A program made the position numbers and the translations under genes. This document shows positions 1-64,000 of a stretch of DNA of 64,000 nucleotides, piece after piece. Numbering within the stretch: position 1 is the stretch's first letter; the number at the start of each line of letters is the position of its first letter. Location of the stretch: assembly GCF_004216555.1 (NCBI RefSeq), contig NZ_SGWQ01000005.1:372001-436000 (forward strand), written 5' to 3'. The stretch comes from Herbihabitans rhizosphaerae. GTDB lineage: Bacteria > Actinomycetota > Actinomycetes > Mycobacteriales > Pseudonocardiaceae. The notes under the pieces are model-generated. The model was not told the DNA's origin and did no database searches. It worked only from the letters and a program-made list of their open reading frames with translations.

Positions 1-66
1 CTGCCACCGTTTTGACGGGAGCTGCCGCACGTTGCCGAAACTTCGGTGTCCCTTCTTGTTCGCCAT
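1..66 (-). CDS. int: Tyrosine site-specific integrase, N-terminal fragment (cut by window edge)
   Basis: Only the first 22 codons are in the window. They read MANKKGHRSFGNVRQLPSKR and on, which matches the usual opening of actinomycete AICE tyrosine integrases (a 'FGxVRxLPSGRWQ' N-terminal arm-binding region). The ATG at 66 lies 2 nt after the TGA of the upstream excisionase gene, so the two are an operon, as in pSAM2-type elements. The catalytic domain (Arg-His-Arg-Tyr) is outside the window. In the family the enzyme recombines attP with a tRNA-gene attB, which here would be tRNA-Gly, whose 3' fragment lies at the other end of the element. Confidence 0.8.
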   Translation of the reverse strand, partial: MANKKGHRSFGNVRQLPSKRWQ

Positions 67-68
67 GA

Positions 69-284
69 TCACGCCCCCCGAAGCTGCCGAGCGACCGACG
101 CCACCGTGATCGCTTCGACCCGTCCCGCGTGCACGAACGCGTCGAGGTCCGCGACCGCGATACGGACATGAGCGCCAACCTTGTGGAACGCGATTCGCCG
201 TTCCGCGATCAACCGCCGGACGAACCGGACTTTCGTGTTCAGGTACTCGGCCGCCTGGTGGACGTCGAGGTACTTGTGTGTCAT
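69..284 (-). CDS. xis: Excisionase-like helix-turn-helix protein (Xis)
   Basis: A 71-residue protein starting MTHKYLDVHQAAEYLNTKVR. It has the MerR-type winged helix of AICE excisionases: 'VHQAAEYLNTKVRFVRRLI' for the recognition helix, then 'HKVGAHVRIAVADLDAFV' for the wing. I chose the ATG at 284 because GGGAGG stands 5 nt upstream; the longer open frame reading further up is antisense to rep. The stop is 2 nt before int, so Xis and Int are probably co-translated. In the family Xis directs the integrase towards excision. Confidence 0.85.
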   Translation of the reverse strand: MTHKYLDVHQAAEYLNTKVRFVRRLIAERRIAFHKVGAHVRIAVADLDAFVHAGRVEAITVASVARQLRGA

Positions 285-298
285 CTCGTCCTCCCTGG

Positions 299-1924
299 TC
301 AGGCCGCGATTGGCGGAGTTGCCGAAGGATTGGGCGGATCGATGCCGGCGGCGAGTAGTGCCTTGTCGTACTCGGCGCGCCAGGTCACCCGTTCGGCTAT
401 GGCGTGCATGAGCAGGTGCGCTCTCGGAGGCGCGTTTCGGTCGCCGGGTTGGATCTTGTTCCACACGAACCGCGATCGATCCGGTTCGGTCTTCTCGATA
501 CCGACCGCTTTGAGCGCCTGGACGACAAACGCCTTCCGGTCGGCCCGGTGATCGGCGAGGGTCTTGCCGGACCATTTGCGTGACACGAGGACACGCCGGC
601 CAGGCAGGCCGAGGGTGGTTCGCCGATGTGCACGGCCTTTGCAGTGCCCGGGTATGGTCTTGCCGTTGGCGCCCACCGGTTGGATGCCGTAGAGCAGCCA
701 CACCGGGCAGCGCGGCGAGCACGGCGTGCGGGACAGCTCCTCGTGCAGCCGGTCATGATGCCGGCGTTGCCGGTCGGAGTCCGCCGTGACGATCTCGCCG
801 GTCGACTTGGTGAGGTACTTCGTCAGGTACCCGATATGCCGGCCCGCCTCTTCCGTCCGGCCGAGGATGCCCTTGGAGTGCACCTGCACCCCGAACCGGG
901 CCACGTGCGCCGGCTCCTGGACGTCTTCGACGGCGGATTCCCAGTCCTGCAACGGTTTCCGGGTGTCCGGGTCCACGAAGTTCTCGCCGTCCCAGATGGG
1001 CAACCGGTCGCCGTCGTAGATCAGTTCGTCGTGCGCCGGCCACCACACCTGGTGATAGGTCGCGGCGGTGACTTGCCGCAGCACCTCGTGTGAGATCGAG
1101 CCCCGGATCGCGGCGTGCAGATGCGGAGCGGCCCGCTTCTGCGGTTCCACGGTGGCGAAGTACTGCACGTCCCACCCGACACAGCGGCGAAGGTTCTGCC
1201 ACCACCGGTCGACCAGGGAGGCGAAGTGCACGGCATCCCGCGCTGCCCGCCAATAGTCGTAGGTGGCCGGGTTAGCAGGTGTCCCGTCGTCACGCACTCG
1301 CCCATACGAGTCAAGCGTGAGCGTGACGAACATCGACGGCCGGAACCGGCCCGCGTACTCCCGGCCGAGGGTGCGCTTCTCCACCTTCTTACGTGGAAGG
1401 TTCGGCGAGTCCTGCCGCCGACGAGTCGACCGCTTCACACCGCGCTTAGTCGGCCCATCCGGCGATGGGAGACGGCCACGCACGCCGAGCTGCCGCAACT
1501 CGGCATCGACGCCGCTGATCTCCTCGCGCAGCTCGTCGGCCTCAGCCTCTCCGTCCTCGACGGCTTGCTGATACGCCTGCACCAAGTCGGCACGGAAGGC
1601 CAACAGCTCCGTCTGATTTTGTGTCGGAGGCTCCGGCGTGAAGTCCGGTTCCTCCTCGGAGTGCCAGCCTTCCCGGCACTGGGTGATCCGCAGCGCCCGC
1701 GCTTTCGTGGCGCACGGTTTGCACACACTGTCCACAGTGGACCCACACGGAACTGCCACGTGTCGCAGCTCCCCGGTTTCCAGGTCGCCCACTTCCATCG
1801 TGAACGGCCGCACACACACGCCGTGCTGTTCGGCGGTCGCCGTGATCACGTCCAGTGCGAGCGGTTGCCGCATTCGTTCGGCCCGGGTGCCGGCGTTCTG
1901 GATGGTCTGGTCGTGTGTCGTCAC
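299..1924 (-). CDS. repSA: RepSA-type rolling-circle replication initiator
   Basis: This 541-residue protein carries HUH-endonuclease-like landmarks in order: 'MFVTLTLDSYG' near residue 200 (motif 1), 'PHLHAAIRG' near 270 (His-hydrophobic-His metal motif) and 'IGYLTKYLTKS' near 370 (candidate catalytic Tyr with following Lys). The N-terminal part has a CxxC pair ('VCKPCATKARALR') of zinc-finger type. Length and motifs match Rep proteins of pSAM2-like AICEs, which nick the double-strand origin during autonomous replication after excision. It starts at GTG 1924, overlapping the stop of the upstream small gene (GTGA), so translation is probably coupled. It lies between tra and xis, the usual AICE order. 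Confidence 0.9.
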   Translation of the reverse strand: MTTHDQTIQNAGTRAERMRQPLALDVITATAEQHGVCVRPFTMEVGDLETGELRHVAVPCGSTVDSVCKPCATKARALRITQCREGWHSEEEPDFTPEPPTQNQTELLAFRADLVQAYQQAVEDGEAEADELREEISGVDAELRQLGVRGRLPSPDGPTKRGVKRSTRRRQDSPNLPRKKVEKRTLGREYAGRFRPSMFVTLTLDSYGRVRDDGTPANPATYDYWRAARDAVHFASLVDRWWQNLRRCVGWDVQYFATVEPQKRAAPHLHAAIRGSISHEVLRQVTAATYHQVWWPAHDELIYDGDRLPIWDGENFVDPDTRKPLQDWESAVEDVQEPAHVARFGVQVHSKGILGRTEEAGRHIGYLTKYLTKSTGEIVTADSDRQRRHHDRLHEELSRTPCSPRCPVWLLYGIQPVGANGKTIPGHCKGRAHRRTTLGLPGRRVLVSRKWSGKTLADHRADRKAFVVQALKAVGIEKTEPDRSRFVWNKIQPGDRNAPPRAHLLMHAIAERVTWRAEYDKALLAAGIDPPNPSATPPIAA

Positions 1925-2076
1925 TGGACACCTCCAACGGTTCCGGTGTCCTGCGGTGACAGGTCCGCAACCTTGGCGGCAAGCTCGTCGGCCTCACACC
2001 AGGGGCAGAGGCCGACGTTGTTGAGCCAGCCAGGCCCCCGGTCCTCGGCGCAGCGTTCACAGGTCGTCGTGTACAT
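1921..2076 (-). CDS. Small Cys-rich (zinc-ribbon-like) element protein, 51 aa
   Basis: Reads MYTTTCERCAEDRGPGWLNN, then a second Cys pair in 'LCPWCEADELAAKV'. The two CxxC knuckles 18 residues apart suggest a one-zinc ribbon. Its ATG overlaps the tra stop by one base (TGATG) and its TGA overlaps the rep GTG (GTGA), so it is wedged with no spacing between tra and rep, strong evidence that it is translated. Small zinc-ribbon proteins at this place are common in AICEs, but I know of no proven function. It may assist Rep or Tra. Confidence 0.75.
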   Translation of the reverse strand: MYTTTCERCAEDRGPGWLNNVGLCPWCEADELAAKVADLSPQDTGTVGGVQ

Positions 2077-3671
2077 CAGGCGACCCCGCTTTCGTTGCGG
2101 GGCAACGGCTTCGTCGGCATAGACAGGACGGTGCCGCCAGTGCCAGGCCCGGTGTCGCCAGTCACGAACGCTTCCAGTGCCTTGATCGTCTCGTCGGGAA
2201 CCCAGCCGACACGCACGCGCAGCGGTTCACGGACCCCTTCTCCGAACAGGTAGCCGACACCGGCTTCGTGTTCGGTGATCCGGTTGGCCCATGCACCGCG
2301 CTCGTGGGCCTGGTCGCCGAGGACCATGGTCACGTGCGACTTCGCGGCCACCCGCATGCACACCCGGCGGGGGAACAGATCCCTCACCGGCACCGTGTCC
2401 TTCGTGGGCTCCTGCACGTACCCGCGCACGCACACGTTGAGCGCCCGCCCCTGCGTGGTCAACAGGGCCACGCGATCGATGATCTGCTCACGGAGCCGCC
2501 GGTCCCCGATGTACTTCGTGAGGGTCCCTATCTCGTCAAACTCCAGCACATCGAGCGGGTTGTCCCGCGAGACCGGGACGGAGCGGGTTTTGCCGGCGAA
2601 CTCGGCCTTGCGCTTGTCCATCGTGGCGACCAGCTCGTCAAGCAACCCGAGAGCGTCCTTGCCCGTGACGGCGTACCGGTCGCCGAAGATGCGCCGCCCG
2701 TAGGCCAGTTCCATTCCCTTCGGGTCGATTCCCCACGGCCGGACCAGGCCGTCCCGGATCGCTGGGGCCGCCGAGACCAGCGGGCACCACATCAGCGAGC
2801 CCTTGCCGGCACCGGTCGCCCCGGCCCCGAGTGTGTGGGAGCCGGCCAGCGACAGGAACCAGTCGGTGCCGTACTCCGTGCGTCCGGCGTACACCTTCTT
2901 GAGGTCGATCCCGGCACCGGGCACGGTCGACAACTCCGTCAGGTCCCGGCAGGGGACAGCCGCGGTAAGGAGGTTGCGCCGTTGGAAGTCGATCGACACC
3001 ACGTTCGGCTTGATCTCGCGCACCTGACACCGATTCACCCCACGGGCCGTGGCCAGCGCACGAGTCGCGGCGTCGAAGTCCTCGGGCGTCTGACCCGGCA
3101 CGAGCCGTACCCGCACCTCGTCCCACGACGGCCCCGACTTCACGCCGAGCACCTTCGGCACCCGCGCCTTGTGCGGCTTCGGTTGGCGGCGAACCTTGTT
3201 GCGTGCCAACGGGTTCACCGTCACATGAATCGGCCGATCATGCTCCCGCACCACCAGCCCACACGCGTCGATCCACCTGGGCAGCTTCCGGGCATAGATC
3301 GTCCAGCGCTGCCACCACGACCGAATCCGCCGGCCAACCGACCGGTCAAACGACAGCCGATGGAAGTGTCGCCACACCAACAGCGCCACCGTCACCACAC
3401 CGGCCGTGATCGCGAGCGACGGCCACCCGAGCAGCAACCACCAGGCGACCACCAGCACGGCCGCGATCGAGGTACGCCAGTGCGTGACCAGGTTCCTCAC
3501 CGCCCAGCCGACGGCCTTGACCGCAAGCCACACCCCGACCGCAACAGCGGCGATGGTCGCCAGGGCCTCCAGAATCGCCGTGAGCGCTTTGCCGATCTTG
3601 TTGAGCACCCACACCACCACGGCGACGCCACCGCCACCGAGGATCAGGGTGCCGAGCGTGTTCGCGTCCAT
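2076..3671 (-). CDS. tra: FtsK/SpoIIIE-type conjugal transfer ATPase (Tra)
   Basis: A 531-residue protein. The N-terminal ~110 residues hold several hydrophobic helices ('VVVWVLNKIG', 'LATIAAVAVGVWLAVKAV', 'SIAAVLVVAWWLLLGWPSLAITAGVVTVALLVW'). The motor domain has Walker A 'GAGATGAGKGS' and Walker B 'VLEFDEIGTL'. This is the single-protein double-stranded DNA translocase that mediates AICE and Streptomyces plasmid transfer between mycelia. I chose ATG 3671, which overlaps the stop of the upstream gene by one base (TGATG). The open frame reaches further up to 3764, but only antisense to that gene. Confidence 0.9.
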   Translation of the reverse strand: MDANTLGTLILGGGGVAVVVWVLNKIGKALTAILEALATIAAVAVGVWLAVKAVGWAVRNLVTHWRTSIAAVLVVAWWLLLGWPSLAITAGVVTVALLVWRHFHRLSFDRSVGRRIRSWWQRWTIYARKLPRWIDACGLVVREHDRPIHVTVNPLARNKVRRQPKPHKARVPKVLGVKSGPSWDEVRVRLVPGQTPEDFDAATRALATARGVNRCQVREIKPNVVSIDFQRRNLLTAAVPCRDLTELSTVPGAGIDLKKVYAGRTEYGTDWFLSLAGSHTLGAGATGAGKGSLMWCPLVSAAPAIRDGLVRPWGIDPKGMELAYGRRIFGDRYAVTGKDALGLLDELVATMDKRKAEFAGKTRSVPVSRDNPLDVLEFDEIGTLTKYIGDRRLREQIIDRVALLTTQGRALNVCVRGYVQEPTKDTVPVRDLFPRRVCMRVAAKSHVTMVLGDQAHERGAWANRITEHEAGVGYLFGEGVREPLRVRVGWVPDETIKALEAFVTGDTGPGTGGTVLSMPTKPLPRNESGVA

Positions 3672-4033
3672 CACGCAACACCCCGCAGAGCGCCGCGAGC
3701 GGCCAACGACCGGGACTGCTCGGCGAACTCGCGCCATGTTTCCGCGTGACGTTCCGCGCTGCACTGCGCCCTGATCGCCGCCGAGGTGTACACGTCGTAT
3801 GGGCCGACCCGCGACAAGATTCCGAACCAGCGCGCCTCACGTGCGTACAGCTCCGCGCGCCGATCCTCCTTGACCGCACGCTCCTCGCGGGTGCGCTCCG
3901 GCATGTCGTGCCAGGCGATCTCCGCGTACAGCAGCCGCCGTAGGCCACGCTCGACCAGAGTCGCCGTATCAACCTTGCTCGAACCGGCGACCCCAGGTAG
4001 CGGCGACCGGTCCATGTGTTCTAGCGTGTTCAC
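3671..4033 (-). CDS. Hypothetical AICE protein upstream of tra, 120 aa
   Basis: A charged, mostly helical 120-residue protein (Arg/Glu-rich stretch 'MPERTREERAVKEDRRAELYAREAR') with no membrane segment and no recognised domain. I chose GTG 4033 because GGAG stands 7 nt upstream. It is translationally coupled to tra by a one-base overlap, so it is likely made together with the transfer protein. The 140 bp upstream hold TGTCTA-like repeats similar to those in front of the GntR gene of this element, so the same repressor may control it; that is inference. Confidence 0.7.
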   Translation of the reverse strand: MNTLEHMDRSPLPGVAGSSKVDTATLVERGLRRLLYAEIAWHDMPERTREERAVKEDRRAELYAREARWFGILSRVGPYDVYTSAAIRAQCSAERHAETWREFAEQSRSLAARGALRGVA

Positions 4034-4176
4034 TGTCTACTCCAGTGGGTAGGCAGCGCAGGAGCGGCAAAGGTTGGTAGCCGGTCCGCTTCTGCGCCTA
4101 GATTCCTTGCAGCACAACAAGGGCGTGCGGCATCGCCACACGACCCAGCGTGTGTTGACTGTCTAAAGTGGACTAT

Positions 4177-4443
4177 CTACTTGGGACTCTTCCCCTCCTC
4201 GCCCTTCTCCAGCGCCTCCGCACGTTCGCGATCCCGGCCCGCGAAGTACAGCGCCTCGTAGTGGTGGTCCCGGTCGATCTCGGCGACCTTCGCGTAGACC
4301 GCCGCGCTTTTGCGCAGGTACGCCACCAGCTCTGACCGAGGCGCGGAACGTCGAGGCCGCAACTGCCCCAGCAGCTCGTGCACCGCCGCCAACGTGTCGA
4401 CCCTGTCGAGTTCCCGCCACCGTTCTACGCTCACTGTCACCAC
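4177..4443 (-). CDS. Small conserved AICE protein, AMED_5909-like, 88 aa
   Basis: A helical, charged protein with the segment 'ELVAYLRKSAAVYAKVAEIDRDHHYEALYFAGRDRERAEAL'. This resembles short proteins, named after AMED_5909, that recur in integrative elements of Pseudonocardiaceae; that match is from memory and unverified. Three in-frame GTG codons lie close together. 4443 is the longest, but an AGAGG box suits the one at 4434 better. The function is unknown. A 15-bp perfect inverted repeat lies just upstream of the gene. Confidence 0.6.
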   Translation of the reverse strand: MVTVSVERWRELDRVDTLAAVHELLGQLRPRRSAPRSELVAYLRKSAAVYAKVAEIDRDHHYEALYFAGRDRERAEALEKGEEGKSPK

Positions 4444-4470
4444 CTCTAATCACTCGTGTTGGTGTTGGGA

Positions 4471-4524
4471 GGCACGGCGGCGGGTGCTCGGCCTGCGAAG
4501 CGAGAGACGACCCGCCGCCGTGCC
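4471..4524. repeat. 15-bp perfect inverted repeat with 24-nt loop
   Basis: Arm GGCACGGCGGCGGGT (4471-4485) pairs exactly with ACCCGCCGCCGTGCC (4510-4524). The loop holds a second short CTCG/CGAG pairing. It lies in the 85-bp gap between two minus-strand element genes. No T-run follows on the transcribed strand, so a simple intrinsic terminator is not obvious. In a rolling-circle element such a cruciform may be a replication origin or an attenuator. Confidence 0.75.
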
Positions 4525-4528
4525 GGCT

Positions 4529-4759
4529 TCATGTCGGACCGCACCGTTCGGCGAGGCTGGTGACCGCGCGATCGATCGCCGCACGCAAGGTGTCGGCACC
4601 GGCCGGGGACATGCCGAGCAGGACGCGGCCAGGATGGCCTTCCAGTTCGAGCACCACCCGCCGCTCCAACACATCGACGTAGGTACGGATCTCGCTCGAC
4701 GGCTTGATGATCACGGCTGCGTTGATCGGGCCGAACACCAACTCCGCACCCTCGTTCAC
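4529..4759 (-). CDS. Hypothetical AICE protein, 76 aa
   Basis: A small alpha/beta protein ('GAELVFGPINAAVIIKPSSEIRTYVDVLERRVVLELEGHPGRVLLGMSPAGADTLRAAIDRAV'). No family recognised. It starts at GTG 4759, overlapping the stop of the next upstream gene (GTGA), which supports translation as part of the 4529-5753 operon. It may form a pair with the 99-residue product upstream: both have a beta-rich body followed by a helix. Confidence 0.6.
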   Translation of the reverse strand: MNEGAELVFGPINAAVIIKPSSEIRTYVDVLERRVVLELEGHPGRVLLGMSPAGADTLRAAIDRAVTSLAERCGPT

Positions 4760-5055
4760 GACTGCCCACCCTGAACACCGTTGTCATCACTGGTGAACAG
4801 GCGATGCCTCGGCTCGTAGGGCCTCCCCGACGCGGGCTCACTGTCCGGGTCGACCGCAGCCGCCAGACGAGCCGCCTCACGGGACAGCTCTCGGCAGAAC
4901 CGCGCGAGGGCACGATCTCCGCCGGGAAACGGCGGTATCTGGATTGCCAGGTTCACCGGGTCCAGATACATCACCAAGGCCGGCAGCTCCGAGGTGATCT
5001 CCACGAAGCCGGCGGCGGCGTCCTTCCCCGGCGTACACGTCACGTTGAAACTCAC
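4756..5055 (-). CDS. Hypothetical AICE protein, 99 aa
   Basis: Begins at GTG 5055 after a clear GAGGAG ribosome site. The body is beta-rich ('FNVTCTPGKDAAAGFVEITSELPALVMYLDPVNLAIQIPPF'), followed by a helix 'ALARFCRELSREAARLAAAV' and an acidic tail. No family recognised. It sits 3 nt after one gene and overlaps the next by 4 nt. Confidence 0.65.
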   Translation of the reverse strand: MSFNVTCTPGKDAAAGFVEITSELPALVMYLDPVNLAIQIPPFPGGDRALARFCRELSREAARLAAAVDPDSEPASGRPYEPRHRLFTSDDNGVQGGQS

Positions 5056-5058
5056 GCT

Positions 5059-5340
5059 CTACTCCTCGATTGCTTGCGCGCGGGCGATCTCCAGCCCCAC
5101 GCGACGTTCGAATTCCTCGGCGGCCACCGTCGCCGCATGCCGCGCCCACAGCGGGACGGAAGATTCCGCCGCCAGTGCGCGCCAGGCGTCGGCGACTTCG
5201 GCGTAGGCCGCAGCCAGACGACGGATCGCTGTCACGTCCACGAATCGGGGACTCATGGCCGCGAACAGCGCCGCCGTCTGCTCCGCGTAGGCCGTGTTCC
5301 AGCGGGCGACCGCTTCCCGAGACGCCCGCATGGTGATCAC
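5059..5340 (-). CDS. Hypothetical AICE protein, 93 aa, helical
   Basis: An Ala-rich helical protein ('AAYAEVADAWRALAAESSVPLWARHAATVAAEEFERRVGLEIARAQAIEE'). GTG 5340 overlaps the upstream TGA (GTGA); ATG 5331 is an alternative start. No domain recognised. Its place directly behind the Pra-like gene suggests an accessory of replication or transfer, but nothing in the sequence proves it. Confidence 0.6.
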   Translation of the reverse strand: MITMRASREAVARWNTAYAEQTAALFAAMSPRFVDVTAIRRLAAAYAEVADAWRALAAESSVPLWARHAATVAAEEFERRVGLEIARAQAIEE

Positions 5341-5753
5341 GCCGCCTTCGGCTCAGCAGCCACGGACTTGCCACGAGCACCGGCCGGCGCACGCATGCCC
5401 TTCGCGCGGAAGCTGTGCGCGATCCGCCCCTTGTTGTTGGCGTACGGCGTGATCGTCAGACCGTCGAACTCCACCGCCGGATACGGGAACCCGCTGGCCT
5501 TCGCGGGCGGTACCGGCTGCTGAGGCGCGGCCACCTTGACCTTGAACTCCGCACCAAACCGAGCCGCCTCTTCGTTGGCGTCCAGCGCCCGCACCGTCCA
5601 CACCAACTCGTTGGTCTCCTTGTCTCGCTCCTGCCGCTTCGGCGCACTCGGGTCCGAGGAGAAGGCCATGGACGGCTCCACCCCCAGCACGAACGCCCCC
5701 AGCGGGAACACCTCTCCGAACTCCACCGCGAACCTCGTCGGGATCACCGGCAT
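5337..5753 (-). CDS. pra: Pra-like activator of AICE replication, integration and excision
   Basis: A 138-residue beta-rich protein with the pattern 'FAVEFGEVFPLGAFVLGVEPSMAF', 'RDKETNELVWTVRALDANEEAARF', 'VKVAAPQQPVPP' and 'PAVEFDGLTITPYANNKGRIAHSFRAKGMRAP'. This pattern recurs in actinomycete proteins annotated as plasmid replication, integration and excision activators, the pSAM2 Pra role (my recollection). It is the first gene of the minus-strand element operon and faces gntR across a promoter region full of TCTAG motifs, as pra faces its repressor gene in other elements. Function is by family and context. Confidence 0.65.
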   Translation of the reverse strand: MPVIPTRFAVEFGEVFPLGAFVLGVEPSMAFSSDPSAPKRQERDKETNELVWTVRALDANEEAARFGAEFKVKVAAPQQPVPPAKASGFPYPAVEFDGLTITPYANNKGRIAHSFRAKGMRAPAGARGKSVAAEPKAA

Positions 5754-5960
5754 CGCTCTACCTCCACTTGTCTAATCGGTCTAGCTCGGTTGTACAAGTT
5801 ACAAGCTACGACAGCTTGGCTAGACAGGTCAAGTGGTGCGAGGAAGTTTGTCTAGCCCGCTAGCTGAGCTAGACAACAGATGTCAAGCTGCGTCAAGATG
5901 CGTAAAGCGATGTTTAGATGGCCGAGCTACGGCAAGCGCGACTGACAGGACTGACTGATC
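5754..5960. promoter_or_regulatory. Divergent promoter region with repeated TGTCTAGC motifs
   Basis: This 207-bp, comparatively A+T-rich gap separates the pra-like gene (minus) from gntR (plus). It has at least five related motifs: TTGTCTAA (5768-5775), GGTCTAGC (5778-5785), GGCTAGACA (5818-5826) and the inverted pair TTGTCTAGC (5848-5856) / GCTAGACAA (5868-5876). The pattern suits operators of the adjacent GntR-type repressor, which in pSAM2-like elements (KorSA) silences pra. Confidence 0.65.
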
Positions 5961-6803
5961 ATGGCTCTCGACCCGGACGACCCACGCCCGCCGTACGTGC
6001 AGGTGGCGAACGCCCTGCGAGCCGCCATCCTCACGCGCAAGTTCTCCGCAGGCGACAAGCTGCCGTCCCGGAACGAGTTGGCCAAGACCTACAACGTCGC
6101 CCCGATGACCGTGCAGAATGCCTTGCGCGAGCTACGCGACGAAGGCTTGATCGTCTCCCGACAGGGAAGCGGAGTGTTCGTCCGCGACCGCACTGAGCGC
6201 CCGGTCGGCCTGCGCCCGCACATCGAAGCCGCCTTCGAGGCCGAACAAGTGACGATCGACTTCGCCGGCTTCTCCGGCGAGACCCTGCACGGCGCGATGA
6301 GCGAGCCCCTAGACAAGATCCGACTCGGCCGACTCCGACCAAAGTCCATCAAGCTCCGCATCCTCGTCCCCGACACCACCGCACCGCTTGCCATCCCGTG
6401 CCGCGTTGATGACCTCAGCGACAGCCCCGAGTTTCGCGCTCGCGCCACGGCGATCACCAACCGCCACGTCGGCGCCCTGGTCGACACCGTGCGCGAGCTG
6501 GGCAGTCTCGGCCTGATCGAGGAGGCGACGGCGGAAGTCCGCGTGCATCACGCCGCACCGCTGTTCAAGCTCTACATCATCAACGAGTCGGAGACGTTCT
6601 TCGGCTTCTACCCCGTGCGCGAGCACGTGATCACCTTCGGCGAGACGCCCACGCCGATCTACGACCTCATGGGCAAGGACACGATCCTGTTCCACCACTC
6701 CGTGACCGAAGACGACACCTCCACTGGGTCGCAGTACGTCGAACAGGCCCGCACCTGGTTCGACAGCATGTGGAACACCGTGTCCGTAGAGTTCGCTGTG
6801 TGA
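5961..6803 (+). CDS. GntR-family transcriptional regulator of the element
   Basis: A 280-residue protein. Residues ~10-75 form a GntR winged helix ('PPYVQVANALRAAILTRKFSAGDKLPSRNELAKTYNVAPMTVQNALRELRDEGLIVSRQGSGVFV'). The C-terminal ~200 residues look like an effector or phospholipase-D-like fold ('MGKDTILFHHSVTEDD') rather than a UTRA domain. It is divergent from the pra-like gene and followed, with overlapping stop and start (GTGTGA), by a HAD-family gene. Likely the master repressor of the element, playing the KorSA role; effector unknown. Confidence 0.85.
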   Translation: MALDPDDPRPPYVQVANALRAAILTRKFSAGDKLPSRNELAKTYNVAPMTVQNALRELRDEGLIVSRQGSGVFVRDRTERPVGLRPHIEAAFEAEQVTIDFAGFSGETLHGAMSEPLDKIRLGRLRPKSIKLRILVPDTTAPLAIPCRVDDLSDSPEFRARATAITNRHVGALVDTVRELGSLGLIEEATAEVRVHHAAPLFKLYIINESETFFGFYPVREHVITFGETPTPIYDLMGKDTILFHHSVTEDDTSTGSQYVEQARTWFDSMWNTVSVEFAV

Positions 6804-7510
6804 CACCGCCGATCGACGACCCCAAGGCGCTGCGAGAGCTGCTGGCCAACACGCAAGCGCTACTGCTCGACTTCGACGGCCCCATCTGCTCCGTGTTCGA
6901 CGGTCTCGCCGCGCACCAGGTCGCCGATCAGCTCCGCGACACCCTGTCCGTCCCGGCCGCCGATCTGCCCGCCGAGGTCCGCGACTCCGACGACCCCTTC
7001 GACGTCCTCCGCTACGCAGCCACCATCAGCGACGACGAAGCCCGCTACGTCGAAGCCGCCTTCCGAGCCCTCGAAGTCGAAGCCGTCCAAACCGCCAAAC
7101 CAACGGACGGCGCACACGACCTCATCCACGCCTGGACCGACACCGGCCGCCCCGTCGCCATCGTCAGCAACAACAGCGCCGCCGCCGTCAACACCTACGT
7201 GGACCTGCACGATCTTCGCGACCAGGTGACCCACATCTCCGCCCGCGATAGTGCGGACGTTTCCCGGCTCAAGCCATCAGGTTATCTCGTCCAACGCGCC
7301 CAATTGGCGCTTCACGCCAACCCCAATGAGTGCACACTTGTTGGTGATGCGATGACCGACGTGCTAGCCGCACGAGTTTCAGATGCTTGTTCCATCGCCT
7401 ATGTAAATAAGCCTGGCAAGAAGGGGGCACTCGTGGCGGCCGGGCCGAACGCAGTGATAACAACGATGGAAAGCCTTGCTCCTATTGTTGGAATTGACAC
7501 AAAGAGTTAA
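6800..7510 (+). CDS. HAD-superfamily hydrolase
   Basis: A 236-residue protein with all HAD motifs: 'LLLDFDGPIC' (nucleophile and acid Asp), 'IVSNNS' (motif II), the Lys in 'RLKPSGYL' (motif III) and 'LVGDAMTDVLAA' (motif IV). It resembles small-molecule phosphatases or phosphonatases. GTG 6800 overlaps the gntR stop, so both are made from one transcript. The stop overlaps that of the opposing gene (TTAA at 7507-7510). A decayed copy of this gene's beginning is found at 8861. GntR-HAD pairs recur in AICEs; the substrate is unknown. Confidence 0.85.
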   Translation: MTPPIDDPKALRELLANTQALLLDFDGPICSVFDGLAAHQVADQLRDTLSVPAADLPAEVRDSDDPFDVLRYAATISDDEARYVEAAFRALEVEAVQTAKPTDGAHDLIHAWTDTGRPVAIVSNNSAAAVNTYVDLHDLRDQVTHISARDSADVSRLKPSGYLVQRAQLALHANPNECTLVGDAMTDVLAARVSDACSIAYVNKPGKKGALVAAGPNAVITTMESLAPIVGIDTKS

Positions 7511-8082
7511 TGATTGGATGTCATCCAAGACATCGGGACGTCTTTGTCTGTGGCTACGCCCAAGTCGGTTCTACCTTCAGCGACGAACTTTTCGATCCAT
7601 GTAGTCACGTTTTTGACCTGGTGGGTGAAGTCGCGATTCCCCCAATTCTTGATGACCAGAAGGTGGTAGTCGCTCAGCAATCCTACGCAGCCTCTTCCCA
7701 GGTTAGCCATCTCGCCAGGGGCCAGCATAGTCATTTCAGCAACTAGTGCTCTGCATTCACCGGAATGTTCCAAGTAGGAACGATCCATTAGGTCGTCTGG
7801 GTCCGGACCTGCCTCACCATGCTGCTCGGCGTAGGCGTTCGCGTCAGAGATTCCCCTGCTGAGATCCCAAAACCAGTCCCGAAGTTCATCGAGCAGCTTG
7901 GCGTATAGAGCTCGCTTGTTTTCAATGAAGCGATGCCTGTCCTCGCGCAGCCACTGCGTCTCACGCGCTTCCCTTTCGCGTTCCCACCTTCGATTCTCGT
8001 TCTTCCTTGTCGCCAATAGGGTCAGCCCGACACCACTAAGCGCGGAAGCTGCCGATACAACGGCTGTCCAGATGTCTGCCAT
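7507..8082 (-). CDS. Membrane-anchored hypothetical protein, 191 aa (element cargo)
   Basis: Begins MADIWTAVVSAASALSGVGL, one N-terminal transmembrane helix, then a long charged helix ('NENRRWEREREARETQWLREDRHRFIENKRALYAKLLDELRDWFWDL'), as in single-pass coiled-coil proteins. No family recognised. Its A+T content is visibly higher than in neighbouring genes, so it is probably a recent cargo gene. A GAAAGG ribosome site precedes the ATG. It converges on the HAD gene with shared stop bases. A role in exclusion or defence is possible but unsupported. Confidence 0.7.
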   Translation of the reverse strand: MADIWTAVVSAASALSGVGLTLLATRKNENRRWEREREARETQWLREDRHRFIENKRALYAKLLDELRDWFWDLSRGISDANAYAEQHGEAGPDPDDLMDRSYLEHSGECRALVAEMTMLAPGEMANLGRGCVGLLSDYHLLVIKNWGNRDFTHQVKNVTTWIEKFVAEGRTDLGVATDKDVPMSWMTSNH

Positions 8083-8569
8083 TTCGTTGGACGCCTTTCA
8101 GCTATACGAGTACCGCTCGACCGCCTTGGGTGTCGATTGCCGAACTTAGCTCTATGGGATCAAGGGCGCGCCGCCGTTGGCGGCGCGCAGTGGCGGTTGC
8201 GTCGGCGAGCGCACCCATCCCGGCACGGGCGGCTGCCGCTCCGCTTACGCCGCCCGGCCGGTCGGCGCGCCCGCCGCAAGCCGAGCTGCGTACGCCACCG
8301 GCCGGCGTCGCGCCGTTGCCCTGTCGCATGTTCGGAAATCGAAGCCTCGTCGCGGCTCGTTACTGTCCGCGCACGGGCACCGGGACGAGGCGCAACGCGA
8401 CTCACCGGGGCACCCTCGTGGCGAGATCGTCTAACGCCGGGCCACCGGCATCAAGAGCGCCTACGGCGTCGCTACGCGATGGTCGCAAGCGCCCACTCTT
8501 GACACCGCCGGCCCGACGCTAGGAGCGGCCTGTACGAGGGGCAGGGGAGGAACAGGGTGCGGGGAAGTT
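8083..8569. other. Non-coding right-end region of the element
   Basis: About 490 bp without a convincing gene. The first ~80 bp are A+T-richer and should hold the promoter of the minus-strand gene ending at 7507. The rest is very G+C-rich with many short inverted repeats (one perfect hairpin at 8166-8188). Open frames here are typical high-G+C artefacts with Arg/Ala/Pro-rich translations. AICEs often carry origin or clt-like sequences here; none can be proven by eye. Confidence 0.5.
8166..8188. repeat. Perfect 10-bp hairpin
   Basis: GCGCGCCGCC (8166-8175), loop GTT, GGCGGCGCGC (8179-8188). It lies upstream of the minus-strand cargo gene and inside the non-coding right end, with no T-run on either side. 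It could be a terminator isolating the element or part of a single-strand or transfer origin. Confidence 0.6.
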
Positions 8570-8588
8570 GTGCCATTGGCGTGCCATT
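8570..8588 (+). promoter_or_regulatory. Direct repeats near attP: candidate integrase arm-type sites
   Basis: Two copies of GTGCCATT (8570-8577 and 8581-8588), 11 bp apart, lie ~90 bp inside the tRNA-derived attachment core. Tyrosine integrases need arm-type repeats flanking the core, and GTGCCA-type repeats are a familiar sight at AICE ends. Confidence 0.5.
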
Positions 8589-8674
8589 CACGGCGGTCAA
8601 CCACAGTCAACGAGGGCACATGGTGGCACGAGTCATCCGCAGGTCAGGGGCAGTTTCCAGTATGATCACGCTGG

Positions 8675-8715
8675 TTCCCAAGCTGAGAATGCGGGTTCGA
8701 TTCCCGTCATCCGCT
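8675..8715 (+). other. attR: Attachment site (attR): 3' part of tRNA-Gly(CCC)
   Basis: The sequence has the anticodon loop TTCCCAA (8675-8681), the variable region, a T-arm with GGTTCGATTCCC and the acceptor strand CATCCGC plus discriminator T (8708-8715), as in actinobacterial tRNA-Gly(CCC). The bases before the anticodon loop (GCTGG) do not pair with the 3' side of the anticodon stem, and D-arm and 5' acceptor are missing, so this is not a functional tRNA. Such a 3' duplication from anticodon loop to discriminator is how AICEs preserve the tRNA gene. The intact copy should lie to the left, next to int. Confidence 0.85.
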
Positions 8716-8770
8716 CGGGTTGGGCAGGGTGTGCCCGCGGAGAGCGCGGACCGAGACCCTCGCCATTATT

Positions 8771-8791
8771 TCTGGGGGCCGAGCCCCCAGA
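8771..8791 (+). terminator. Strong stem-loop downstream of the tRNA 3' end
   Basis: TCTGGGGGC (8771-8779), loop CGA, GCCCCCAGA (8783-8791), followed by CCCCC and no T-run. It lies 56 bp after the tRNA fragment, so it was probably the terminator of the original tRNA-Gly gene and belongs to the chromosome, not the element. Confidence 0.65.
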
Positions 8792-8837
8792 CCCCCACGG
8801 TGCGAGTTCCGCACTTACCAGCATTGATCTAATGCAC

Positions 8838-8947
8838 TGTGTGTCCGTAGCGGTTGCCGTGTGACACCGCCGATCGACGACCCCGAGGCCGCGAGCTGCT
8901 GGCCTACCCGCAAGCACTGCTGCTCGACTTCAACGGCCCCACCTGCT
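8838..8947 (+). pseudogene. Relic of a GntR/HAD gene junction from a second element
   Basis: The segment repeats the end of the GntR gene and the start of the HAD gene of the resident element. The last GntR codons read VSVAVAV-stop here and VSVEFAV-stop at 6780-6803, and the GTGTGACACCGCCGATCGAC junction is identical. Relative to 6800-6880, about 4 bp are missing after the eighth HAD codon, which breaks the frame, and the catalytic 'DFDGP' has become 'DFNGP'. Similarity ends near 8947. It lies outside attR, so it is a leftover of another related element. Confidence 0.8.
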
Positions 8948-9113
8948 GGTCAGGATCGTTCCTGCTGGTTGTGGCGCGTCGTGGACAGGTTGGCCGGGTG
9001 TCCTTGACGCAGTGGGCGAATCACAACTGGGCGTTGGTGTCGCTCGTCTGGAGACAGGCCACAGAACGGTGGTGCGTTGGTGATCTGGGTCGGTGTTTTC
9101 ACACTTGGCGGGC

Positions 9114-9278
9114 TTAAGCGTGAGGATGGACCGAAGCGCCAACGCGGCGGCGTGCTCGTGACGGCCGCGTGTCCAGCACCAGTGCACCCATCGCGGTGCG
9201 CTCGCCGTAGACGTAGATCGTCCAATGACGACGACGTAGTTCCTCCAGCCATTTGTCGACATCGGGCCAGTCGCTCAT
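9114..9278 (-). pseudogene. Frameshifted small gene related to the one at 57816-58241
   Basis: The open frame gives 54 residues beginning MSDWPDVDKWLEELRRRHWT. After 'GALVLDTRP' it becomes an Arg-rich run and stops. In the next frame the text continues sensibly as 'HEHAAALALRSILTLKPAK'. The intact protein at 57816-58241 has 'LLSELRRRHWTLIRWG' and later 'WALRSILSLPAPG', so this looks like a shortened, frameshifted family member. The ATG overlaps the stop of the upstream mini-gene (ATGA). Confidence 0.5.
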
Positions 9279-9403
9279 CGGACGACTTGCTTGTCACGGC
9301 GCCTTCGTAGCAACGCCCGTGCGCCGGCGCGGATGCCCATTAGCGCGCATGCGCCGTTGAAGAAAAGTGCGAGCCAGACACCGATCATGTCGACGGTGCT
9401 CAT
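9275..9403 (-). CDS. Putative 42-aa single-span membrane protein
   Basis: Translation MSTVDMIGVWLALFFNGACA, then 'LMGIRAGARALLRRRRDKQ': one hydrophobic helix followed by a basic stop-transfer tail. The stop overlaps the ATG of the next gene (ATGA), typical of a real operon. No clear Shine-Dalgarno, so moderate support. Function unknown. Confidence 0.45.
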   Translation of the reverse strand: MSTVDMIGVWLALFFNGACALMGIRAGARALLRRRRDKQVVR

Positions 9404-9638
9404 GATGTGCCCGGGTCCGTCGTTGCGGTGCCCTGCATTTCTCACCCCAGAATTGGCTTGTTCGCTCGTTGCTCACTGTCAGCCGTTTCCCGGCCCGGGG
9501 CCATGTCGACTTCGGCATGTTCATGCTTGCTCGGAATATCGCGTGGTCAGTGGCCCACGCCGCGACCCGCTGGTGGGACGTTGTGGCCGTATGTACGCTG
9601 GTCAGAGGCAGAGCGACAGCACGTCCGACGGGGGCTCG

Positions 9639-11051
9639 ATGAGCGCATCCGGTCCACAGCGTCGGTGTCAGGGTTGCCAGTCGGTGCTCGCCGCCGACAA
9701 CACCGCCCGGCTGTGCGGCAGGTGCCATCGGGACCAGCGCGACCAACTTCGCACCCCACCCGCAGAACTCCGCAACGAGTTCTTCGAGACTCCCGAGTTT
9801 CGTGCGGCTTTCGAGAGTCAGCACATCGGGAAGGTTTTCAAGGCGTACAGGAGCCATCCGCGCCACCTGAGACTGTTCGGCAAGCCGCTCAACCAGGAGC
9901 TTCTTGGTCGGTGGCTCGGTCTCAGTCAAGCTCAGGTGAGTAAACTCGAGAACGGCAAGGCGGAGCAGAATCTGGAGACGCTGCGCAATTACGCACGAAT
10001 ACTGCACCTGCCGCGACATTTGCTCTGGTTCGATTTTCCCGGACAGACCCGCCTGCTGCGGGCCGTCGAAGCCTCTCGAGAGAAGGATTCGCTGATAGCC
10101 CATACTGGCATGGACACGCTGGAGTTGTTGCAGCGCGTTCGGGCTTCGGCGATCAATCCGGCAACGATCGACGCGTTGAACATCACGATCGATCAATTGT
10201 GTTGCGAGTACTCGCATGCGGACGCCCGCGCGCTCGTCGCAACGGCGAAGCAATGGCTCGGCAAGATGACCGAATTGCTGAATGGTCGCCTGACTCTGGC
10301 GCAGCATCGCGATGTTCTCAACGACGCTGGCATGCTCGCGTTGCTCGTGGGTTGCCTCGAATACGACCTCGGCAACACCAGAGCCGCTGAGGCGACCCGG
10401 CACATGGCAATGAAGCTCGGCGAGGAATCGGGTGACTCGGCGATCGTCGCATGGGCACACGAAATGCTGGCATGGTTCCACCTGACCGCCGGGAGGTACG
10501 CCGCGATGATCCCGGCAGCGGAAGCGGGGGTGCTGGCTGCTCCATCGCAGTCGGTCGCGGTGCAGCTCTACGGCCAACAAGCAAAGGCATACGCCCGCAT
10601 GGGTCAGGCGGAAGAGGCTCACCAAGCGCTGGAAAGCGGCCGTGCGCTGCTCGACAAGCTGCCCTATCCCGAACGGCCGGAGCATCACTTCGTCGTCGAC
10701 CCGGACAAGTGGGATTTCTACGCGATGGACACGTACCGCATTGTCGGCGAGGATCAACTCGCGGAACGCAACGCGAACGAAGTCATCCGGCGCAGTGTCA
10801 ACCCCGAAGGCGAATCGGTCTCTCCGATGCGCAACGCGGAAGCCCAGTTGACGCTCGCCGTCATCGCGGCGAGGCGAGGCGACATTGACGAGGCTGCGGC
10901 ACTAGGCGTTCCGGCCCTCCAGCACGATCGGTGGAGTCGCCCATCTCTCCTCCTGGTCGCTGGCGAGCTGGAGGATGAACTCGACAACTACGGCGCGGAT
11001 GCAGGCGCCGACTTTCGCGAGATGTTCGGCGACGTCAAGCGCGCCAGGTGA
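9639..11051 (+). CDS. XRE-family regulator with TPR-like C-terminal domain
   Basis: A 470-residue protein. It opens with a small Cys knuckle region ('CQGCQSVLAADNTARLCGRC'), followed by an XRE helix-turn-helix ('ELLGRWLGLSQAQVSKLENGKAEQNLETLRNYARIL', ~residues 90-125) and a long alpha-helical part with TPR-type helices. This is a common Streptomyces/Pseudonocardiaceae regulator architecture. I chose ATG 9639 because upstream residues in the open frame (from 9291) are low-complexity and overlap the minus-strand mini-genes. It stands alone next to the attachment site and may be a remnant of an integrated element. Confidence 0.8.
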   Translation: MSASGPQRRCQGCQSVLAADNTARLCGRCHRDQRDQLRTPPAELRNEFFETPEFRAAFESQHIGKVFKAYRSHPRHLRLFGKPLNQELLGRWLGLSQAQVSKLENGKAEQNLETLRNYARILHLPRHLLWFDFPGQTRLLRAVEASREKDSLIAHTGMDTLELLQRVRASAINPATIDALNITIDQLCCEYSHADARALVATAKQWLGKMTELLNGRLTLAQHRDVLNDAGMLALLVGCLEYDLGNTRAAEATRHMAMKLGEESGDSAIVAWAHEMLAWFHLTAGRYAAMIPAAEAGVLAAPSQSVAVQLYGQQAKAYARMGQAEEAHQALESGRALLDKLPYPERPEHHFVVDPDKWDFYAMDTYRIVGEDQLAERNANEVIRRSVNPEGESVSPMRNAEAQLTLAVIAARRGDIDEAAALGVPALQHDRWSRPSLLLVAGELEDELDNYGADAGADFREMFGDVKRAR

Positions 11052-11062
11052 TTCTTTCTGGG

Positions 11063-11509
11063 TCACTCGTTGAGGTTGTGCTCGCGCAGGATCTCGTCGA
11101 AGGCGTCGGGGTTTTGGCGCAGGCGATCGAATTTGGCCTCGGTGATCGGGGTGCTGCGTTCGGCGGACATGAAGTGGACCTTGGGGTCGTTGATGAGCCA
11201 GCTCAGGGTGTAGCCATCCGAGGTTCGGCGAGCTATCCAGCCGGGGCCGTAGATGTTGTCGGCGTCGTTGGGTGGCCGCTCGGGTGCGACCTGCGGCGGA
11301 CCCATTGTGTAGCCGACCGCCTCGTGTTCGTGGGCTTGGGCGATCGAGGTGAGGGCGGCGGGATCGTCAGCGAGGCGCTCGAATTCCGCTTCGGTGATCG
11401 TCGCGATGTGCACGCGCGTGCCCTCGGGGATGGCGTGCTCCCAGGTGAGCATGTAGCCGTCCGGTCGACGTTGGGCGTACCAGCCGTCGCCGCGCAGGAA
11501 ATCGTTCAT
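11063..11509 (-). CDS. Hypothetical protein with two tandem repeats, 148 aa
   Basis: The protein is two copies of a ~60-residue unit: 'GDGWYAQRRPDGYMLTWEH...ITEAEFERLADDPAALTSIAQAHE' and 'GPGWIARRTSDGYTLSWLI...ITEAKFDRLRQNPDAFDEILREHN'. Each begins with a Trp-containing beta hairpin and ends with a helix. No family recognised. It starts 1 bp after the stop of the AlbA_2-like gene, so the two form an operon. Confidence 0.75.
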   Translation of the reverse strand: MNDFLRGDGWYAQRRPDGYMLTWEHAIPEGTRVHIATITEAEFERLADDPAALTSIAQAHEHEAVGYTMGPPQVAPERPPNDADNIYGPGWIARRTSDGYTLSWLINDPKVHFMSAERSTPITEAKFDRLRQNPDAFDEILREHNLNE

Positions 11510-11510
11510 G

Positions 11511-12473
11511 TCAGGTGCCGATCGACCAGGTGGCGATGCGCCATGATCGGTCCATGGCGGCGGGCTTCTCCTCCTCGCCCGTTCGAGAGTCGAGTCGGGC
11601 GGTCCACGGTACCGTGCGCTCCGCGCCGCTGATCGAGATTTCCATGTCCAACCGAAGCTCCTCGGAGCGCCCCAGATCCTCGGCCCATCCGATGGTTTCT
11701 TCCGGGGTGCCCGAGTATGTGGTCATCGCGTAGAAGTTTACGGTCGTCGGGGTCTCTATGTGGACGGCCGGAATGTCTCGCGTCTGTGGAAAGGGCGCGA
11801 AGTCGATATTCAAGACGAACGGTTCGCCGGTGGCGCTCTGAATGATGGCGCGTTGTCGATGGCGAGGAAATGTAACCGCGTTGCTGAGGTCGACGAATAC
11901 CTTCGCGTGGAAGGTCAGTCGTATCACCGGGTCGGAGTCGATGTAGTACTCGGCCGTCGCGCCGGCGCTGAGGAACTCGATCTCCGGAATCTCGGCGGTC
12001 GGGGCGAGGAGTCGCATCAGCTCGCGGCGGCGGATGCTTCGCGTCGTGGAGCCGTCTCGCCAGGGGACTTCGAGCTGCGCCTGGCCACGGCCGTCGGTGC
12101 GGACGACGTAGGGTGCGCGATCTGTTTCCAGCAGTAGGCCGACTACCGCACCCTCGTCGACTGATACGACGAGGTGGGTCATATCGGGGCGCACGTCTTC
12201 GAAATACTTCGCTACTCCGGGCCACCAGTCTTGGATATCGGTCGACTCGGGTGTGTGGATCTGTCCGGTGCTCTCATCGATACCGACGATCCAGAGTACG
12301 TCTTCGCCACGCGCGGCATTGCAGATGGCGGCGATCTGGCGCGCTGCTTTCCGTTTGTCGTCCGGAAACTGTCTCTTCAGTTCCACGAAAGAGTCTTCGC
12401 GACCCTTGCGGTGCTGCTTGGCGTGTTCGATTTCCAGTAAGATCGCTGCTTCCAGCTGCCGCTTACTGCGCAC
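11511..12473 (-). CDS. Schlafen/AlbA_2-like domain protein, 320 aa
   Basis: The first ~150 residues fit the AlbA_2 (divergent AAA-4/Schlafen-like) fold: 'REDSFVELKRQFPDDKRKAARQIAAICNAARGEDVLWIVGIDES' followed by 'WWPGVAKYFEDVRPDMTHLVVSVDEGAVVGLLLETDRAPYVV'. The C-terminal half is beta-rich and unrecognised. It starts at GTG 12473 and is coupled to the two-repeat protein downstream. AlbA_2 proteins are putative nucleic-acid-binding proteins and occur in defence islands. The position beside a mobile-element insertion point makes a defence role possible. Confidence 0.65.
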   Translation of the reverse strand: MRSKRQLEAAILLEIEHAKQHRKGREDSFVELKRQFPDDKRKAARQIAAICNAARGEDVLWIVGIDESTGQIHTPESTDIQDWWPGVAKYFEDVRPDMTHLVVSVDEGAVVGLLLETDRAPYVVRTDGRGQAQLEVPWRDGSTTRSIRRRELMRLLAPTAEIPEIEFLSAGATAEYYIDSDPVIRLTFHAKVFVDLSNAVTFPRHRQRAIIQSATGEPFVLNIDFAPFPQTRDIPAVHIETPTTVNFYAMTTYSGTPEETIGWAEDLGRSEELRLDMEISISGAERTVPWTARLDSRTGEEEKPAAMDRSWRIATWSIGT

Positions 12474-12482
12474 TCCCCGATG

Positions 12483-12494
12483 CTAGCGCGCTAG
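12483..12494. promoter_or_regulatory. 12-bp palindrome CTAGCGCGCTAG overlapping the dcd promoter
   Basis: A perfect palindrome ends 10 bp before the dcd GTG. It overlaps a TAGGGT hexamer (12492-12497) that stands 6 nt before the start and looks like the -10 box of a leaderless promoter. It may be an operator for dcd or for the divergent AlbA_2-like gene. Confidence 0.4.
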
Positions 12495-12503
12495 GGTGGG
12501 CCG

Positions 12504-13088
12504 GTGCTGCTGAGCGATCGCGATCTTCACAAGGAGCTCGACTCCGGCCGGTTCGGGCTCGAGCCGTTCGACGAGGCGATGGTGCAGCCGTCGAGCATCG
12601 ACGTCCGGCTGGACCGCTTCTTCCGCGTCTTCAACAACACGCGGTACACCCACATCGACCCGCGCCAGCAGCAGGACGATCTCACCTCGCTCGTGGAGAC
12701 CGACGGCGACGCACCGTTCGTGCTGCACCCGGGCGAGTTCGTGCTCGGCTCCACGTTCGAGCTGGTCACGCTGCCTGATGATCTCGCGGGCCGGCTCGAA
12801 GGCAAGTCGAGCCTCGGGCGGCTGGGGCTGCTGACGCACTCGACGGCGGGGTTCATCGATCCCGGATTTTCCGGGCACATCACGTTGGAGCTGTCCAATG
12901 TGGCGAACCTGCCGATCACGCTGTGGCCGGGCATGAAGATCGGCCAACTGTGCCTGTTCCGGCTCACCAGCGCGGCCGAGCACCCGTACGGCTCGGCCCG
13001 CGCCGGGTCGAAGTACCAGGGGCAGCGCGGTCCTACGCCGTCGCGCGCGTATCGCAACTTCCACCAGGTGGACACGCACAGGGGCTGA
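12504..13088 (+). CDS. dcd: dCTP deaminase
   Basis: A 194-residue protein with the family signatures '[37 protein letters not shown]' and 'MKIGQLCLF'. The C-terminal end '[16 protein letters not shown]' is the lid that closes over nucleotide. In Actinobacteria the enzyme converts dCTP to dUTP or, in bifunctional members, to dUMP, feeding thymidylate synthesis. GTG 12504 seems leaderless. dcd next to a tRNA-Gly gene is a conserved actinobacterial arrangement, which agrees with the attachment site to its left. Confidence 0.97.
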
Positions 13089-13140
13089 CGTCACACCCGC
13101 GTCGGGAAGGCCGGCGCACAGCGGAGCGTTGATCTCCCAT

Positions 13141-14220
13141 GTGAACGTGGACGTGGTGGTGATCGGCGCGGGCCAGGCCGGCCTGTCGGCGGCCTTTCAC
13201 CTGCGGCGACTGGGTTTCCGGCCGTTCGACGACTTCGTGGTGCTCGACTCCAACGCCTCGCCGGGCGGCGCGTGGCAGCACCGGTGGAACTCGCTGACCA
13301 TGGCCGACGTGCACGGCATCGCGAACCTTCCGGAGCTGCCCGTGCCGGAGGCCGCCGCGGCCGAGCGTGCCAACGACTTCGTGCCGCACTATTTCGCAGA
13401 CTATGAGCAGCGCTTCGAGCTTCCGGTGATCAGGCCGGTGACCGTCGACGCCGTGCACGACGGCGACCGGCTCGATGTGGTCACCAGCGACGGCACCTGG
13501 AACGCGCGGGCGATCATCAACGCGACTGGCACGTGGACGCGGCCGTTCGTACCGAGGTACCCGGGCGCGGACACGTTCCGCGGTCGGCAGTTGCACACGG
13601 CCGACTATCGGGGCGCGCACGAGTTCGCCGGCCAGCACGTGGTCGTGGTCGGCGGCGGCGCGTCCGCGGTGCAACTCCTGGCCGAGATCTCCGAGGTGGC
13701 GACCACCACGTGGGTGACCCGCCGCCCGCCGATCTGGCGCGACGACGACTTCACCCCAGAAGTGGGTCGCGCGATCGTGGCGATGGTGGACGAGCGGGTG
13801 CGCGCCGGACTTCCCCCACGCAGCGTCGTGAGTGTGACGGGGCTGCACCTTCGCGAACAGGAGCGGGCCGCGGCCGAGCGTGGGGCCTACGAACGGCACC
13901 CGATGTTCTCGCGGGTGACACCCGACGGGGTGACGTGGGACGACGGGCGCGAGCAGCGCGCGGACGCGATCCTCTGGGCGACCGGTTTCCGGGCGGCCCT
14001 GGCACACCTGGCACCGCTGCGGCTGCGCGGACCGGCCGGCGGAATCACCATGGACGGCACCCGCGTGGTCCACGATCCGCGTATCCAGTTGGTCGGCTAC
14101 GGCCCGTCGGCGAGCACGATCGGCGCCAACCGGGCCGGCCGTGCCGCCGCCGTGGAGATCCGAAACCTGTTGCGGGACAAGGACTCCAACCTGGTCGGTG
14201 GGCTCCCACGCACAGCGTGA
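13141..14220 (+). CDS. FAD-dependent monooxygenase / oxidoreductase
   Basis: Two Rossmann motifs are visible: 'DVVVIGAGQAGLSAAFHLRR' at the N-terminus (FAD) and 'HVVVVGGGASAVQLLAEI' near residue 165 (NADPH). Between them lies the 'ATGTWTRPFVPRYPG' segment typical of flavin-containing monooxygenase / CzcO-like proteins. About 359 residues. I chose GTG 13141, just before the first beta strand; TTG 13129 is possible but has its Shine-Dalgarno only 2 nt away. Substrate unknown. Confidence 0.85.
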   Translation: MNVDVVVIGAGQAGLSAAFHLRRLGFRPFDDFVVLDSNASPGGAWQHRWNSLTMADVHGIANLPELPVPEAAAAERANDFVPHYFADYEQRFELPVIRPVTVDAVHDGDRLDVVTSDGTWNARAIINATGTWTRPFVPRYPGADTFRGRQLHTADYRGAHEFAGQHVVVVGGGASAVQLLAEISEVATTTWVTRRPPIWRDDDFTPEVGRAIVAMVDERVRAGLPPRSVVSVTGLHLREQERAAAERGAYERHPMFSRVTPDGVTWDDGREQRADAILWATGFRAALAHLAPLRLRGPAGGITMDGTRVVHDPRIQLVGYGPSASTIGANRAGRAAAVEIRNLLRDKDSNLVGGLPRTA

Positions 14221-14235
14221 GAACCCACCGCGACC
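14193..14235. terminator. Long imperfect hairpin between convergent genes
   Basis: GGTCGGTGGG (from 14193) pairs with CCCACCG-C-GACC (to 14235), with an inner CACGC-ACA-GCGTG stem. The structure overlaps the stop of the monooxygenase gene and ends at the stop of the convergent secreted-protein gene, so it can serve as bidirectional terminator. Confidence 0.6.
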
Positions 14236-14236
14236 G

Positions 14237-14593
14237 TTACGGGCTGACCCGGCAGAGGAACCAGCGGCGGTTGGTCTCGTCCCACAGACACGCCTGGTCG
14301 GCGTACGGGCGACTCTCCGTCGTGACACGACCGAACCACATGCTGCTGGTGAGGACATGCACGTCGTGAATGAGCGCGACGTGCACCATGTGTCCCTCGT
14401 CCGAGATTCCCTCCGCGTATCGGGATCCGTCCGGGTTGATCCGGAGGCACGCGGCCCACTTGCCGGACCAGTCCCAGGTGCACCCCGACGCGTTGGCCGC
14501 TGCCGGAGCCGCACCCGCGGAACCGCTCGTCCCCATGATCACCGCTGTCGCCGCGGCGGCGATCGCCAGCGTCCCGCCCAGAATCTTCCGCAT
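14237..14593 (-). CDS. Small secreted protein, 118 aa
   Basis: Starts MRKILGGTLAIAAAATAVIM, a Sec signal peptide with a likely cleavage after 'AGAAPA'. The mature part is Trp/Cys-containing ('CTWDWSGKWAACLRINPDG', 'ACLWDETNRRWFLC'), with four Cys that could form two disulfides. GAAGGAG precedes ATG 14593 by 8 nt, so I discarded the longer frame reaching 14770. Function unknown; exported. Confidence 0.75.
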   Translation of the reverse strand: MRKILGGTLAIAAAATAVIMGTSGSAGAAPAAANASGCTWDWSGKWAACLRINPDGSRYAEGISDEGHMVHVALIHDVHVLTSSMWFGRVTTESRPYADQACLWDETNRRWFLCRVSP

Positions 14594-14763
14594 CCCGTGG
14601 TCTCCTTCGTTGTCGATCGGTTGCGCGGCGGACCATATGGGGCGGGTGCTGTCATTCCGCTGACATTCGCTGGTCCGGCCGCACATCACGTGATCGCGCG
14701 ATTGCCAGGGAGTTCGCAGGAAACTCCCAGGGGCACGCCAGCCCGGTGCGATCTGATTCGCCC

Positions 14764-16056
14764 ATGGCACGGTTACGACGTCGAACGTGGATCGTCAACG
14801 GGGCACTGATTCTGGTGCTGCTGGCGGCGGCAGGCGCGACGTACTTCTGGTTCACCGACGACGGCACCGACACCGGCAGCGCGCCGAGGACCTTCCCGGC
14901 CAGCACCGGAACGGTCAGCCAGACGGTGTCCGCCTCCGGCACGCTGCAGAGCGCCACCACCGCCGACGCGGACTTCGCGACATCGGGCACGGTGACCGAG
15001 GTCCTGGTCAAGCCGGGTGACAGCGTCGCGGCCGGCCGGCCGCTGGCCAAGATCGACCCGGCCGAGGCGAACGCCCAGGTGGAGATCGCGAACTACCAAC
15101 TGTCCGCGGCGCAGCAGAACCTGAGCAACGCCAAGACAAAGCTCACCGAGGCGAGCGACGCCGGCCAGGACACCACCCAGGCCAGCGCGGCGGTCAACCA
15201 ACAGCAGGCGTCGGTCAAACAGGCGCAACTCGCGGTCACCAACGCGAAGAAGGCGGCCGCCAGCACGACGCTCACCGCGCCGATCCCCGGCACGGTCACC
15301 GCGATCAACGGCGCGGTGGGCCAACGGGTGAGCGGCTCGTCGTCGACCGGCAGCACCGGCACCGGGAACACCGGCAGCGGGAATACCAGCAGTGGGAACA
15401 CCGCGAGCGGGAATTCCGCCAGTGGGAATTCCAGCAGTGGGAATCCCAGTTCGGGAAACACCGGAACGGGAAACCCGGCGAGTACAGGCACCAGTTCGAC
15501 GGCGTTCGCGCAGATCGCCGACCTGGGAAGACTCGAGGTGCGCGCGTCGTTCGCCGAGGTGGACGTGGCCAAGTTGAAGATCGGCCAGACCGGCAGCGTC
15601 ACCCTGAACGCGATCCCCGGTCAGCCGATCGAGGCGAAGGTGGCCGCGATCGACGTGGTGCCGACGACCGCCAACGGCGTGGTCACCTACGGCGCCACGC
15701 TCAGCCTCGGCCAGCTCCCACCCGGCGCGCGGCACGGCCAGTCGGCCAGCGTGTCGGTGACCGTCGCCCGCGCGGAGAACGCGGTGGTGCTGCCCACCGC
15801 CGCGGTGCGCACGACGGGCGGCGAGAGCACGGTCAGCGTGCTGGACAACGGCCGCGAGCTGACCAAACCGGTGCGGCTCGGGGTGAAAGGTGACTCGACA
15901 GTCGAGATTCTCGACGGTGTCTCGGCCGGTGAACAGGTGGTGCTGCCCGGGGCGTCCGGCGGCAGTTCGGGCGACCGGCGCGCACCGAGCGGCGGCCCGA
16001 TGATCGGCGGGCCCGGCGGCGGCGCACCACGCCAAGGTGGCGGTGGCGGCCGATGA
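14764..16056 (+). CDS. macA: MacA-like efflux adaptor (HlyD/RND family) with SGN repeats
   Basis: One N-terminal transmembrane anchor ('WIVNGALILVLLAAAGATYFWF'), a biotinyl-lipoyl half-motif 'GTVTEVLVKPGDSVAAGRPLAKIDP', a helical hairpin with coiled-coil Gln/Ala ('AQQNLSNAKTKLTEA', 'AAVNQQQASVKQAQLAVTNAKKAA'), the second half 'LTAPIPGTVTAINGAVGQRV', then beta-barrel and membrane-proximal domains. Between lipoyl and barrel domains sits a ~45-residue Ser/Gly/Asn insert of pentapeptides ending in GN. The tail is Gly-rich. First gene of a six-gene coupled operon; adaptor of the following ABC transporter. Confidence 0.9.
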   Translation: MARLRRRTWIVNGALILVLLAAAGATYFWFTDDGTDTGSAPRTFPASTGTVSQTVSASGTLQSATTADADFATSGTVTEVLVKPGDSVAAGRPLAKIDPAEANAQVEIANYQLSAAQQNLSNAKTKLTEASDAGQDTTQASAAVNQQQASVKQAQLAVTNAKKAAASTTLTAPIPGTVTAINGAVGQRVSGSSSTGSTGTGNTGSGNTSSGNTASGNSASGNSSSGNPSSGNTGTGNPASTGTSSTAFAQIADLGRLEVRASFAEVDVAKLKIGQTGSVTLNAIPGQPIEAKVAAIDVVPTTANGVVTYGATLSLGQLPPGARHGQSASVSVTVARAENAVVLPTAAVRTTGGESTVSVLDNGRELTKPVRLGVKGDSTVEILDGVSAGEQVVLPGASGGSSGDRRAPSGGPMIGGPGGGAPRQGGGGGR

Positions 16057-16739
16057 GCACCGAGGCACCGGTGATCGAGGTGACCGCCGTGCACAAGACC
16101 TACGGCAGCGGGCACGCCGAGGTGCACGCGTTGCGCGGCATCGACTTCACCGTCGCGCGCGGCGACTACGTGGCGATCGTCGGCGCGTCCGGTTCCGGCA
16201 AGTCCACCCTGCTCAACGTGCTCGGCTGCCTGGACACGCCGACACGCGGCCGGTACCGGCTGGACGGCATCGAGGTGTCCACGTTCTCCGAGCAGCAGCT
16301 TTCCTTGCTGCGCAACAGAAAGATCGGGTTCGTGTTCCAGTCGTTCAACCTGATCCCACGCACGTCCGCACTGTCCAATGTGGAGCTTCCGCTGGTGTAC
16401 GCCGGCATGCGGCGCACCCGCCGTCGAGCGCGGGCCCGAGCAGCACTCGAGCTGGTCGGGCTCGCGCACCGGGCCGACCATGTGCCGAACCAGCTCTCCG
16501 GTGGCGAGCAGCAGCGGGTCGCGATCGCCCGCGCGCTGGTCACCGGGCCGGCGATGGTGCTCGCCGACGAGCCGACCGGCAACCTGGACACTCACAACTC
16601 CGCCGAGGTTCTGTCCATTTTGGACCGTCTGCACGCGGCGGGCCGCACCATCGTGATCATCACGCACGAGTCCGACGTCGCCGCACACGCGAACCGCGTG
16701 GTCCGGGTGTCCGACGGGCGCATCGTGGGGGCGCCGTGA
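16053..16739 (+). CDS. macB: MacB-type ABC transporter ATP-binding protein
   Basis: A 228-residue ATPase with Walker A '[18 protein letters not shown]', Q-loop '[11 protein letters not shown]', signature '[16 protein letters not shown]', Walker B '[12 protein letters not shown]' and H-loop His in 'IVIITHESD'. This is the LolD/MacB subfamily. ATG 16053 overlaps the adaptor stop (ATGA) and its stop overlaps the permease start. It powers an efflux or mechanotransmission transporter whose permease is a separate polypeptide. Confidence 0.95.
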
Positions 16740-17947
16740 ACCCGTTGGAGACACTGCGTTTCGCGCTCAGCGGGCTGGCCGCGAACAAGCTGCGGTCAGC
16801 ACTCACCACACTCGGCATTCTGATCGGTGTCGCGGCGGTGATCGTGCTGGTCGCGGTGGGCAACGGCGCGCAGGCCGCGGTCGCCAACAGCATCACCAGC
16901 CTCGGCACGAACGTGCTCACGGTGAGCCCGTCGGCCGGTGGCTCGGCCGGCGCGGCGGCCACCAAACGCCCGCTGACCGTCGCCGACGCCCGCGCGCTGG
17001 TCGACCAGCAGGGCGCGCCGGACATCGCCACCGCCGTGCCCGTGGTCAGCACCAACAACGCGAGCACGACCGCCGGTGATGTCAACTACTCGGTGCGCCA
17101 GGTGGTCGGCACCGAACCGGGCTATCTGCCGGCCAGCAACGCCACGATCGCGTCCGGCTCGGCGTTCACCGACACCGACGTGGCCGAGGCGCGCAAGGTC
17201 GTGCTGCTGGGCCCGACCACGGCGGCGGCGCTGTTCCCGAACGCCGATCCGGTCGGCAGGCAGGTGCTGATCAACAACCTGCCGTTCACCGTCCTCGGCG
17301 TGCTGGAACCCAAGGGCGCCACCGGTTTCGGCGATCCGGACGACATCGCCGTCGCGCCGATCAGCACCGTGCAGAACACGCTGGCCGGCTACGGCGGGCT
17401 GAACCAGATCCTGGTCACCGCGCGCAGCGCCGACGTGATGGCGCAGGCGCAGGCGGAGATCGGCGCGATCCTGAACAGCCGGCACAACGTCACCAACCCG
17501 GCCAACGCCGACTACCGGGTGAGCAACCCGACTCAACTGCTCGCCACGCGCACCGAGGCCACCGAGACGTTCACCGTGCTGCTGGCCGCCGTCGCGGCGA
17601 TTTCCCTGCTGGTAGGCGGAATCGGCATCACCAACATCATGCTGGTCACGGTCACCGAGCGGATCCGCGAGATCGGCGTGCGCAAGGCCATGGGCGCGCC
17701 GCGACGGGTGATCCTCGCCCAGTTCCTCACCGAGGCGACCCTGCTCGGGCTGCTCGGCGGCGGGCTCGGCGTGGTGGCCGGGCTCGTCGGCAGCCGGTTC
17801 ACGATCTACGAGATCGAACCGGTGATCTCCTGGCCGTCGGTGGTGCTCGCGTTCGCGGTGTCCGCCGCACTGGGCCTGTTCTTCGGCAGTTACCCGGCCA
17901 ACCGCGCGGCCCGGCTGCGCCCGATCGAGGCCCTGAGACACGAATAG
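16736..17947 (+). CDS. MacB-type ABC transporter permease
   Basis: A 403-residue protein: an N-terminal helix ('LTTLGILIGVAAVIVLVAVGNG'), the extracytoplasmic MacB_PCD domain (~residues 50-280), and three C-terminal FtsX helices ('FTVLLAAVAAISLLVGGIGITNIMLV', 'LLGLLGGGLGVVAGLVG', 'VVLAFAVSAALGLFFGSYPA') ending in the characteristic 'NRAARLRPIEALRHE'. GTG 16736 overlaps the ATPase stop. Exports an unknown substrate with the adaptor at 14764. Confidence 0.93.
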   Translation: MNPLETLRFALSGLAANKLRSALTTLGILIGVAAVIVLVAVGNGAQAAVANSITSLGTNVLTVSPSAGGSAGAAATKRPLTVADARALVDQQGAPDIATAVPVVSTNNASTTAGDVNYSVRQVVGTEPGYLPASNATIASGSAFTDTDVAEARKVVLLGPTTAAALFPNADPVGRQVLINNLPFTVLGVLEPKGATGFGDPDDIAVAPISTVQNTLAGYGGLNQILVTARSADVMAQAQAEIGAILNSRHNVTNPANADYRVSNPTQLLATRTEATETFTVLLAAVAAISLLVGGIGITNIMLVTVTERIREIGVRKAMGAPRRVILAQFLTEATLLGLLGGGLGVVAGLVGSRFTIYEIEPVISWPSVVLAFAVSAALGLFFGSYPANRAARLRPIEALRHE

Positions 17948-17973
17948 CGCCACGAGTGAAGGAGTTTCCCCAA

Positions 17974-18471
17974 GTGTCACAACAACTTCCCGACCGGGAC
18001 GACCTGCTCACCCAGCCCGATCAGTCCACATTGGACGCCGAGCTGCGCGAGTCGAGCGGGACCAGCAAGGTAACCGTCGTGCTCGCCGCGGTGGCACTCG
18101 CCGGAGCCGCGTTCGCCGGCGGGGTGTGGGCGCACTCCGCGCTCGCCGACGACGGTCAGCCGGCCGCCGCACAGCCGGGTGGCGGCATGGTGCGCGGGCC
18201 GGGCGGCGGTGGTGGCCAGGGCGGGCCGCGTTCCAATTCCGGCCCGGTCGCACGAGGGATCACCGGCACCGTGGTCCGGGTGGACGGTCAGCAGATGGTG
18301 ATCAAGACAGAGAACGGCCAGGAGATCACCGTCGCGCTCGCCGGCGACACGAAGGTGCAGGTCGCGACGCCCGGCACGGTCGCGGATCTGACCAACGGCG
18401 CTACCGTTGCGGTCCAGGGTCAACCCGAGAACGGCACGATCAAGGCACAGGTGATCACGAAACAGCCATGA
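17974..18471 (+). CDS. Membrane-anchored DUF5666-like protein, 165 aa
   Basis: A short cytoplasmic N-terminus, one transmembrane helix ('VTVVLAAVALAGAAFAGGVWAHSAL'), a Gly-rich linker ('GGGMVRGPGGGGGQGG') and a C-terminal OB-like beta domain ('GITGTVVRVDGQQMVIKTENGQEITVAL') of the DUF5666 type. I chose GTG 17974, 9 nt after AAGGAG; GTG 17956 is inferior. The stop overlaps the response-regulator ATG. It may be an envelope sensor or accessory for this pump. Confidence 0.8.
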   Translation: MSQQLPDRDDLLTQPDQSTLDAELRESSGTSKVTVVLAAVALAGAAFAGGVWAHSALADDGQPAAAQPGGGMVRGPGGGGGQGGPRSNSGPVARGITGTVVRVDGQQMVIKTENGQEITVALAGDTKVQVATPGTVADLTNGATVAVQGQPENGTIKAQVITKQP

Positions 18472-19160
18472 CCGAGCGCATCAGGTTGTTGGTCGTCGAC
18501 GACGAGCAGTCCATCAGGGAACTGCTCGCCGTCAGCCTGCGCTTCGCCGGGTTCGACGTCGGCACGGCCGCCACCGGCACCGAGGCGCTGCGCGCGGCCG
18601 AGCGCGACCAGCCCGACCTGGTGCTGCTCGACGTGATGCTGCCCGACCTGGACGGCTTCGAGGTGCTGCGCTGGCTGCGGACCGGCGGACGCCGGGTGCC
18701 GGTGCTGTTCCTGACCGCGCGGGACGCCACCGAGGACAAGATCAACGGTCTGACGCTGGGCGGCGACGACTACGTGACCAAGCCGTTCAGCCTGGAGGAG
18801 GTCATCGCCCGGGTGCACGCGGTACTGCGGCGCACCGGCGTGGAGGCCGAGGACAGTGTCAACGTGCTGCGCTACGCCGATCTGGAACTGGACGAGGACG
18901 GCTACCAGGTCGCCCGCGCCGGACGGCCGGTGCAGCTGTCGCCCACCGAGTTCAAGCTGCTGCACTTCCTGCTGCGCAACGCCGGGCGGGTGGTGTCCAA
19001 GCAGCAGATCCTCGACCAGGTGTGGAGCTACGACTTCACCGGCGGCGAGGGCGTCGTGGAGTCCTACATCTCCTACCTTCGGCGCAAGATCGACCACGTC
19101 GAGCCCCGGCTGATCCACACCGTGCGGGGTATCGGCTACGTGCTCAGAGAACAGCGATGA
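18468..19160 (+). CDS. OmpR-family response regulator
   Basis: Receiver domain with acidic pocket 'VVDDEQ', phospho-acceptor Asp in 'LVLLDVMLPDLDG', switch Thr in 'LFLTAR' and Lys in 'DDYVTKPF'. A winged-helix output domain follows ('LSPTEFKLLHFLLRNAGRVVSKQQILDQVW', 'VVESYISYLRRKID', 'IHTVRGIGYVLR'). Length 230. It overlaps both neighbours by ATGA, so it is translated with the pump and its kinase and probably controls this operon. Confidence 0.95.
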   Translation: MTERIRLLVVDDEQSIRELLAVSLRFAGFDVGTAATGTEALRAAERDQPDLVLLDVMLPDLDGFEVLRWLRTGGRRVPVLFLTARDATEDKINGLTLGGDDYVTKPFSLEEVIARVHAVLRRTGVEAEDSVNVLRYADLELDEDGYQVARAGRPVQLSPTEFKLLHFLLRNAGRVVSKQQILDQVWSYDFTGGEGVVESYISYLRRKIDHVEPRLIHTVRGIGYVLREQR

Positions 19161-20602
19161 ACGCCCGGCTCCCCCTGCGCTGGCAGCTCCTCGCGGTGCT
19201 GTTCCTGTTGCTGCTGCTGGCTTTCGTGGGCAGCGCGATCGCCGCGCCGGCGGCCATGGAGAGCTACCTCGTGTCCCAAGTGGACACTCGGGTGAAACGG
19301 GCGGCGCAGGGCGCGATGAACCAGGTCGACACCGGGTCGCCGCGGCCGCGGCCGACTCGGCCGGGCCAGGCTTTCGGCGCGGCGCCGCAGGTGTTGCCGA
19401 GCGACTTCGTGATGCTGATCAGCAATGTGGACGGTTCGCCGGCCGGTCAGGTGATCCGGTCCACGGCGAACGGGGAGCGGCCGGGCGAGCCCGATCTGCC
19501 GAGGCTGGACTCGGTGCGGCTGGGCGAGCCGTTCACCGTCGGGCCGGCCATCGGCGACCACGACTGGCGGGTGGTCGTGCAGCGCGCCGGCGAGGATCAG
19601 TACCTCGTGGTGGCCGCCGGGTTGGAGGACGTGGAGAGCACGGTCACGCAGTCCCGGGTGAACATCCTGATCATCGGCGGGTTCGCGCTGGTGCTGTTGC
19701 TCGGACTGGGATACCTGTTGGTGCGCCGCAGTTTCCGGCCGCTGGAGCAGGTTGAGCGGACCGCCGCCGAGATCGCCGACGGAGACCTGTCCCGGCGTGT
19801 TCCGGTGGACAACCCGCACAGCGAGGTCGGGCGGCTCGGCTCGGCGCTGAACACGATGCTCGGCCAGATCGAGTCGGCGTTCCGGGCTCGCGAGTCCTCC
19901 GAGGCGGCGGCGCGCTCCTCGGAGGAGCGGATGCGCCGGTTCGTGGCCGACGCCAGCCACGAACTGCGCTCGCCGCTCACCTCGATTCGGGGCTACGCCG
20001 AGCTGTACCGGCAGGGTGCGGTGACCGGCGATGCGGAGATTTCCCATGCACTGCAACGGATCGAGGACGAGGCGGCTCGGATGGGCTTGCTCGTGGACGA
20101 CCTGCTGCTGCTCGCCCGGCTGGACCAGCAGCGGCCGTTGCGGTCCGAGGAGGTGGACCTGGTCGTGGTGGTCGTCGACGCGGTCGAGGACGCGCGCGCC
20201 GGGGCGGGTGGGCGCACGATCGGGCTGGACGTGTCCGGCGGTCCGCTGACCGTGCGCGGTGACGAGGCCCGGCTGCGGCAGGTGGTGGCGAACCTGTTGA
20301 ACAACGCGGTGCGGCACACTCCCGACGACGCGTCCGTCCACGTTGGACTGTCCACTGTGGACAATGGATGGTTCGCCGAGGTCGAGGTGGCCGACACCGG
20401 CAACGGGCTCGCGCCGGAGCAGGCGGAGCGGGTGTTCGAGCGGTTCTACCGTGCCTCGCCGGGCCGGTCGCGCGACGACGGCGGGGCCGGGCTGGGGCTG
20501 GCGATCGTGGCGGCGCTGGTGGCCGCACACGGCGGCACGGTCGGCGTCGAGTCCCGCCCGGGTGAAGGTGCCACGTTCCGGGTGCGCCTCCCGCTCGTCT
20601 GA
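19157..20602 (+). CDS. Sensor histidine kinase
   Basis: A 481-residue kinase: TM1 'LLAVLFLLLLLAFVGSAIAA', a ~130-residue sensor loop, TM2 'ILIIGGFALVLLLGLGYLLV', HAMP ('FRPLEQVERTAAEIADGDLSRRVP'), H-box 'FVADASHELRSPLTSIRGYAELY', N-box 'VVANLLNNAVRHTP', G boxes 'VADTGNGLAPEQ' and 'GGAGLGLAIVAAL'. Closest to actinobacterial TcrY/MprB-type kinases. Partner of the response regulator it overlaps. The palindrome TGTCCACTGTGGACA occurs inside the gene at 20349. Confidence 0.95.
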   Translation: MNARLPLRWQLLAVLFLLLLLAFVGSAIAAPAAMESYLVSQVDTRVKRAAQGAMNQVDTGSPRPRPTRPGQAFGAAPQVLPSDFVMLISNVDGSPAGQVIRSTANGERPGEPDLPRLDSVRLGEPFTVGPAIGDHDWRVVVQRAGEDQYLVVAAGLEDVESTVTQSRVNILIIGGFALVLLLGLGYLLVRRSFRPLEQVERTAAEIADGDLSRRVPVDNPHSEVGRLGSALNTMLGQIESAFRARESSEAAARSSEERMRRFVADASHELRSPLTSIRGYAELYRQGAVTGDAEISHALQRIEDEAARMGLLVDDLLLLARLDQQRPLRSEEVDLVVVVVDAVEDARAGAGGRTIGLDVSGGPLTVRGDEARLRQVVANLLNNAVRHTPDDASVHVGLSTVDNGWFAEVEVADTGNGLAPEQAERVFERFYRASPGRSRDDGGAGLGLAIVAALVAAHGGTVGVESRPGEGATFRVRLPLV

Positions 20603-20663
20603 CGTCACACCGTGACCCGTGTGAGTGAACAAATGCCCTGAAACCCCTGGTCAGCGCCCCACC

Positions 20664-20696
20664 GCGGGATCGAGCCCGCTGAATCCCGTTCGGGTT
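20664..20696 (+). repeat. Intergenic repeat, copy 1
   Basis: GCGGGATCGAGCCCGC forms a 5-bp stem and is followed by TGAATCCCGTTCGGGTT. Nearly the same ~35-bp sequence occurs at 52958-52992, again just behind a gene end. About 60 bp after the kinase stop. Could be a REP-like element or a conserved terminator. The rest of the 267-bp gap shows nothing else. Confidence 0.6.
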
Positions 20697-20869
20697 CACG
20701 GGTTCGTGGCGCCGTGTGCGTCGCTGGGCTATGACGCAGCGCGATCGGTGGCCGTGTGGGTGACACTCGTGCAGGTCAAGTTGATTGGCGGGACCGCTGG
20801 GGCGGTGGTGGACTCCTCGCGCGGCGAGACGCTCGCCGTGTGGCGTCACAAGATCGAGGAGTGTGTGTA

Positions 20870-21238
20870 GTGACCGATCAGGAGCGTTACGGGGAGTCCG
20901 AAGAGCGCGGCGGCTACGGCTCGTCGTCCGGTGGCCGCGAGTCCGGCGGGGGGTACGGCGACGGGGGTGACCGGGACAGCCGCGACAGTGGCTCAAGCGG
21001 GGGTTCCAGCGGGGGCGGCTACTCGTCGGGGCGCGAGTCCGGTGGCGACCGGGACAGTCGCGACAGCGGCGGGTACGGATCTTCCTCGTCCGGCCGGGAG
21101 TCCGGCGGGGATCGCGACAGCAGGGACAGCGGGTACGGCTCGCCCTCGGGCGGCGGCCGGGGTGACGGGGGCGACCGGGACAGCCGCGCCGGTGGTTCCA
21201 GTGGGGGTTCGAGCGGCGGCTACGGCGACCGCGACTGA
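20870..21238 (+). CDS. Low-complexity Gly/Ser/Arg/Asp repeat protein, 122 aa
   Basis: Begins VTDQERYGESEERGGYGSSS and continues entirely with Gly, Ser, Arg, Asp, Tyr. The motif 'GGDRDSR' occurs four times and 'GRESGG' three times. GAGGAG precedes GTG 20870 by ~10 nt, and a strong terminator follows, so the gene is probably real. No signal peptide or hydrophobic segment. The composition is that of an intrinsically disordered protein and resembles RGG/YG condensate-forming sequences, but no family or function is known. Confidence 0.6.
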   Translation: MTDQERYGESEERGGYGSSSGGRESGGGYGDGGDRDSRDSGSSGGSSGGGYSSGRESGGDRDSRDSGGYGSSSSGRESGGDRDSRDSGYGSPSGGGRGDGGDRDSRAGGSSGGSSGGYGDRD

Positions 21239-21262
21239 CGACCGTCCACAGTAGACACACCA

Positions 21263-21290
21263 GGGGCGCGACCCACCCGGGTCGCGCCCC
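21263..21290. terminator. Bidirectional terminator, 12-bp perfect stem
   Basis: GGGGCGCGACCC (21263-21274), loop ACCC, GGGTCGCGCCCC (21279-21290), then CTTTC. It lies between the convergent genes ending at 21238 (+) and 21302 (-). Confidence 0.85.
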
Positions 21291-21301
21291 CTTTCATCAC
21301 G

Positions 21302-21751
21302 TCAGCCCTTGTAGCAGGTGCCCGGAATCAGGTCCAGGTACTTCGCGTAGACCCAGCCCACCTGCGGGACGGAGTCGTGATATCCGACCTTGTAGCCGTT
21401 CATGTTCTCGCCGTATACGCCCTTGAACCACTGGCCCTTGTACAGGAGGCCGACCCTTGGCGAGCCCTTCTTCGGGTCCTCGCGCACGGCGACCCCGTCC
21501 GCGGTGACCCGGTACTTGCAATACGTGCGCTCGACCCTGGAGCTGATCCGAGGATCGGCCGCCATCGCGGCGGGGTGTCGCTCGTTGGGGTTGATCTCGA
21601 CCGGCGCGGTCTCCACCGCGCTCGCGCCGATCGGGCCGCTCTCGTCGGCCTCGGTCGGGGCCGCGGTCGCCGTCGGGCCCGCCAGCAACGACACGGCCGT
21701 CGCCACCGCCGCGGCGGAACCGCCGATGGCCGCAATGATTCGCTTCTTCAA
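21302..21751 (-). CDS. Secreted SH3-like domain protein, 149 aa
   Basis: Sec signal peptide 'MKKRIIAAIGGSAAAVATAV...TATAAPTEA'. The mature C-terminal half is an SH3b-type fold ('YRVTADGVAVREDPKKGSPRVGLLYKGQWFKGVYGENMNGYKVGY', 'GWVYAKYLDLIPGTCYKG') with two Cys. Such actinobacterial proteins are exported and may bind the cell wall. Convergent with the Gly/Ser repeat gene. Confidence 0.8.
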   Translation of the reverse strand: MKKRIIAAIGGSAAAVATAVSLLAGPTATAAPTEADESGPIGASAVETAPVEINPNERHPAAMAADPRISSRVERTYCKYRVTADGVAVREDPKKGSPRVGLLYKGQWFKGVYGENMNGYKVGYHDSVPQVGWVYAKYLDLIPGTCYKG

Positions 21752-21826
21752 CGTTCTCGTCCCCTGTGTGTTCGGATACGGGCAGCCGTGATCGACCGCC
21801 CCGACACAGGATCACCGAGGGCGCTT

Positions 21827-24088
21827 TCAGTTCTCTTTCACGAGTTCGGTGCTCGCCGGAACGTCCGGCTGATCGTCCACAGCGGACTCCTCGGGCTTCT
21901 CGGCCGCGTCGGTCTTGCCGCGCCGCACCGCGGTCAGCAGCAGTTGCGCCACGTCCACCACCTCGACGTGCTCGCCGGCGACGCCGTCGTTCTGCCGCTG
22001 GGTCACGCCGTCGGTCAGCATCACGCGGCAGAACGGGCAACCGGTGGCGATCTTGGACGGCGCGGTGCCCAGCGCCTCGTCCACCCGATCGACGTTGATC
22101 CGCTTGCCGATCCGCTCCTCCATCCACATGCGCGCGCCGCCCGCACCACAGCACATCGAGCGATCACCGTGCCGCGGCATCTCGCGCAGCGTGGCACCGG
22201 ACGCGCCGACCAACTCACGCGGCGCCTCGTACACCTTGTTGTGCCGGCCGAGGTAGCACGGGTCGTGGTAGGTCACGTCCTCGGTGACCGGCGCGACCGG
22301 GGTGAGCCGCCTTTCGCGCACCAGCTTGTTCAGCAACTGCGTGTGGTGCACGACCTCGTAGTCCCCGCCGAGCTGCGGGTACTCGTTGGCGATCGAGTTG
22401 AAGCAGTGCGCGCAGGTCACCACGATCTTGCGCTTGCCGACCGGCACGTCCTCGAACACCGAGTTGAGCACCTCGACGTTCTGCTGGGCCAGCATCTGGA
22501 ACAGGAACTCGTTGCCGGCGCGGCGTGCCGGGTCGCCGGTGCAGGTCTCCTCCGGCCCGAGCACGCAGTACTTCACCTCGGCGGTGTGCAGCAGTTCGGC
22601 CACCGCGCGGGTGGTCTTCTTCGCGCGGTCCTCGAACGCGCCGGCGCAGCCGACCCAGAACAGGTACTCGGTGTCGCCGAGTTCACCGTCGAACACCGGC
22701 ACCTCGAAGTCCAGGTCCTCGGTCCACTGGAGACGGTCCTTGGCGTTCTGGCCCCACGGATTGCCTTTGTTTTCGAGATTCTTGAACATCCCGCCCAACT
22801 CGGTCGGGAAGTTCGACTCGATCAGCACCTGGTACCGCCGCATGTCGACGATGTGGTCGACGTGCTCGATGTCCACCGGGCACTGCTCGACGCACGCGCC
22901 GCACGAGGTGCACGACCAGAGCACGTCCGGGTCGATCACGCCGCCGGCAGCACCATCCGAGCCGACCAGCGCGCGCTCGGACTCGGCGATCGCCAGCACG
23001 TCGATGCCGGCGTACATGTTCTCGCCGGACAGCCCGACCTCGTCGCCGGCCATGTCCCGGCTGCCGCCGGCGAGCAGGTACGGCGCCTTGGCGTACGCGT
23101 GATCACGAAGTTGGGTGATCAAAAGCTTGGGGGACAACGGTTTGCCGGTGTTCCACGCGGGGCACTGGGACTGGCAGCGGCCGCACTCGGTGCAGGTCGA
23201 GAAGTCGAGCCAGCCCTTCCAGGAGAAGTCCTCGATTTTGCCGGCGCCGAAGACGTCCTTCTCCGGATCGGCCTCCTCGAAGTCCAGCGGCTTGCCGCCG
23301 GACATCATCGGCCTCACCGCGCCGAGCGCGACCCCGCCGTCCGCCTCGCGCTTGAAATAGATGTTGAAGAACGCGGAGAACCGGTGCCACGCCACGCCCA
23401 TGGTCATGTTCCTGGCGACCACGTACACCCAGACCATCGCCATCATCAGCTTGGCGAACGCGAAGATCGACACCAGCGCGCCGCTGGCCGGCAGCAGATC
23501 GCCGAGCGGGTTGGTCACGAACGCCGCCCAGGTCGGCACCTCGTGCGCGCCGAGTGCCGCCTTGGCCGCGCGCACGCCGAGGATGCCGATGCCCTCCAGG
23601 ATCACCACGGCCTCGACGAAGTACGCCTGCTTCATGTTCGAGCCCTGGAACCGGGACTGCCGGTCGGCGCGCCTCGGATGGTTGCGCTGGCGGATGATCG
23701 CCAGTGCCACGCCGCCGACGACGGTGGCCACGCCGAGCAGCTCCATCAGCAGGTGCCACAGCGCCCAGTGGTCCAGGATCGGCCAGCCCCAGGTCGGCAC
23801 GAACACCTCGCCGTAGGCCTCGAACAGCGCGGCGGAGCCGATCAGGAAGCCCCACATCACCAGCCAGTGCGCCCACGCGACGTGGCGGAACTTGCTCATC
23901 CGCGTGTGGGCGGCGAACTCCTTGATCATCGTGGTCATTCGCGCCACGAATGGACCGTTACGGGTGGAGTCGGGCTGCCCGAGCCGGATCGTGCGGACGA
24001 ACCGCGCGATCGTGCGTACGAACATGCCCCAGGCGACGGCACTGATCGCGACGGCGGTCAGTCCGAGCGTGAGCTGCAAGGCACCCAT
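21827..24088 (-). CDS. Membrane-bound Fe-S oxidoreductase (heterodisulfide-reductase/GlpC-like)
   Basis: A 753-residue fusion. The N-terminal ~280 residues have about six transmembrane helices resembling a NarI-like quinone/heme module. Two 4Fe-4S ferredoxin motifs follow ('CTECGRCQSQCPAWN' and 'CTSCGACVEQCPVDIEH'), and then two CCG domains ('VTCAHCFNSI', 'DPCYLGRHNKVYEAPRELV', 'CCGAGGARMW'). I chose ATG 24088; residues before it are not conserved-looking. This large protein is widespread in Actinobacteria and thought to pass electrons from an unknown donor to the quinone pool; substrate unproven. Confidence 0.9.
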   Translation of the reverse strand: MGALQLTLGLTAVAISAVAWGMFVRTIARFVRTIRLGQPDSTRNGPFVARMTTMIKEFAAHTRMSKFRHVAWAHWLVMWGFLIGSAALFEAYGEVFVPTWGWPILDHWALWHLLMELLGVATVVGGVALAIIRQRNHPRRADRQSRFQGSNMKQAYFVEAVVILEGIGILGVRAAKAALGAHEVPTWAAFVTNPLGDLLPASGALVSIFAFAKLMMAMVWVYVVARNMTMGVAWHRFSAFFNIYFKREADGGVALGAVRPMMSGGKPLDFEEADPEKDVFGAGKIEDFSWKGWLDFSTCTECGRCQSQCPAWNTGKPLSPKLLITQLRDHAYAKAPYLLAGGSRDMAGDEVGLSGENMYAGIDVLAIAESERALVGSDGAAGGVIDPDVLWSCTSCGACVEQCPVDIEHVDHIVDMRRYQVLIESNFPTELGGMFKNLENKGNPWGQNAKDRLQWTEDLDFEVPVFDGELGDTEYLFWVGCAGAFEDRAKKTTRAVAELLHTAEVKYCVLGPEETCTGDPARRAGNEFLFQMLAQQNVEVLNSVFEDVPVGKRKIVVTCAHCFNSIANEYPQLGGDYEVVHHTQLLNKLVRERRLTPVAPVTEDVTYHDPCYLGRHNKVYEAPRELVGASGATLREMPRHGDRSMCCGAGGARMWMEERIGKRINVDRVDEALGTAPSKIATGCPFCRVMLTDGVTQRQNDGVAGEHVEVVDVAQLLLTAVRRGKTDAAEKPEESAVDDQPDVPASTELVKEN

Positions 24089-24193
24089 GCGAGTGTTATT
24101 ACTCGCCGGTAACCGGGCTTGGCCACCCCTAACGACCCAAGTGTGGCGAACGCCCCACAACTATCTGAACGATCGTCCCGGTAGTCTCACAGC

Positions 24194-24520
24194 ATGGTCT
24201 CACTCCTGATCCTCGCGGCCGCGATCGCCGCCGAGGTCACCGCCACCATCTCGTTGAAGCTGTCCGACGGCTTCAGCAAGCTGGTGCCGTCCGTGCTCGT
24301 GGTGATCGGCTACGGCATCGCCTTCGCCGCACTCGCCGTGCTGCTCAAGCGCGGTTTTCCGGTCGGCGTGGCCTACGGCGTGTGGGCCGCCGTCGGGGTC
24401 GCGCTGGTCGCGATCATCGGCGCGCTGTTCCTGAACGAGAGCTTCACCTGGACCATGGGCGCCGGCGTGGTGCTCGTGATCGCCGGCGTGCTACTGCTCG
24501 AACTCGGCAGGCAACACTGA
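24194..24520 (+). CDS. Small multidrug resistance (SMR/EmrE-type) efflux protein
   Basis: A 108-residue protein with four transmembrane helices. The essential membrane Glu is in 'LILAAAIAAEVTATISLKLS', and helix 3 has 'GVAYGVWAAVGVALVAIIG' (GxG dimer motif). Family members export cationic compounds with proton exchange. A TAGTCT box stands 6 nt before the ATG without a ribosome site, so the mRNA is likely leaderless. Coupled to a TetR regulator. Confidence 0.93.
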   Translation: MVSLLILAAAIAAEVTATISLKLSDGFSKLVPSVLVVIGYGIAFAALAVLLKRGFPVGVAYGVWAAVGVALVAIIGALFLNESFTWTMGAGVVLVIAGVLLLELGRQH

Positions 24521-25092
24521 CCCGGCCACGCGTCGACGGCCGCAAGGCGCGCGGCGAGCGCAGGCGGGCGGAGATCGTCGAGGCGACGCTGCGGGTGATC
24601 GAGCGGGACGGCGTCGCCGGGGTCACGCACCGCACGGTCGCCGCCGAGGCCGGTGTCCCGACCACGTCGACCACCTACCACTTCGCCACCCTGGACGACC
24701 TGCTGTCCGGCGCGCTGGTGTGGTCGGCCGAGCAGTGCGCCTCCGAGGTGTACTGGATGATCGATCGCGCGCGCACCAAGGGCAGCCGGGGCGTCAACGA
24801 GCTGGCCGAGCTGCTCGCCGACTGGCTCGGCCCGCGACGCCGGCGGGCGATCGCCGAGTACGAGCTGTACCTGCTGGCCGCGCGCCGGCCCGAGCTGCGG
24901 CCCGCCGCCCGGCGCTGGCTGGACGTGCTCACCAGCATGGTGCGCCAACCGGGTGACGAGTCCGGCGTCCAGTTGCGCACCTACCTCGCCGGTGTGGACG
25001 GGTTGCTGATGCAGGGGCTGATCGACGACGAGCCGCCGACCGCCGAGCAACTGCGGCCGGTGGTGCGGTTCATGTTCCGCGATCTCGGCTGA
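24517..25092 (+). CDS. TetR-family regulator, apparently starting at CTG
   Basis: The N-terminal helix-turn-helix is complete ('RRRAEIVEATLRVIERDGVAGVTHRTVAAEAGVPTTSTTYHFATLDDLL'). The only start that keeps it without running far into the pump gene is CTG 24517, which overlaps the pump's TGA (CTGA). No ATG, GTG or TTG occurs in frame nearby upstream, and the first GTG downstream (24594) would delete helix 1. A weak GCAGG lies ~7 nt upstream. About 191 residues. Likely local repressor of the SMR pump. Confidence 0.8.
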   Translation: MTRPRVDGRKARGERRRAEIVEATLRVIERDGVAGVTHRTVAAEAGVPTTSTTYHFATLDDLLSGALVWSAEQCASEVYWMIDRARTKGSRGVNELAELLADWLGPRRRRAIAEYELYLLAARRPELRPAARRWLDVLTSMVRQPGDESGVQLRTYLAGVDGLLMQGLIDDEPPTAEQLRPVVRFMFRDLG

Positions 25093-25122
25093 GCGGCCTC
25101 CGTGTCGGCTATGGTGGCTTTA

Positions 25123-25719
25123 ATGTTCACTGCGGAAAGCACTTCCTGGCAGCTGCGCCGCGGCACCGACCACGCCACCGACATGGCGCTGTGGCTGCGT
25201 GACTCACTCGCACTGTCGGTGGACACCTCGCCCTACGTCCCGTCGCTGGACCCCTCGGTCCCCGTCCACGTTCCGTCCACTGTGGACAGAGCGGCTGTCC
25301 AGCGGGAGTGGCCCGGGTGGTGGGACGACGTGCTGCGGAACGCGGCGGCCGAGGGTCCGTCCGACCTGCGAGCGCGGCATGACGACTACCCCACGACGGA
25401 GACCTCGCCCCTGCTCGCCGACCGCCCCGCGATCCGGTCGGCGCTGCCGGCGACCCGTGAGTCGTTCGGGCGGTACACCATGACCGTGCCGCGCCGCGAG
25501 CCGCGGCGCGGCCTGCTGATCACGGAGCTGGTGGCCGAGCTCGAAGCCGAGCTGGGGCGCCGGGCGAATCCGTTCCGGCTCGTGATCACCGAGGTTCGAG
25601 TCGACGGTTTCCTGTGGGAGCGGCTCGCCGACGATCACCTGCTGGCGTCCGTTCAGTGGATCGAGGACGAGTCCTTCGTGCGGCGGGAGCTCGGCCCGGT
25701 CATCCGGGAACTCGCCTGA
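25123..25719 (+). CDS. Hypothetical protein, 198 aa
   Basis: A soluble protein starting MFTAESTSWQLRRGTDHATD. It has a Pro-rich middle and a C-terminal alpha/beta part ('LVAELEAELGRRANPFRLVITEVRVDGFLWERLADDHLLASVQW'). No family recognised. A TATGGT hexamer 7 nt before ATG 25123 suggests a leaderless transcript and decides this start; GTG 25102 is the longer alternative. Confidence 0.65.
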   Translation: MFTAESTSWQLRRGTDHATDMALWLRDSLALSVDTSPYVPSLDPSVPVHVPSTVDRAAVQREWPGWWDDVLRNAAAEGPSDLRARHDDYPTTETSPLLADRPAIRSALPATRESFGRYTMTVPRREPRRGLLITELVAELEAELGRRANPFRLVITEVRVDGFLWERLADDHLLASVQWIEDESFVRRELGPVIRELA

Positions 25720-25859
25720 CGTCCCGCTACTCGGCCCACCAGCCTCCGCCTCGGGTAGGGGGTCAAGCCCAGGGACACATCGGGGACAACCCTCATGCGC
25801 GCCGCGCGCCGTGACTCGTAGCGTTCAGCCAGACGGTTGAACTGATGCGAGGAGTGGGC

Positions 25860-26642
25860 ATGTCTTGGCGACGGGTCGCGGTCGGAGTACTCGCCGTGGG
25901 GGCGAGCGCGCTTGTGCTGGCCGGGTGCGACACGGCGCCGTGGGAGCGCAAGAACGCGTCCGACGACGTGTCCACCAGCTCCCCGATCAGCAAGCTGCGG
26001 GTGGCCAACGGCTCGGGCACGGTCGACGTGAAGGTCGGCGACATCCCGAACGCCACCGTGCACCGGGAGATCCAGTTCAACGGCGACAAGCCCGGCCACA
26101 CGCACCGGGTCGAGGGTGACACGCTCGTGCTCGACCCGTGCGGGCAGAACGACTGCGAGATCGACTACACGATCGTGGTCCCGCGCGGCACGACGGTCAC
26201 CGGGCACACCGGCTCCGGGCGGTTCCTGGTGACCGGGCTCGCCGCCGCGACGGTCAAGACCGGCGCGGGGGAAATCGCCGTGCGCGACGTGCCCGGCGAG
26301 GTGCGGGCGACCACCGGCTCGGGCCGCGTCGCGCTGTGGAACACCGGCGCGTCGGTCGCCGCCGAGACCGGTTCCGGCGACATCACCGGCACCGGCCTGC
26401 GCGGCGCGACGGCGGTGAAGTCCGGCTCCGGGGCGATCCGGCTGACCACGACCGCCGTCACCGACGTGAATGCGGACACCGGATCGGGCGACGTCGAGGT
26501 GACCGTGCCGCAGGGCCAGTACCGGGTGCGCACGCGCACCGGCAGCGGTGACAACCGCGTGAGCGTTCCTGACGTGCCGACCGCACAGCAGCAGATCGAC
26601 GTTCGCACGCAGAGCGGCAACCTGACCGTGCGACACGGCTGA
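25860..26642 (+). CDS. DUF4097-family lipoprotein (beta-solenoid)
   Basis: Lipoprotein signal with lipobox 'ALVLAGC' and mature Cys near residue 23, then a repetitive beta-solenoid with 'TGSGxxxxxG' turns every ~20-25 residues ('GHTGSGRFLVTG', 'ATTGSGRVALWN', 'AETGSGDITGTG', 'VKSGSGAIRLTT', 'ADTGSGDVEVTV'), the hallmark of DUF4097. ATG 25860 has GGAG 6 nt upstream; ATG 25845 is the alternative. Surface-anchored; function unknown in the family. Confidence 0.85.
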   Translation: MSWRRVAVGVLAVGASALVLAGCDTAPWERKNASDDVSTSSPISKLRVANGSGTVDVKVGDIPNATVHREIQFNGDKPGHTHRVEGDTLVLDPCGQNDCEIDYTIVVPRGTTVTGHTGSGRFLVTGLAAATVKTGAGEIAVRDVPGEVRATTGSGRVALWNTGASVAAETGSGDITGTGLRGATAVKSGSGAIRLTTTAVTDVNADTGSGDVEVTVPQGQYRVRTRTGSGDNRVSVPDVPTAQQQIDVRTQSGNLTVRHG

Positions 26643-26691
26643 CCAGGCCGGGAACACCGGAGACGGTTCGCACGTTGAGCCCGATGCAAAG

Positions 26692-26767
26692 GTTGAGCAG
26701 GAGCGACTCAAGTTCGGTTTGACGACTCGGCGGGGCCGAGGGCAAACTTGCGTCGCATTCGCTCAAC
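26692..26767. promoter_or_regulatory. Two HAIR operators (HspR sites) upstream of dnaK
   Basis: Consensus HAIR is CTTGAGT-N7-ACTCAAG. Here site 1 is GTTGAGC-AGGAGCG-ACTCAAG (26692-26712) and site 2 is CTTGCGT-CGCATTC-GCTCAAC (26747-26767). An extra half site GTTGAGC lies at 26673-26679. HspR, encoded last in the operon, represses the DnaK operon in Actinobacteria with DnaK as co-repressor, so this is a feedback loop. Confidence 0.88.
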
Positions 26768-26833
26768 ACCCCGCGCGGACCTGGCCGGACAGGCTCCAGG
26801 AGCGCACCCACACAGGACTACAGGAGGAACCTC

Positions 26834-28717
26834 ATGGCGCGAGCGGTCGGTATCGACCTTGGCACGACCAACTCGGTCGTCGCCGTTCTCGAGGGTGGCG
26901 AGCCGACAGTGATCGCCAACTCCGAGGGATCGCGGACCACACCGTCGATCGTGGCCTTCGCCAAGAACGGCGAGGTGCTCGTCGGTCAGCCGGCGAAGAA
27001 CCAGGCCGTGACCAACGTCGACCGCACCATCCGGTCGGTCAAGCGGCACATGGGCGAGAGCTGGAAGACGCCGGACGTCGACGGCAAGACCTACACCGCG
27101 CAGGAGATCAGCGCGCGCGTGCTGCAGAAGCTCAAGCGCGACGCGGAGGCCTACCTCGGCGAGCCGATCACCGACGCGGTGATCACCGTGCCCGCGTACT
27201 TCGAGGACGCGCAGCGCCAGGCCACCAAGGAGGCCGGCCAGGTCGCCGGCCTGAACGTGCTGCGGATCGTGAACGAGCCGACCGCGGCGGCGCTGGCCTA
27301 CGGCCTGGACAAGGGCGAGAAGGAGCAGACGATCCTGGTCTTCGACCTCGGCGGCGGCACGTTCGACGTGTCCCTGCTGGAGATCGGCGACGGCGTCGTG
27401 GAGGTGCGCGCCACCTCCGGTGACAACCATCTCGGCGGCGACGACTGGGACCAGCGGATCGTCGACTGGCTGGTGGAGAAGTTCAAGTCTTCCAGCGGCA
27501 TCGACCTGACCAAGGACAAGATGGCGCTGCAGCGCATCCGCGAGGCGGCGGAGAAGGCCAAGATCGAGCTGTCCAGCTCGAACAGCGCCAACATCAACCT
27601 GCCGTACATCACGGTCGACGGGGACAAGAACCCGCTGTTCCTGGACGAGAACCTGACCCGTGCGGAGTTCCAGCGGATCACCTCCGACCTGCTCGACCGC
27701 GCCCGCCAGCCGTTCAACAACGTGATCAAGGACGCCAGCATCTCGGTGGCCGACATCGACCACGTGGTGATGGTCGGCGGCTCCACCCGGATGCCCGCGG
27801 TCACCGAGCTGGTCAAGGAGCTGACCGGCGGCAAGGAGCCGAACAAGGGCGTCAACCCGGACGAGGTCGTCGCCGTCGGCGCCGCGCTGCAGGCCGGCGT
27901 GCTCAAGGGTGAGGTCAAGGACGTCCTGCTGCTCGACGTGACCCCGCTGTCGCTGGGCATCGAGACCAAGGGCGGCGTGTTCACCAAGCTGATCGAGCGC
28001 AACACCACGATCCCGACCAAGCGCTCGGAGATCTTCTCCACCGCGGACGACGGCCAGACCACGGTCGGCATCCAGGTGTTCCAGGGTGAGCGCGAGATCG
28101 CCGTGCACAACAAGAAGCTGGGCACCTTCGACCTGACCGGCATCCCGCCGGCACCCCGTGGCGTGCCGCAGATCGAGGTCACCTTCGACATCGACGCGAA
28201 CGGCATCGTGCACGTCAACGCGAAGGACCTGGGCACCGGCAAGGAGCAGTCGATGACCATCACGGGCGGCTCGGCGCTGCCCAAGGACGACATCGACCGC
28301 ATGGTCAAGGACGCCGAGGCGCACGCCGAGGAGGACAAGAAGCGCCGCGAGGAGGCCGAGGTCCGCAACCAGGCCGAGACGCTCGTCTACCAGACGGAGA
28401 AGTTCGTCAAGGAGAACGACGAGAAGATCCCGGCCGAGGCCAAGGACAAGGTCAACGCGGCGATCACCGAGGCCCAGGAGTCCTTGAAGGGCACCGACAT
28501 CCCGGCGATCAAGGCGGCGATGGAGAAGCTGGCCACCGAGTCCCAGGCCATGGGTTCGGCGCTGTACGCCAACACCGGTGCGGCCGCCGGCGCCGAGGGT
28601 GCCGGAGCCGACGCGGGCGGCGCGCCCGGCGGCGAGTCCACTTCGGACAGTGCCAAGGACGGCAAGGCCGAGGACGTCGTGGACGCCGAGATCGTCGACG
28701 AGGACGAGAAGAAGTGA
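26834..28717 (+). CDS. dnaK: Molecular chaperone DnaK (Hsp70)
   Basis: A 627-residue Hsp70: '[20 protein letters not shown]' phosphate loop, '[20 protein letters not shown]', '[20 protein letters not shown]', '[14 protein letters not shown]', then the peptide-binding domain ('[17 protein letters not shown]') and a Gly/Ala-rich tail ending '[13 protein letters not shown]'. AGGAGG precedes the ATG. First gene of dnaK-grpE-dnaJ-hspR. Confidence 0.99.
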
Positions 28718-29469
28718 CGATTCCCGGGCAAGGCAGCGAACACGGACACGACCAACAGGGCGGAGAGGAGCCGCGAGTCGTCGTGCGCGACCGTCGCAAG
28801 ATCGATCCGCAGACCGGCCAGGTCCGGCCGACGCCCGAGCCGACGCCGGCCGAGCCCGCGCAGCCGGCCGGCGCCGCGCCCGAGGTGGCGGCACCCGACG
28901 ACGAGTTGCGCACGCAGCTCGACGAGCGGACGGCCGACCTGCAGCGGCTGACCGCGGAGTACGCCAACTACCGCAAGCGGGTCGACCGCGACCGGGAGGG
29001 CGTGATCACCGCGGCCAAGGCGCAGGTGGCGACCGAACTGCTGAGCGTGCTCGACGACATCGAGCGCGCCGAGCAGCACGGCGACCTCACCGGCGCGTTC
29101 AAGTCGGTGGCCGACAAGCTGGGCAACTCGCTGCAGCGGGCCGGGCTCGAACCGTTCGGCCACGAGGGCGAGCCGTTCGACCCGTCGGTGCACGAGGCGG
29201 TCCAGCACAACACCTCGTCCGAAGTGGACGGTCCGACGGTGACCGGCGTGCTGCGCCGCGGCTACCGGTTCGGCGACCGGGTGGTGCGCGCCGCGCTGGT
29301 CGCGGTGACCGACCACGAGCCGGAGGCGCCAGTGGTGGTCGAGGCGGAGGAGCCGCTGGTCCAGGCGGCCCCCGCCACGCCGACCGAGCCGGTCCCCGCC
29401 GAGGAGGCGGCCGACTGGTTCCAGCCGGCGCCGGAGCAGGATCCGAGCGCCACGACGAAGAACGAGTGA
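28714..29469 (+). CDS. grpE: Nucleotide exchange factor GrpE
   Basis: A 251-residue protein overlapping dnaK by 4 bp. A charged disordered N-terminus, the dimer coiled coil ('[31 protein letters not shown]') and the beta domain ('[22 protein letters not shown]', '[23 protein letters not shown]'). A long acidic, Ala/Pro-rich tail follows the conserved domain and makes it longer than the E. coli protein. Confidence 0.97.
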
Positions 29470-29488
29470 CCGGGAGGGGAGGCGTCCG

Positions 29489-30658
29489 ATGAGTGCGAGG
29501 GACTGGATCGACAAGGACTTCTATCGCGAGTTGGGCGTCTCCTCCGACGCCGGCGACGCGGACATCAAGAAGGCCTACCGCAAGCTCGCCCGCGAGTTGC
29601 ACCCGGACGCCAACCCGGGCGACACGCAGGCCGAGGCGCGGTTCAAGGCCGTGTCCGAGGCCTACGGCGTGCTCGGCGACCCGGACAAGCGCAAGCAGTA
29701 CGACGAGTCGCGCAGGCTGTTCGGCTCCGGCGGGCTCGGCGGCGGAGGCCTCGGCGGGGGCGGGTTCGACTTCGGCGACCTGTTCTCCGGCGGCGCGCAG
29801 CAGCAGACCAGCGGCGGGTTCGGCGGTATCAGCGACATCCTCGGCGGACTGTTCCGCCGGGGCACCGGTGGCGGCCCCACGGAGGCCCGCCCGAAGCGCG
29901 GTGCGGACGTCGAGACCGAGGTGCGCATCGACTTCATGGAGGCGGTGCGCGGCGCGACGGTCCCGCTGCGGCTGTCCGCGCCGGCGAAGTGCGGCACCTG
30001 TCACGGGTCCGGCGCGAAACCCGGCACCACGCCGCGCACCTGCGCGAGCTGTGGCGGGGTCGGCCTGGTCAGCCGCAGTCAGGGCGCGTTCTCGTTCAGC
30101 GAGCCGTGCCGCGACTGCCGGGGCACCGGGCGGATCATCGACGACCCGTGCCCGGAATGTGCCGGCGCGGGCGTGAGCACCAAGACGCGCACGCTGACCG
30201 TGCGGATCCCGGCCGGGGTCGCCGACGAGGCCAAGATCCGGCTCGCCGAGCAGGGCGAGCCCGGCCAGCAGGGTGGGCACGCGGGTGACCTCTACGTGCG
30301 GGTGCACGTGACGCCGCACCCGGTGTTCGGCCGCACCGGCGCCGACCTGACCGTGACCGTGCCGGTGACCTTCCCCGAGTTGGCGCTGGGCACCACGCTC
30401 ACCGTGCCGACGCTGGACGGCCAGGTGTCGCTGAAGGTGCCGCCGGGCACGTCGACCGGGCGCGTGCTTCGGGTGCGCGGCAAGGGAATCGCCAAGCGCG
30501 ACGGCACGACCGGCGACCTGCTGGTGACCCTGCAGGTGGCGGTGCCGGCCAACATGGACGACGAGGCGAAGGCGGCGCTGGAGGCCTACGTGAAGGCCAC
30601 CGAGAAGCACGATCCGCGGCCGGATCTGACCGCGATGCTCAAGCGGGACGGGAGGTAG
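29489..30658 (+). CDS. dnaJ: Chaperone DnaJ (DnaJ1 type)
   Basis: A 389-residue type I J-protein: J-domain with HPD ('[13 protein letters not shown]'), Gly/Phe-rich linker ('[19 protein letters not shown]'), four zinc repeats ('[10 protein letters not shown]', 'CASCGGVGL', 'CRDCRGTGR', 'CPECAGAGV') and the C-terminal substrate domains. 19 bp after grpE with GGGAGGGGAGG upstream. Stimulates the DnaK ATPase. Confidence 0.98.
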
Positions 30659-30663
30659 TCGCG

Positions 30664-31107
30664 ATGGTGGGCCTGCCAGGCATGCCACCGGGCGCGAACG
30701 AGGAGACCCCGGTGTTCGTGATCTCGGTCGCCGCGCGGCTGTCCGGCATGCACGCGCAGACCCTGCGCAGCTACGACCGCCAGGGTCTGGTGTCGCCCGG
30801 CCGCACGCCGGGTGGTGGCCGGCGGTACTCGGTGCGCGACATCGCGCTGCTGCGCGAGGTGCAGCGACTGTCCCAGTCCGACGGGGTGAACCTGGCCGGG
30901 ATCAAGCGGATCATCGAGCTGGAGAACCAGGTCGACGCGCTGCGCTCCCGGGTGGCCGAGTTGACCGAGGAGCTGGCCGCCGTGCACGCCGCCGCCGAGC
31001 AGTCCGCCGCGGCGATCCACCGCTCCTACCGGCACGAGCTGGTTCCCTTCCGCCAGGAGACCGCGCTCGTCGTGTGGAAGCCGCCGAATCGCGGGCCTCG
31101 GCGCTGA
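30664..31107 (+). CDS. hspR: MerR-family heat-shock repressor HspR
   Basis: A 147-residue protein with a MerR winged helix ('VFVISVAARLSGMHAQTLRSYDRQGLVSPGRTPGGGRRYSVRDIALLREVQRL') and a C-terminal coiled coil. Six bp after dnaJ. HspR binds HAIR sites such as those at 26692, 26747 and 35508 in this window. A GTCCACTGTGGAC palindrome lies 3 bp after the stop. Confidence 0.97.
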   Translation: MVGLPGMPPGANEETPVFVISVAARLSGMHAQTLRSYDRQGLVSPGRTPGGGRRYSVRDIALLREVQRLSQSDGVNLAGIKRIIELENQVDALRSRVAELTEELAAVHAAAEQSAAAIHRSYRHELVPFRQETALVVWKPPNRGPRR

Positions 31108-31132
31108 CTGTCCACTGTGGACTTTCATGCGG

Positions 31133-31375
31133 TCAAGCGGCGGCCTCGTGCTCATGATCGTGCCAAGCAACCGCAGCTACAGCGAAACCGCACTTGCCGG
31201 GGAACACAACAATACTGGGGAATTTCGGGGAGGCGGGCGAGCACACCCGCGAGTTGAGTACCGGTGCGCCCAGCATGCCGACCGCGAACCCGGAGATCAG
31301 CAGCCCGGCGAGCATCAGCTCGGAGGTGCCCTGGGCGAAGATCGCCACACCCAGGATGTAGACCGCCAGTGGAAT
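31133..31375 (-). pseudogene. Remnant of an MFS drug transporter (Cmx/Cml type)
   Basis: Reads 'PLAVYILGVAIFAQGTSELMLAGLL' and then directly 'ISGFAVGMLGAPVL', after which the sequence is unrelated. In intact transporters of this family ~20 residues, ending in a second 'AGLL', separate these segments. The deletion thus seems to have joined two AGLL-coding repeats. The expected ATG before 'PLAVY' is ATT. Helix 1 and part of helix 2 remain of ~12. Not functional. Confidence 0.75.
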
Positions 31376-31400
31376 CGAGATTTCTCCAGTTTTGAACTGA

Positions 31401-31735
31401 TCAGTACATAATGCGTGTCAGCTCGCGCGGCGTTCGGTCGTTCGTGATCTCGCCGGAGCGCTGGGCGGCGGCGATCGCGGTGCTCAGCGCGGCCAACCGG
31501 TCGCGGGTGTCCCGTGCGAGCAGGGCGGCCACCTCCGGGTCGCGCGGACTGAGTTCGATCATGGTGTTCACGGCCAGGCAGCCGCCGGGATCACGGACCA
31601 CCTCCTCGGCGACCAGTTGCTGAAAGATCGCCTTCAGCTTGTCCCGCAACGGTTTCGGGCCGTCCAGCAGTTCGAACATCGCGGTGTTGCGCTGAACCAT
31701 GTAGTGCCGCAACGCCTTGGTAACAGGTTTTGGAC
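31401..31735 (-). pseudogene. C-terminal remnant of a TetR-family regulator
   Basis: The open frame begins 'ALRHYMVQRNTAMFELLDGP' and ends 'ITNDRTPRELTRIMY', a typical TetR ligand-binding half ('VVRDPGGCLAVNTMIELSPRDPEVAALLARD'). The whole DNA-binding domain is missing; the frame runs straight into the end of the dienelactone hydrolase gene at 31736. Same strand and adjacent to the MFS remnant, so both are left from a regulated efflux pair. Confidence 0.75.
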
Positions 31736-32443
31736 TCAGCGATCCAAAACGAGATGGTCACCGAAGAAGTCCATCACCCGCCGCCACGCGTCCTCGCTCG
31801 ACTCGTGGTGGTAGGCGAAGCCGGCGACCTTGAGCAGCACGTTGAACGGCCCGCCCGGAAGCCGGTTGGCGAAACTGTGCGCCGCGTCCGGGTACTCCTT
31901 GACGTCGTGCGGAGTTCCCTGCTCAGTGAGCTTGCGCTCGAGCGTGTCCGCCGCGCCGCGCAGCATCGGGTCCTTGCGGCCGAAGCTCGCCACCATCGGG
32001 CAGGAGCCGTCCAGCACGGACAGATCGCGCGGCATGACCCCGTAGTACGGCGCCGCCGCGTCGAACCCGCGCGTCGCCGCGACCAGGGCGAACCCGCCGC
32101 CGAGGCAGAACCCGACCACGCCGACCTTGCCGGTGCAGTCGTCCCGGTCGGCCAAGAGCGATCGGGCCGCGTCCACGTCCTCGAACGTCCGGCCCTTCGC
32201 GGCGAGGAGATCGCGGAACACCGAGCGGATGCACCGCACCAGCCCGCCGCGCGAGTACAGGTTCACCGCGAGCGCCAGATAGCCGGCCGTGGCGAACCGG
32301 TCGGCGTGCGCCCGCGCGTCCTCGGTCAGGCCGGACACGTCCGGAACGATCACCACCGCCGGGTACGGCCCGTCGCCGGAGACCGACGGCACCGGCCGCG
32401 CGAGATAGCCCTCGATCACACCGTCGGCGACCGGAATGTCCAT
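31736..32443 (-). CDS. Dienelactone hydrolase family protein
   Basis: A 235-residue alpha/beta hydrolase with nucleophile elbow 'GVVGFCLGGGFALV' (catalytic Cys), Asp in 'FGRKDPML' and His in 'EYPDAAHSFANR'. The Cys nucleophile is typical of dienelactone hydrolases. ATG 32443 is 2 bp after the stop of the flavohemoglobin gene, so they share a transcript. Physiological substrate unknown. Confidence 0.9.
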   Translation of the reverse strand: MDIPVADGVIEGYLARPVPSVSGDGPYPAVVIVPDVSGLTEDARAHADRFATAGYLALAVNLYSRGGLVRCIRSVFRDLLAAKGRTFEDVDAARSLLADRDDCTGKVGVVGFCLGGGFALVAATRGFDAAAPYYGVMPRDLSVLDGSCPMVASFGRKDPMLRGAADTLERKLTEQGTPHDVKEYPDAAHSFANRLPGGPFNVLLKVAGFAYHHESSEDAWRRVMDFFGDHLVLDR

Positions 32444-32445
32444 GA

Positions 32446-33618
32446 TCAGTCCAAGGTGAACGGGTCGTAGGTGATCCGGTCCAGCGGCGTGCCGGCGACC
32501 AGCATCCGGGACACCGTCGAACGGATCATCGCCGGCGAGCCGGCCACCAGCACCTGCCGGTCGGCCCACGCGCCGTAGCGGGTGACCACGTCGGCCAGCG
32601 TGCCGTGCTCCATGCCCGGATCGTCGGACTCGGTGACCGGCACGACGGTCAGCCACGGGTTGGTCGACGCGATCCGCTGCAGGTGGTCGAGGTCGTACAG
32701 GTCCTCGCGGGTGCGGCCGCCGTAGAACAGGTGCACCCGGGGGTTCTCGCCCCACCGCGCCAGCCCGTCGATGATCGACCGCATCGGCGCGACCCCGGTA
32801 CCGCCGGCGACCATCACCACGTCGTCGTCGGCCTCGCGGTCCACCGTCATGCGACCCATCGGCGGCCCGAGCCGCCACATGTCGCCGGCCTGGATGTGCG
32901 ACACGATCGCGCGGCTGACCCAGCCGCCCTCCACGGCGCGCACGTGGAACTCGAGCACGCCGTCCTCGTCCGGCGCGTTGGCCGGCGTGTAGTACCGCCA
33001 CAGCCTCGGCCGCTGCGGGATCTCCACACTCAGGTACTGCCCGGCCCGGTACGGCACGGGGTAGTCGGTGTGCACCCGCACGACGGCCAGGTCCCAGCCG
33101 ATCTTCTCGTGCTCCACGACCGACGCCGGCCACCACGCCGGGCCGTCGTCCGCGGCGGCCGCCTCGAGCATCGCGCGCGCCATGATCGTGTACGCCTCGG
33201 CCCAGGCGCGCTCGATGTCGTCGGTCCACGCGTCGCCGGCGAACCGCTTGATCGCCGCGATCAACGCCATGCCGACCGCCTCGTAGTGGGCGGTGACCAC
33301 GCCGAACTTGCGGTGGTCACGCCCGAGCTGACGCAGGAACGGCACCAGGTCGTCGGGCCGGTCGACCATCTGCACGATGTGCACGAGCGCCCGTAACAAA
33401 CGGGACCGCTGCACCTGCATGTTGGCCGGAAAAAGCTCGCGCGCGTCCGGCGCTAGGCTGAACAGCATCCCGTAGAAGAACCGCGCGACCGCCTCGGCAT
33501 GTGGTTCGACCGCGGCGAAGCTCTCCCGCACGAGCCGGACCAGCGTGGCGACGGCCTCGGGCGGCTCGGCGGCATGCGGCGACTCGGGGATGGGGCTCAC
33601 AACGGCATCAGCGGTCAT
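32446..33618 (-). CDS. hmp: Flavohemoglobin-like protein (globin + FAD/NAD reductase)
   Basis: The N-terminal ~140 residues form a globin ('FFYGMLFSLAPDARELFP', proximal His region 'LGRDHRKFGVVTAHYEAVGMALIAAI'). Residues ~170-390 are a ferredoxin-reductase-like module with 'RYYTPANAPDEDG' (FAD), 'GPPMGRMTV' and 'VAGGTGVAPMRSIID' (NAD). Such proteins oxidise nitric oxide to nitrate. Divergent from a PPOX gene; operon with dienelactone hydrolase. Confidence 0.9.
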   Translation of the reverse strand: MTADAVVSPIPESPHAAEPPEAVATLVRLVRESFAAVEPHAEAVARFFYGMLFSLAPDARELFPANMQVQRSRLLRALVHIVQMVDRPDDLVPFLRQLGRDHRKFGVVTAHYEAVGMALIAAIKRFAGDAWTDDIERAWAEAYTIMARAMLEAAAADDGPAWWPASVVEHEKIGWDLAVVRVHTDYPVPYRAGQYLSVEIPQRPRLWRYYTPANAPDEDGVLEFHVRAVEGGWVSRAIVSHIQAGDMWRLGPPMGRMTVDREADDDVVMVAGGTGVAPMRSIIDGLARWGENPRVHLFYGGRTREDLYDLDHLQRIASTNPWLTVVPVTESDDPGMEHGTLADVVTRYGAWADRQVLVAGSPAMIRSTVSRMLVAGTPLDRITYDPFTLD

Positions 33619-33783
33619 TGTCGGGCTTCTGACTCCACCTCTTCGGGCGCCACTTCGACGCCACGTTACTCAAAGCCTCCATCCCCCGACAGGGTGGACA
33701 TTAGACGCATTCTATTTTCGTGTCCCCCTTGATGACACGTTCGTGTGTTCTTAGCTAACACAGAGTTACAAAGTTTCCTACGA
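33619..33783. promoter_or_regulatory. Divergent promoter region flavohemoglobin / PPOX
   Basis: 165 bp, A+T-richer than average. It holds an imperfect inverted repeat ATTAGA-CGCAT-TCTATT near 33701-33717 and a TAGCTAACACAG stretch near 33753. This might be an operator for a nitric-oxide- or redox-sensing regulator, but the match is not good enough to name one. Confidence 0.35.
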
Positions 33784-34650
33784 ATGGGCGACCTCTACCA
33801 GCGAAGATGCGAACAGCACCCGATCCGTGACACGGTGTCGCGCGTGTCCCAGACACCGACACCGACCGGTACCGCAAGTCCAGACCTGCTGCTACTCGAG
33901 CTCGCGGATGCTCCCCCGGCTCCGCCACCACCCGTTCGGGCACCGGCTCAGGGCAGGCGCGAACCCGTCGGGCCACCGCGTGACCTGATCGACCCGCTGG
34001 CCGACGACGCGACGCCGCTGCCCGGCTCGCGCGGCGAGCACCTGCTGCAGTGCGCCTACGGCACCCGCGACCGCGCGCGGAAGTTCTACGACGACCAGGT
34101 ACTCGATCGGCTGAACGAGACGATGGTGGAGTTCGTCGGGCGGATGGAGATGGCGTTCGTCTCCACGGCCGACGCCGCCGGCGAGTGCGACGCCTCGCTG
34201 CGCGCCGGGCCGGCCGGGTTCCTCCAGGTGCTCGACGAGCGGCACATCGCCTACCCGGAGTACCGCGGCAACGGCGTGCTGGCGAGCCTCGGCAACATCA
34301 GCGAGAACCCGCATGTCGGGATCCTGATGCTGGACTTCGTGCGGGACCTGATCGGCCTGCACGTGAACGGCCGCGCGCGGATCGTGGAGGACGCCGACCT
34401 GCGCGTCGACCATCCCGGGCTGCCCGCCGACGGCGCTCGAGGGCGCACCCCGGAGCGCTGGGTGGTGGTCGAGGTGGAAGAGGCCTACATCCACTGCCGC
34501 AAGCACATCCCGCGGATGCAGCCGGTGCCGCGCTCGCGCGACTGGGGCACCGACGACGTGAAGCGCAAGGGCGGCGACTACTTCGAGGCCAAGGGCACCC
34601 CGCGCCCCTGGCACGAGACGGCGGTCGGTGTCTCTCGGCCGTCCGAGTGA
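33784..34650 (+). CDS. Pyridoxamine 5'-phosphate oxidase-like flavin protein
   Basis: About 288 residues. The core 'EMAFVSTADAAGECDASLRAGPAGFLQVLDERHIAYPEYRGNGVLASLGNISENPHVGILMLDF' is a PPOX split-barrel of the MSMEG_1061/FMN-binding type, and 'AYIHCRKHIPRM' is a usual C-terminal signature. The first ~75 residues are Pro/Thr-rich and likely disordered. Start uncertain: ATG 33784 or GTG 33745. Divergent from flavohemoglobin, so possibly part of a nitrosative-stress response. Confidence 0.8.
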   Translation: MGDLYQRRCEQHPIRDTVSRVSQTPTPTGTASPDLLLLELADAPPAPPPPVRAPAQGRREPVGPPRDLIDPLADDATPLPGSRGEHLLQCAYGTRDRARKFYDDQVLDRLNETMVEFVGRMEMAFVSTADAAGECDASLRAGPAGFLQVLDERHIAYPEYRGNGVLASLGNISENPHVGILMLDFVRDLIGLHVNGRARIVEDADLRVDHPGLPADGARGRTPERWVVVEVEEAYIHCRKHIPRMQPVPRSRDWGTDDVKRKGGDYFEAKGTPRPWHETAVGVSRPSE

Positions 34651-34673
34651 GCTAGTCGGTGACCTTCTGTCGT

Positions 34674-34747
34674 TGTGGAGAGCCTTGTTCACGCCCCTGT
34701 GGATAGAGTCCTGGGGATTGTGGATAACTCCGGGTGACTGTGGACAA
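34674..34747 (+). promoter_or_regulatory. Cluster of four DnaA-box-like sites
   Basis: TGTGGAGAG (34674), TGTGGATAG (34698), TGTGGATAA (34719) and TGTGGACAA (34739), all on the same strand and spaced 24, 21 and 20 bp, about two helical turns. TGTGGATAA and TGTGGACAA are the complements of the DnaA boxes TTATCCACA and TTGTCCACA. The 210-bp gap has no gene. Confidence 0.6.
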
Positions 34748-34858
34748 CCCGCTGGTCCGTCCGGGTGAGCACCCGATCGGTTACCCAGGGGTCGCATCAG
34801 GGGAACTCTCCCGGTTCTCCCCGATGTGTCCGCCGAGTGTCACCGACAGCCTGGACAC

Positions 34859-35512
34859 ATGGCGAAGAATTCACGGCGCTGGCGGCAGTTGACCGTGGCG
34901 CTGCACGTGATCACCTCGCTCGGCTGGATGGGACAGGCGCTGGCACTGGCCAGCCTGCTCAGCGTGGCGATGAGCACGGCGGACCCCGACACACGCGTGG
35001 CGGCCACCTCGATGGCGCACCACCTCGACCTGAGCGTGCTCGCCGTGCTGGCCAACGCCTCCGCCTTCACCGGGATCATGCTGGCCGCGAGCACCTCGTG
35101 GGGTTTCTTCCGGCACCGCTGGGTGTGGATCAAGTTCGGGCTGACGCTCGTCCAGTTGTACGCGGGGATCTTCCTGCTCTCCGACGCCCTGGACGACGCG
35201 ACGGCCGCGGCGCGGGACGTCCAGGCCGCGCCGCCGGTCGCGCTGGTGATCGGCACCGCCGCGATGGTCGGTGCGCTGGCGTTCCAGACCTGGCTGTCGG
35301 TGGCCAAGCCGGGCCGGGCGGCTCCGGGCAGGGCGAAGCCGCCGACCGCCTCGGAGCGCACGTTCGCCGTGACGGCCGTCGTCGTGCTGGCCGACATCGT
35401 GCTGAGCGTGCTCCTCGGCAATCCCGCGCCGCTGTTCTCCCTGGTCACCATCGCGGTCCGGCTGGGGTCGCGCACCCGCGAACTGCGCGGTCGGGTCCTC
35501 GTTCAGACTTGA
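34859..35512 (+). CDS. Membrane protein, DUF2269-like, 217 aa
   Basis: Four to five transmembrane helices ('LTVALHVITSLGWMGQALALASLL', 'LAVLANASAFTGIMLA', 'WVWIKFGLTLVQLYAGIFLL', 'VALVIGTAAMVGALAFQTWLSV', 'FAVTAVVVLADIVLSVLLG'). The first helix, with His and 'SLGWMG', resembles heme-binding DUF2269/CopD-like membrane proteins. The DUF name is a loose match. A HAIR operator for clpB overlaps its stop codon. Confidence 0.7.
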   Translation: MAKNSRRWRQLTVALHVITSLGWMGQALALASLLSVAMSTADPDTRVAATSMAHHLDLSVLAVLANASAFTGIMLAASTSWGFFRHRWVWIKFGLTLVQLYAGIFLLSDALDDATAAARDVQAAPPVALVIGTAAMVGALAFQTWLSVAKPGRAAPGRAKPPTASERTFAVTAVVVLADIVLSVLLGNPAPLFSLVTIAVRLGSRTRELRGRVLVQT

Positions 35513-35528
35513 GCGGAACAGACTCAAC
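35508..35528 (+). promoter_or_regulatory. HAIR operator (HspR site) upstream of clpB
   Basis: CTTGAGC-GGAACAG-ACTCAAC, 12 of 14 arm bases matching the CTTGAGT-N7-ACTCAAG consensus. It overlaps the stop of the previous gene and lies 105 bp before clpB, agreeing with the known HspR control of clpB in Streptomyces. Confidence 0.88.
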
Positions 35529-35632
35529 TTTTCGAACGTTATGCGATGTGACGGCCGGTGCGCCACGCTGAAGCGGGCGTGCCGGTCTGTCGCGCGGACA
35601 CACGGATGGACCACAGGCGATGAGGGTGAGGG

Positions 35633-38218
<2,586 letters not shown>

Positions 38219-39441
38219 TCACCCGACGATCCGGTGCACCGCGTATCCGTCGTCGGTCGCGAAGATCGCGTTCTGCTCCGAGATCGCGACGAGGCGGCCG
38301 GGGGCCGGGCCGAGTTCGTTGGCCGCGCGATCCACCATCGCGCGGCCGGCGAAAATCCGGCCCTGCCAGACGCCGTGGAGCACCGGGGCCACCGTGTTCG
38401 CCGAGGTCTGGATCGCCCGCTCGTCCACCCGCAATGTCGACAACGTCACCTTGCCGGCGAGCAGGGTCACGCACGCGATCATCGTCTGGTCGGCCGCGCA
38501 GTCCGCGATCTGGGCGTCCCCGAAGCCGGTCAGCTCGGCACCGGTATTCGCTTGCAGGACAACGGCTTTCTGCTGGTGGTCGCCAGACCCGCTGAACACG
38601 GCGAGGACGGCGAGACCACCGGCGCTGGCCCGCGGTTCGGCGTTCGGGTACCGGGCCGTGAGGTCCCACCGCCGCGTTCCGGTGGCCAGGTCGAGCCCCA
38701 CGATCGGCAGGCGCTTCGGTGCCTGACCGGTGTACGGGATCGGTACCGTGGCGAGGACCGTGTCGCCCACGATCCGGGTGGGCAGGACACCGTGCTGCTG
38801 CCAGCGCGTCGCACCGGTGGCGAGATCGACGGCGACCGTTCGCCGGTCCTCGGGCCGGGCGGGCTCGGACCGCAGGATTCCGACGACGGCGACGTGATCG
38901 TTCACGTCGGCGAGGCTCAGCGCGGCTGGGTCGTTGACGACTCGCCGCCCGTCCTTGCCGGTCGCCGGCAGGAGCGCGTTCTTCCACAGCACCCGGCCGT
39001 CCTTGCCGGACAGCGCAGCGATGCCGCGCTCCTCGCCCTTGTCGTACTTCACGATGACCGCATCGGCGTTCGCGCCGACCACGTGCAACGACACCGGCCC
39101 GAACGCCAGCGTCGCGCCGTCACCGCCGAGCAGCGAGCCTTCCCGTGCACGGTAACGCCAGTTCACCGCGCCGGTCTGGGTGTCGACGGCGGTCAGGGCC
39201 GGTTCGCTCTTGTGCGTGAACACCGCCACGGTGGTGCGGCCCCGAATGACCGCGCTCTCGACATTCGGCAGCGCGCCGGCGATCTTGTCCGTCCGCAGTG
39301 GAACACCGTCGAACTTGATCGGGGCCAGCGGTGCCGCCGCCGGCGGCGGTGTGTGCTGACCGGATCGGAGTCCGTGCCCGTGCAACCGGCGGCCGTGGCC
39401 ATGGCCAGCACGACCACGGTGGCGGCGAGTCGGGTGCGCAT
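38219..39441 (-). pseudogene. PQQ/beta-propeller lipoprotein with an apparent frameshift
   Basis: ATG 39441 has AAAGGA upstream and starts MRTRLAATVVVLAMATAAGC, a lipoprotein signal with the Cys at residue 20. After 'TDSDPVST' this frame turns into an Arg-rich run. The next frame then continues as 'PPPAAAPLAPIKFDGVPLRTDKIAG' and runs to the end as a PQQ-type beta-propeller ('ALTAVDTQTGAVNWRYRAREG', 'IAALSGKDGRVLWKN', 'VDLATGATRWQQHG'). Removing one CA from CACACA near 39350 restores a single ~406-residue reading. Either a recent mutation or a sequencing/assembly error. Confidence 0.75.
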
Positions 39442-39575
39442 GCGGCGTCCTTTCGTTGCCGGTGAGAGTCGCCGGCGCGCTGTCCGGTTCCCGCCGATGC
39501 GCGCGGGACCCCTCCCGGAATTGCCTCGCTAGTATTCGCGCGCTGTCGGGAGAACTGCGCACAGTCGGGGTGGAA

Positions 39576-40067
39576 ATGGCGGCTCGATTCGCACGGCGAA
39601 TGGCGATAACGGCATTCGTACTGGTTTCGGCGGTGGGCTGTGGCTCGTCCGGCGACGGCGCCGCGTCGTCGTCCAGCGCGCCGCCGCCGGTCACCATGTC
39701 GTCCGCGATGCCAAGCCAGACAACGACTTCCGTGCCACCGCCGCCGGTGGTGACGCCCAAGCCGAAGGTGCCGCTCCCGCCGACCGAGGACGGCTCGAAC
39801 ATCCGCGCGTGCTCGGACGGAGTCTGCGAGGTTCTGGTCGTCGGCCAGGCAAGCATCACGTTCACCAGAAACGTCGGCCTCGCCACGATGACGATCACGG
39901 TCGCGCCGGACGGCGTCGACTTCGGCGGGGTCAGCCCGTCCGGAACGGTGGTCAACGCGCGTGAGCAGCGGCCGGATCAGGGCGGTCCGTCGACCATCAA
40001 CAAGATGACGATCGCGGTGGTCGCCATCGACGGAACGAGCGCGGTGATCCGGCTCGGCAAGGCGTGA
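39576..40067 (+). CDS. Small lipoprotein, 163 aa
   Basis: Signal 'MAARFARRMAITAFVLVSAVGC' with mature Cys, then a Ser/Pro/Thr linker and a C-terminal beta domain ('CSDGVCEVLVVGQASITFTRNVGLATMTITVAPDGVDF') with two Cys. No family named. Divergent from the PQQ lipoprotein. Its 3' end overlaps that of the convergent gene by ~70 bp. Confidence 0.75.
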   Translation: MAARFARRMAITAFVLVSAVGCGSSGDGAASSSSAPPPVTMSSAMPSQTTTSVPPPPVVTPKPKVPLPPTEDGSNIRACSDGVCEVLVVGQASITFTRNVGLATMTITVAPDGVDFGGVSPSGTVVNAREQRPDQGGPSTINKMTIAVVAIDGTSAVIRLGKA

Positions 40068-41268
40068 CACCGGCCAGCTCGCCCGTCTCCGGGTGCCACC
40101 GCGACGGGTGAAACCCGTCCAGCACAAGGGTTTTCTCGCCGGTGAGCGGATCCCACGCGGTGCTGCCGGACTCGTCCACCGAGTACAGCCGGTGCCCGTC
40201 GCTGAGCAGCCGGCCGCGTGGACCGGCGAAGCGCCGCACCTCGGCGCCGGTCGACACGTCGAAGATCCGCACGCCGTCGATCATGATCTCGTCGTCCGGT
40301 CCGATGCCGGTGATCGCGAGCGTGTGGTCGCCGAGCCAGCACATGCCGGTATTCCAGTGGTACCAGCGCTGACACAGCCACCGGCGGGTCGGGCCGTCCT
40401 CGGACTCCCACACGTTCTCGGTCAGCCAGCGCTCGGCGTTCCACGAGCAGGGCAGGCCGGCCGGGCTCCACGCCCAGCCGTCCGAGGCGAGCCACCGCCC
40501 GTCCGGCGAGGCACGCAGCGCGCCGTAGAAGTAGTCGAGGTGGTGCCGCTCGTGCTCGCGCGGGGTGAGCGGCTCGCCGGTCTCCGGGTCGGACAGGTCC
40601 ACCCGGTTCCAGTCGGTGCCGTGCGCCACCACCTCGCGGCCACCGATCTCCAGGAAGGCCAACGGGAACGAGGTCTGCTCGACGTGCGCGGTGCCACGGT
40701 CCATCGAAAGGGTGACCTTGGCGGTGTGAAGGTTCACCACGACGCCCCGCTGGCCGTGGTCGGTGACCACGGCGGCGAACCTGCCGGACCGGCTCGCGTG
40801 CAGTGCGCCTCGCGGTGCGTGCTGCCCCCGGAACCCGGGCGGCTCGTCGAAGGCGACCGGCACCTCGATCTCGCGCGATCCGTCCACAGTGGACAGTCGA
40901 ACCGGATTTTCCCGCAGCAGCAACCAATCCGAGCCGCACGGTGCGAGGTCGAGCACGTCGTCACGCACCGGCTCGTCGCGCACCGTCAGGTCGGCCGGCT
41001 CCAACCGCTCGGCCACTCCCGGCTCGCCGCGCCAGCCGAGCAGCTCGTCAAGGGTGCCGTCGGCGGTCACCCTGGAGACACAGCCCTCGCACACGGTGAG
41101 TAACTCCGGTGGCGTGGTCGCCGTATCGCAGTCCGGGCAGCGGAGATCGAACTCCAGCCCGTTCCCGGTGAGGTGTGCGTAGAACGGCGCCTCCTCGCGC
41201 CCGGCCAGGTGAGCGCACATCCGCCCGGTCCCCGCCAACGCGACGTGACCGCACGGGAGCGCCTCCAT
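39997..41268 (-). CDS. WD40/beta-propeller-like protein with N-terminal zinc-binding Cys
   Basis: About 423 residues. The first ~80 hold several Cys pairs ('CGHVALAGTGRMCAHL', 'LRCPDCDTA', 'VCEGC'). The rest is propeller-like with repeated Trp/Asp blades ('LRASPDGRWLASDGWAWSP', 'CWLGDHTLAITGIG', 'RIFDVSTGAEVRRFAGPRGRLLSDGHRLYSVD'). I chose ATG 41268; residues upstream in the open frame are low-complexity. The last ~24 residues overlap the convergent lipoprotein and may be non-conserved. Confidence 0.65.
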   Translation of the reverse strand: MEALPCGHVALAGTGRMCAHLAGREEAPFYAHLTGNGLEFDLRCPDCDTATTPPELLTVCEGCVSRVTADGTLDELLGWRGEPGVAERLEPADLTVRDEPVRDDVLDLAPCGSDWLLLRENPVRLSTVDGSREIEVPVAFDEPPGFRGQHAPRGALHASRSGRFAAVVTDHGQRGVVVNLHTAKVTLSMDRGTAHVEQTSFPLAFLEIGGREVVAHGTDWNRVDLSDPETGEPLTPREHERHHLDYFYGALRASPDGRWLASDGWAWSPAGLPCSWNAERWLTENVWESEDGPTRRWLCQRWYHWNTGMCWLGDHTLAITGIGPDDEIMIDGVRIFDVSTGAEVRRFAGPRGRLLSDGHRLYSVDESGSTAWDPLTGEKTLVLDGFHPSRWHPETGELAGVTPCRAGSPRSFRRWRPPRSSSC

Positions 41269-41335
41269 GCGCCCGAGTCTGACACGGTGCACGGCCTGTG
41301 ATCTTCGGAACGGGTTCGGCACTAGGCTGCACCTC

Positions 41336-42034
41336 GTGGGCGTACCGGCTTGGCTCTGGTTCGTTGTCGCCGCGGTCGCGGCGGTGGCGGGAGTGGCGTT
41401 GTTGCTGCGCGAGCGCGCCACGGTGACCTCGCGCAACCGCGAGCGCCGCAACTGGGCCGGCCTGCGCGGCTGGCAGTTCACCGAGCACGATCAGGTGCTG
41501 CCGACCCGCTGGCAGGCCGGCGCGCTGGCGTACTACGGGCTCGGCAACGCGCGCGACGTCGTGTCCGGCACGACGTTCACCGCGGACGGCCGGCGCCGCG
41601 TGTGCGTGTTCGACCTGGACCAGAACGGCCGGGTGAGCACCGTGATCGTGGGTGTGGAGCTGCGCAGGGAGCACCGCGTGGTGCTCGAGCTGTGGCTGCC
41701 GAGCGTGCCGTTCCAGCGCGACGAGATGCCCGATCTGCTCGGGCCGGTCGGCCAGCGGTACGCGTTCGTGTCCGACATGACCGCCGCCCGCCCGCTGATC
41801 AGCGAGAACCTCGCGACCGCCGCGGACGACCTCGGCGGCGACATCACCGTGGTGTGGCTGGAGGACGGCTGGGTGCTCGCCGCCGCGCCCGCGCATACCA
41901 ACCCGGTGCGGCTGGAGCGGCTGCTGCGCGGGGTCGGCGAGGTGGCCGACGTGCTCGACCCGTTCGACGCCGAGCGCGACCCGGTCGATGAGCTGCCGCC
42001 GGCCCGGCACGATCGGGACAATCCGGTGGACTGA
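41336..42034 (+). CDS. Single-pass membrane protein, 232 aa
   Basis: N-terminal transmembrane helix '[21 protein letters not shown]', then a soluble domain ('[22 protein letters not shown]', '[38 protein letters not shown]') also seen in other actinobacterial proteins without assigned function. TAGGCT stands 7 nt before GTG 41336 and no ribosome site is present: leaderless start. Confidence 0.75.
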
Positions 42035-42071
42035 GCGCACGGAGCGCGCGCCAGCGGCTACGGTGGCTCGC

Positions 42072-42848
42072 ATGTCGACAGCGCTCGTCACCGGGGCAAC
42101 CGCAGGAATCGGCGCCGCCTTCGCACGGCGGCTGGCCGCCGACGGGTACGACCTGGTCATGGTCGCCCGCACCGCGTCCCGCCTTGACGAGTTCGGCGCG
42201 GAGCTGGCCGACGAGCACGGCGTGCGCACCACCGCGCTGCCCGCCGATCTGTCCACTGTGGACGGCCGGGCGCGGGTGGAGGAGTACCTCGCGGCCCACA
42301 CCGTCGACCTGTTGGTGAACAACGCCGGTTTCGGCACCCGGGGCTCGTTCGCCGACGCCGACCCGGACCTGCTGCAATCGCAGTTGGACGTGAACGTGAC
42401 CGCGGTGCTGCGGCTGACCAGGGCCGCGCTGCCCGGGATGATCGAGCGCGGCTCGGGTGCGGTGGTCAACGTGTCCAGCGTGGCCGGGTTCTTCCCCGGC
42501 ACCGGCGCCACCTACTCGGCGACCAAGGCATGGGTGACCACGTTCTCCGAGGGCATGGCCGCGTCGCTGGCCGGCAGCGGGGTGCGAATGCTCGCCCTCA
42601 TTCCCGGGTTCACCCGTACGGAGTTCCACGACCGGGCGGGTGACAAGGACACCGGCAAGATCCCCGACATGCTGTGGCTGCAGGCGGATCGCGTGGTCGC
42701 CGACTGCCTTGCCGACCTGCGTCGCGGCAGAGTGGTCTCGGTGCCGGGGGCGCAGTGGAAATTGATCGCCGGCATCGGCCGGCAGTTGCCGCGGCCGCTG
42801 TTGCGGATGCTGATGGGGAAGGTCGCCGCAGGGCGAGATCGCACCTGA
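42072..42848 (+). CDS. Short-chain dehydrogenase/reductase
   Basis: A 258-residue classical SDR: '[19 protein letters not shown]' (NADP-binding), 'NNAGFG', catalytic Ser in '[23 protein letters not shown]' with Tyr-x-x-x-Lys, and 'GFTRTEF'. TACGGT 7 nt upstream of the ATG suggests a leaderless transcript. Substrate unknown. Confidence 0.9.
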
Positions 42849-42861
42849 CAAGGGAGGAATC

Positions 42862-43584
42862 ATGGGGCTGTTGGACGGCGTGTTCGGCAAGAAGCCGGAA
42901 AAGGTCGCGCATCACGACGGGCCGCTCGCGCAGTGGTCCGACCAGTACGGCTGGGAATACATGTTCCGCAACGACGAATGGGCGGATCGCTTTCCCGGAA
43001 TTCCCGGCTACCGTTCTCGGGTCGGCAACGAGGCGTGGCACGCGATGCGCGGCGGGCACCGTTGGAAGAAGGTCGAGTCGTTCCACTACTTCCACCGGTA
43101 CACCGAGCGCGAGGAGCGCTACCACGACCACGACTTCGATTTCGACGCCGATTCCCGGTCGGTGCACCACGAGCTGCGGATCGACCGCTACATGGTGGTG
43201 AACATCCTGCTGCCGCAGGAGTTCCCGGTGCTGACGGTGTCCAAGGAAGGCTGGATGGGTGACAGTCTCCTCGACCTGAACATGGACAGCCCGACATTCG
43301 ACAAGACCTTCAAGGTGAAGGCGAAGAAGCGCGATTCGGAATTCGCCAGGAGCGTGCTCACCGACGAGGTGATGGGCTTTCTTCTCGAGGACCAGCGGGC
43401 CATGGAATACGACTGGCCGTTCCGGTTCGAGGGGAACAACCTGTACACCTGGCACCCGCGCCCCGATCACATGGACGTCATGGAGATTCTCGGTACGGCC
43501 GATTATCTGATCGACATCATCGAGCGCATTCCGGAGCACGTCTGGGGCGGGCACCTGTTCCCCGGCGGGCAGCACGAGCAGTAA
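42862..43584 (+). CDS. Hypothetical protein, 240 aa, aromatic and His-rich
   Basis: No family recognised. Rich in aromatic residues and His ('WHAMRGGHRWKKVESFHYFHRYTEREERYHDHDFDFDADSRSVHHEL'), with 'YDWPFRFEGNNLYTWHPRP' near the C-terminus. No signal peptide or membrane helix. GGGAGG precedes the ATG. The His/Asp-dense segment around residues 60-100 could bind metal; that is inference. Confidence 0.75.
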   Translation: MGLLDGVFGKKPEKVAHHDGPLAQWSDQYGWEYMFRNDEWADRFPGIPGYRSRVGNEAWHAMRGGHRWKKVESFHYFHRYTEREERYHDHDFDFDADSRSVHHELRIDRYMVVNILLPQEFPVLTVSKEGWMGDSLLDLNMDSPTFDKTFKVKAKKRDSEFARSVLTDEVMGFLLEDQRAMEYDWPFRFEGNNLYTWHPRPDHMDVMEILGTADYLIDIIERIPEHVWGGHLFPGGQHEQ

Positions 43585-43642
43585 GCGGTGTCACGGCGGT
43601 TCTGCCGGGCTGGTGGCAGGTGGCCGTGAGAGGCTGACGCCC

Positions 43643-44209
43643 GTGCGAACCGGATCCGTCGTGGACGCGTCAGCCAAGGCCGAGCTGGCCAGGCTGGTGA
43701 CCGAACTGGCCGTGGTGCACGGCCGCGTCGTGCTCTCCTCCGGCAAGGAGGCCGACTACTACGTCGATCTGCGCAGGGCGACCCTTCACCACGCGGCCGC
43801 TCCCCTGATCGGGCGATTGCTGCGCCAGCTCACCGCCGACTGGGACTACGTCGCGGCCGGCGGGCTCACCCTCGGCGCCGACCCGGTCGCCGCGGCGATG
43901 ATGCACGCCGCGGCGGCGGCCGGCGAGGTGCTGGACATGTTCGTGGTGCGCAAGTCGGCCAAGGAGCACGGCATGCAGCGGCGCATCGAGGGCATCGAGG
44001 TCGCCGGCCAGCGGGTGCTCGCCGTCGAGGACACGTCCACCACCGGCGGCAGTGTGCTGGCCGCCGTGGAGGCGCTCACCGAGGCCGGCGCGCGCGTGGT
44101 CGGCGTGGCCACCGTGGTGGACCGCGACACCGGTGCGCGCGAGGCGATCGAGGCGCGCGGGCTGGAGTACCGGTATCTGCTCGGGCTGGACGATCTCGGT
44201 CTGAACTAG
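43643..44209 (+). CDS. pyrE: Orotate phosphoribosyltransferase
   Basis: A 188-residue type I phosphoribosyltransferase: 'VVLSSGKEADYYVDLRRATLHHAA', 'AAGGLTLGADPVAAAM', 'VRKSAKEHGMQRRIEG' and the PRPP motif 'RVLAVEDTSTTGGSVLAAVEAL'. Converts orotate and PRPP to OMP in pyrimidine synthesis. GAGGCT 7 nt before GTG 43643 fits a leaderless start; GTG 43661 is an alternative. Confidence 0.95.
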   Translation: MRTGSVVDASAKAELARLVTELAVVHGRVVLSSGKEADYYVDLRRATLHHAAAPLIGRLLRQLTADWDYVAAGGLTLGADPVAAAMMHAAAAAGEVLDMFVVRKSAKEHGMQRRIEGIEVAGQRVLAVEDTSTTGGSVLAAVEALTEAGARVVGVATVVDRDTGAREAIEARGLEYRYLLGLDDLGLN

Positions 44210-44275
44210 GACCGGCTCCGCCCTACATCGCTTCTACGTTCGGTGTTCCGAAGCAATCGAGAGATGGAGCACCAC

Positions 44276-44776
44276 ATGTCACCCGTCGTCCGTACCGGAG
44301 CCGACCTGCCCAGCGGTGAGCGCACCCTCAACCCGTTCGCCATCGTCGACGGCGCCGCGGACCTGATCACCTTCGTCCAGGAGGTCTTCGACGGCGTGGA
44401 ACGCGCCGAGGCGCGGACCCCGATGCCGTCCGGGTCGCTGATCCACGCCGAGGTAGCGATCGGCGACTCCGTGCTCCTGCTGGCCGACGCGCAGCCGGGC
44501 TGGCCCGTGATGCCCGCGTTGCTGCAGGTCTACGTGCGCGACGCGCAGGAGGTGCTGGACCGCGCCGTCGCCCGGGGCGCGGCGGTGATCACCGAGGTCA
44601 CCCCGTTCTACGGCGGCGAGGACCTGGCGCGTCTGCGCGACCCGTGGGGCAACATCTGGTGGCTCTACGCACCGGCGAAGGGCGCGGAGGCCGTGCCGTC
44701 CTGGGAGGGCGGTTCGACGTACATGTTCGACTCCCTGGACGCGGTCCTGCGCGAGAGGGCCGGCGCCGGGAAGTAG
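44276..44776 (+). CDS. Glyoxalase/VOC-family protein
   Basis: A 166-residue VOC fold of the PhnB/YycE type: 'NPFAIVDGAADLITFVQEVFDGVERAEARTP', 'HAEVAIGDSVLLLADAQ', 'LLQVYVRDAQEVLDRAVARGA' and 'RLRDPWGNIWWLYAP'. ATG 44276 has GGAG 7 nt upstream. Substrate unknown. Confidence 0.85.
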   Translation: MSPVVRTGADLPSGERTLNPFAIVDGAADLITFVQEVFDGVERAEARTPMPSGSLIHAEVAIGDSVLLLADAQPGWPVMPALLQVYVRDAQEVLDRAVARGAAVITEVTPFYGGEDLARLRDPWGNIWWLYAPAKGAEAVPSWEGGSTYMFDSLDAVLRERAGAGK

Positions 44777-44856
44777 CGCTCGCCGGTGGTCGGTGCGGCG
44801 TCACCCGGCTGGGGTAATCTGGGCCGCACCGACACACCGCGCGGGAGGACCGCCGT

Positions 44857-45261
44857 ATGGCTGGGGTGCTTGCGTCCGCCACCGTCGTCGTGCACTTCAT
44901 CGCCCTGATCTACATCGGGCTGGGCGGCTTCCTGGCGTGGAAGTGGCCAAAGTCGATCTTCGTGCACATCTTCTTCGCCCTGTGGGGCGTGGCGATCAAC
45001 GTCCCGGCGCTCGGGCTGCCGTGCCCGCTGACCGCGCTCGAGGACCACTTCCGCCACCAGCAGGGGCTCAGCTCACTGCCGGGCGGCTTCAACGAGTACT
45101 ACATCTACGACGACCTGATCCCGCGCTCGTGGCTGCCCGCGGTCGCGGTGATCGCGTTCGTGGCGTTGATCGTCTCCTACGTCGGCGCGTTCGTGTTGTG
45201 GCGCCGCCGCCGCGGCTCGAACGGGAGCAACACGCCTGACAAGGTGGCCACCGCCGGGTGA
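44857..45261 (+). CDS. DUF2784-family membrane protein
   Basis: A 134-residue protein with three to four helices ('TVVVHFIALIYIGLGGFLAWKWP', 'HIFFALWGVAINVPAL', 'LPAVAVIAFVALIVSYVGAFVLW') and the family motif 'PCPLTALEDHFRHQQG'. GGGAGG precedes the ATG. The stop overlaps the next GTG. Function unknown in the family. Confidence 0.85.
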   Translation: MAGVLASATVVVHFIALIYIGLGGFLAWKWPKSIFVHIFFALWGVAINVPALGLPCPLTALEDHFRHQQGLSSLPGGFNEYYIYDDLIPRSWLPAVAVIAFVALIVSYVGAFVLWRRRRGSNGSNTPDKVATAG

Positions 45262-45911
45262 GTGACGACGAAGCCGGACCCACCGAGTGGAGTTCCGGTG
45301 TGGAGATCGGCGTCGGGCCGTGGCCGGGCGAGTGGCCGGCCGACGACCGGTACGACCCCGAGTTGCTCGAGCACGGCGACCGGCGCAACGTGGTCGACGC
45401 CTACCGGTACTGGCGGCGCGAGGCCGTGATCGCCGACCTCGACCAGCGCCGGCACGGCTTCCACGTGGCGATCGAGAACTTCCGGCACGACCTGAACATC
45501 GGCACCGTGGTGCGCACCGCGAACGCGTTCCTGGCGCGGGCGGTGCACATCGTCGGCCGGCGAAGGTGGAACCGCCGGGGCGCCATGGTCACCGACCGCT
45601 ACCAGCACGTTCACCACCACCCGGACGTGTCATCTTTGGCCGAGTTCGCCAGGACCGAGGGGCTGGCGCTCGTGGCGGTGGACAACACGCCCGGCGCGCG
45701 TCCGGTGGAGACCGCCGAGCTGCCGAAGCGATGCGTGCTGCTGTTCGGCCAGGAGGGCTCCGGCCTGTCCGAGGAGGCCGGCGACGCGGCCGATCTACAC
45801 CTGTCGATCGCCCAGTTCGGCTCGACCAGATCGATCAACGCGGGGGTCGCGTCGGGGATCGTCATGCACGCCTGGGTGCGCCAGCACGCCGACCTCGACA
45901 ACGCCTGGTGA
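45258..45911 (+). CDS. SpoU/TrmH-family RNA 2'-O-methyltransferase
   Basis: A 217-residue protein with SPOUT motifs 1-3: 'FRHDLNIGTVVRTANAFLAR', 'VLLFGQEGSGLSEEA' and 'QFGSTRSINAGVASGIVMHAW'. These bind S-adenosylmethionine in the trefoil knot. Target RNA unknown. GTG start overlaps the DUF2784 stop. Confidence 0.93.
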   Translation: MSDDEAGPTEWSSGVEIGVGPWPGEWPADDRYDPELLEHGDRRNVVDAYRYWRREAVIADLDQRRHGFHVAIENFRHDLNIGTVVRTANAFLARAVHIVGRRRWNRRGAMVTDRYQHVHHHPDVSSLAEFARTEGLALVAVDNTPGARPVETAELPKRCVLLFGQEGSGLSEEAGDAADLHLSIAQFGSTRSINAGVASGIVMHAWVRQHADLDNAW

Positions 45912-46009
45912 TCACCATATGTGCGCACGAAGGACGGTGTTAGCCCGGTCGGTTGTTTCTCCTCCGCTCGTCGAGGCTTCGGTACCGATCCAGGGCGCAC
46001 GATGATCTG

Positions 46010-47152
46010 GTGACCAGGGAAGTCGAAGATCCCGGAATCCTCGACGACAACGGGCACCCGCTGCTGTGGTCGGCGCGTGCCGGCGTCGTCGAGCGCGCGG
46101 TGTACACCAGGCACCTGCGCCACGTCTGGGGCATGCCGCGCACCGTGCTCGGCATGGCGCACTGGCCGCCGTCGGTCGGCACGCACCTGCACCGGCACTG
46201 GAACTACTGGTGGCAGGCGCACCTGCTGGACTGCCTCGTCGACGCGCAACTGCGGCATCCGGTGCCGGCCCGCGTGACGATGATCGAGCGGCTGATGCGC
46301 GGGATCCGACGGCGCAACGGCCGCTCGTGGACCAACGACTACTACGACGACATGGCCTGGCTCGGACTCGCGCTGCTGCGCGCCGAGACGGAGATCTACC
46401 TGCCGTGCGAGGTGCCGATCCGGCAGCTACTCGAACAGCTTCGGGACGGGTGGACCGACCACGCGGGCGGCGGCATCTGGTGGCGGCGCGGCGACGACTT
46501 CAAGAACGTGCCGGCCAACGCGCCCGCGGCGATCCTGCTGGCCAGGTGGGCCCGGCTGGCCGACGAGCGGGTGGACGCGCAGCGCGCGATCGCGATGGTC
46601 GACTGGATGGAGGAGCTGCTGCTCGATCGCGGTACCGGCCTGCTGCACGACGGCCTGCACGTCTCGCCGGACGGCGGTATCCGGGGGATCGAGACCGCGA
46701 TCTACACCTACTGCCAGGGCGCGTTCCTCGGCGCGTGCCTCGAGCTGGCCGAGTTGGGCCACCAGCAGCGGATCAACGTGCGGCGGGCCGAGCGGACGAT
46801 CAGCGCGGTGGCCGAGTACCTCAGTGATCAGGGTGTGCTGCACGGGCAGGGCGGCGGGGACGGCGGGCTGTTCGCCGGGATCACCGCGCGCTACCTCGCG
46901 CAGGCCGCGCTTCGCATGCCCGCCATGGGATCCGAGTTCGGTGAGCTGGCCGCGGGCGTGGTGTTCGCGTCGGCCGAGGCGGCGTGGCGCAACCGCGGCG
47001 TGGTCACCGGCGGACCGCTGATCAGTCCACAATGGACAGAGCCGGCGATGGCGCCGCGGTCCACCGGGAGCGAGGTGGCCGAGCGCGACCTGTCCGTGCA
47101 GCTGTCCGGCTGGACGCTGTTCGAGGCGGCCGCCCTCCTGGAGCGCACCTGA
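46010..47152 (+). CDS. GH76-like alpha-1,6-mannanase family protein
   Basis: About 380 residues, no signal peptide. 'HWNYWWQAHLLDCLVDA', 'NDYYDDMAWLGLALLRAE' (the paired catalytic Asp of GH76) and 'NVPANAPAAILLARWARL', 'YCQGAFLGACLELAEL' fit an (alpha/alpha)6 barrel. Family members cleave alpha-1,6-mannan; the absence of export signals suggests cytoplasmic turnover of mannan or an inactive relative. GTG 46010 is the likely start. Confidence 0.85.
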   Translation: MTREVEDPGILDDNGHPLLWSARAGVVERAVYTRHLRHVWGMPRTVLGMAHWPPSVGTHLHRHWNYWWQAHLLDCLVDAQLRHPVPARVTMIERLMRGIRRRNGRSWTNDYYDDMAWLGLALLRAETEIYLPCEVPIRQLLEQLRDGWTDHAGGGIWWRRGDDFKNVPANAPAAILLARWARLADERVDAQRAIAMVDWMEELLLDRGTGLLHDGLHVSPDGGIRGIETAIYTYCQGAFLGACLELAELGHQQRINVRRAERTISAVAEYLSDQGVLHGQGGGDGGLFAGITARYLAQAALRMPAMGSEFGELAAGVVFASAEAAWRNRGVVTGGPLISPQWTEPAMAPRSTGSEVAERDLSVQLSGWTLFEAAALLERT

Positions 47153-47271
47153 GCCACCGCCGCGCCCCGTGAGTGTGACTCCGCCGCCGCACGACCCCAG
47201 ACGTGCAGCACCTTCACGTTCCCCCGCCTCTCCAGCAACGCTCTGACCTGCACCTTTGCTGCGGCTCGGGG

Positions 47272-47289
47272 ACTTTAGCGGGCTAAAGT
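47272..47289. promoter_or_regulatory. Perfect palindrome ACTTTAGC-GG-GCTAAAGT
   Basis: An 18-bp operator-like palindrome with 8-bp arms in the 220-bp gap between the GH76-like gene and the SDR gene (start 47373). It is A+T-rich in a G+C-rich context and has no T-run, so an operator is more likely than a terminator. The cognate regulator is not evident. Confidence 0.55.
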
Positions 47290-47372
47290 ACGCCAACGGG
47301 GGTTTGTGCGGTTGTCAAGTCTGAGGCGGCGGGGCGTGTTGGCGGGATAAGGCCGGGTGCGATGATTCGGCC

Positions 47373-48119
47373 GTGAACGGCGTCGTGGTGGTGACCGGTG
47401 GTGGGCGGGGAATCGGTGCGGCGACGTGCCGGCTCGCCGCGCAGAGCGGATATCGCGTGGTCGTGAACTACGCGGGTGACGCCGATGCCGCGAACGGGGT
47501 GGTGGCCGACGTCGAGCGCGCCGGTGGCAAGGCGATCGCGGTGCGCGCGGACGTGTCCGTCGAGTCCGATGTGGACAGTCTGTTCGACGCGGCAACCGCG
47601 CACGGTCCGCTGGCCGCCCTGGTCAACAACGCCGGGGTCACCGGCAACACCCCCGGCCGGCTGGACTCCTACGACGTGGACGTGGTGCGCCGGGTCTTCG
47701 ACGTGAACGTCACCGGCACGTTCCTGTGCGCGCGGGCGGCCGTGCGGCGCATGTCGACCCGCTACGGCGGCCAGGGCGGCGTGATCGTGAACCTGTCCTC
47801 GACCGCCGCCGACCGGGGATCGCCGAACGAGTGGGTGACCTACGCGGCGTCCAAGGCAGCGGTGAACACGATGACCATCGGGCTGGCCAAAGAGGTCGCG
47901 GCGGAAGGGATCCGGGTCAACGCGGTGGCGGCCGGACTGGTCGCGACCGATCTGCACGCGTCCGCCGGAATGCCCGATCGTCTCGACCGGATGGCGCCGC
48001 TGATCCCGCTCGGCCGGGCCGGCACACCGGAGGAGATCGCCGAGGGAATCGTGTGGCTGCTCTCACCCGCCGCGAGTTTTGTGACCGGCGCCGTGCTCCC
48101 GATCAGCGGCGGCTTCTGA
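47373..48119 (+). CDS. Short-chain dehydrogenase (FabG/glucose-1-dehydrogenase-like)
   Basis: A 248-residue SDR: 'VVVVTGGGRGIGAATCRLAA', 'NNAGVTG', 'VIVNLSSTAADRGSPNEWVTYAASKAAVNTMT' and C-terminal 'FVTGAVLPISGGF'. GATGAT lies 6 nt before GTG 47373. Coupled (3-bp gap) to the next gene. Substrate unknown. Confidence 0.92.
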   Translation: MNGVVVVTGGGRGIGAATCRLAAQSGYRVVVNYAGDADAANGVVADVERAGGKAIAVRADVSVESDVDSLFDAATAHGPLAALVNNAGVTGNTPGRLDSYDVDVVRRVFDVNVTGTFLCARAAVRRMSTRYGGQGGVIVNLSSTAADRGSPNEWVTYAASKAAVNTMTIGLAKEVAAEGIRVNAVAAGLVATDLHASAGMPDRLDRMAPLIPLGRAGTPEEIAEGIVWLLSPAASFVTGAVLPISGGF

Positions 48120-48122
48120 GCG

Positions 48123-48740
48123 GTGACCACGTTCGACGAACTGCGGGATCGCGCGGCGGCACTCGCCGCCAGAGGTGGCCGCAGGCTGCTCGGCGTGTGC
48201 GGGCCACCGGGTGCCGGCAAGTCCACCCTGACCGACCGTTTGGTGCACACACTGGGTGATCAGGTGGTGTGCGTGCCGATGGACGGGTTCCACCTCGCGC
48301 AGGCCGAGCTGGAGCGGCTGGGACGCGCGGGCCGCAAGGGCGCGCCGGACACGTTCGACGCCGCTGGGTACGTGAACCTGTTGCGGCGCATCAAGAACAC
48401 GGACGGCGTGGTGTACGCGCCGGAGTTTCGCAGGGAGATCGAGGAGCCGATCGCGGGCGCGATCGCGGTCAAGCCGAACACCCCGCTGGTGATCACCGAA
48501 GGTAACTATCTGTTGCTGGACGAGCCGCCGTGGTCCGACGTGCGGGCGCTGCTCGACGAGGTGTGGTTCCTCGCGCCGGACGAGAACGAGCGGCGCTCGT
48601 GGCTGGTCGAACGGCGGCTCGCGCTGGGCCAACCGGCGTCGGCCGCACGAGACTGGGCGCACGGTTCCGACCAGGTGAACGCCGATCGGGTGAACCCCAC
48701 CGCGGTGAAAGCGGATCTCGTCCTGCCAAAGATCGAGTAA
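48123..48740 (+). CDS. Nucleoside/nucleotide kinase-like P-loop protein
   Basis: A 205-residue kinase of the uridine-kinase/pantothenate-kinase-like group: Walker A 'GVCGPPGAGKSTLTDRL', 'VCVPMDGFHLAQAELERLGRAGRKGAPDTFDAAGYVNLLRRI', 'TPLVITEGNYLLLDEPPW'. Such proteins phosphorylate sugars or nucleosides. GTG start. Confidence 0.88.
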   Translation: MTTFDELRDRAAALAARGGRRLLGVCGPPGAGKSTLTDRLVHTLGDQVVCVPMDGFHLAQAELERLGRAGRKGAPDTFDAAGYVNLLRRIKNTDGVVYAPEFRREIEEPIAGAIAVKPNTPLVITEGNYLLLDEPPWSDVRALLDEVWFLAPDENERRSWLVERRLALGQPASAARDWAHGSDQVNADRVNPTAVKADLVLPKIE

Positions 48741-48825
48741 CGACGGCCGACACCGAGCGACCACTGCGGCACTATTGCGAACACAGCAACACGAACGTTC
48801 GGGCGCACAGGAAGGGGGTCCGCCG

Positions 48826-49239
48826 ATGCCCGCGCTGACCGGTGTGCACCATGTCAGCCTGACCGTCACCGACGTGGACCGCAGTGTCCCGTGGTACGAG
48901 CGGGTCCTCGGGTTCACCGAGTTCGAGCGGGTCGACGGCGGTGAGGGCGCGCTGCGCAAGGTGTTACTGCGCGGTCCCGGCATCGGCATCGTGCTCGCGC
49001 TGGTGCAGCACCCGGTGTCCGATCGAGTCGGCTTCGACGAGTCCCACCCCGGCCTCGATCACCTGTCCTTCTCCGTGCCGGACGAGAAGTCGCTGGACGA
49101 CTGGGCCGAGCGGCTGACCGAGCACGGCGTGACGTTCTCCCCGGTCACCGCCGAGCACACCTCCACGGGCGCCGCGGTCGTGGTGTTCCGCGACCCGGAC
49201 GGGATCCAGCTCGAACTGTGGGCGGCCGCTCCGAGCTGA
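48826..49239 (+). CDS. Glyoxalase/VOC-family protein
   Basis: A 137-residue VOC protein: 'GVHHVSLTVTDVDRSVPWYERVLGFTEFERV', 'GLDHLSFSVPDEKSLDDWAERLTEHGV', 'VVVFRDPDGIQLELW'. Metal-binding His and Glu are in place. GAAGGGGG precedes the ATG. Substrate unknown. Confidence 0.88.
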   Translation: MPALTGVHHVSLTVTDVDRSVPWYERVLGFTEFERVDGGEGALRKVLLRGPGIGIVLALVQHPVSDRVGFDESHPGLDHLSFSVPDEKSLDDWAERLTEHGVTFSPVTAEHTSTGAAVVVFRDPDGIQLELWAAAPS

Positions 49240-49304
49240 TGGTGCGCCGAGGCTCGGGCTCCTCCCAGCGGCTCCTCTCAGCGCGGCCGCGCGACGGTCG
49301 GGGC

Positions 49305-49484
49305 ATGACACTTCGATCATGGCGCCGGATCGGCGTCGTCATCACCCTCACGGGCACCACTGTCACGATCGGGGCAACCGGCGCCCGAGCGGCCAGCCCG
49401 CCGGAGACGCGGCGAGCCCTGGGACGGCGGGCCGGGTCCGGTGAGGCCATGAAGCGGCTGATCAACACGGCGATCCGCGGGTAG
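49305..49484 (+). CDS. Putative small exported protein, 59 aa
   Basis: MTLRSWRRIGVVITLTGTTV, then 'TIGATGARAASPPETRR': a short signal peptide with an 'ARA-A' cleavage site and a very short basic mature part. GACGGT 6 nt before the ATG could be a leaderless promoter. It ends one base before the convergent dedA stop. May be real, or only a chance frame. Confidence 0.4.
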   Translation: MTLRSWRRIGVVITLTGTTVTIGATGARAASPPETRRALGRRAGSGEAMKRLINTAIRG

Positions 49485-50159
49485 CTACTCGCTGGTGGCC
49501 GGCGCGGGCTTGTCCACCGGGCGGTGCATCTCCTGGCGGTAGCGCCACACGCCGTACGCGGTGCCGAGCACGAAGAACGCGATGCTGCCCCACAGCGCCA
49601 GCGGCTTGAGCCACGGCAGCACGTCGAGCAGGCCCGCGCCGTAGTAGCCGATCAGCACCAGCGTCGGCACCCAGAGGATCGCGCCGATCGAGGTGGCCAG
49701 CATGTACCGGCGCGCGTCCATCTTGGCCGCGCCCGCGATCATCGGCGCCAGCGTGCGGATCCACGGGATCCAGCGGGCCAGCACGATCGCCCAGAAGCCG
49801 CGCCGGTCGAGGAACTCGCGGGCGCGGGCGAGGTTCTCGTGGTTGAGGACCTTCCCGCCCCGCCGGGCGATCAGCGCGGTGCCGGTCTTGCGGCCGATGT
49901 AGTACCCGAGCTGGTTGCCGAGTACCGCCACCACCGTCGCCACCACCGATAACGCCCAGGCGTGGCCCTCATTCGCGCCCTGCGCGAGCACCACGCCGGC
50001 GGTGAACAGCAGCGAGTCACCGGGCAGGAACAGGCCCACGATGAAGGCGCACTCGGCGAACACGAAGCTCAGCACGATGACCCACACCATGAGCGGACCA
50101 GCGTCCGAAAGAGATGCGATGGCCACCGCGCTGGATTCTCCGTGCGCGAAAGTCACCAC
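49485..50159 (-). CDS. DedA-family membrane protein
   Basis: A 224-residue protein with the DedA signature 'FVFAECAFIVGLFLPGDSLLFTAGVVLA', 'GNQLGYYIGRKTG' and 'RRGFWAIVLARWIPWIRTLAPMIAG', plus C-terminal helices. The family includes undecaprenyl-phosphate and phospholipid flippases. A second, differing DedA is encoded at 53423. Confidence 0.95.
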   Translation of the reverse strand: MVTFAHGESSAVAIASLSDAGPLMVWVIVLSFVFAECAFIVGLFLPGDSLLFTAGVVLAQGANEGHAWALSVVATVVAVLGNQLGYYIGRKTGTALIARRGGKVLNHENLARAREFLDRRGFWAIVLARWIPWIRTLAPMIAGAAKMDARRYMLATSIGAILWVPTLVLIGYYGAGLLDVLPWLKPLALWGSIAFFVLGTAYGVWRYRQEMHRPVDKPAPATSE

Positions 50160-50209
50160 CGCAGCCTACGTGGCGCCGCCCCGATCGTGTCGGCGTGTTC
50201 ACGAAGGTG

Positions 50210-51178
50210 CTAGGCAGTCGCCGCCACGGCGGGCTCCAGAACCTTGCCGAGGAACTCGCCGACGTAGCGCATCGCGGCACGTCCTTCGGAGATCAACGGC
50301 GCGAGTGCCTGGAACACGTGCACCTGACCCGGCCACACCTGCAGCTCGACCGGCGCGCCCGCGTCGGAGATCGACTTGGCCAGCCGTTCGGAGTCGCCGA
50401 GCAGGCACTCGCGCGCGCCGACCTGGATCAACGTCGGCGGCCAGCGGCGCTTGTTGCTGCTCAGCACGTTCAGCCGGGGGTGGGTCATCGGCGTGTCGCC
50501 GGCGTACCCGATCGCGCACTCCAGCGCGCGGCTCGGCGGGATGTACGGGTCGCGGCACTCCTTGTCCCGGTCCGGCAATTCCGCGCAGGTGAGGTCGGTC
50601 CACGGCGACAGGAACACCGCGGCGGCCGGCATCGGCATGCGCTTGCGGCTCAGGTCGCCGAGCAGGGTGGCGGCGAGGTGGCCGCCGGCCGAGTCGCCGG
50701 CAACCACGATCTGGCTCGGCGCGTAGCCGCGGGCCAGCAGCCACTGGTAGGCGGTCAGCGCGTCGTCGGGCGCGGCGGGGAACGGGTGCTCGGGCGCCTT
50801 GCGGTAGTCCAGCGACAGCACGGGCAGCCCGCTGGTCGCCGACATCCGCACGGCGTGCCGGCGGTGCGAGTTGGGCGAGCCGAACACGTAGCCGCCGCCG
50901 TGCAGGTACAGCATCACCCCGGCGGCCGGGTCGGCCTCGCGGGCGGTGATCCACAGGCCGCGCACCGGGTTGTCGTCGAACGTCTCGGCGATCGGGCGGA
51001 TGGTGGCGCCGCGCGGCACCGGGCCGCCGCCGAACCGGTCGAATGCCTCACGGACGAGGCGCCTGGTGAGCCCGTTGTACGGCGCGTTCTCCAGGAGAAC
51101 GCGGAGGCTCGGACTGAGCAACATGGCCAGCGCCCGGCTCTCCAGGCTCGGGCTGCTCGGCAACGCGGTCATGCTCAT
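50210..51178 (-). CDS. Alpha/beta hydrolase, hormone-sensitive-lipase family
   Basis: A 322-residue esterase: oxyanion motif 'LYLHGGGYVFGSP', nucleophile 'VVAGDSAGGHLAATL', and the His in 'WPGQVHVFQAL'. The extended 'SLDYRKAPEHPFPAAPDDALTAYQWLL' is classic HSL family. An inverted repeat (51274-51291) upstream may be an operator. Substrate: short acyl esters likely. Confidence 0.92.
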   Translation of the reverse strand: MSMTALPSSPSLESRALAMLLSPSLRVLLENAPYNGLTRRLVREAFDRFGGGPVPRGATIRPIAETFDDNPVRGLWITAREADPAAGVMLYLHGGGYVFGSPNSHRRHAVRMSATSGLPVLSLDYRKAPEHPFPAAPDDALTAYQWLLARGYAPSQIVVAGDSAGGHLAATLLGDLSRKRMPMPAAAVFLSPWTDLTCAELPDRDKECRDPYIPPSRALECAIGYAGDTPMTHPRLNVLSSNKRRWPPTLIQVGARECLLGDSERLAKSISDAGAPVELQVWPGQVHVFQALAPLISEGRAAMRYVGEFLGKVLEPAVAATA

Positions 51179-51553
51179 CGCCTCCCGTCACCCCGTCTTC
51201 ATTGACGCGACAACTAACCGAATACAAGAACTGTAGGTCGATCTCCGTCGTTTCCGCGCCGTCCGTTCGTTTGTTGTCTGACGTATGACAAATCGGTTGG
51301 TTGCACCACTGATCGCACCGATGGTGACGAGCGTGAGCGCGAAGGGGACCGAAACGGCGCAGCGACGCGTGGCGGACCGATTCAGAGCCGGCACCTCGCC
51401 ACCCTGAGTGATTCCGGGAAATGTGATCAGCGACATAGTTCTACGGTCTCCCGCGCCGAGGAGCCCGGACACCCCTACAGTCCCCAGCCCGCGCGCCAGA
51501 ACCCCCAGGGCTCGCCGTGGCATTCAGGCTCGGCGAGGGCATACGGTCGGTGG
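51179..51553. other. Intergenic region with an operator-like inverted repeat
   Basis: 375 bp between divergent genes without a convincing gene. TTGTCTGACGTATGACAA (51274-51291) has TTGTC/GACAA arms and may be the binding site of a regulator of the esterase. A TACGGT box 6 nt before GTG 51554 fits a leaderless promoter of the oxidase gene. Confidence 0.5.
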
Positions 51554-52939
51554 GTGATCAGTCTTGTCGAGCGCCTGCGGGCCGAGCTGGGTCCCGACGC
51601 CGTGCTCACCGACGCCGACGTCACCGACAGCTACGCGCGCGACATGATGCCGCTGGCGCCGTCCGGCAGCCCGCTCGCGGTCGCGCTGCCCGATGACGTT
51701 CCCGGTGTGCAGGCGGTCGTGCGCGCGTGCGCCGAGGCGAAGGTGCCGATCGTGCCGCGCGGCGCCGGCAGCGGACTGACCGGTGCGGCCAACGCGATCG
51801 ACGGCTGCGTCGTGCTGGTCACCACCAAGCTCGACGAGATCGTGGAGATCGACCCGGACAACCGGCTCGCCGTCGTGCAGCCCGGCGTGATCAACCTGGA
51901 CCTGCGCGGCGCGGTGGAGAAGCACGGGCTGTTCTATCCGCCGGACCCGTCCAGCTACGACTGGTGCACGATCGGCGGCAACCTGTCCACCAACGCGGGC
52001 GGGCTGTGCTGCGTGAAGTACGGCGTGACCACCGACTCCGTGCTCGGGCTCGACGTGGTCCTGGCCGACGGGTCACTGCTGCGCACCGGGCGGCGGACCG
52101 TGAAGGGCGTGGCCGGCTACGACCTGACGAAACTGTTCATCGGCAGCGAGGGCACCCTCGGCGTGATCACCCAGGCCACGCTCGCGCTGCGGCCGCTGCC
52201 CCAGGCGCCCGGCACGCTCGTCGCCGCGTTCAACGCCACCGAGTCGGCCGGCGCCGCGGTCGCCCGGATCGTGCGCGAGGGCGTCGTGCCGTCGCTGATG
52301 GAGATCATGGACGCCACCTCGATCGCCGCCGTCGAGGAGCACCTGAAGATGGAGATCGGCGCCGGCAAGGGGTGTGCCGCGCTGCTGATCTGCCAGTCCG
52401 ACGCGGGCGGCGAGGCGGCCCGGCGGGAGCTGACCGCGATCGAGCAGGTGTGCGCCGACAGCGGCGCCGACCTGCTGCACACCACCTACGACCTGGCCGA
52501 GGGGCGGATGCTGCTGACCGCGCGCCGGGCCGTGCTGTCGGCGTTGGAGGTGTACGGCGCCTGGCTCACCGACGACGTGTGCGTGCCTCGGACCAGGATC
52601 GGCGAGCTGATCGCGGCCTGCGAGCGGATCTCCGCGGATCGTCGGCTGCGGATCGCCGTGGTCGGGCACGCCGGCGACGGCAACATGCACCCGACGATCG
52701 TGTACGACCCGACCTCGACCGACGAGTTCGAGCGGGCGCACCTGGCGTTCGGCGAGATCCTGGAGGCCGGCCTGGCGCTCGGCGGCACGGTCACCGGGGA
52801 GCACGGCATCGGCAAGATCAAGCGCGACTGGCTGGAGCGCGAGATCGGCCCGATCGGGATGCGCGTGCACCGGTCGATCAAAGCGGCGCTGGACCCGGAG
52901 AACCTGTTCAACCCGGGTTCGATGTTCGCGATGGAGTGA
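51554..52939 (+). CDS. FAD-linked oxidase, GlcD/D-lactate-dehydrogenase type
   Basis: A 461-residue protein: FAD-binding PCMH part ('VPIVPRGAGSGLTGAANAIDGCVVLVT', 'WCTIGGNLSTNAGGLCCVKYG', 'LFIGSEGTLGVITQATLALRP') and FAD-oxidase C domain ('VVGHAGDGNMHPTIVYDP', 'GGTVTGEHGIGKIKRDWL', 'FNPGSMF'). Oxidises a 2-hydroxyacid such as glycolate or D-lactate. Monocistronic. Confidence 0.93.
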   Translation: MISLVERLRAELGPDAVLTDADVTDSYARDMMPLAPSGSPLAVALPDDVPGVQAVVRACAEAKVPIVPRGAGSGLTGAANAIDGCVVLVTTKLDEIVEIDPDNRLAVVQPGVINLDLRGAVEKHGLFYPPDPSSYDWCTIGGNLSTNAGGLCCVKYGVTTDSVLGLDVVLADGSLLRTGRRTVKGVAGYDLTKLFIGSEGTLGVITQATLALRPLPQAPGTLVAAFNATESAGAAVARIVREGVVPSLMEIMDATSIAAVEEHLKMEIGAGKGCAALLICQSDAGGEAARRELTAIEQVCADSGADLLHTTYDLAEGRMLLTARRAVLSALEVYGAWLTDDVCVPRTRIGELIAACERISADRRLRIAVVGHAGDGNMHPTIVYDPTSTDEFERAHLAFGEILEAGLALGGTVTGEHGIGKIKRDWLEREIGPIGMRVHRSIKAALDPENLFNPGSMFAME

Positions 52940-52957
52940 CGCCGACATCGGGCCACG

Positions 52958-52992
52958 GCGGGATTGAGCCCGCTGAATCACCTTTTCGGGTT
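52958..52992 (+). repeat. Intergenic repeat, copy 2
   Basis: GCGGGATTGAGCCCGC-TGAATCACCTTTTCGGGTT, matching 20664-20696 except for one substitution in the loop and a 2-nt length difference before TTCGGGTT. It stands 18 bp after the oxidase stop. A DnaA-box-like TGTGGATAA follows at 53015. Confidence 0.6.
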
Positions 52993-53030
52993 TGTCAAGC
53001 GGAGCGCCGCGATCTGTGGATAACTGATCG

Positions 53031-53414
53031 CTAGGCGCGTCGGCGCATGAACATGCGGGGGCGGATATCGCCCTCCTCGTCCCAGCCGATCAGGTTGCCG
53101 GCCGCGCTGAACAGGCACAACGCCGTCGTGACGATCAGCGCGACCAGCGCGTTGCCCAGTGACAGGGCGAACCCGGCGTTGGCGGCCAGCGAGACGACAC
53201 CGAAGATCCACTGCTTGACCGTCGGCATCCCGATCGACCGGCTGCGCAGCCACGCGCCCACCAGGATCGCCACGGTCGCCAGCACCGCGACCAGCACGCG
53301 CGCGCCGCCGTCGGTGAGAATCTGCAGCACGAACGCCAGGCCCGCGGTGCCGCCGACCAGCCACGCACCGATCTTGGCGCGGTCGGCGTCCTCCCGGCTC
53401 ACGTCATCGGTCAC
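53031..53414 (-). CDS. Small membrane protein, 127 aa
   Basis: Three to four helices ('IGAWLVGGTAGLAFVLQIL', 'VLVAVLATVAILVGAWL', 'WIFGVVSLAANAGFALSLGNALVALIVTTALCLFSA') and the C-terminal 'GNLIGWDEEGDIRPRMFMRRRA'. No family recognised. It starts at GTG 53414, 8 bp after the dedA gene, and likely shares its transcript. Confidence 0.7.
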   Translation of the reverse strand: MTDDVSREDADRAKIGAWLVGGTAGLAFVLQILTDGGARVLVAVLATVAILVGAWLRSRSIGMPTVKQWIFGVVSLAANAGFALSLGNALVALIVTTALCLFSAAGNLIGWDEEGDIRPRMFMRRRA

Positions 53415-53422
53415 GGCGTGCC

Positions 53423-54097
53423 TCAGGCGGGGTCCTGCTGCTGTTGGGCGCTCTTGCGCTCGCGGCGCGCCTTCACGTACTCGATCACGATCGGGATGAT
53501 CGAGACGAGCACGATGATGATGATCACCGTCTCGATGTTGGTCCGCACCCACTCGATGTTGCCGAGCAGCGCGCCGAGCACGACCAGGCCGACGACCCAC
53601 GCCACGCCGCCGATCGCGGAGTAGGTGAAGTACTTGCGGCGGTCCATCTGGCCGACGCCGGCCACCGCGGTGATGAACGTGCGCACGATCGGCACGAACC
53701 GGGCCAGGATGATCGCCCGCGCGCCGTACTTCTCGAAGAACTCGTGCGTCTTGTCCACGTACTCGCGCTTGAACAGCTTCGAGTCGGGCTTGCTGAACAT
53801 CTTCGGCCCGACCTTGTAGCCGATCCAGTAGCCGACCACGTTGCCGAGGAACGCGCAGACCGTGAGTGTGACCGCGACCAGCCACACCGGCGTGTCGATC
53901 GCGCCGGTCGAGGCGAACAGGCCCGCGGTGAACAGCAGCGAGTCACCGGGCAGGAAGAAGCCCAGCAGCAGGCCGCACTCGGCGAAGATGATCAGGCACA
54001 GCCCGAGCAGCACGTAGGGTCCGAGGCCGTCGAGAATGTTCTCCGGCTTCAGCCAATCGGGCAGCAGGGCAAGGTTTTGGGTGAGCGCGACCGTCAC
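53423..54097 (-). CDS. DedA-family membrane protein (second copy)
   Basis: A 224-residue protein: 'IIFAECGLLLGFFLPGDSLLFTAGLFAS', 'GNVVGYWIGYKVGPKMF', 'FEKYGARAIILARFVPIVRTFITAVAGVGQMDRRKYF'. This version keeps the 'FVPIVRTFITAVAG' motif of canonical DedA better than the copy at 49485, so it is a distinct paralogue, not a recent duplication. Confidence 0.95.
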   Translation of the reverse strand: MTVALTQNLALLPDWLKPENILDGLGPYVLLGLCLIIFAECGLLLGFFLPGDSLLFTAGLFASTGAIDTPVWLVAVTLTVCAFLGNVVGYWIGYKVGPKMFSKPDSKLFKREYVDKTHEFFEKYGARAIILARFVPIVRTFITAVAGVGQMDRRKYFTYSAIGGVAWVVGLVVLGALLGNIEWVRTNIETVIIIIVLVSIIPIVIEYVKARRERKSAQQQQDPA

Positions 54098-54151
54098 GCT
54101 TTAACACGGTACAGGCAGGCCCGCAACTGGTTGCCGTGGCCTACTGGTGAC

Positions 54152-54535
54152 TCAGAGCAGCGTCAGCAGGCCGATCACCGAGCCGGCGGCCAGGCCCAGG
54201 ACCAGCGCGAGCAGCAGGATCACGCCGGCGTTGAGCTTCGGCTCCGGCTCGACCCTGGCGGTCGGCTCGTCCGACCCGGTCGGGGTGGTCTGCTCGGCGG
54301 CCTGGGCGCGCAGCCGGCGGCCGAGATCGCTGCCGGAGATCAGGCCGTAGTCGTAGCCGCTGAACACGCCGTCGCTGGGCCGCGCCGGGACGTCGACGTT
54401 CTCGGTCACCGCGTCGACGGGGCGGGCCTCGACGGTGTCCTCGTCGTCACGAGGAGTGACGGGCGGCGAAGTCTGGGCGGCCTGCGCGCGGAGCGCCTCG
54501 GTCAGCAGCCGCTCGGGATCCTTGCCCGTGCTCAT
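54152..54535 (-). CDS. Hypothetical protein with C-terminal membrane anchor, 127 aa
   Basis: An acidic, probably disordered N-terminal part with two 'LRAQAAxQT' repeats ('EALRAQAAQTSPP' and 'RLRAQAAEQTTPTG'), followed by one C-terminal transmembrane helix ('AGVILLLALVLGLAAGSVIGLL'). The segment 'GVFSGYDYGLISGSDLGRRLRAQAAE' recurs in actinobacterial proteins of unknown function. A tail-anchored topology is likely. Confidence 0.65.
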   Translation of the reverse strand: MSTGKDPERLLTEALRAQAAQTSPPVTPRDDEDTVEARPVDAVTENVDVPARPSDGVFSGYDYGLISGSDLGRRLRAQAAEQTTPTGSDEPTARVEPEPKLNAGVILLLALVLGLAAGSVIGLLTLL

Positions 54536-54575
54536 GTCTCGACGGTAGCCGACCGGCGCGCGCACCGGGTGACGA

Positions 54576-55715
54576 TCAGTCGGGCAGCCACTCGCCCTGG
54601 CGCATCACGGCGTCGACTCGCAGCTCGTCGTCCAGCACCACGAGGTCGGCGGCCAGCCCGCGCGCCAGCGAGCCGGTCTCCTTGCCAAGGCCGAGCAGCG
54701 CGGCCGGCCGGATCGCGGTCGCGTGCACCGCGTCCAGCACGGAGAACCCGCAGCGCCGCACGAAGTTGCGGAACGCGGCGTCCATCGTGAGCGTGCTGCC
54801 GGCCAGCGACGATCCACCGGCCAGCGTCGGCACGCCGTCGCGCACGATCACGTCCAGCCCGCCGATCCGGTACTCGCCGTCGCCCGCTCCGGCCGCGGCG
54901 ATCGCGTCGGTGACCAGGACCGTGCGCTGCTGGCCGGCGTGCCGGCCGGCCAGGTGCACGACGGTCGGATGCAGGTGCGCGAGGTCGACGATCAGCTCGA
55001 CGCTCACCCGCTCGTCGTCCAGCAGCGCGCCGATCGGGCCCGGCTCGCGGTGGTGCAGCGGGCGCATCCCGTTGAACAGGTGCGTGGCGACCGTCGCGCC
55101 GGCGTCGATCGCGGGCAGCACCGCCTCGGCCGTCGCGTCGGTGTGGCCGACCGCGGCGATCACCCCGGCGTCGGCCAGCGTGCGGACCGCGTCCACCGCG
55201 CCGTCCAGCTCGGGCGCGATCGTGACCATGCTGATCGCGCCCCGGCCCGCGGTGAGCAGCGCGTCCACGGAGTCGGCGTCCGGCGGCCGCAGGATGGCCG
55301 GGTCGTGCGCGCCGCAGCGGGCCGCGGACAGGAACGGCCCCTCCAGGTGCACCCCGGCGAGGTGACCCTCGGTGACCAGATCCGCGAGTGCGGCGACCTG
55401 CTCGACCAGCTCGGGAATCGGTCGGGACACCAGGCTGGCCAGCATCGTGGTGGTGCCGTGCGCGCGATGGGTGGCCACGATCCGGGCCACGGTCTCCTGA
55501 TCGGGTGAGGTGAACGCGACCCCGCCCCCGCCGTGGCAGTGAATGTCCACGAACCCGGGCACCACCCAGCGGCCGGACACGTCGGTGCGCGGGCCGGACG
55601 ACGGCTCGCCGTCGCCCACGCCGGTGATCCGGCCGTCCTCGACGGCGACCCAGCCTGGATCGAGCACACCGGACGGCGTCACGACACGGCCGCCGGTGAT
55701 CACGGCACCGGTCAC
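54576..55715 (-). CDS. nagA: N-acetylglucosamine-6-phosphate deacetylase
   Basis: A 379-residue amidohydrolase: 'VVPGFVDIHCHGGGGVAF', 'LAGVHLEGPFLSAARCGAHDP', 'VAAVGHTDA' region, 'ATHLFNGMRPLHHREPGPIGALLDD', 'LVTDAIAAAGAGDGEYRIGG' with catalytic Asp. Deacetylates GlcNAc-6-P in amino-sugar recycling. Overlaps the stop of the sigma factor gene by 4 bp. Confidence 0.95.
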   Translation of the reverse strand: MTGAVITGGRVVTPSGVLDPGWVAVEDGRITGVGDGEPSSGPRTDVSGRWVVPGFVDIHCHGGGGVAFTSPDQETVARIVATHRAHGTTTMLASLVSRPIPELVEQVAALADLVTEGHLAGVHLEGPFLSAARCGAHDPAILRPPDADSVDALLTAGRGAISMVTIAPELDGAVDAVRTLADAGVIAAVGHTDATAEAVLPAIDAGATVATHLFNGMRPLHHREPGPIGALLDDERVSVELIVDLAHLHPTVVHLAGRHAGQQRTVLVTDAIAAAGAGDGEYRIGGLDVIVRDGVPTLAGGSSLAGSTLTMDAAFRNFVRRCGFSVLDAVHATAIRPAALLGLGKETGSLARGLAADLVVLDDELRVDAVMRQGEWLPD

Positions 55716-56293
55716 TGGCCGCCCCCGGCCATGATCTTCTGCAGCGCGTCGAGTGCCCGGCTGGCCGTGGACTTCACCGTGCCCTTGGAGATCCCTGCGG
55801 TGTCGGCGATCTCCGCCTCGGTCAGGTCGCCGTAGTAGCGCAGCACGAGCACCTCGCGCTGTCGCGGCGGGAGTTGGGACAACGCCTTCACCACTGCCTG
55901 GTGTTCGGCGGTCAGCATGGCAAGGCTCTCCGCCGAGCGGGCGTTGGTGGGGTGCGGCGGGGTGTAGTCGCGGGCGGTCTTGCGGCGGCGGAGCACGCTG
56001 CGCGAACCGTTCACCACGGCGGTGCGCAGGTACCCGACGGCCGCGGCCGCGTCGCGCAGGTTGCCCCAGTTGCGGTGCAGGCCGGTGAACGCCTCCTGCA
56101 CCACGTCCTCGGCCGTCGCCGGCTCGTCGACCAGCAGCATCGCGATGCGGACCAGCCGCATCCGGTGGGTGCGGTAGAGGTCTTCGAGGGTCAGCGGCGT
56201 GGCCGGTGTCGCGGGTGCCGGCGGCGCGGTGCCGTCCACCGCGCGCAGATGGCGCAACGTCTGCTCGACATTGCTCCCGGCACCTCGCTCCAC
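55712..56293 (-). CDS. ECF RNA polymerase sigma factor (SigE/SigM-like family)
   Basis: A 193-residue sigma factor. Region 2: 'LYRTHRMRLVRIAMLLVDEPATAEDVVQEAFTGLHRNWGNL'. Region 4: 'ALSQLPPRQREVLVLRYYGDLTEAEIADTAGISKGTVKSTASRALDAL'. This is the SigE/SACE subfamily (ECF40/41-like) common in actinomycetes. No anti-sigma gene is adjacent; instead it is coupled to nagA, which is unusual. Confidence 0.92.
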   Translation of the reverse strand: MERGAGSNVEQTLRHLRAVDGTAPPAPATPATPLTLEDLYRTHRMRLVRIAMLLVDEPATAEDVVQEAFTGLHRNWGNLRDAAAAVGYLRTAVVNGSRSVLRRRKTARDYTPPHPTNARSAESLAMLTAEHQAVVKALSQLPPRQREVLVLRYYGDLTEAEIADTAGISKGTVKSTASRALDALQKIMAGGGQ

Positions 56294-56342
56294 ACGATGA
56301 CCTTACCGTTCGGAGCGCTTTCGGCCATGGTCCAGACGGGCG

Positions 56343-56810
56343 TCAGTACGTTCCGCCCAGCTTCGAGTGATCCCAACTGACCGTGGACGTCGGGCGGAAC
56401 ACCAGGCCGACCCGCTTCTCCGCCTGCAGCCGCACGAACTGGGTGGCGGCGGTGGCGACGTCCGGGTCGGGCGTGTACCGCTCCAGCATCGCGGTGCCGA
56501 TCCGGGCGATCTCCTCGATGTCGCGCACGACCTCGACGTCGCACTCCATGGTGACGCCGCGCAACTCCTCGTAGGACTGCCCGGACTCGACCAGCACGGT
56601 GGCCTGCGGCAGCCGGTCCAGGTTGGCCACCTTCTGCGACTTGGCGTAGGTCCAGGTGGCGATGCCGCCGTCCTCGTGCGGGACGAACCAGAGCGGCACC
56701 ACGTGCGGCCGGCCGTTGCGCCCGATCGAGGCGATGGTGGCGATCTTCTGCTCGTCGAGCAGCGCGCGCACCTCGTCCGGGGTGAGCTGGATCTGGTCGC
56801 GCCGCGACAT
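56343..56810 (-). CDS. PPOX-class F420/FMN-dependent protein
   Basis: A 155-residue split barrel: 'IQLTPDEVRALLDEQKIATIASIGRNGRPHVVPLWFVPHEDGGIATWTYAKSQKVANLDRLPQATVLVESG', typical of the Rv-type F420-binding PPOX proteins. ATG 56810 overlaps the upstream SDR stop by one base (TGATG). Function likely a reductase; cofactor F420 is inference. Confidence 0.85.
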   Translation of the reverse strand: MSRRDQIQLTPDEVRALLDEQKIATIASIGRNGRPHVVPLWFVPHEDGGIATWTYAKSQKVANLDRLPQATVLVESGQSYEELRGVTMECDVEVVRDIEEIARIGTAMLERYTPDPDVATAATQFVRLQAEKRVGLVFRPTSTVSWDHSKLGGTY

Positions 56811-57724
56811 CAGTTCGCGCGCACCTTCGCCGATTTGCTCTTCGCCGCGGCCCTTGCACCCGGTCCGACCAGGCTGGACTCTTCCGAGCCGCGCTTGGCG
56901 ATGTCCTCGAGTACGGCCTTGTCCGCGGGCGGCACCAGCTTGCGGGCGTTGAGCTCCACGACCCTGGGGATGAACGAGCGGACGAGTTTGAGCGCGCCGA
57001 CCCAGCCGGGTACGTGCACCGCGCGGGAGCGTTTCTGGATGCCGGCCACGATCAGGTCCACGGCGACCGACAGCGGGTACTTCTTGCTGGCCAGGCCGGG
57101 TGCGGCCTTGCGCAGCGGGCCGAAGACCGGGTGCTCGTCGGCGCTGTTGACCATGTCGGTGGCGATCCAGGTCGGGTGTGCCACGCCGACGTCCACGCCG
57201 AGGTGCTTGACCTCGGCCCGCAGGCTGTTGGCGAACGCCTCGACGCCGGCCTTGGCCGCGCTGTAGGCGGAGTTGCCCGGGATGTGCACGATCGCGGCGA
57301 GCGAGGAGATGAGCAGGGCGTACCCGTTGCTCTCGATCAGGTGAGGCAGGGTGACCCGGACGGTCCGCCACACGCCGAGCAGATCCACCTCGATCACGCG
57401 CTCGAATGCCTTCGGGTCGATCGACCGGGTGAAACCGGTGGCCGCGACGCCGGCGTTGGCCACCACCGCGTCGATCCGGCCGTACCGCTGCACCACGCCG
57501 TCGACCGCGCGCTCCAGGTCGTCCCAGCTCGTGACGTCGGCCTCCCAGACGCCGGCGTCGGCGCCGATCTCGGCCGCGACCTTCTCCATCTCGTCGCGCT
57601 CGAGGCCGACGAGGGCCACCTTGGCGCCCTTCTTGGCCAGGTCACGGGCGACTCCGGCGCCGATCCCGCGGGCCGCGCCGGTGACCAGCACGACCTTGCC
57701 CTTGACGCTTCGCTTGCGGCCCAT
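56810..57724 (-). CDS. Short-chain dehydrogenase/reductase
   Basis: A 304-residue SDR with 'VVLVTGAARGIGAGVARDLAKKG', 'ANAGVA', 'ALLISSLAAIVHIPGNSAYSAAKAGVEAFANSL' and a C-terminal extension ('SFIPRVVELNARKLVPPADKAVLEDIAKRGSEESSLVGPG') as in mycobacterial SDRs. ATG 57724 follows a GAGGAGG site. Coupled to the PPOX gene. Confidence 0.92.
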   Translation of the reverse strand: MGRKRSVKGKVVLVTGAARGIGAGVARDLAKKGAKVALVGLERDEMEKVAAEIGADAGVWEADVTSWDDLERAVDGVVQRYGRIDAVVANAGVAATGFTRSIDPKAFERVIEVDLLGVWRTVRVTLPHLIESNGYALLISSLAAIVHIPGNSAYSAAKAGVEAFANSLRAEVKHLGVDVGVAHPTWIATDMVNSADEHPVFGPLRKAAPGLASKKYPLSVAVDLIVAGIQKRSRAVHVPGWVGALKLVRSFIPRVVELNARKLVPPADKAVLEDIAKRGSEESSLVGPGARAAAKSKSAKVRAN

Positions 57725-57815
57725 GGTTCCTCCTCGACGGCGACACCTGGCCGATCGGACGTTACCTGAACCTACCGCCAGTAAGCTACTGGCGAGTTCT
57801 GTTGCGACGTGAGCG

Positions 57816-58241
57816 CTATCGGGCGTACGGCGACAGCGGCCGGACGACCACGGGTCTCGGCAGGTTCTCGGGGACGGAGCACTCCGGCTGCTTCGGAGTC
57901 TCCATGCCGACCGGAGCGCCGGGTGCGCCCGGCGCCGGCAGCGAGAGAATCGAGCGGAGGGCCCACAGCGGCGAGTGGTGGTACTGGTAGCTGACGCCCG
58001 TGGGACTGAAGATTTCGGCGTCGTCCAGCGTCGGCACCCGGTAGGCGGTCGCAGCGGTTTCGCCTCGCAAAATGAGCACATCGGCACACATCTGCCATTT
58101 GAAGATCGCAGCCACGAGATAGGGAGCGTCCTGTGGCCCCCAGCGAATCAGGGTCCAATGGCGTCGGCGAAGCTCCGACAGCAGATCATCGAGTTCGAGA
58201 GAGAATGTCTCGACTGGCCACTTTCCGCTCGTGCTCGTCAT
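57816..58241 (-). CDS. Hypothetical protein, 141 aa
   Basis: A soluble protein: 'LDDLLSELRRRHWTLIRWGPQDAPYLVAAIFKWQMCADVLILRGETAATAYRVP', then 'WALRSILSLPAPG' and a Pro-rich tail. No family recognised, but the 'LRRRHWT' and 'LRSIL' elements reappear in the decayed gene at 9114-9278. It lies before the XRE regulator on the same strand and may belong to the same accessory block. Confidence 0.65.
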   Translation of the reverse strand: MTSTSGKWPVETFSLELDDLLSELRRRHWTLIRWGPQDAPYLVAAIFKWQMCADVLILRGETAATAYRVPTLDDAEIFSPTGVSYQYHHSPLWALRSILSLPAPGAPGAPVGMETPKQPECSVPENLPRPVVVRPLSPYAR

Positions 58242-58326
58242 GGTGTGCGCCTCGCTCCGCCCAGATGAATCGCCTCACTGGGAAGTTATGTCGCGATAGT
58301 GGCGAGCGCGAGGTTAAGTCACGTGC

Positions 58327-59169
58327 TCACATAAATTCGTTGGCAACCGAATCGAGAAGAATTTTCGCACGCTCGCCGGAAACGGCACGGTCGCGAAAGT
58401 ATTCGAACAAGTTGAGGTGGTATTCGACGTCCTGCGGGTCGCGCAGGGCGACTTCCCCGGAGAACAGTTCGACTATCACGAGGCGATCGTCGTAGACCAC
58501 GAACACGTTCAGCGGTGCGGCACTGACCATGACGCCATTCGGGATGATCGCAAGATCCAGGTTCGGCTGGTCTACGAGCGCGGACATATGTCGGAGTTGG
58601 CTCACTATGACGGCCGACTCGGCGCGCTGCCACCGAACCGCTTGTTCGGTGAGAAGAAAGTGGAATCGGCGAGACTCGTCCGTGAGGACTTCTTGACTGT
58701 CCAGGCGAGCCCTGACGGCCTTCTCCACGTCCCGGTCAGGGTTGCCCTTCACGGTCGGAGTGAGGACCGCGCGAGCGTACTCGGGAGCTTGGATCAGTCC
58801 AGAGGGGATAGCCGGTAGGAACTGCCGGACCGCGGACGATGATTCCGCGAGCGCTTTCAGCTCAGCTTGCTTTCGCCAGAGGCCGACTCGGGCATACGAG
58901 CGCCACGACGCATAGTCGACGTTGGCCGCACGGGCTAGCGAGAGCAGTTCGTGAGCCACCTCTGCGGGCACGTCGAGCGCCTTCACGATGCGCTCGACGT
59001 CTACGACGGTGGGCAAGACCTTGCCGGATTCGATCCGGCTCACCTTGGACTGAGACATGGCTGCGCGAACGGCCAGCCTGTCGCCGGACAGGCCAGCCGC
59101 TTTGCGTAGGTCCCTCAGCGCCTCTGCCAGATGCTTGCGACCTTGTTCCCGATTGTCAGGTTCGAGCAT
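58327..59169 (-). CDS. XRE-family regulator with DUF5753 domain
   Basis: A 280-residue protein: helix-turn-helix 'ALRDLRKAAGLSGDRLAVRAAMSQSKVSRIESGKVLPTVVDVERIVKAL' and a DUF5753 C-terminal domain ('LPAIPSGLIQAPEYARAVL', 'RQEVLTD'-like, 'FHFLLTEQAVRWQ', 'LAIIPNGVMVSAAPLNVFVVYDDRLVIVELFSGEVALRDPQDVEYHLNLFEYFRDRAVSG'). WhiJ/AbaA-like regulators of this sort control secondary metabolism in Streptomyces. Its start overlaps the DUF6879 gene end by 14 bp. Confidence 0.9.
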   Translation of the reverse strand: MLEPDNREQGRKHLAEALRDLRKAAGLSGDRLAVRAAMSQSKVSRIESGKVLPTVVDVERIVKALDVPAEVAHELLSLARAANVDYASWRSYARVGLWRKQAELKALAESSSAVRQFLPAIPSGLIQAPEYARAVLTPTVKGNPDRDVEKAVRARLDSQEVLTDESRRFHFLLTEQAVRWQRAESAVIVSQLRHMSALVDQPNLDLAIIPNGVMVSAAPLNVFVVYDDRLVIVELFSGEVALRDPQDVEYHLNLFEYFRDRAVSGERAKILLDSVANEFM

Positions 59170-59671
59170 TCCATTCACTGAAGCGTTGAGCGTGGGCCAA
59201 TGCCGTGTCACGCCAATTGAGGTACTTGTCCAAGTCCGGGTGTTCGATCTTGTCCACGTTGATCAGGGTTCCGTCGGAGCGGAAGTTCAGATCGACCACC
59301 GTGGACTCATCAAAGAGCCAAAAGTCTTGCGAAGGCAGCTCGAGGTCAAGCTCGGTGAGGTCAAGGATACGAATGTCCTCACCGGCCACAATATTTCCCG
59401 GAACCGCCCAATCAAGCTGGAACCTCTGGTACTCGGTGAGCGGCTGCCGGACAGTGCGGACGCGACCGATGGTCTTACCGGCTGCCACCAGAGACCGGAC
59501 CGTCTCGTGCCACGCCGAGTTGTGCTCCTCGGGCTTGGGTTCCCCGGTGCGCCACCGGCGCAGATTCTCCTGCTCGTTCGGCATGGTGTAGGTCGGCTGA
59601 GTCTCGAATCTCCACGCCGATTGTTCGTAGCCGGTGAGGTACCGGCCGAACTGTTCCCCGTCTAGGAGCAC
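59156..59671 (-). CDS. DUF6879-like protein, 171 aa
   Basis: 'LDGEQFGRYLTGYEQSAWRFETQPTYTMPNEQENLRRWRTGEP', 'VRTVRQPLTEYQRFQLDWAVPGNIVAGEDIRILDLTELDLELPSQDFWLFDESTVVDLNFR': the conserved text of DUF6879 proteins, which usually sit next to XRE/DUF5753 regulators. Starts at GTG 59671, overlapping the next upstream gene by 10 bp. Function unknown; probable partner of the regulator. Confidence 0.85.
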   Translation of the reverse strand: MLLDGEQFGRYLTGYEQSAWRFETQPTYTMPNEQENLRRWRTGEPKPEEHNSAWHETVRSLVAAGKTIGRVRTVRQPLTEYQRFQLDWAVPGNIVAGEDIRILDLTELDLELPSQDFWLFDESTVVDLNFRSDGTLINVDKIEHPDLDKYLNWRDTALAHAQRFSEWNART

Positions 59672-59904
59672 TGCAGAGCCTCCGTGAGCCGTTGTACCGT
59701 CTCCGCGCTGCCCGACCGGGCCAGTGCGGTCACCGCCGCCAGCACCACGTCGGGCGGCAACTCGACGGCCGATTCGCCGTCTCCCAGCTCCAATCCCTCA
59801 GCGGTGGTCACGAGATCGCCTTGCACCACGGCTGTTCCCCGGTCCGAGACATAGACGGCCGGGCACGTGCCGTTCTCACAACCGGACACCTTACGTAGCT
59901 TCAT
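59662..59904 (-). CDS. Small Cys-containing protein, 80 aa
   Basis: MKLRKVSGCENGTCPAVYVS, then 'DRGTAVVQGDLVTTAEGLEL' and a helical tail ending 'QRLTEALQCS'. The 'CxxGxCPxVYxxDRG' motif recurs in small proteins beside DUF6879/XRE genes. Occupies the place taken by DUF397 proteins in whiJ-type clusters. Overlaps the DUF6879 gene. Diverges from the peptide gene at 60047, so the 142-bp gap holds both promoters. Confidence 0.75.
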   Translation of the reverse strand: MKLRKVSGCENGTCPAVYVSDRGTAVVQGDLVTTAEGLELGDGESAVELPPDVVLAAVTALARSGSAETVQRLTEALQCS

Positions 59905-60046
59905 GCTTACAGCCTCCGCTACAGGGTCTGGCCCGGGCAAACGCCAGTCACGATCTCGCATAACTTGGCTGGGCTTCACCCGTTCCCGGCACTGTCGTGC
60001 TCCGGCAACCTGGAAGGGCGATCTTCCTGAGACAGGAGGTAGACGG

Positions 60047-60157
60047 GTGGGCAAGCGTGACGCGGACCGGGACGGTCAGGGCGACTCTCAGCCGGACAAG
60101 TGGGAGAACTGGGGTAGCAAGGACGATGGCAACAAGCACGAAGGCGACGACAAGTAG
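60047..60157 (+). CDS. Putative imiditide-like RiPP precursor peptide, 36 aa
   Basis: AGGAGGT (60034-60040), the best Shine-Dalgarno in the window, stands 6 nt before GTG 60047. The product is extremely charged and hydrophilic: 9 Asp, 2 Glu, 5 Lys and 2 Arg of 36, with no hydrophobic stretch. Asp-Gly pairs occur at residues 9-10 ('RDGQGDS') and 27-28 ('DDGNKH'), separated by 'KWENWGS'. Asp-Gly is the most favourable site for methylation-driven aspartimide formation. A PIMT-like gene starts 15 bp later on the same strand. Known imiditides have just such a pair. Modification and the residue used are inference. Confidence 0.65.
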   Translation: MGKRDADRDGQGDSQPDKWENWGSKDDGNKHEGDDK

Positions 60158-60172
60158 AGGCGAAACGACACT

Positions 60173-61273
60173 GTGACCGACTGGCGCGAACGACTCTCCG
60201 TACCGCGCGACCAGTTCGTCCCGTCCGTGGTGTGGGTGGCCGCCCCCGCCACGGACGGGTTCGTCTCGGTGTCGCGGGAGGAGGACGAATCCCGGTGGCG
60301 TGCGCTGATCGACGCCGACGAACCGATCGTCACCCAGGTTGACGACGGCGAGACCCCGCCCGGCGGACTCGGGTTGCAGCCGTCCAGCTCGTGCAGTCAG
60401 CCGTCGCTGGTGGCCACCATGCTTGACGCGCTGGAGGTGCACGAGGGACACCGCGTGCTGGAGATCGGCACCGGCACCGGCTGGAACGCCGCTCTCCTGT
60501 CTGAGCGGGCCGGAGAGGCCGGGCATGTCGTGTCGATCGAGGTGGACCCCGACGTCGCTGACAACGCCCGGGATGCGTTGGTCCGTGTCGGACACGCCCC
60601 ACTGGTCGTGACGGCGGACGGCACCGGGGGCCACCCGCGCGACGCCCCATACGACCGCGTGATCTGTACCGCATCGGTCCGGCGGATTCCCCGACCGTGG
60701 ATCGACCAGACCCGGCCCGGCGGCCTGATCGTGACCCCGTGGGGCACCGACTACGGATACGACGCACTGCTGCGCCTCGATGTGCACGAGGACGGCTCGG
60801 CGTCCGGCAGGTGCGGAATGAGTCTGGCGTTCATGCGGGTGCGGCACCAGCGCCGACAATTCCTCGACCCGACCGCCGAAGAACAGGCCGAGGCGGACGC
60901 GACCACGACGGCCCGCAGCGGCCAGGAGTTCTTCGAGATCACGGCCTTCCCCCGAGCGGCTTTCACGATCGGGCTCCGCGTGCCGTACTGCTACGTCACC
61001 GTCGAGGACCTCGATGTCGATCACCGAAGGATCGAGTTTCACGACGCGCGCACGGCTTCGTGGGCGCGAGTCGCGATGGTCCGGGGTGCCGACTCGTTCG
61101 AGGTTCGCCAGCTCGGCCCCCGCCGACTCTGGGATGAGGTGGACGACGCCTACGCCTGGTGGCGCGACCACGGCAAGCCCACGCCGGACCGGTACGGGCT
61201 GACCGTCCACCCGGACGGCGAACACACCGTGTGGATCGACACGTCAGCCGGCGAACACCGCTGGTCTCTGTGA
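60173..61273 (+). CDS. PIMT-like O-methyltransferase (RiPP aspartyl methyltransferase)
   Basis: A 366-residue protein. Residues ~70-215 are a protein-L-isoaspartate O-methyltransferase domain: 'CSQPSLVATMLDALEVHEGHRVLEIGTGTGWNAALLSERAG' (SAM motif I), 'VVSIEVDPDVADNARDAL', 'DAPYDRVICTASVRRIPRPWIDQTRPGGLIVTPWG'. The N-terminal 'RDQFVPSVVW...DEPIVTQVDDGE' and a ~150-residue C-terminal extension distinguish it from housekeeping PIMT (~210 residues) and are typical of PIMT homologues in RiPP clusters (graspetide, lanthipeptide, lasso and imiditide systems). Follows the charged peptide gene after 15 bp. No ATP-grasp, LanB/C/M or lasso enzyme nearby. Confidence 0.85.
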   Translation: MTDWRERLSVPRDQFVPSVVWVAAPATDGFVSVSREEDESRWRALIDADEPIVTQVDDGETPPGGLGLQPSSSCSQPSLVATMLDALEVHEGHRVLEIGTGTGWNAALLSERAGEAGHVVSIEVDPDVADNARDALVRVGHAPLVVTADGTGGHPRDAPYDRVICTASVRRIPRPWIDQTRPGGLIVTPWGTDYGYDALLRLDVHEDGSASGRCGMSLAFMRVRHQRRQFLDPTAEEQAEADATTTARSGQEFFEITAFPRAAFTIGLRVPYCYVTVEDLDVDHRRIEFHDARTASWARVAMVRGADSFEVRQLGPRRLWDEVDDAYAWWRDHGKPTPDRYGLTVHPDGEHTVWIDTSAGEHRWSL

Positions 61274-61280
61274 AGTTGGG

Positions 61281-62018
61281 TCAGTACGTGTCCACGGCGA
61301 GCTTCACTGCGAGCCCGAGGCCGGCGATCGCGATGGCGACGCGCAGCAGACCGGTGGGCAGCCGGCGTGCGAGCACCGGGCCCAGCCACGACCCGATCAG
61401 CAGCCCGATGGCCAGCGGGAGCACGGCCGTCCAGGACACCGGGCCGAACAGGGCGAACCCGACCGCCGCCACGATGTCGATCACCAGCATCAGCACGTTC
61501 TTGAGCGCGTTCGCCCGCAGCAGCCCCTCGCCGGTGGTGGCCAGCAGCAGCGCGAGCACCAGCACACCGGACGCGGCGGCGAAGTACCCGCCGTACACCG
61601 ACGTGCCGAATACCCCGACAGTGGTCAGCCACGGCCGCGCGGCACGCTCGTCGGTCGTCTCCGGCTGCCGCCACAGCAGGATCGCCAGCGACGCGCCGCC
61701 GATCAGGAACGGCACCACGACCTCGAACACGTCCGGCGGAAGCACCAGCACCAGCGCCGCACCCACGGCCGCCCCGGCCGCACAGGCCACGCCAAGGTGC
61801 CGCACCGCCGCCCGCTGACCGGTCAGCTCCCGCCGCGACCCCGGCAACACCCCGAGGCTGCCGAACGCGAGCGCCACCGTGTTGGTCACGTTGGCCGCCG
61901 TTGGTGGCAGGCCGGTCGCGAGCAGCGCCGGATAGGAGAACAGGGACGCCAGGCCGGCGATTGTGCCGGTCAGACCGGCGGCCACCCCGGCGGCGGTGAG
62001 CAGGAGGAACGAGTTCAC
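61281..62018 (-). CDS. TauE/SafE-family permease
   Basis: A 245-residue protein with about seven helices: 'LTAAGVAAGLTGTIAGLASLFSYPALLATGLPPTAANVTNTVALAFGSLG' (repeat 1) and 'TVGVFGTSVYGGYFAAASGVLVLALLLATTGEGLLRANALKNVLMLVIDIVAAV' (repeat 2). The family transports sulfite, sulfonates or organic anions. GTG start overlaps the reductase stop (GTGA). Confidence 0.9.
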   Translation of the reverse strand: MNSFLLLTAAGVAAGLTGTIAGLASLFSYPALLATGLPPTAANVTNTVALAFGSLGVLPGSRRELTGQRAAVRHLGVACAAGAAVGAALVLVLPPDVFEVVVPFLIGGASLAILLWRQPETTDERAARPWLTTVGVFGTSVYGGYFAAASGVLVLALLLATTGEGLLRANALKNVLMLVIDIVAAVGFALFGPVSWTAVLPLAIGLLIGSWLGPVLARRLPTGLLRVAIAIAGLGLAVKLAVDTY

Positions 62019-62953
62019 GCGTCCGAGGCGGTGCTGAGTGCGGTCACCTCGTCCTCGGTCAACTCGAGTGTCGCGCCCGGCAGCAGGTCGGCGAGCTGCT
62101 CGGGCGTGCGGGCGCTGACGATCGGCGCCACCACGGCAGGCTGGGCGCGCAGCCAGGCCAGCGCCACGGCGGCGGGCTTCACCGAGTGCCCGGCGGCCAC
62201 CTCGTCCAGCGCGGCCAGCACCCGCGACCCGCGCTCGTCCAGATACGCCAGCGCGCCGGCGGCACGCGGACCCGACGGCGCGTCACCGGCGGACCGGTAC
62301 TTCCCGGTGAGGAACCCCTTGGCCAGCGAGAAGTACGGCAGCACGGCGAGGTCGTGCCGCGCCACCAGGTCGGCGTACTGGCTCTCGTACCCGCCACGCT
62401 CGACCAGGTTGTAGTGCGGCTGCAGTGCCACGTACCGGGTGAACTCATTCGAGGAGGAGATCGACAGCGACTCGGCCAGCCGCTCCGCGGACAGGTTGGA
62501 CGCCGCGACGTGCCGCACCTTGCCGGCGCGGACCAGCGCGTCGAACGCGCCGAGCGTCTCCTCGATCGGCGTATTGAGATCGTCGAAGTGCGCGTAGTAG
62601 AGGTCGATCGTGTCCACCCCGAGCCGGCCCAGCGACGCGTCGGCCGCCGCCGCGATGGTGCCGGCGGTCAGGTCGTGCAGCCCGTCGCGCCCGCCGACCT
62701 TGGTGGCGATCACCACGTCGTCACGCGCGCCGCGCGCGGCCAGCCAGCGGCCGATGATCGTCTCCGACTCACCGCCGGAGTTGCCCGGCGCCCACTGCGA
62801 GTACTGGTCGGCCGTGTCCAGGAAGTTGCCCCCGGCCTCGGCATAGGCGTCCAGCACGGCGAAGGACTCGCGCTCGTCGGCCGTCCAGCCGAACACGTTG
62901 CCACCGAGGTTGATACCGAACACGTCCAGGTCGGTGCCAGCGATCTTGGTCAT
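62015..62953 (-). CDS. Aldo/keto reductase
   Basis: A 312-residue TIM-barrel reductase: 'GGNFLDTADQYSQWAPGNSGGESETIIGRWLAARGARDDVVIATKVG' (Asp, Tyr), 'RLGVDTIDLYYAHFDD' (His), 'SSNEFTRYVALQPHYNLVERGGYESQYADLVARHDLAVLPYFSLAKGFLTGKY'. NADPH-dependent, YajO/Tas-like. I chose ATG 62953; the open frame upstream is antisense to fba. Confidence 0.92.
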   Translation of the reverse strand: MTKIAGTDLDVFGINLGGNVFGWTADERESFAVLDAYAEAGGNFLDTADQYSQWAPGNSGGESETIIGRWLAARGARDDVVIATKVGGRDGLHDLTAGTIAAAADASLGRLGVDTIDLYYAHFDDLNTPIEETLGAFDALVRAGKVRHVAASNLSAERLAESLSISSSNEFTRYVALQPHYNLVERGGYESQYADLVARHDLAVLPYFSLAKGFLTGKYRSAGDAPSGPRAAGALAYLDERGSRVLAALDEVAAGHSVKPAAVALAWLRAQPAVVAPIVSARTPEQLADLLPGATLELTEDEVTALSTASDA

Positions 62954-63055
62954 ACCTCGAACGTAGTCGTGCGGCCCTACCGGGGCGCACCCGTTTTCCG
63001 GCACTGTCCCGGCTCGTAGGATGCGCCCAAAGGCACCTGCGAGGAGGAGCACCCG

Positions 63056-64000
<945 letters not shown>

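What the first reader, a model, noticed from the sequence alone, without database searches (positions are those of the whole stretch)
60047..61273. Minimal aspartimide-forming RiPP locus: charged 36-aa peptide plus PIMT-like methyltransferase
Seen: a 36-codon gene with a perfect AGGAGGT site, encoding an extremely charged peptide (18 of 36 residues Asp/Glu/Lys/Arg) with two Asp-Gly pairs, followed after 15 bp by an isoaspartate-methyltransferase homologue with a ~150-residue C-terminal extension. No ATP-grasp, lanthipeptide or lasso enzyme is near. Known: PIMT homologues in RiPP clusters methylate Asp, which then cyclises to aspartimide; the imiditide class consists of just a charged precursor and such an enzyme. 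Inference: this pair makes an imiditide-like product with modification at Asp9 or Asp27. The peptide does not belong to any family I can name, so it may be a new member or subclass.
Basis: partly seen in the sequence, partly recalled or inferred. Interest (0 to 1): 0.88.

Follow-up and report, generated by a model that had tools for sequence, protein, structure and literature searches.

The report
Two-gene aspartimide peptide cassette, Pseudonocardiaceae
A tiny gene for a very charged 36-residue peptide sits next to a gene for an aspartate-methylating enzyme, and the pair is conserved in related bacteria, so it most likely makes a member of a recently described class of modified peptides (imiditides, also called type I pamtides).

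Summary
The 36-codon gene (60047-60157) and the 366-aa PIMT-like methyltransferase (60173-61273) are as described. The peptide is no chance frame: of the 30 best methyltransferase places in 390 family genomes, 28 have an intact related peptide upstream, and pN<pS in 190 of 190 pairs. The enzyme has the C-terminal domain and WXXXGXP motif of RiPP-associated PIMTs. No ATP-grasp or lanthipeptide enzyme was found among 15 proteins scanned around it. This fits an imiditide (type I pamtide) cassette: the enzyme methylates one Asp, which closes to an aspartimide and can open to isoAsp. The chemistry is inferred, not shown.

Asp9 (Asp9-Gly10) is the likeliest site. Asp5, Asp9 and Asp27 are conserved in close relatives, but the Gly after Asp27 is not. 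The precursors form a family (WENW/WETW core, net acidic, Pro-poor), seen here only in Pseudonocardiaceae; the peptide profile itself was searched only there. They differ from precursors read in three other actinobacterial families. In the methyltransferase tree, precursor type follows enzyme clade with few exceptions. I rate it a new member of a known kind, possibly a distinct subclass.

The parts
60034..60040 (+). AGGAGGT ribosome-binding site of the peptide gene
   Evidence: read directly; an SD-like motif precedes 29 of 32 listed peptide genes (the 32 include duplicates and the two broken ones)
60047..60157 (+). 36-aa precursor peptide gene (GTG start, TAG stop)
   Evidence: conserved family, pN<pS in 190 of 190 pairs of 20 sequences
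60071..60076 (+). Asp9-Gly10, the favoured modification site
   Evidence: D9 invariant in 24 of 24 rows of alignment A1, G10 in at least 90%; function is inference
60125..60127 (+). Asp27, second candidate site
   Evidence: D in 20 of 20 close relatives, but the following residue varies
60173..61273 (+). PIMT-like methyltransferase (PAMT), 366 aa, GTG start
   Evidence: Pfam PCMT 1e-32; TIGR04188 319.6 bits, below its cut-off of 380
60386..60406 (+). SSCSQPS (residues 72-78) in the PCMT domain; five of the seven positions invariant across 29 relatives
60455..60481 (+). VLEIGTGTG (residues 95-103), SAM-binding motif
   Evidence: the motif name is recalled
60842..61270 (+). C-terminal extra domain (residues 224-366)
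   Evidence: beyond the Pfam PCMT match; the model aligns to T. maritima PIMT 1DL5 over residues 41-399 of the 408-residue fusion model, Z 25.2
61160..61180 (+). WRDHGKP (residues 330-336), the WXXXGXP motif of RiPP-associated PIMTs
   Evidence: present in 25 of 29 aligned relatives, lacking in L013, L016, L033, L040; motif as given in PMC13001092

Best explanation
The locus is a minimal imiditide (type I pamtide) cassette. The methyltransferase binds the unfolded, highly charged peptide, probably through its extra C-terminal domain. It transfers a methyl group from SAM to the side chain of one Asp, most likely Asp9. The neighbouring backbone nitrogen (Gly10) then displaces methanol without further catalysis, giving an aspartimide, which can hydrolyse to isoAsp or Asp. 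Shown here: both genes, the peptide's conservation as a protein, its pairing with the enzyme, the enzyme's domain make-up, and the match of precursor type and enzyme clade. Inferred from the literature on characterised relatives: the chemistry, the site, and recognition through charged termini. The product's biological role is unknown.
For: Pairing: 28 of the 30 best methyltransferase places have an intact related peptide upstream; the other two (L033, L038) carry a frame-shifted or degenerate one. A profile of 24 peptides run on 390 family genomes gave 30 hits at E<=1e-10 in 29 genomes, all directly upstream of this methyltransferase; since most of these loci supplied the profile's rows, the informative part is that no further strong hit lies away from the enzyme. 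A 31st hit (E 6.8e-6) is a decayed peptide beside a frame-broken enzyme copy. Selection on protein: mean pS 0.598, pN 0.148, pN<pS in 190 of 190 pairs. Enzyme: PCMT domain, C-terminal domain, WXXXGXP; top structural match TmPIMT 1DL5, Z 25.2, rmsd 6.4 over 271 residues, the structure that Lee et al. place in the PAMT clade. Tree: seven label groups need 6 changes, the least possible; shuffled mean 52.7 (several labels were set by hand and that of L120 was wrong). Site: D9 invariant in 24 of 24 rows, D9-G10 in 20 of 20 close relatives; Asp-Gly is also the modified pair of the PAMT substrate SsfA.
Against: No chemistry was tested. The AlphaFold2 model of a read-through fusion left the peptide at pLDDT under 50, so it gives no support for Asp9 in the active site. 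Peptide and enzyme are both net acidic (K+R-D-E of -4 and -22), so the opposite-charge recognition described for NmaA/NmaM does not carry over at the level of net charge. In an NmaA-like locus (L188) the likely site is Asp-His in mid-peptide, and no early Asp-Gly exists. Asp5 and Asp27 are as conserved as Asp9 in the 20 closest relatives. Four of 29 relatives lack the exact WXXXGXP motif.
Confidence: 0.8

Rival explanations
1. Same enzyme-substrate reading, but the modified residue is Asp27 (or Asp5), with the N-terminal DRDG stretch serving recognition. The odds given are for the site alone and overlap with the best explanation.
For: Asp5, Asp9 and Asp27 are all invariant in 20 close relatives. 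In NmaA the first 20 residues can be removed and modification is still seen, at lower levels (PMC13001092 passages).
Against: The residue after Asp27 is G, Q, P, E or A, and Asp27 is missing in the divergent L037. Asp5 is followed by varied residues and is replaced in several sister precursors, whereas an early DG pair recurs in most precursor groups (with the limits given in the report).
Confidence: 0.3
2. The peptide is not a substrate but a translational or regulatory partner of the methyltransferase, for example an upstream frame that couples translation, or a small binding protein.
For: Short gap or overlap with the enzyme gene; no export or protease gene recurs nearby in six or more of 29 loci.
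Against: A frame kept only for coupling would not need its amino-acid sequence; pN is far below pS, and precursor type tracks enzyme clade. Homologous two-gene loci act as substrate and enzyme (NmaA/NmaM, SpaA/SpaM).
Confidence: 0.1
3. The methyltransferase is an ordinary isoaspartate repair enzyme and the peptide an unrelated neighbour.
For: Pfam PCMT match; fold match to repair PIMTs.
Against: C-terminal domain and WXXXGXP motif; four NCBIfam repair-PIMT models score far below their cut-offs (115.5 of 282, 107.4 of 188, 94.9 of 159, 93.2 of 359); constant peptide partner.
Confidence: 0.03
4. The pair is a detached part of a graspetide pathway whose ATP-grasp enzyme lies elsewhere in the genome.
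For: Best NCBIfam match is the ATP-grasp-associated methyltransferase (TIGR04188, 319.6 bits, cut-off 380); the genome has two over-cut-off ATP-grasp genes of that system and weaker matches on another contig. Around one of 28 relatives (L050) a 110-aa frame just downstream, on the other strand, matches the ATP-grasp protein at only 19 bits: chance or a remnant, not settled.
Against: Both over-cut-off ATP-grasp genes sit beside their own methyltransferase paralogues (L002, L003), which lie outside the clade of this enzyme. No other ORF around the 28 relatives or the window matched those ATP-grasp proteins at E<=1e-3.
Confidence: 0.02

Closest known systems
Imiditide NmaA/NmaM (Nonomuraea maritima), Cao et al. 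2023; paper not held, known through passages of the review PMC13001092
   Same: Two-gene cassette; RiPP-type PIMT with C-terminal domain and WXXXGXP; short charged linear precursor
   Different: The review speaks of strong positive charges in imiditides; this peptide is net acidic (-4; all 30 peptides counted are negative). NmaA's modified Asp is followed by His; here the candidate is Asp-Gly near the N-terminus. An NmaA-like locus (L188; whether it is NmaA was not tested) has 38% enzyme identity
Type I pamtide SpaA/SpaM (Streptomyces sparsogenes), Lee et al. 2023, PMC10787088 (parts 1 and 2 of the text and sections 2.3 and 2.5 read)
   Same: Two-gene cluster, conserved Asp near Gly/Pro, charged termini, PAMT as the only modifying enzyme
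   Different: Type I precursors average 16.8% Pro and 17.3% Gly; the WENW set has 5% Pro, 14% Gly, 21% Asp. SpaA's sequence was not seen
Graspetide methyltransferases (TIGR04188; L002 and L003 in the same genome)
   Same: Homologous enzyme, 38% and 36% identity over nearly full length
   Different: They sit beside an ATP-grasp gene; this one does not
Thermotoga maritima PIMT (PDB 1DL5)
   Same: Aligns over both domains, Z 25.2
   Different: Not known to act on a dedicated peptide partner (recalled)

Membership tests
Imiditide / type I pamtide | Two-gene cluster of precursor and PAMT, no other class-defining RiPP enzyme nearby | tested here: met
   Pfam on 15 proteins; ATP-grasp and LANC matches only elsewhere in the genome; around 28 relatives and the window the only neighbour recurring in six or more loci is a DUF5753-type regulator group, in 14 of 29
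Imiditide / type I pamtide | PIMT homologue with C-terminal extension over 100 aa and WXXXGXP motif | tested here: met
   PCMT match ends at residue 223 of 366; WRDHGKP at 330-336; 25 of 29 aligned relatives have the motif
[quoted passage not shown]
   D5 and D9 invariant, G10 and P16 at 90% or more in 24 rows
Imiditide / type I pamtide | Gly/Pro/Asp-rich composition | tested here: inconclusive
   Asp and Gly rich, Pro poor; the published figures are averages over several conservation patterns
Imiditide / type I pamtide | Enzyme methylates one Asp of the linear precursor, giving aspartimide or isoAsp | not testable with these tools
   needs expression and mass spectrometry
Type II pamtide / cysimiditide | Two CxxCxGxG zinc-binding motifs in the precursor | tested here: not met
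   no Cys in the peptide
Graspetide (graspimiditide) | ATP-grasp macrocyclase beside the methyltransferase; TIGR04188 at or over cut-off | tested here: not met
   319.6 of 380 bits; over-cut-off TIGR04187 matches only at the two paralogous loci
Lanthipeptide with FxLD methyltransferase | TIGR04364 at or over cut-off and lanthipeptide cyclase nearby | tested here: not met
   125.7 of 320 bits; LANC matches on other contigs
Repair PIMT (pcm) | Equivalog-level match to repair-PIMT models | tested here: not met
   four models below their cut-offs

The most novel reading that the evidence does not exclude
The WENW precursors of Pseudonocardiaceae are a distinct imiditide subclass: anionic instead of cationic, with the aspartimide placed at an N-terminal Asp-Gly and recognition from a C-terminal follower (NKHE plus acidic tail). 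Where the sister YDH/YDP precursors mostly have a second Asp, these have a nearly invariant Gln (Q15). If so, this enzyme family can move its target Asp along a precursor during evolution, and the product is unlikely to act on membranes as suggested for cationic imiditides.
Probability: 0.3. Interest if true: 0.6.

Novelty: new member of a known kind. Interest (0 to 1): 0.42.

Why it matters
The imiditide class was named in 2023, and the 2026 review (passages read) says the role of the aspartimide in these peptides remains unclear. A precursor family found in 12 of 46 genera sampled in Pseudonocardiaceae (strong hits), with conserved Asp residues and tight pairing to its enzyme, offers a compact two-gene system in which the target Asp, the recognition element and the role of net charge can be tested by single substitutions. 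That precursor type follows enzyme clade would help genome mining to predict substrates.

Tried and rejected
AlphaFold2 on an in-frame read-through fusion (TAG read as Gly, 408 residues, 29 rows, of which 13 held the peptide) was meant to show which Asp reaches the active site; the peptide stayed below pLDDT 50, so it decided nothing. The second prediction job was not used.

A conserved export, protease or maturation gene was sought among ORFs of 70 aa or more within about 9 kb around 28 relatives and in the window's last 14 kb. Groups present in six or more loci were the methyltransferase, frames overlapping it, and DUF5753-type regulators (14 of 29 loci). With the window's own regulator as query 13 loci, the window included, matched at E<=1e-5, some several kb away; DUF6879 matched in 5 loci, the window included. 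Regulators of this kind are common in actinobacteria (recalled), so I draw no link.

Anchoring the window peptide to NmaA by distance from the C-terminus was tried and dropped: the residue at a similar distance (Asp17) is Glu in 7 of 20 relatives.

The imiditide paper itself (Cao et al. 2023) is not held, so whether this precursor family is among the 1414 type I pamtides counted by Lee et al. could not be checked. Searches for 'imiditide', 'aspartimide + methyltransferase + RiPP', 'pamtide' and 'aspartimide + Pseudonocardiaceae' listed no title or abstract start that names it; supplements could not be searched.

Limits of the counts. The 20 sequences leave out duplicates and the most divergent members of the 32 listed. 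Beyond the 30 best places, upstream frames were read for L070-L101 (32 loci), where the frame printed is sometimes doubtful (L075, L083, L084, L085, L094) and L099 has none. For one search I chose one peptide per locus by eye, set the first residue to Met, trimmed some long N-termini, left some loci out, and picked the DG pattern after looking. One YDH hit (L071) is a DG outside the homologous place, which is Asn-Gly there. The shuffles reached the observed number for PGQPW, 'other' and KHGGGG. Four rows (L080, L085, L094, L098) were left out of the tree. The three weakest profile hits (E 0.005-0.009) were not examined.

Full report
What is there. The enzyme matches Pfam PCMT over residues 71-223 and has 143 further residues. 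Its best NCBIfam model is the ATP-grasp-associated methyltransferase TIGR04188, at 319.6 bits against a cut-off of 380; four repair-PIMT models score far below theirs. The neighbours scanned are ordinary: abhydrolase, FAD oxidase, VTT protein, amidohydrolase, sigma factor, short-chain dehydrogenase, one protein without a match, TauE exporter, aldo/keto reductase, class II aldolase, and a divergent DUF5753 regulator with a DUF6879 protein.

The peptide is a real gene. The genome's family is Pseudonocardiaceae: Thermocrispum agreste falls in it (locus L009 is identical to that of G380). Of 390 genomes of this family, 50 carry the methyltransferase at E<=1e-70. Of the 30 best places, 28 have an intact related peptide upstream; L033 has a frameshift in its second half and L038 a degenerate first half. 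Over 20 aligned relatives pN is below pS in all 190 pairs (means 0.148 and 0.598), and third codon positions vary most. A profile of 24 peptides found 30 hits at E<=1e-10 in 29 of 390 genomes, each directly upstream of the methyltransferase. Most of these loci supplied the profile's rows, so the informative part is that no other strong hit turned up away from the enzyme. One more hit (E 6.8e-6) is a decayed peptide beside a frame-broken enzyme copy; three weak hits (E 0.005-0.009) were not examined. The profile was not run outside the family.

Which Asp. In the 24-row alignment D5, D9 and G12 are invariant, and G2, R8, G10, Q15, P16, K18, D27, K30 and H31 reach 90%. In 20 close relatives D5, D9 and D27 are invariant; the residue after D9 is always Gly, after D27 it is G, Q, P, E or A. 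A DG pair in the first 55% of the precursor recurs in other groups: 26 of 27 WENW (shuffled mean 7.9, maximum 17), 10 of 10 YDH (3.2, maximum 9; one of the ten, L071, is not at the homologous place), 10 of 16 from families f90/f91 (3.0, maximum 8), 8 of 10 PGQPW (1.8, maximum 8), 7 of 14 'other' (3.3, maximum 7), 6 of 11 KHGGGG (3.0, maximum 8) (pattern chosen after looking). Asp-Gly is the modified pair in SsfA, and TxDGC is the lanthipeptide core motif (PMC10787088). So Asp9 is favoured, but not proven; the structure model could not place the peptide.

Family context. More distant enzymes in the same family carry other precursors, for example GKH...DGQG-TYDPxKTK...GGGKHDKDD. In another family of the same class (f5; unnamed, Streptomycetaceae is my guess) 66 of 150 genomes have a match at E<=1e-60, with DGLPGQPWTPP... 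or QQDDSNSGNKHGGGG... peptides among 30 loci read (none found for L120). In a phylum-wide sample only 2 of 396 genomes, the own one included, matched at E<=1e-65. In a class-wide sample 25 of 325 genomes, the own one included, matched a YDH-type enzyme at E<=1e-55, and the f90/f91 peptides read there are different again. In a tree of 92 enzymes the YDH, PGQPW and KHGGGG groups are each one side of a branch; WENW needs two changes, because L066 joins the YDH side and L068 lies at the base (label of L120 corrected). By my own manual alignment, L066 (GYQPDKT) bridges the WENW type (SQPDKW) and the YDH type (TYDPDKT), which sets Gln15 of the WENW type where most YDH peptides have an Asp (L072 has Glu and L078 Thr there).

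Comparison with known systems. Imiditides and type I pamtides are two-gene loci of this build; 1414 type I pamtides are reported (PMC13001092, passages). Features tested and met: two-gene build, extra domain, WXXXGXP motif (25 of 29 relatives), conserved Asp near Gly/Pro. Differences: low Pro and net negative charge. A locus in family f90 (L188) has a DEDGD stretch in its enzyme, as reported for NmaM, and a peptide with an Asp-His pair, as reported for NmaA; I take it as NmaA-like, not as NmaA. It has no early DG.

Verdict. The cassette is a member of the imiditide/type I pamtide kind (0.8), with a precursor family seen here only in one bacterial family. Asp9 is the likeliest site (about 0.6). 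The chemistry and the role remain to be tested.

Noticed in passing
window 58327-59904, minus strand: Divergent regulator (HTH with DUF5753), DUF6879 protein and an 80-aa small frame next to the cassette. DUF6879 recurs in four relatives (L043, L046, L057, L058); in L058 a second regulator-DUF6879 set stands by a second peptide and enzyme copy.
   Followed up: partly
L161 (G002:C1:3849000-3854500): A second, decayed copy of the peptide-enzyme pair with frame breaks in both genes.
   Followed up: yes
32 listed peptide genes: Stop codon TAG in 25 of 32 peptide genes, TGA in 5 and TAA in 2. In 15 of 32, the window included, peptide and enzyme are in one frame with a single stop (TAG) between them. 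That TAG is usually not the commonest stop in actinobacteria is recalled.
   Followed up: no
L166, L185, L189: Upstream frames with CxxCxG-type motifs, i.e. type II pamtide-like; the one in L166 begins with the GKH seen in many type I precursors.
   Followed up: no
L002, L003 (same genome): Two graspetide-type loci with ATP-grasp and methyltransferase genes in the same genome; one lies on the window's contig at 355.6-357.7 kb, before the window's start at 372 kb.
   Followed up: partly
L080, L058, L047: Further copies or breaks of the enzyme near the cassette: frame-split in L080, a shorter second copy in L058, a partial second copy in L047.
   Followed up: no
L050, just downstream of the methyltransferase: A 110-aa frame on the other strand with a 19-bit match to the graspetide ATP-grasp protein; chance or a remnant.
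   Followed up: partly
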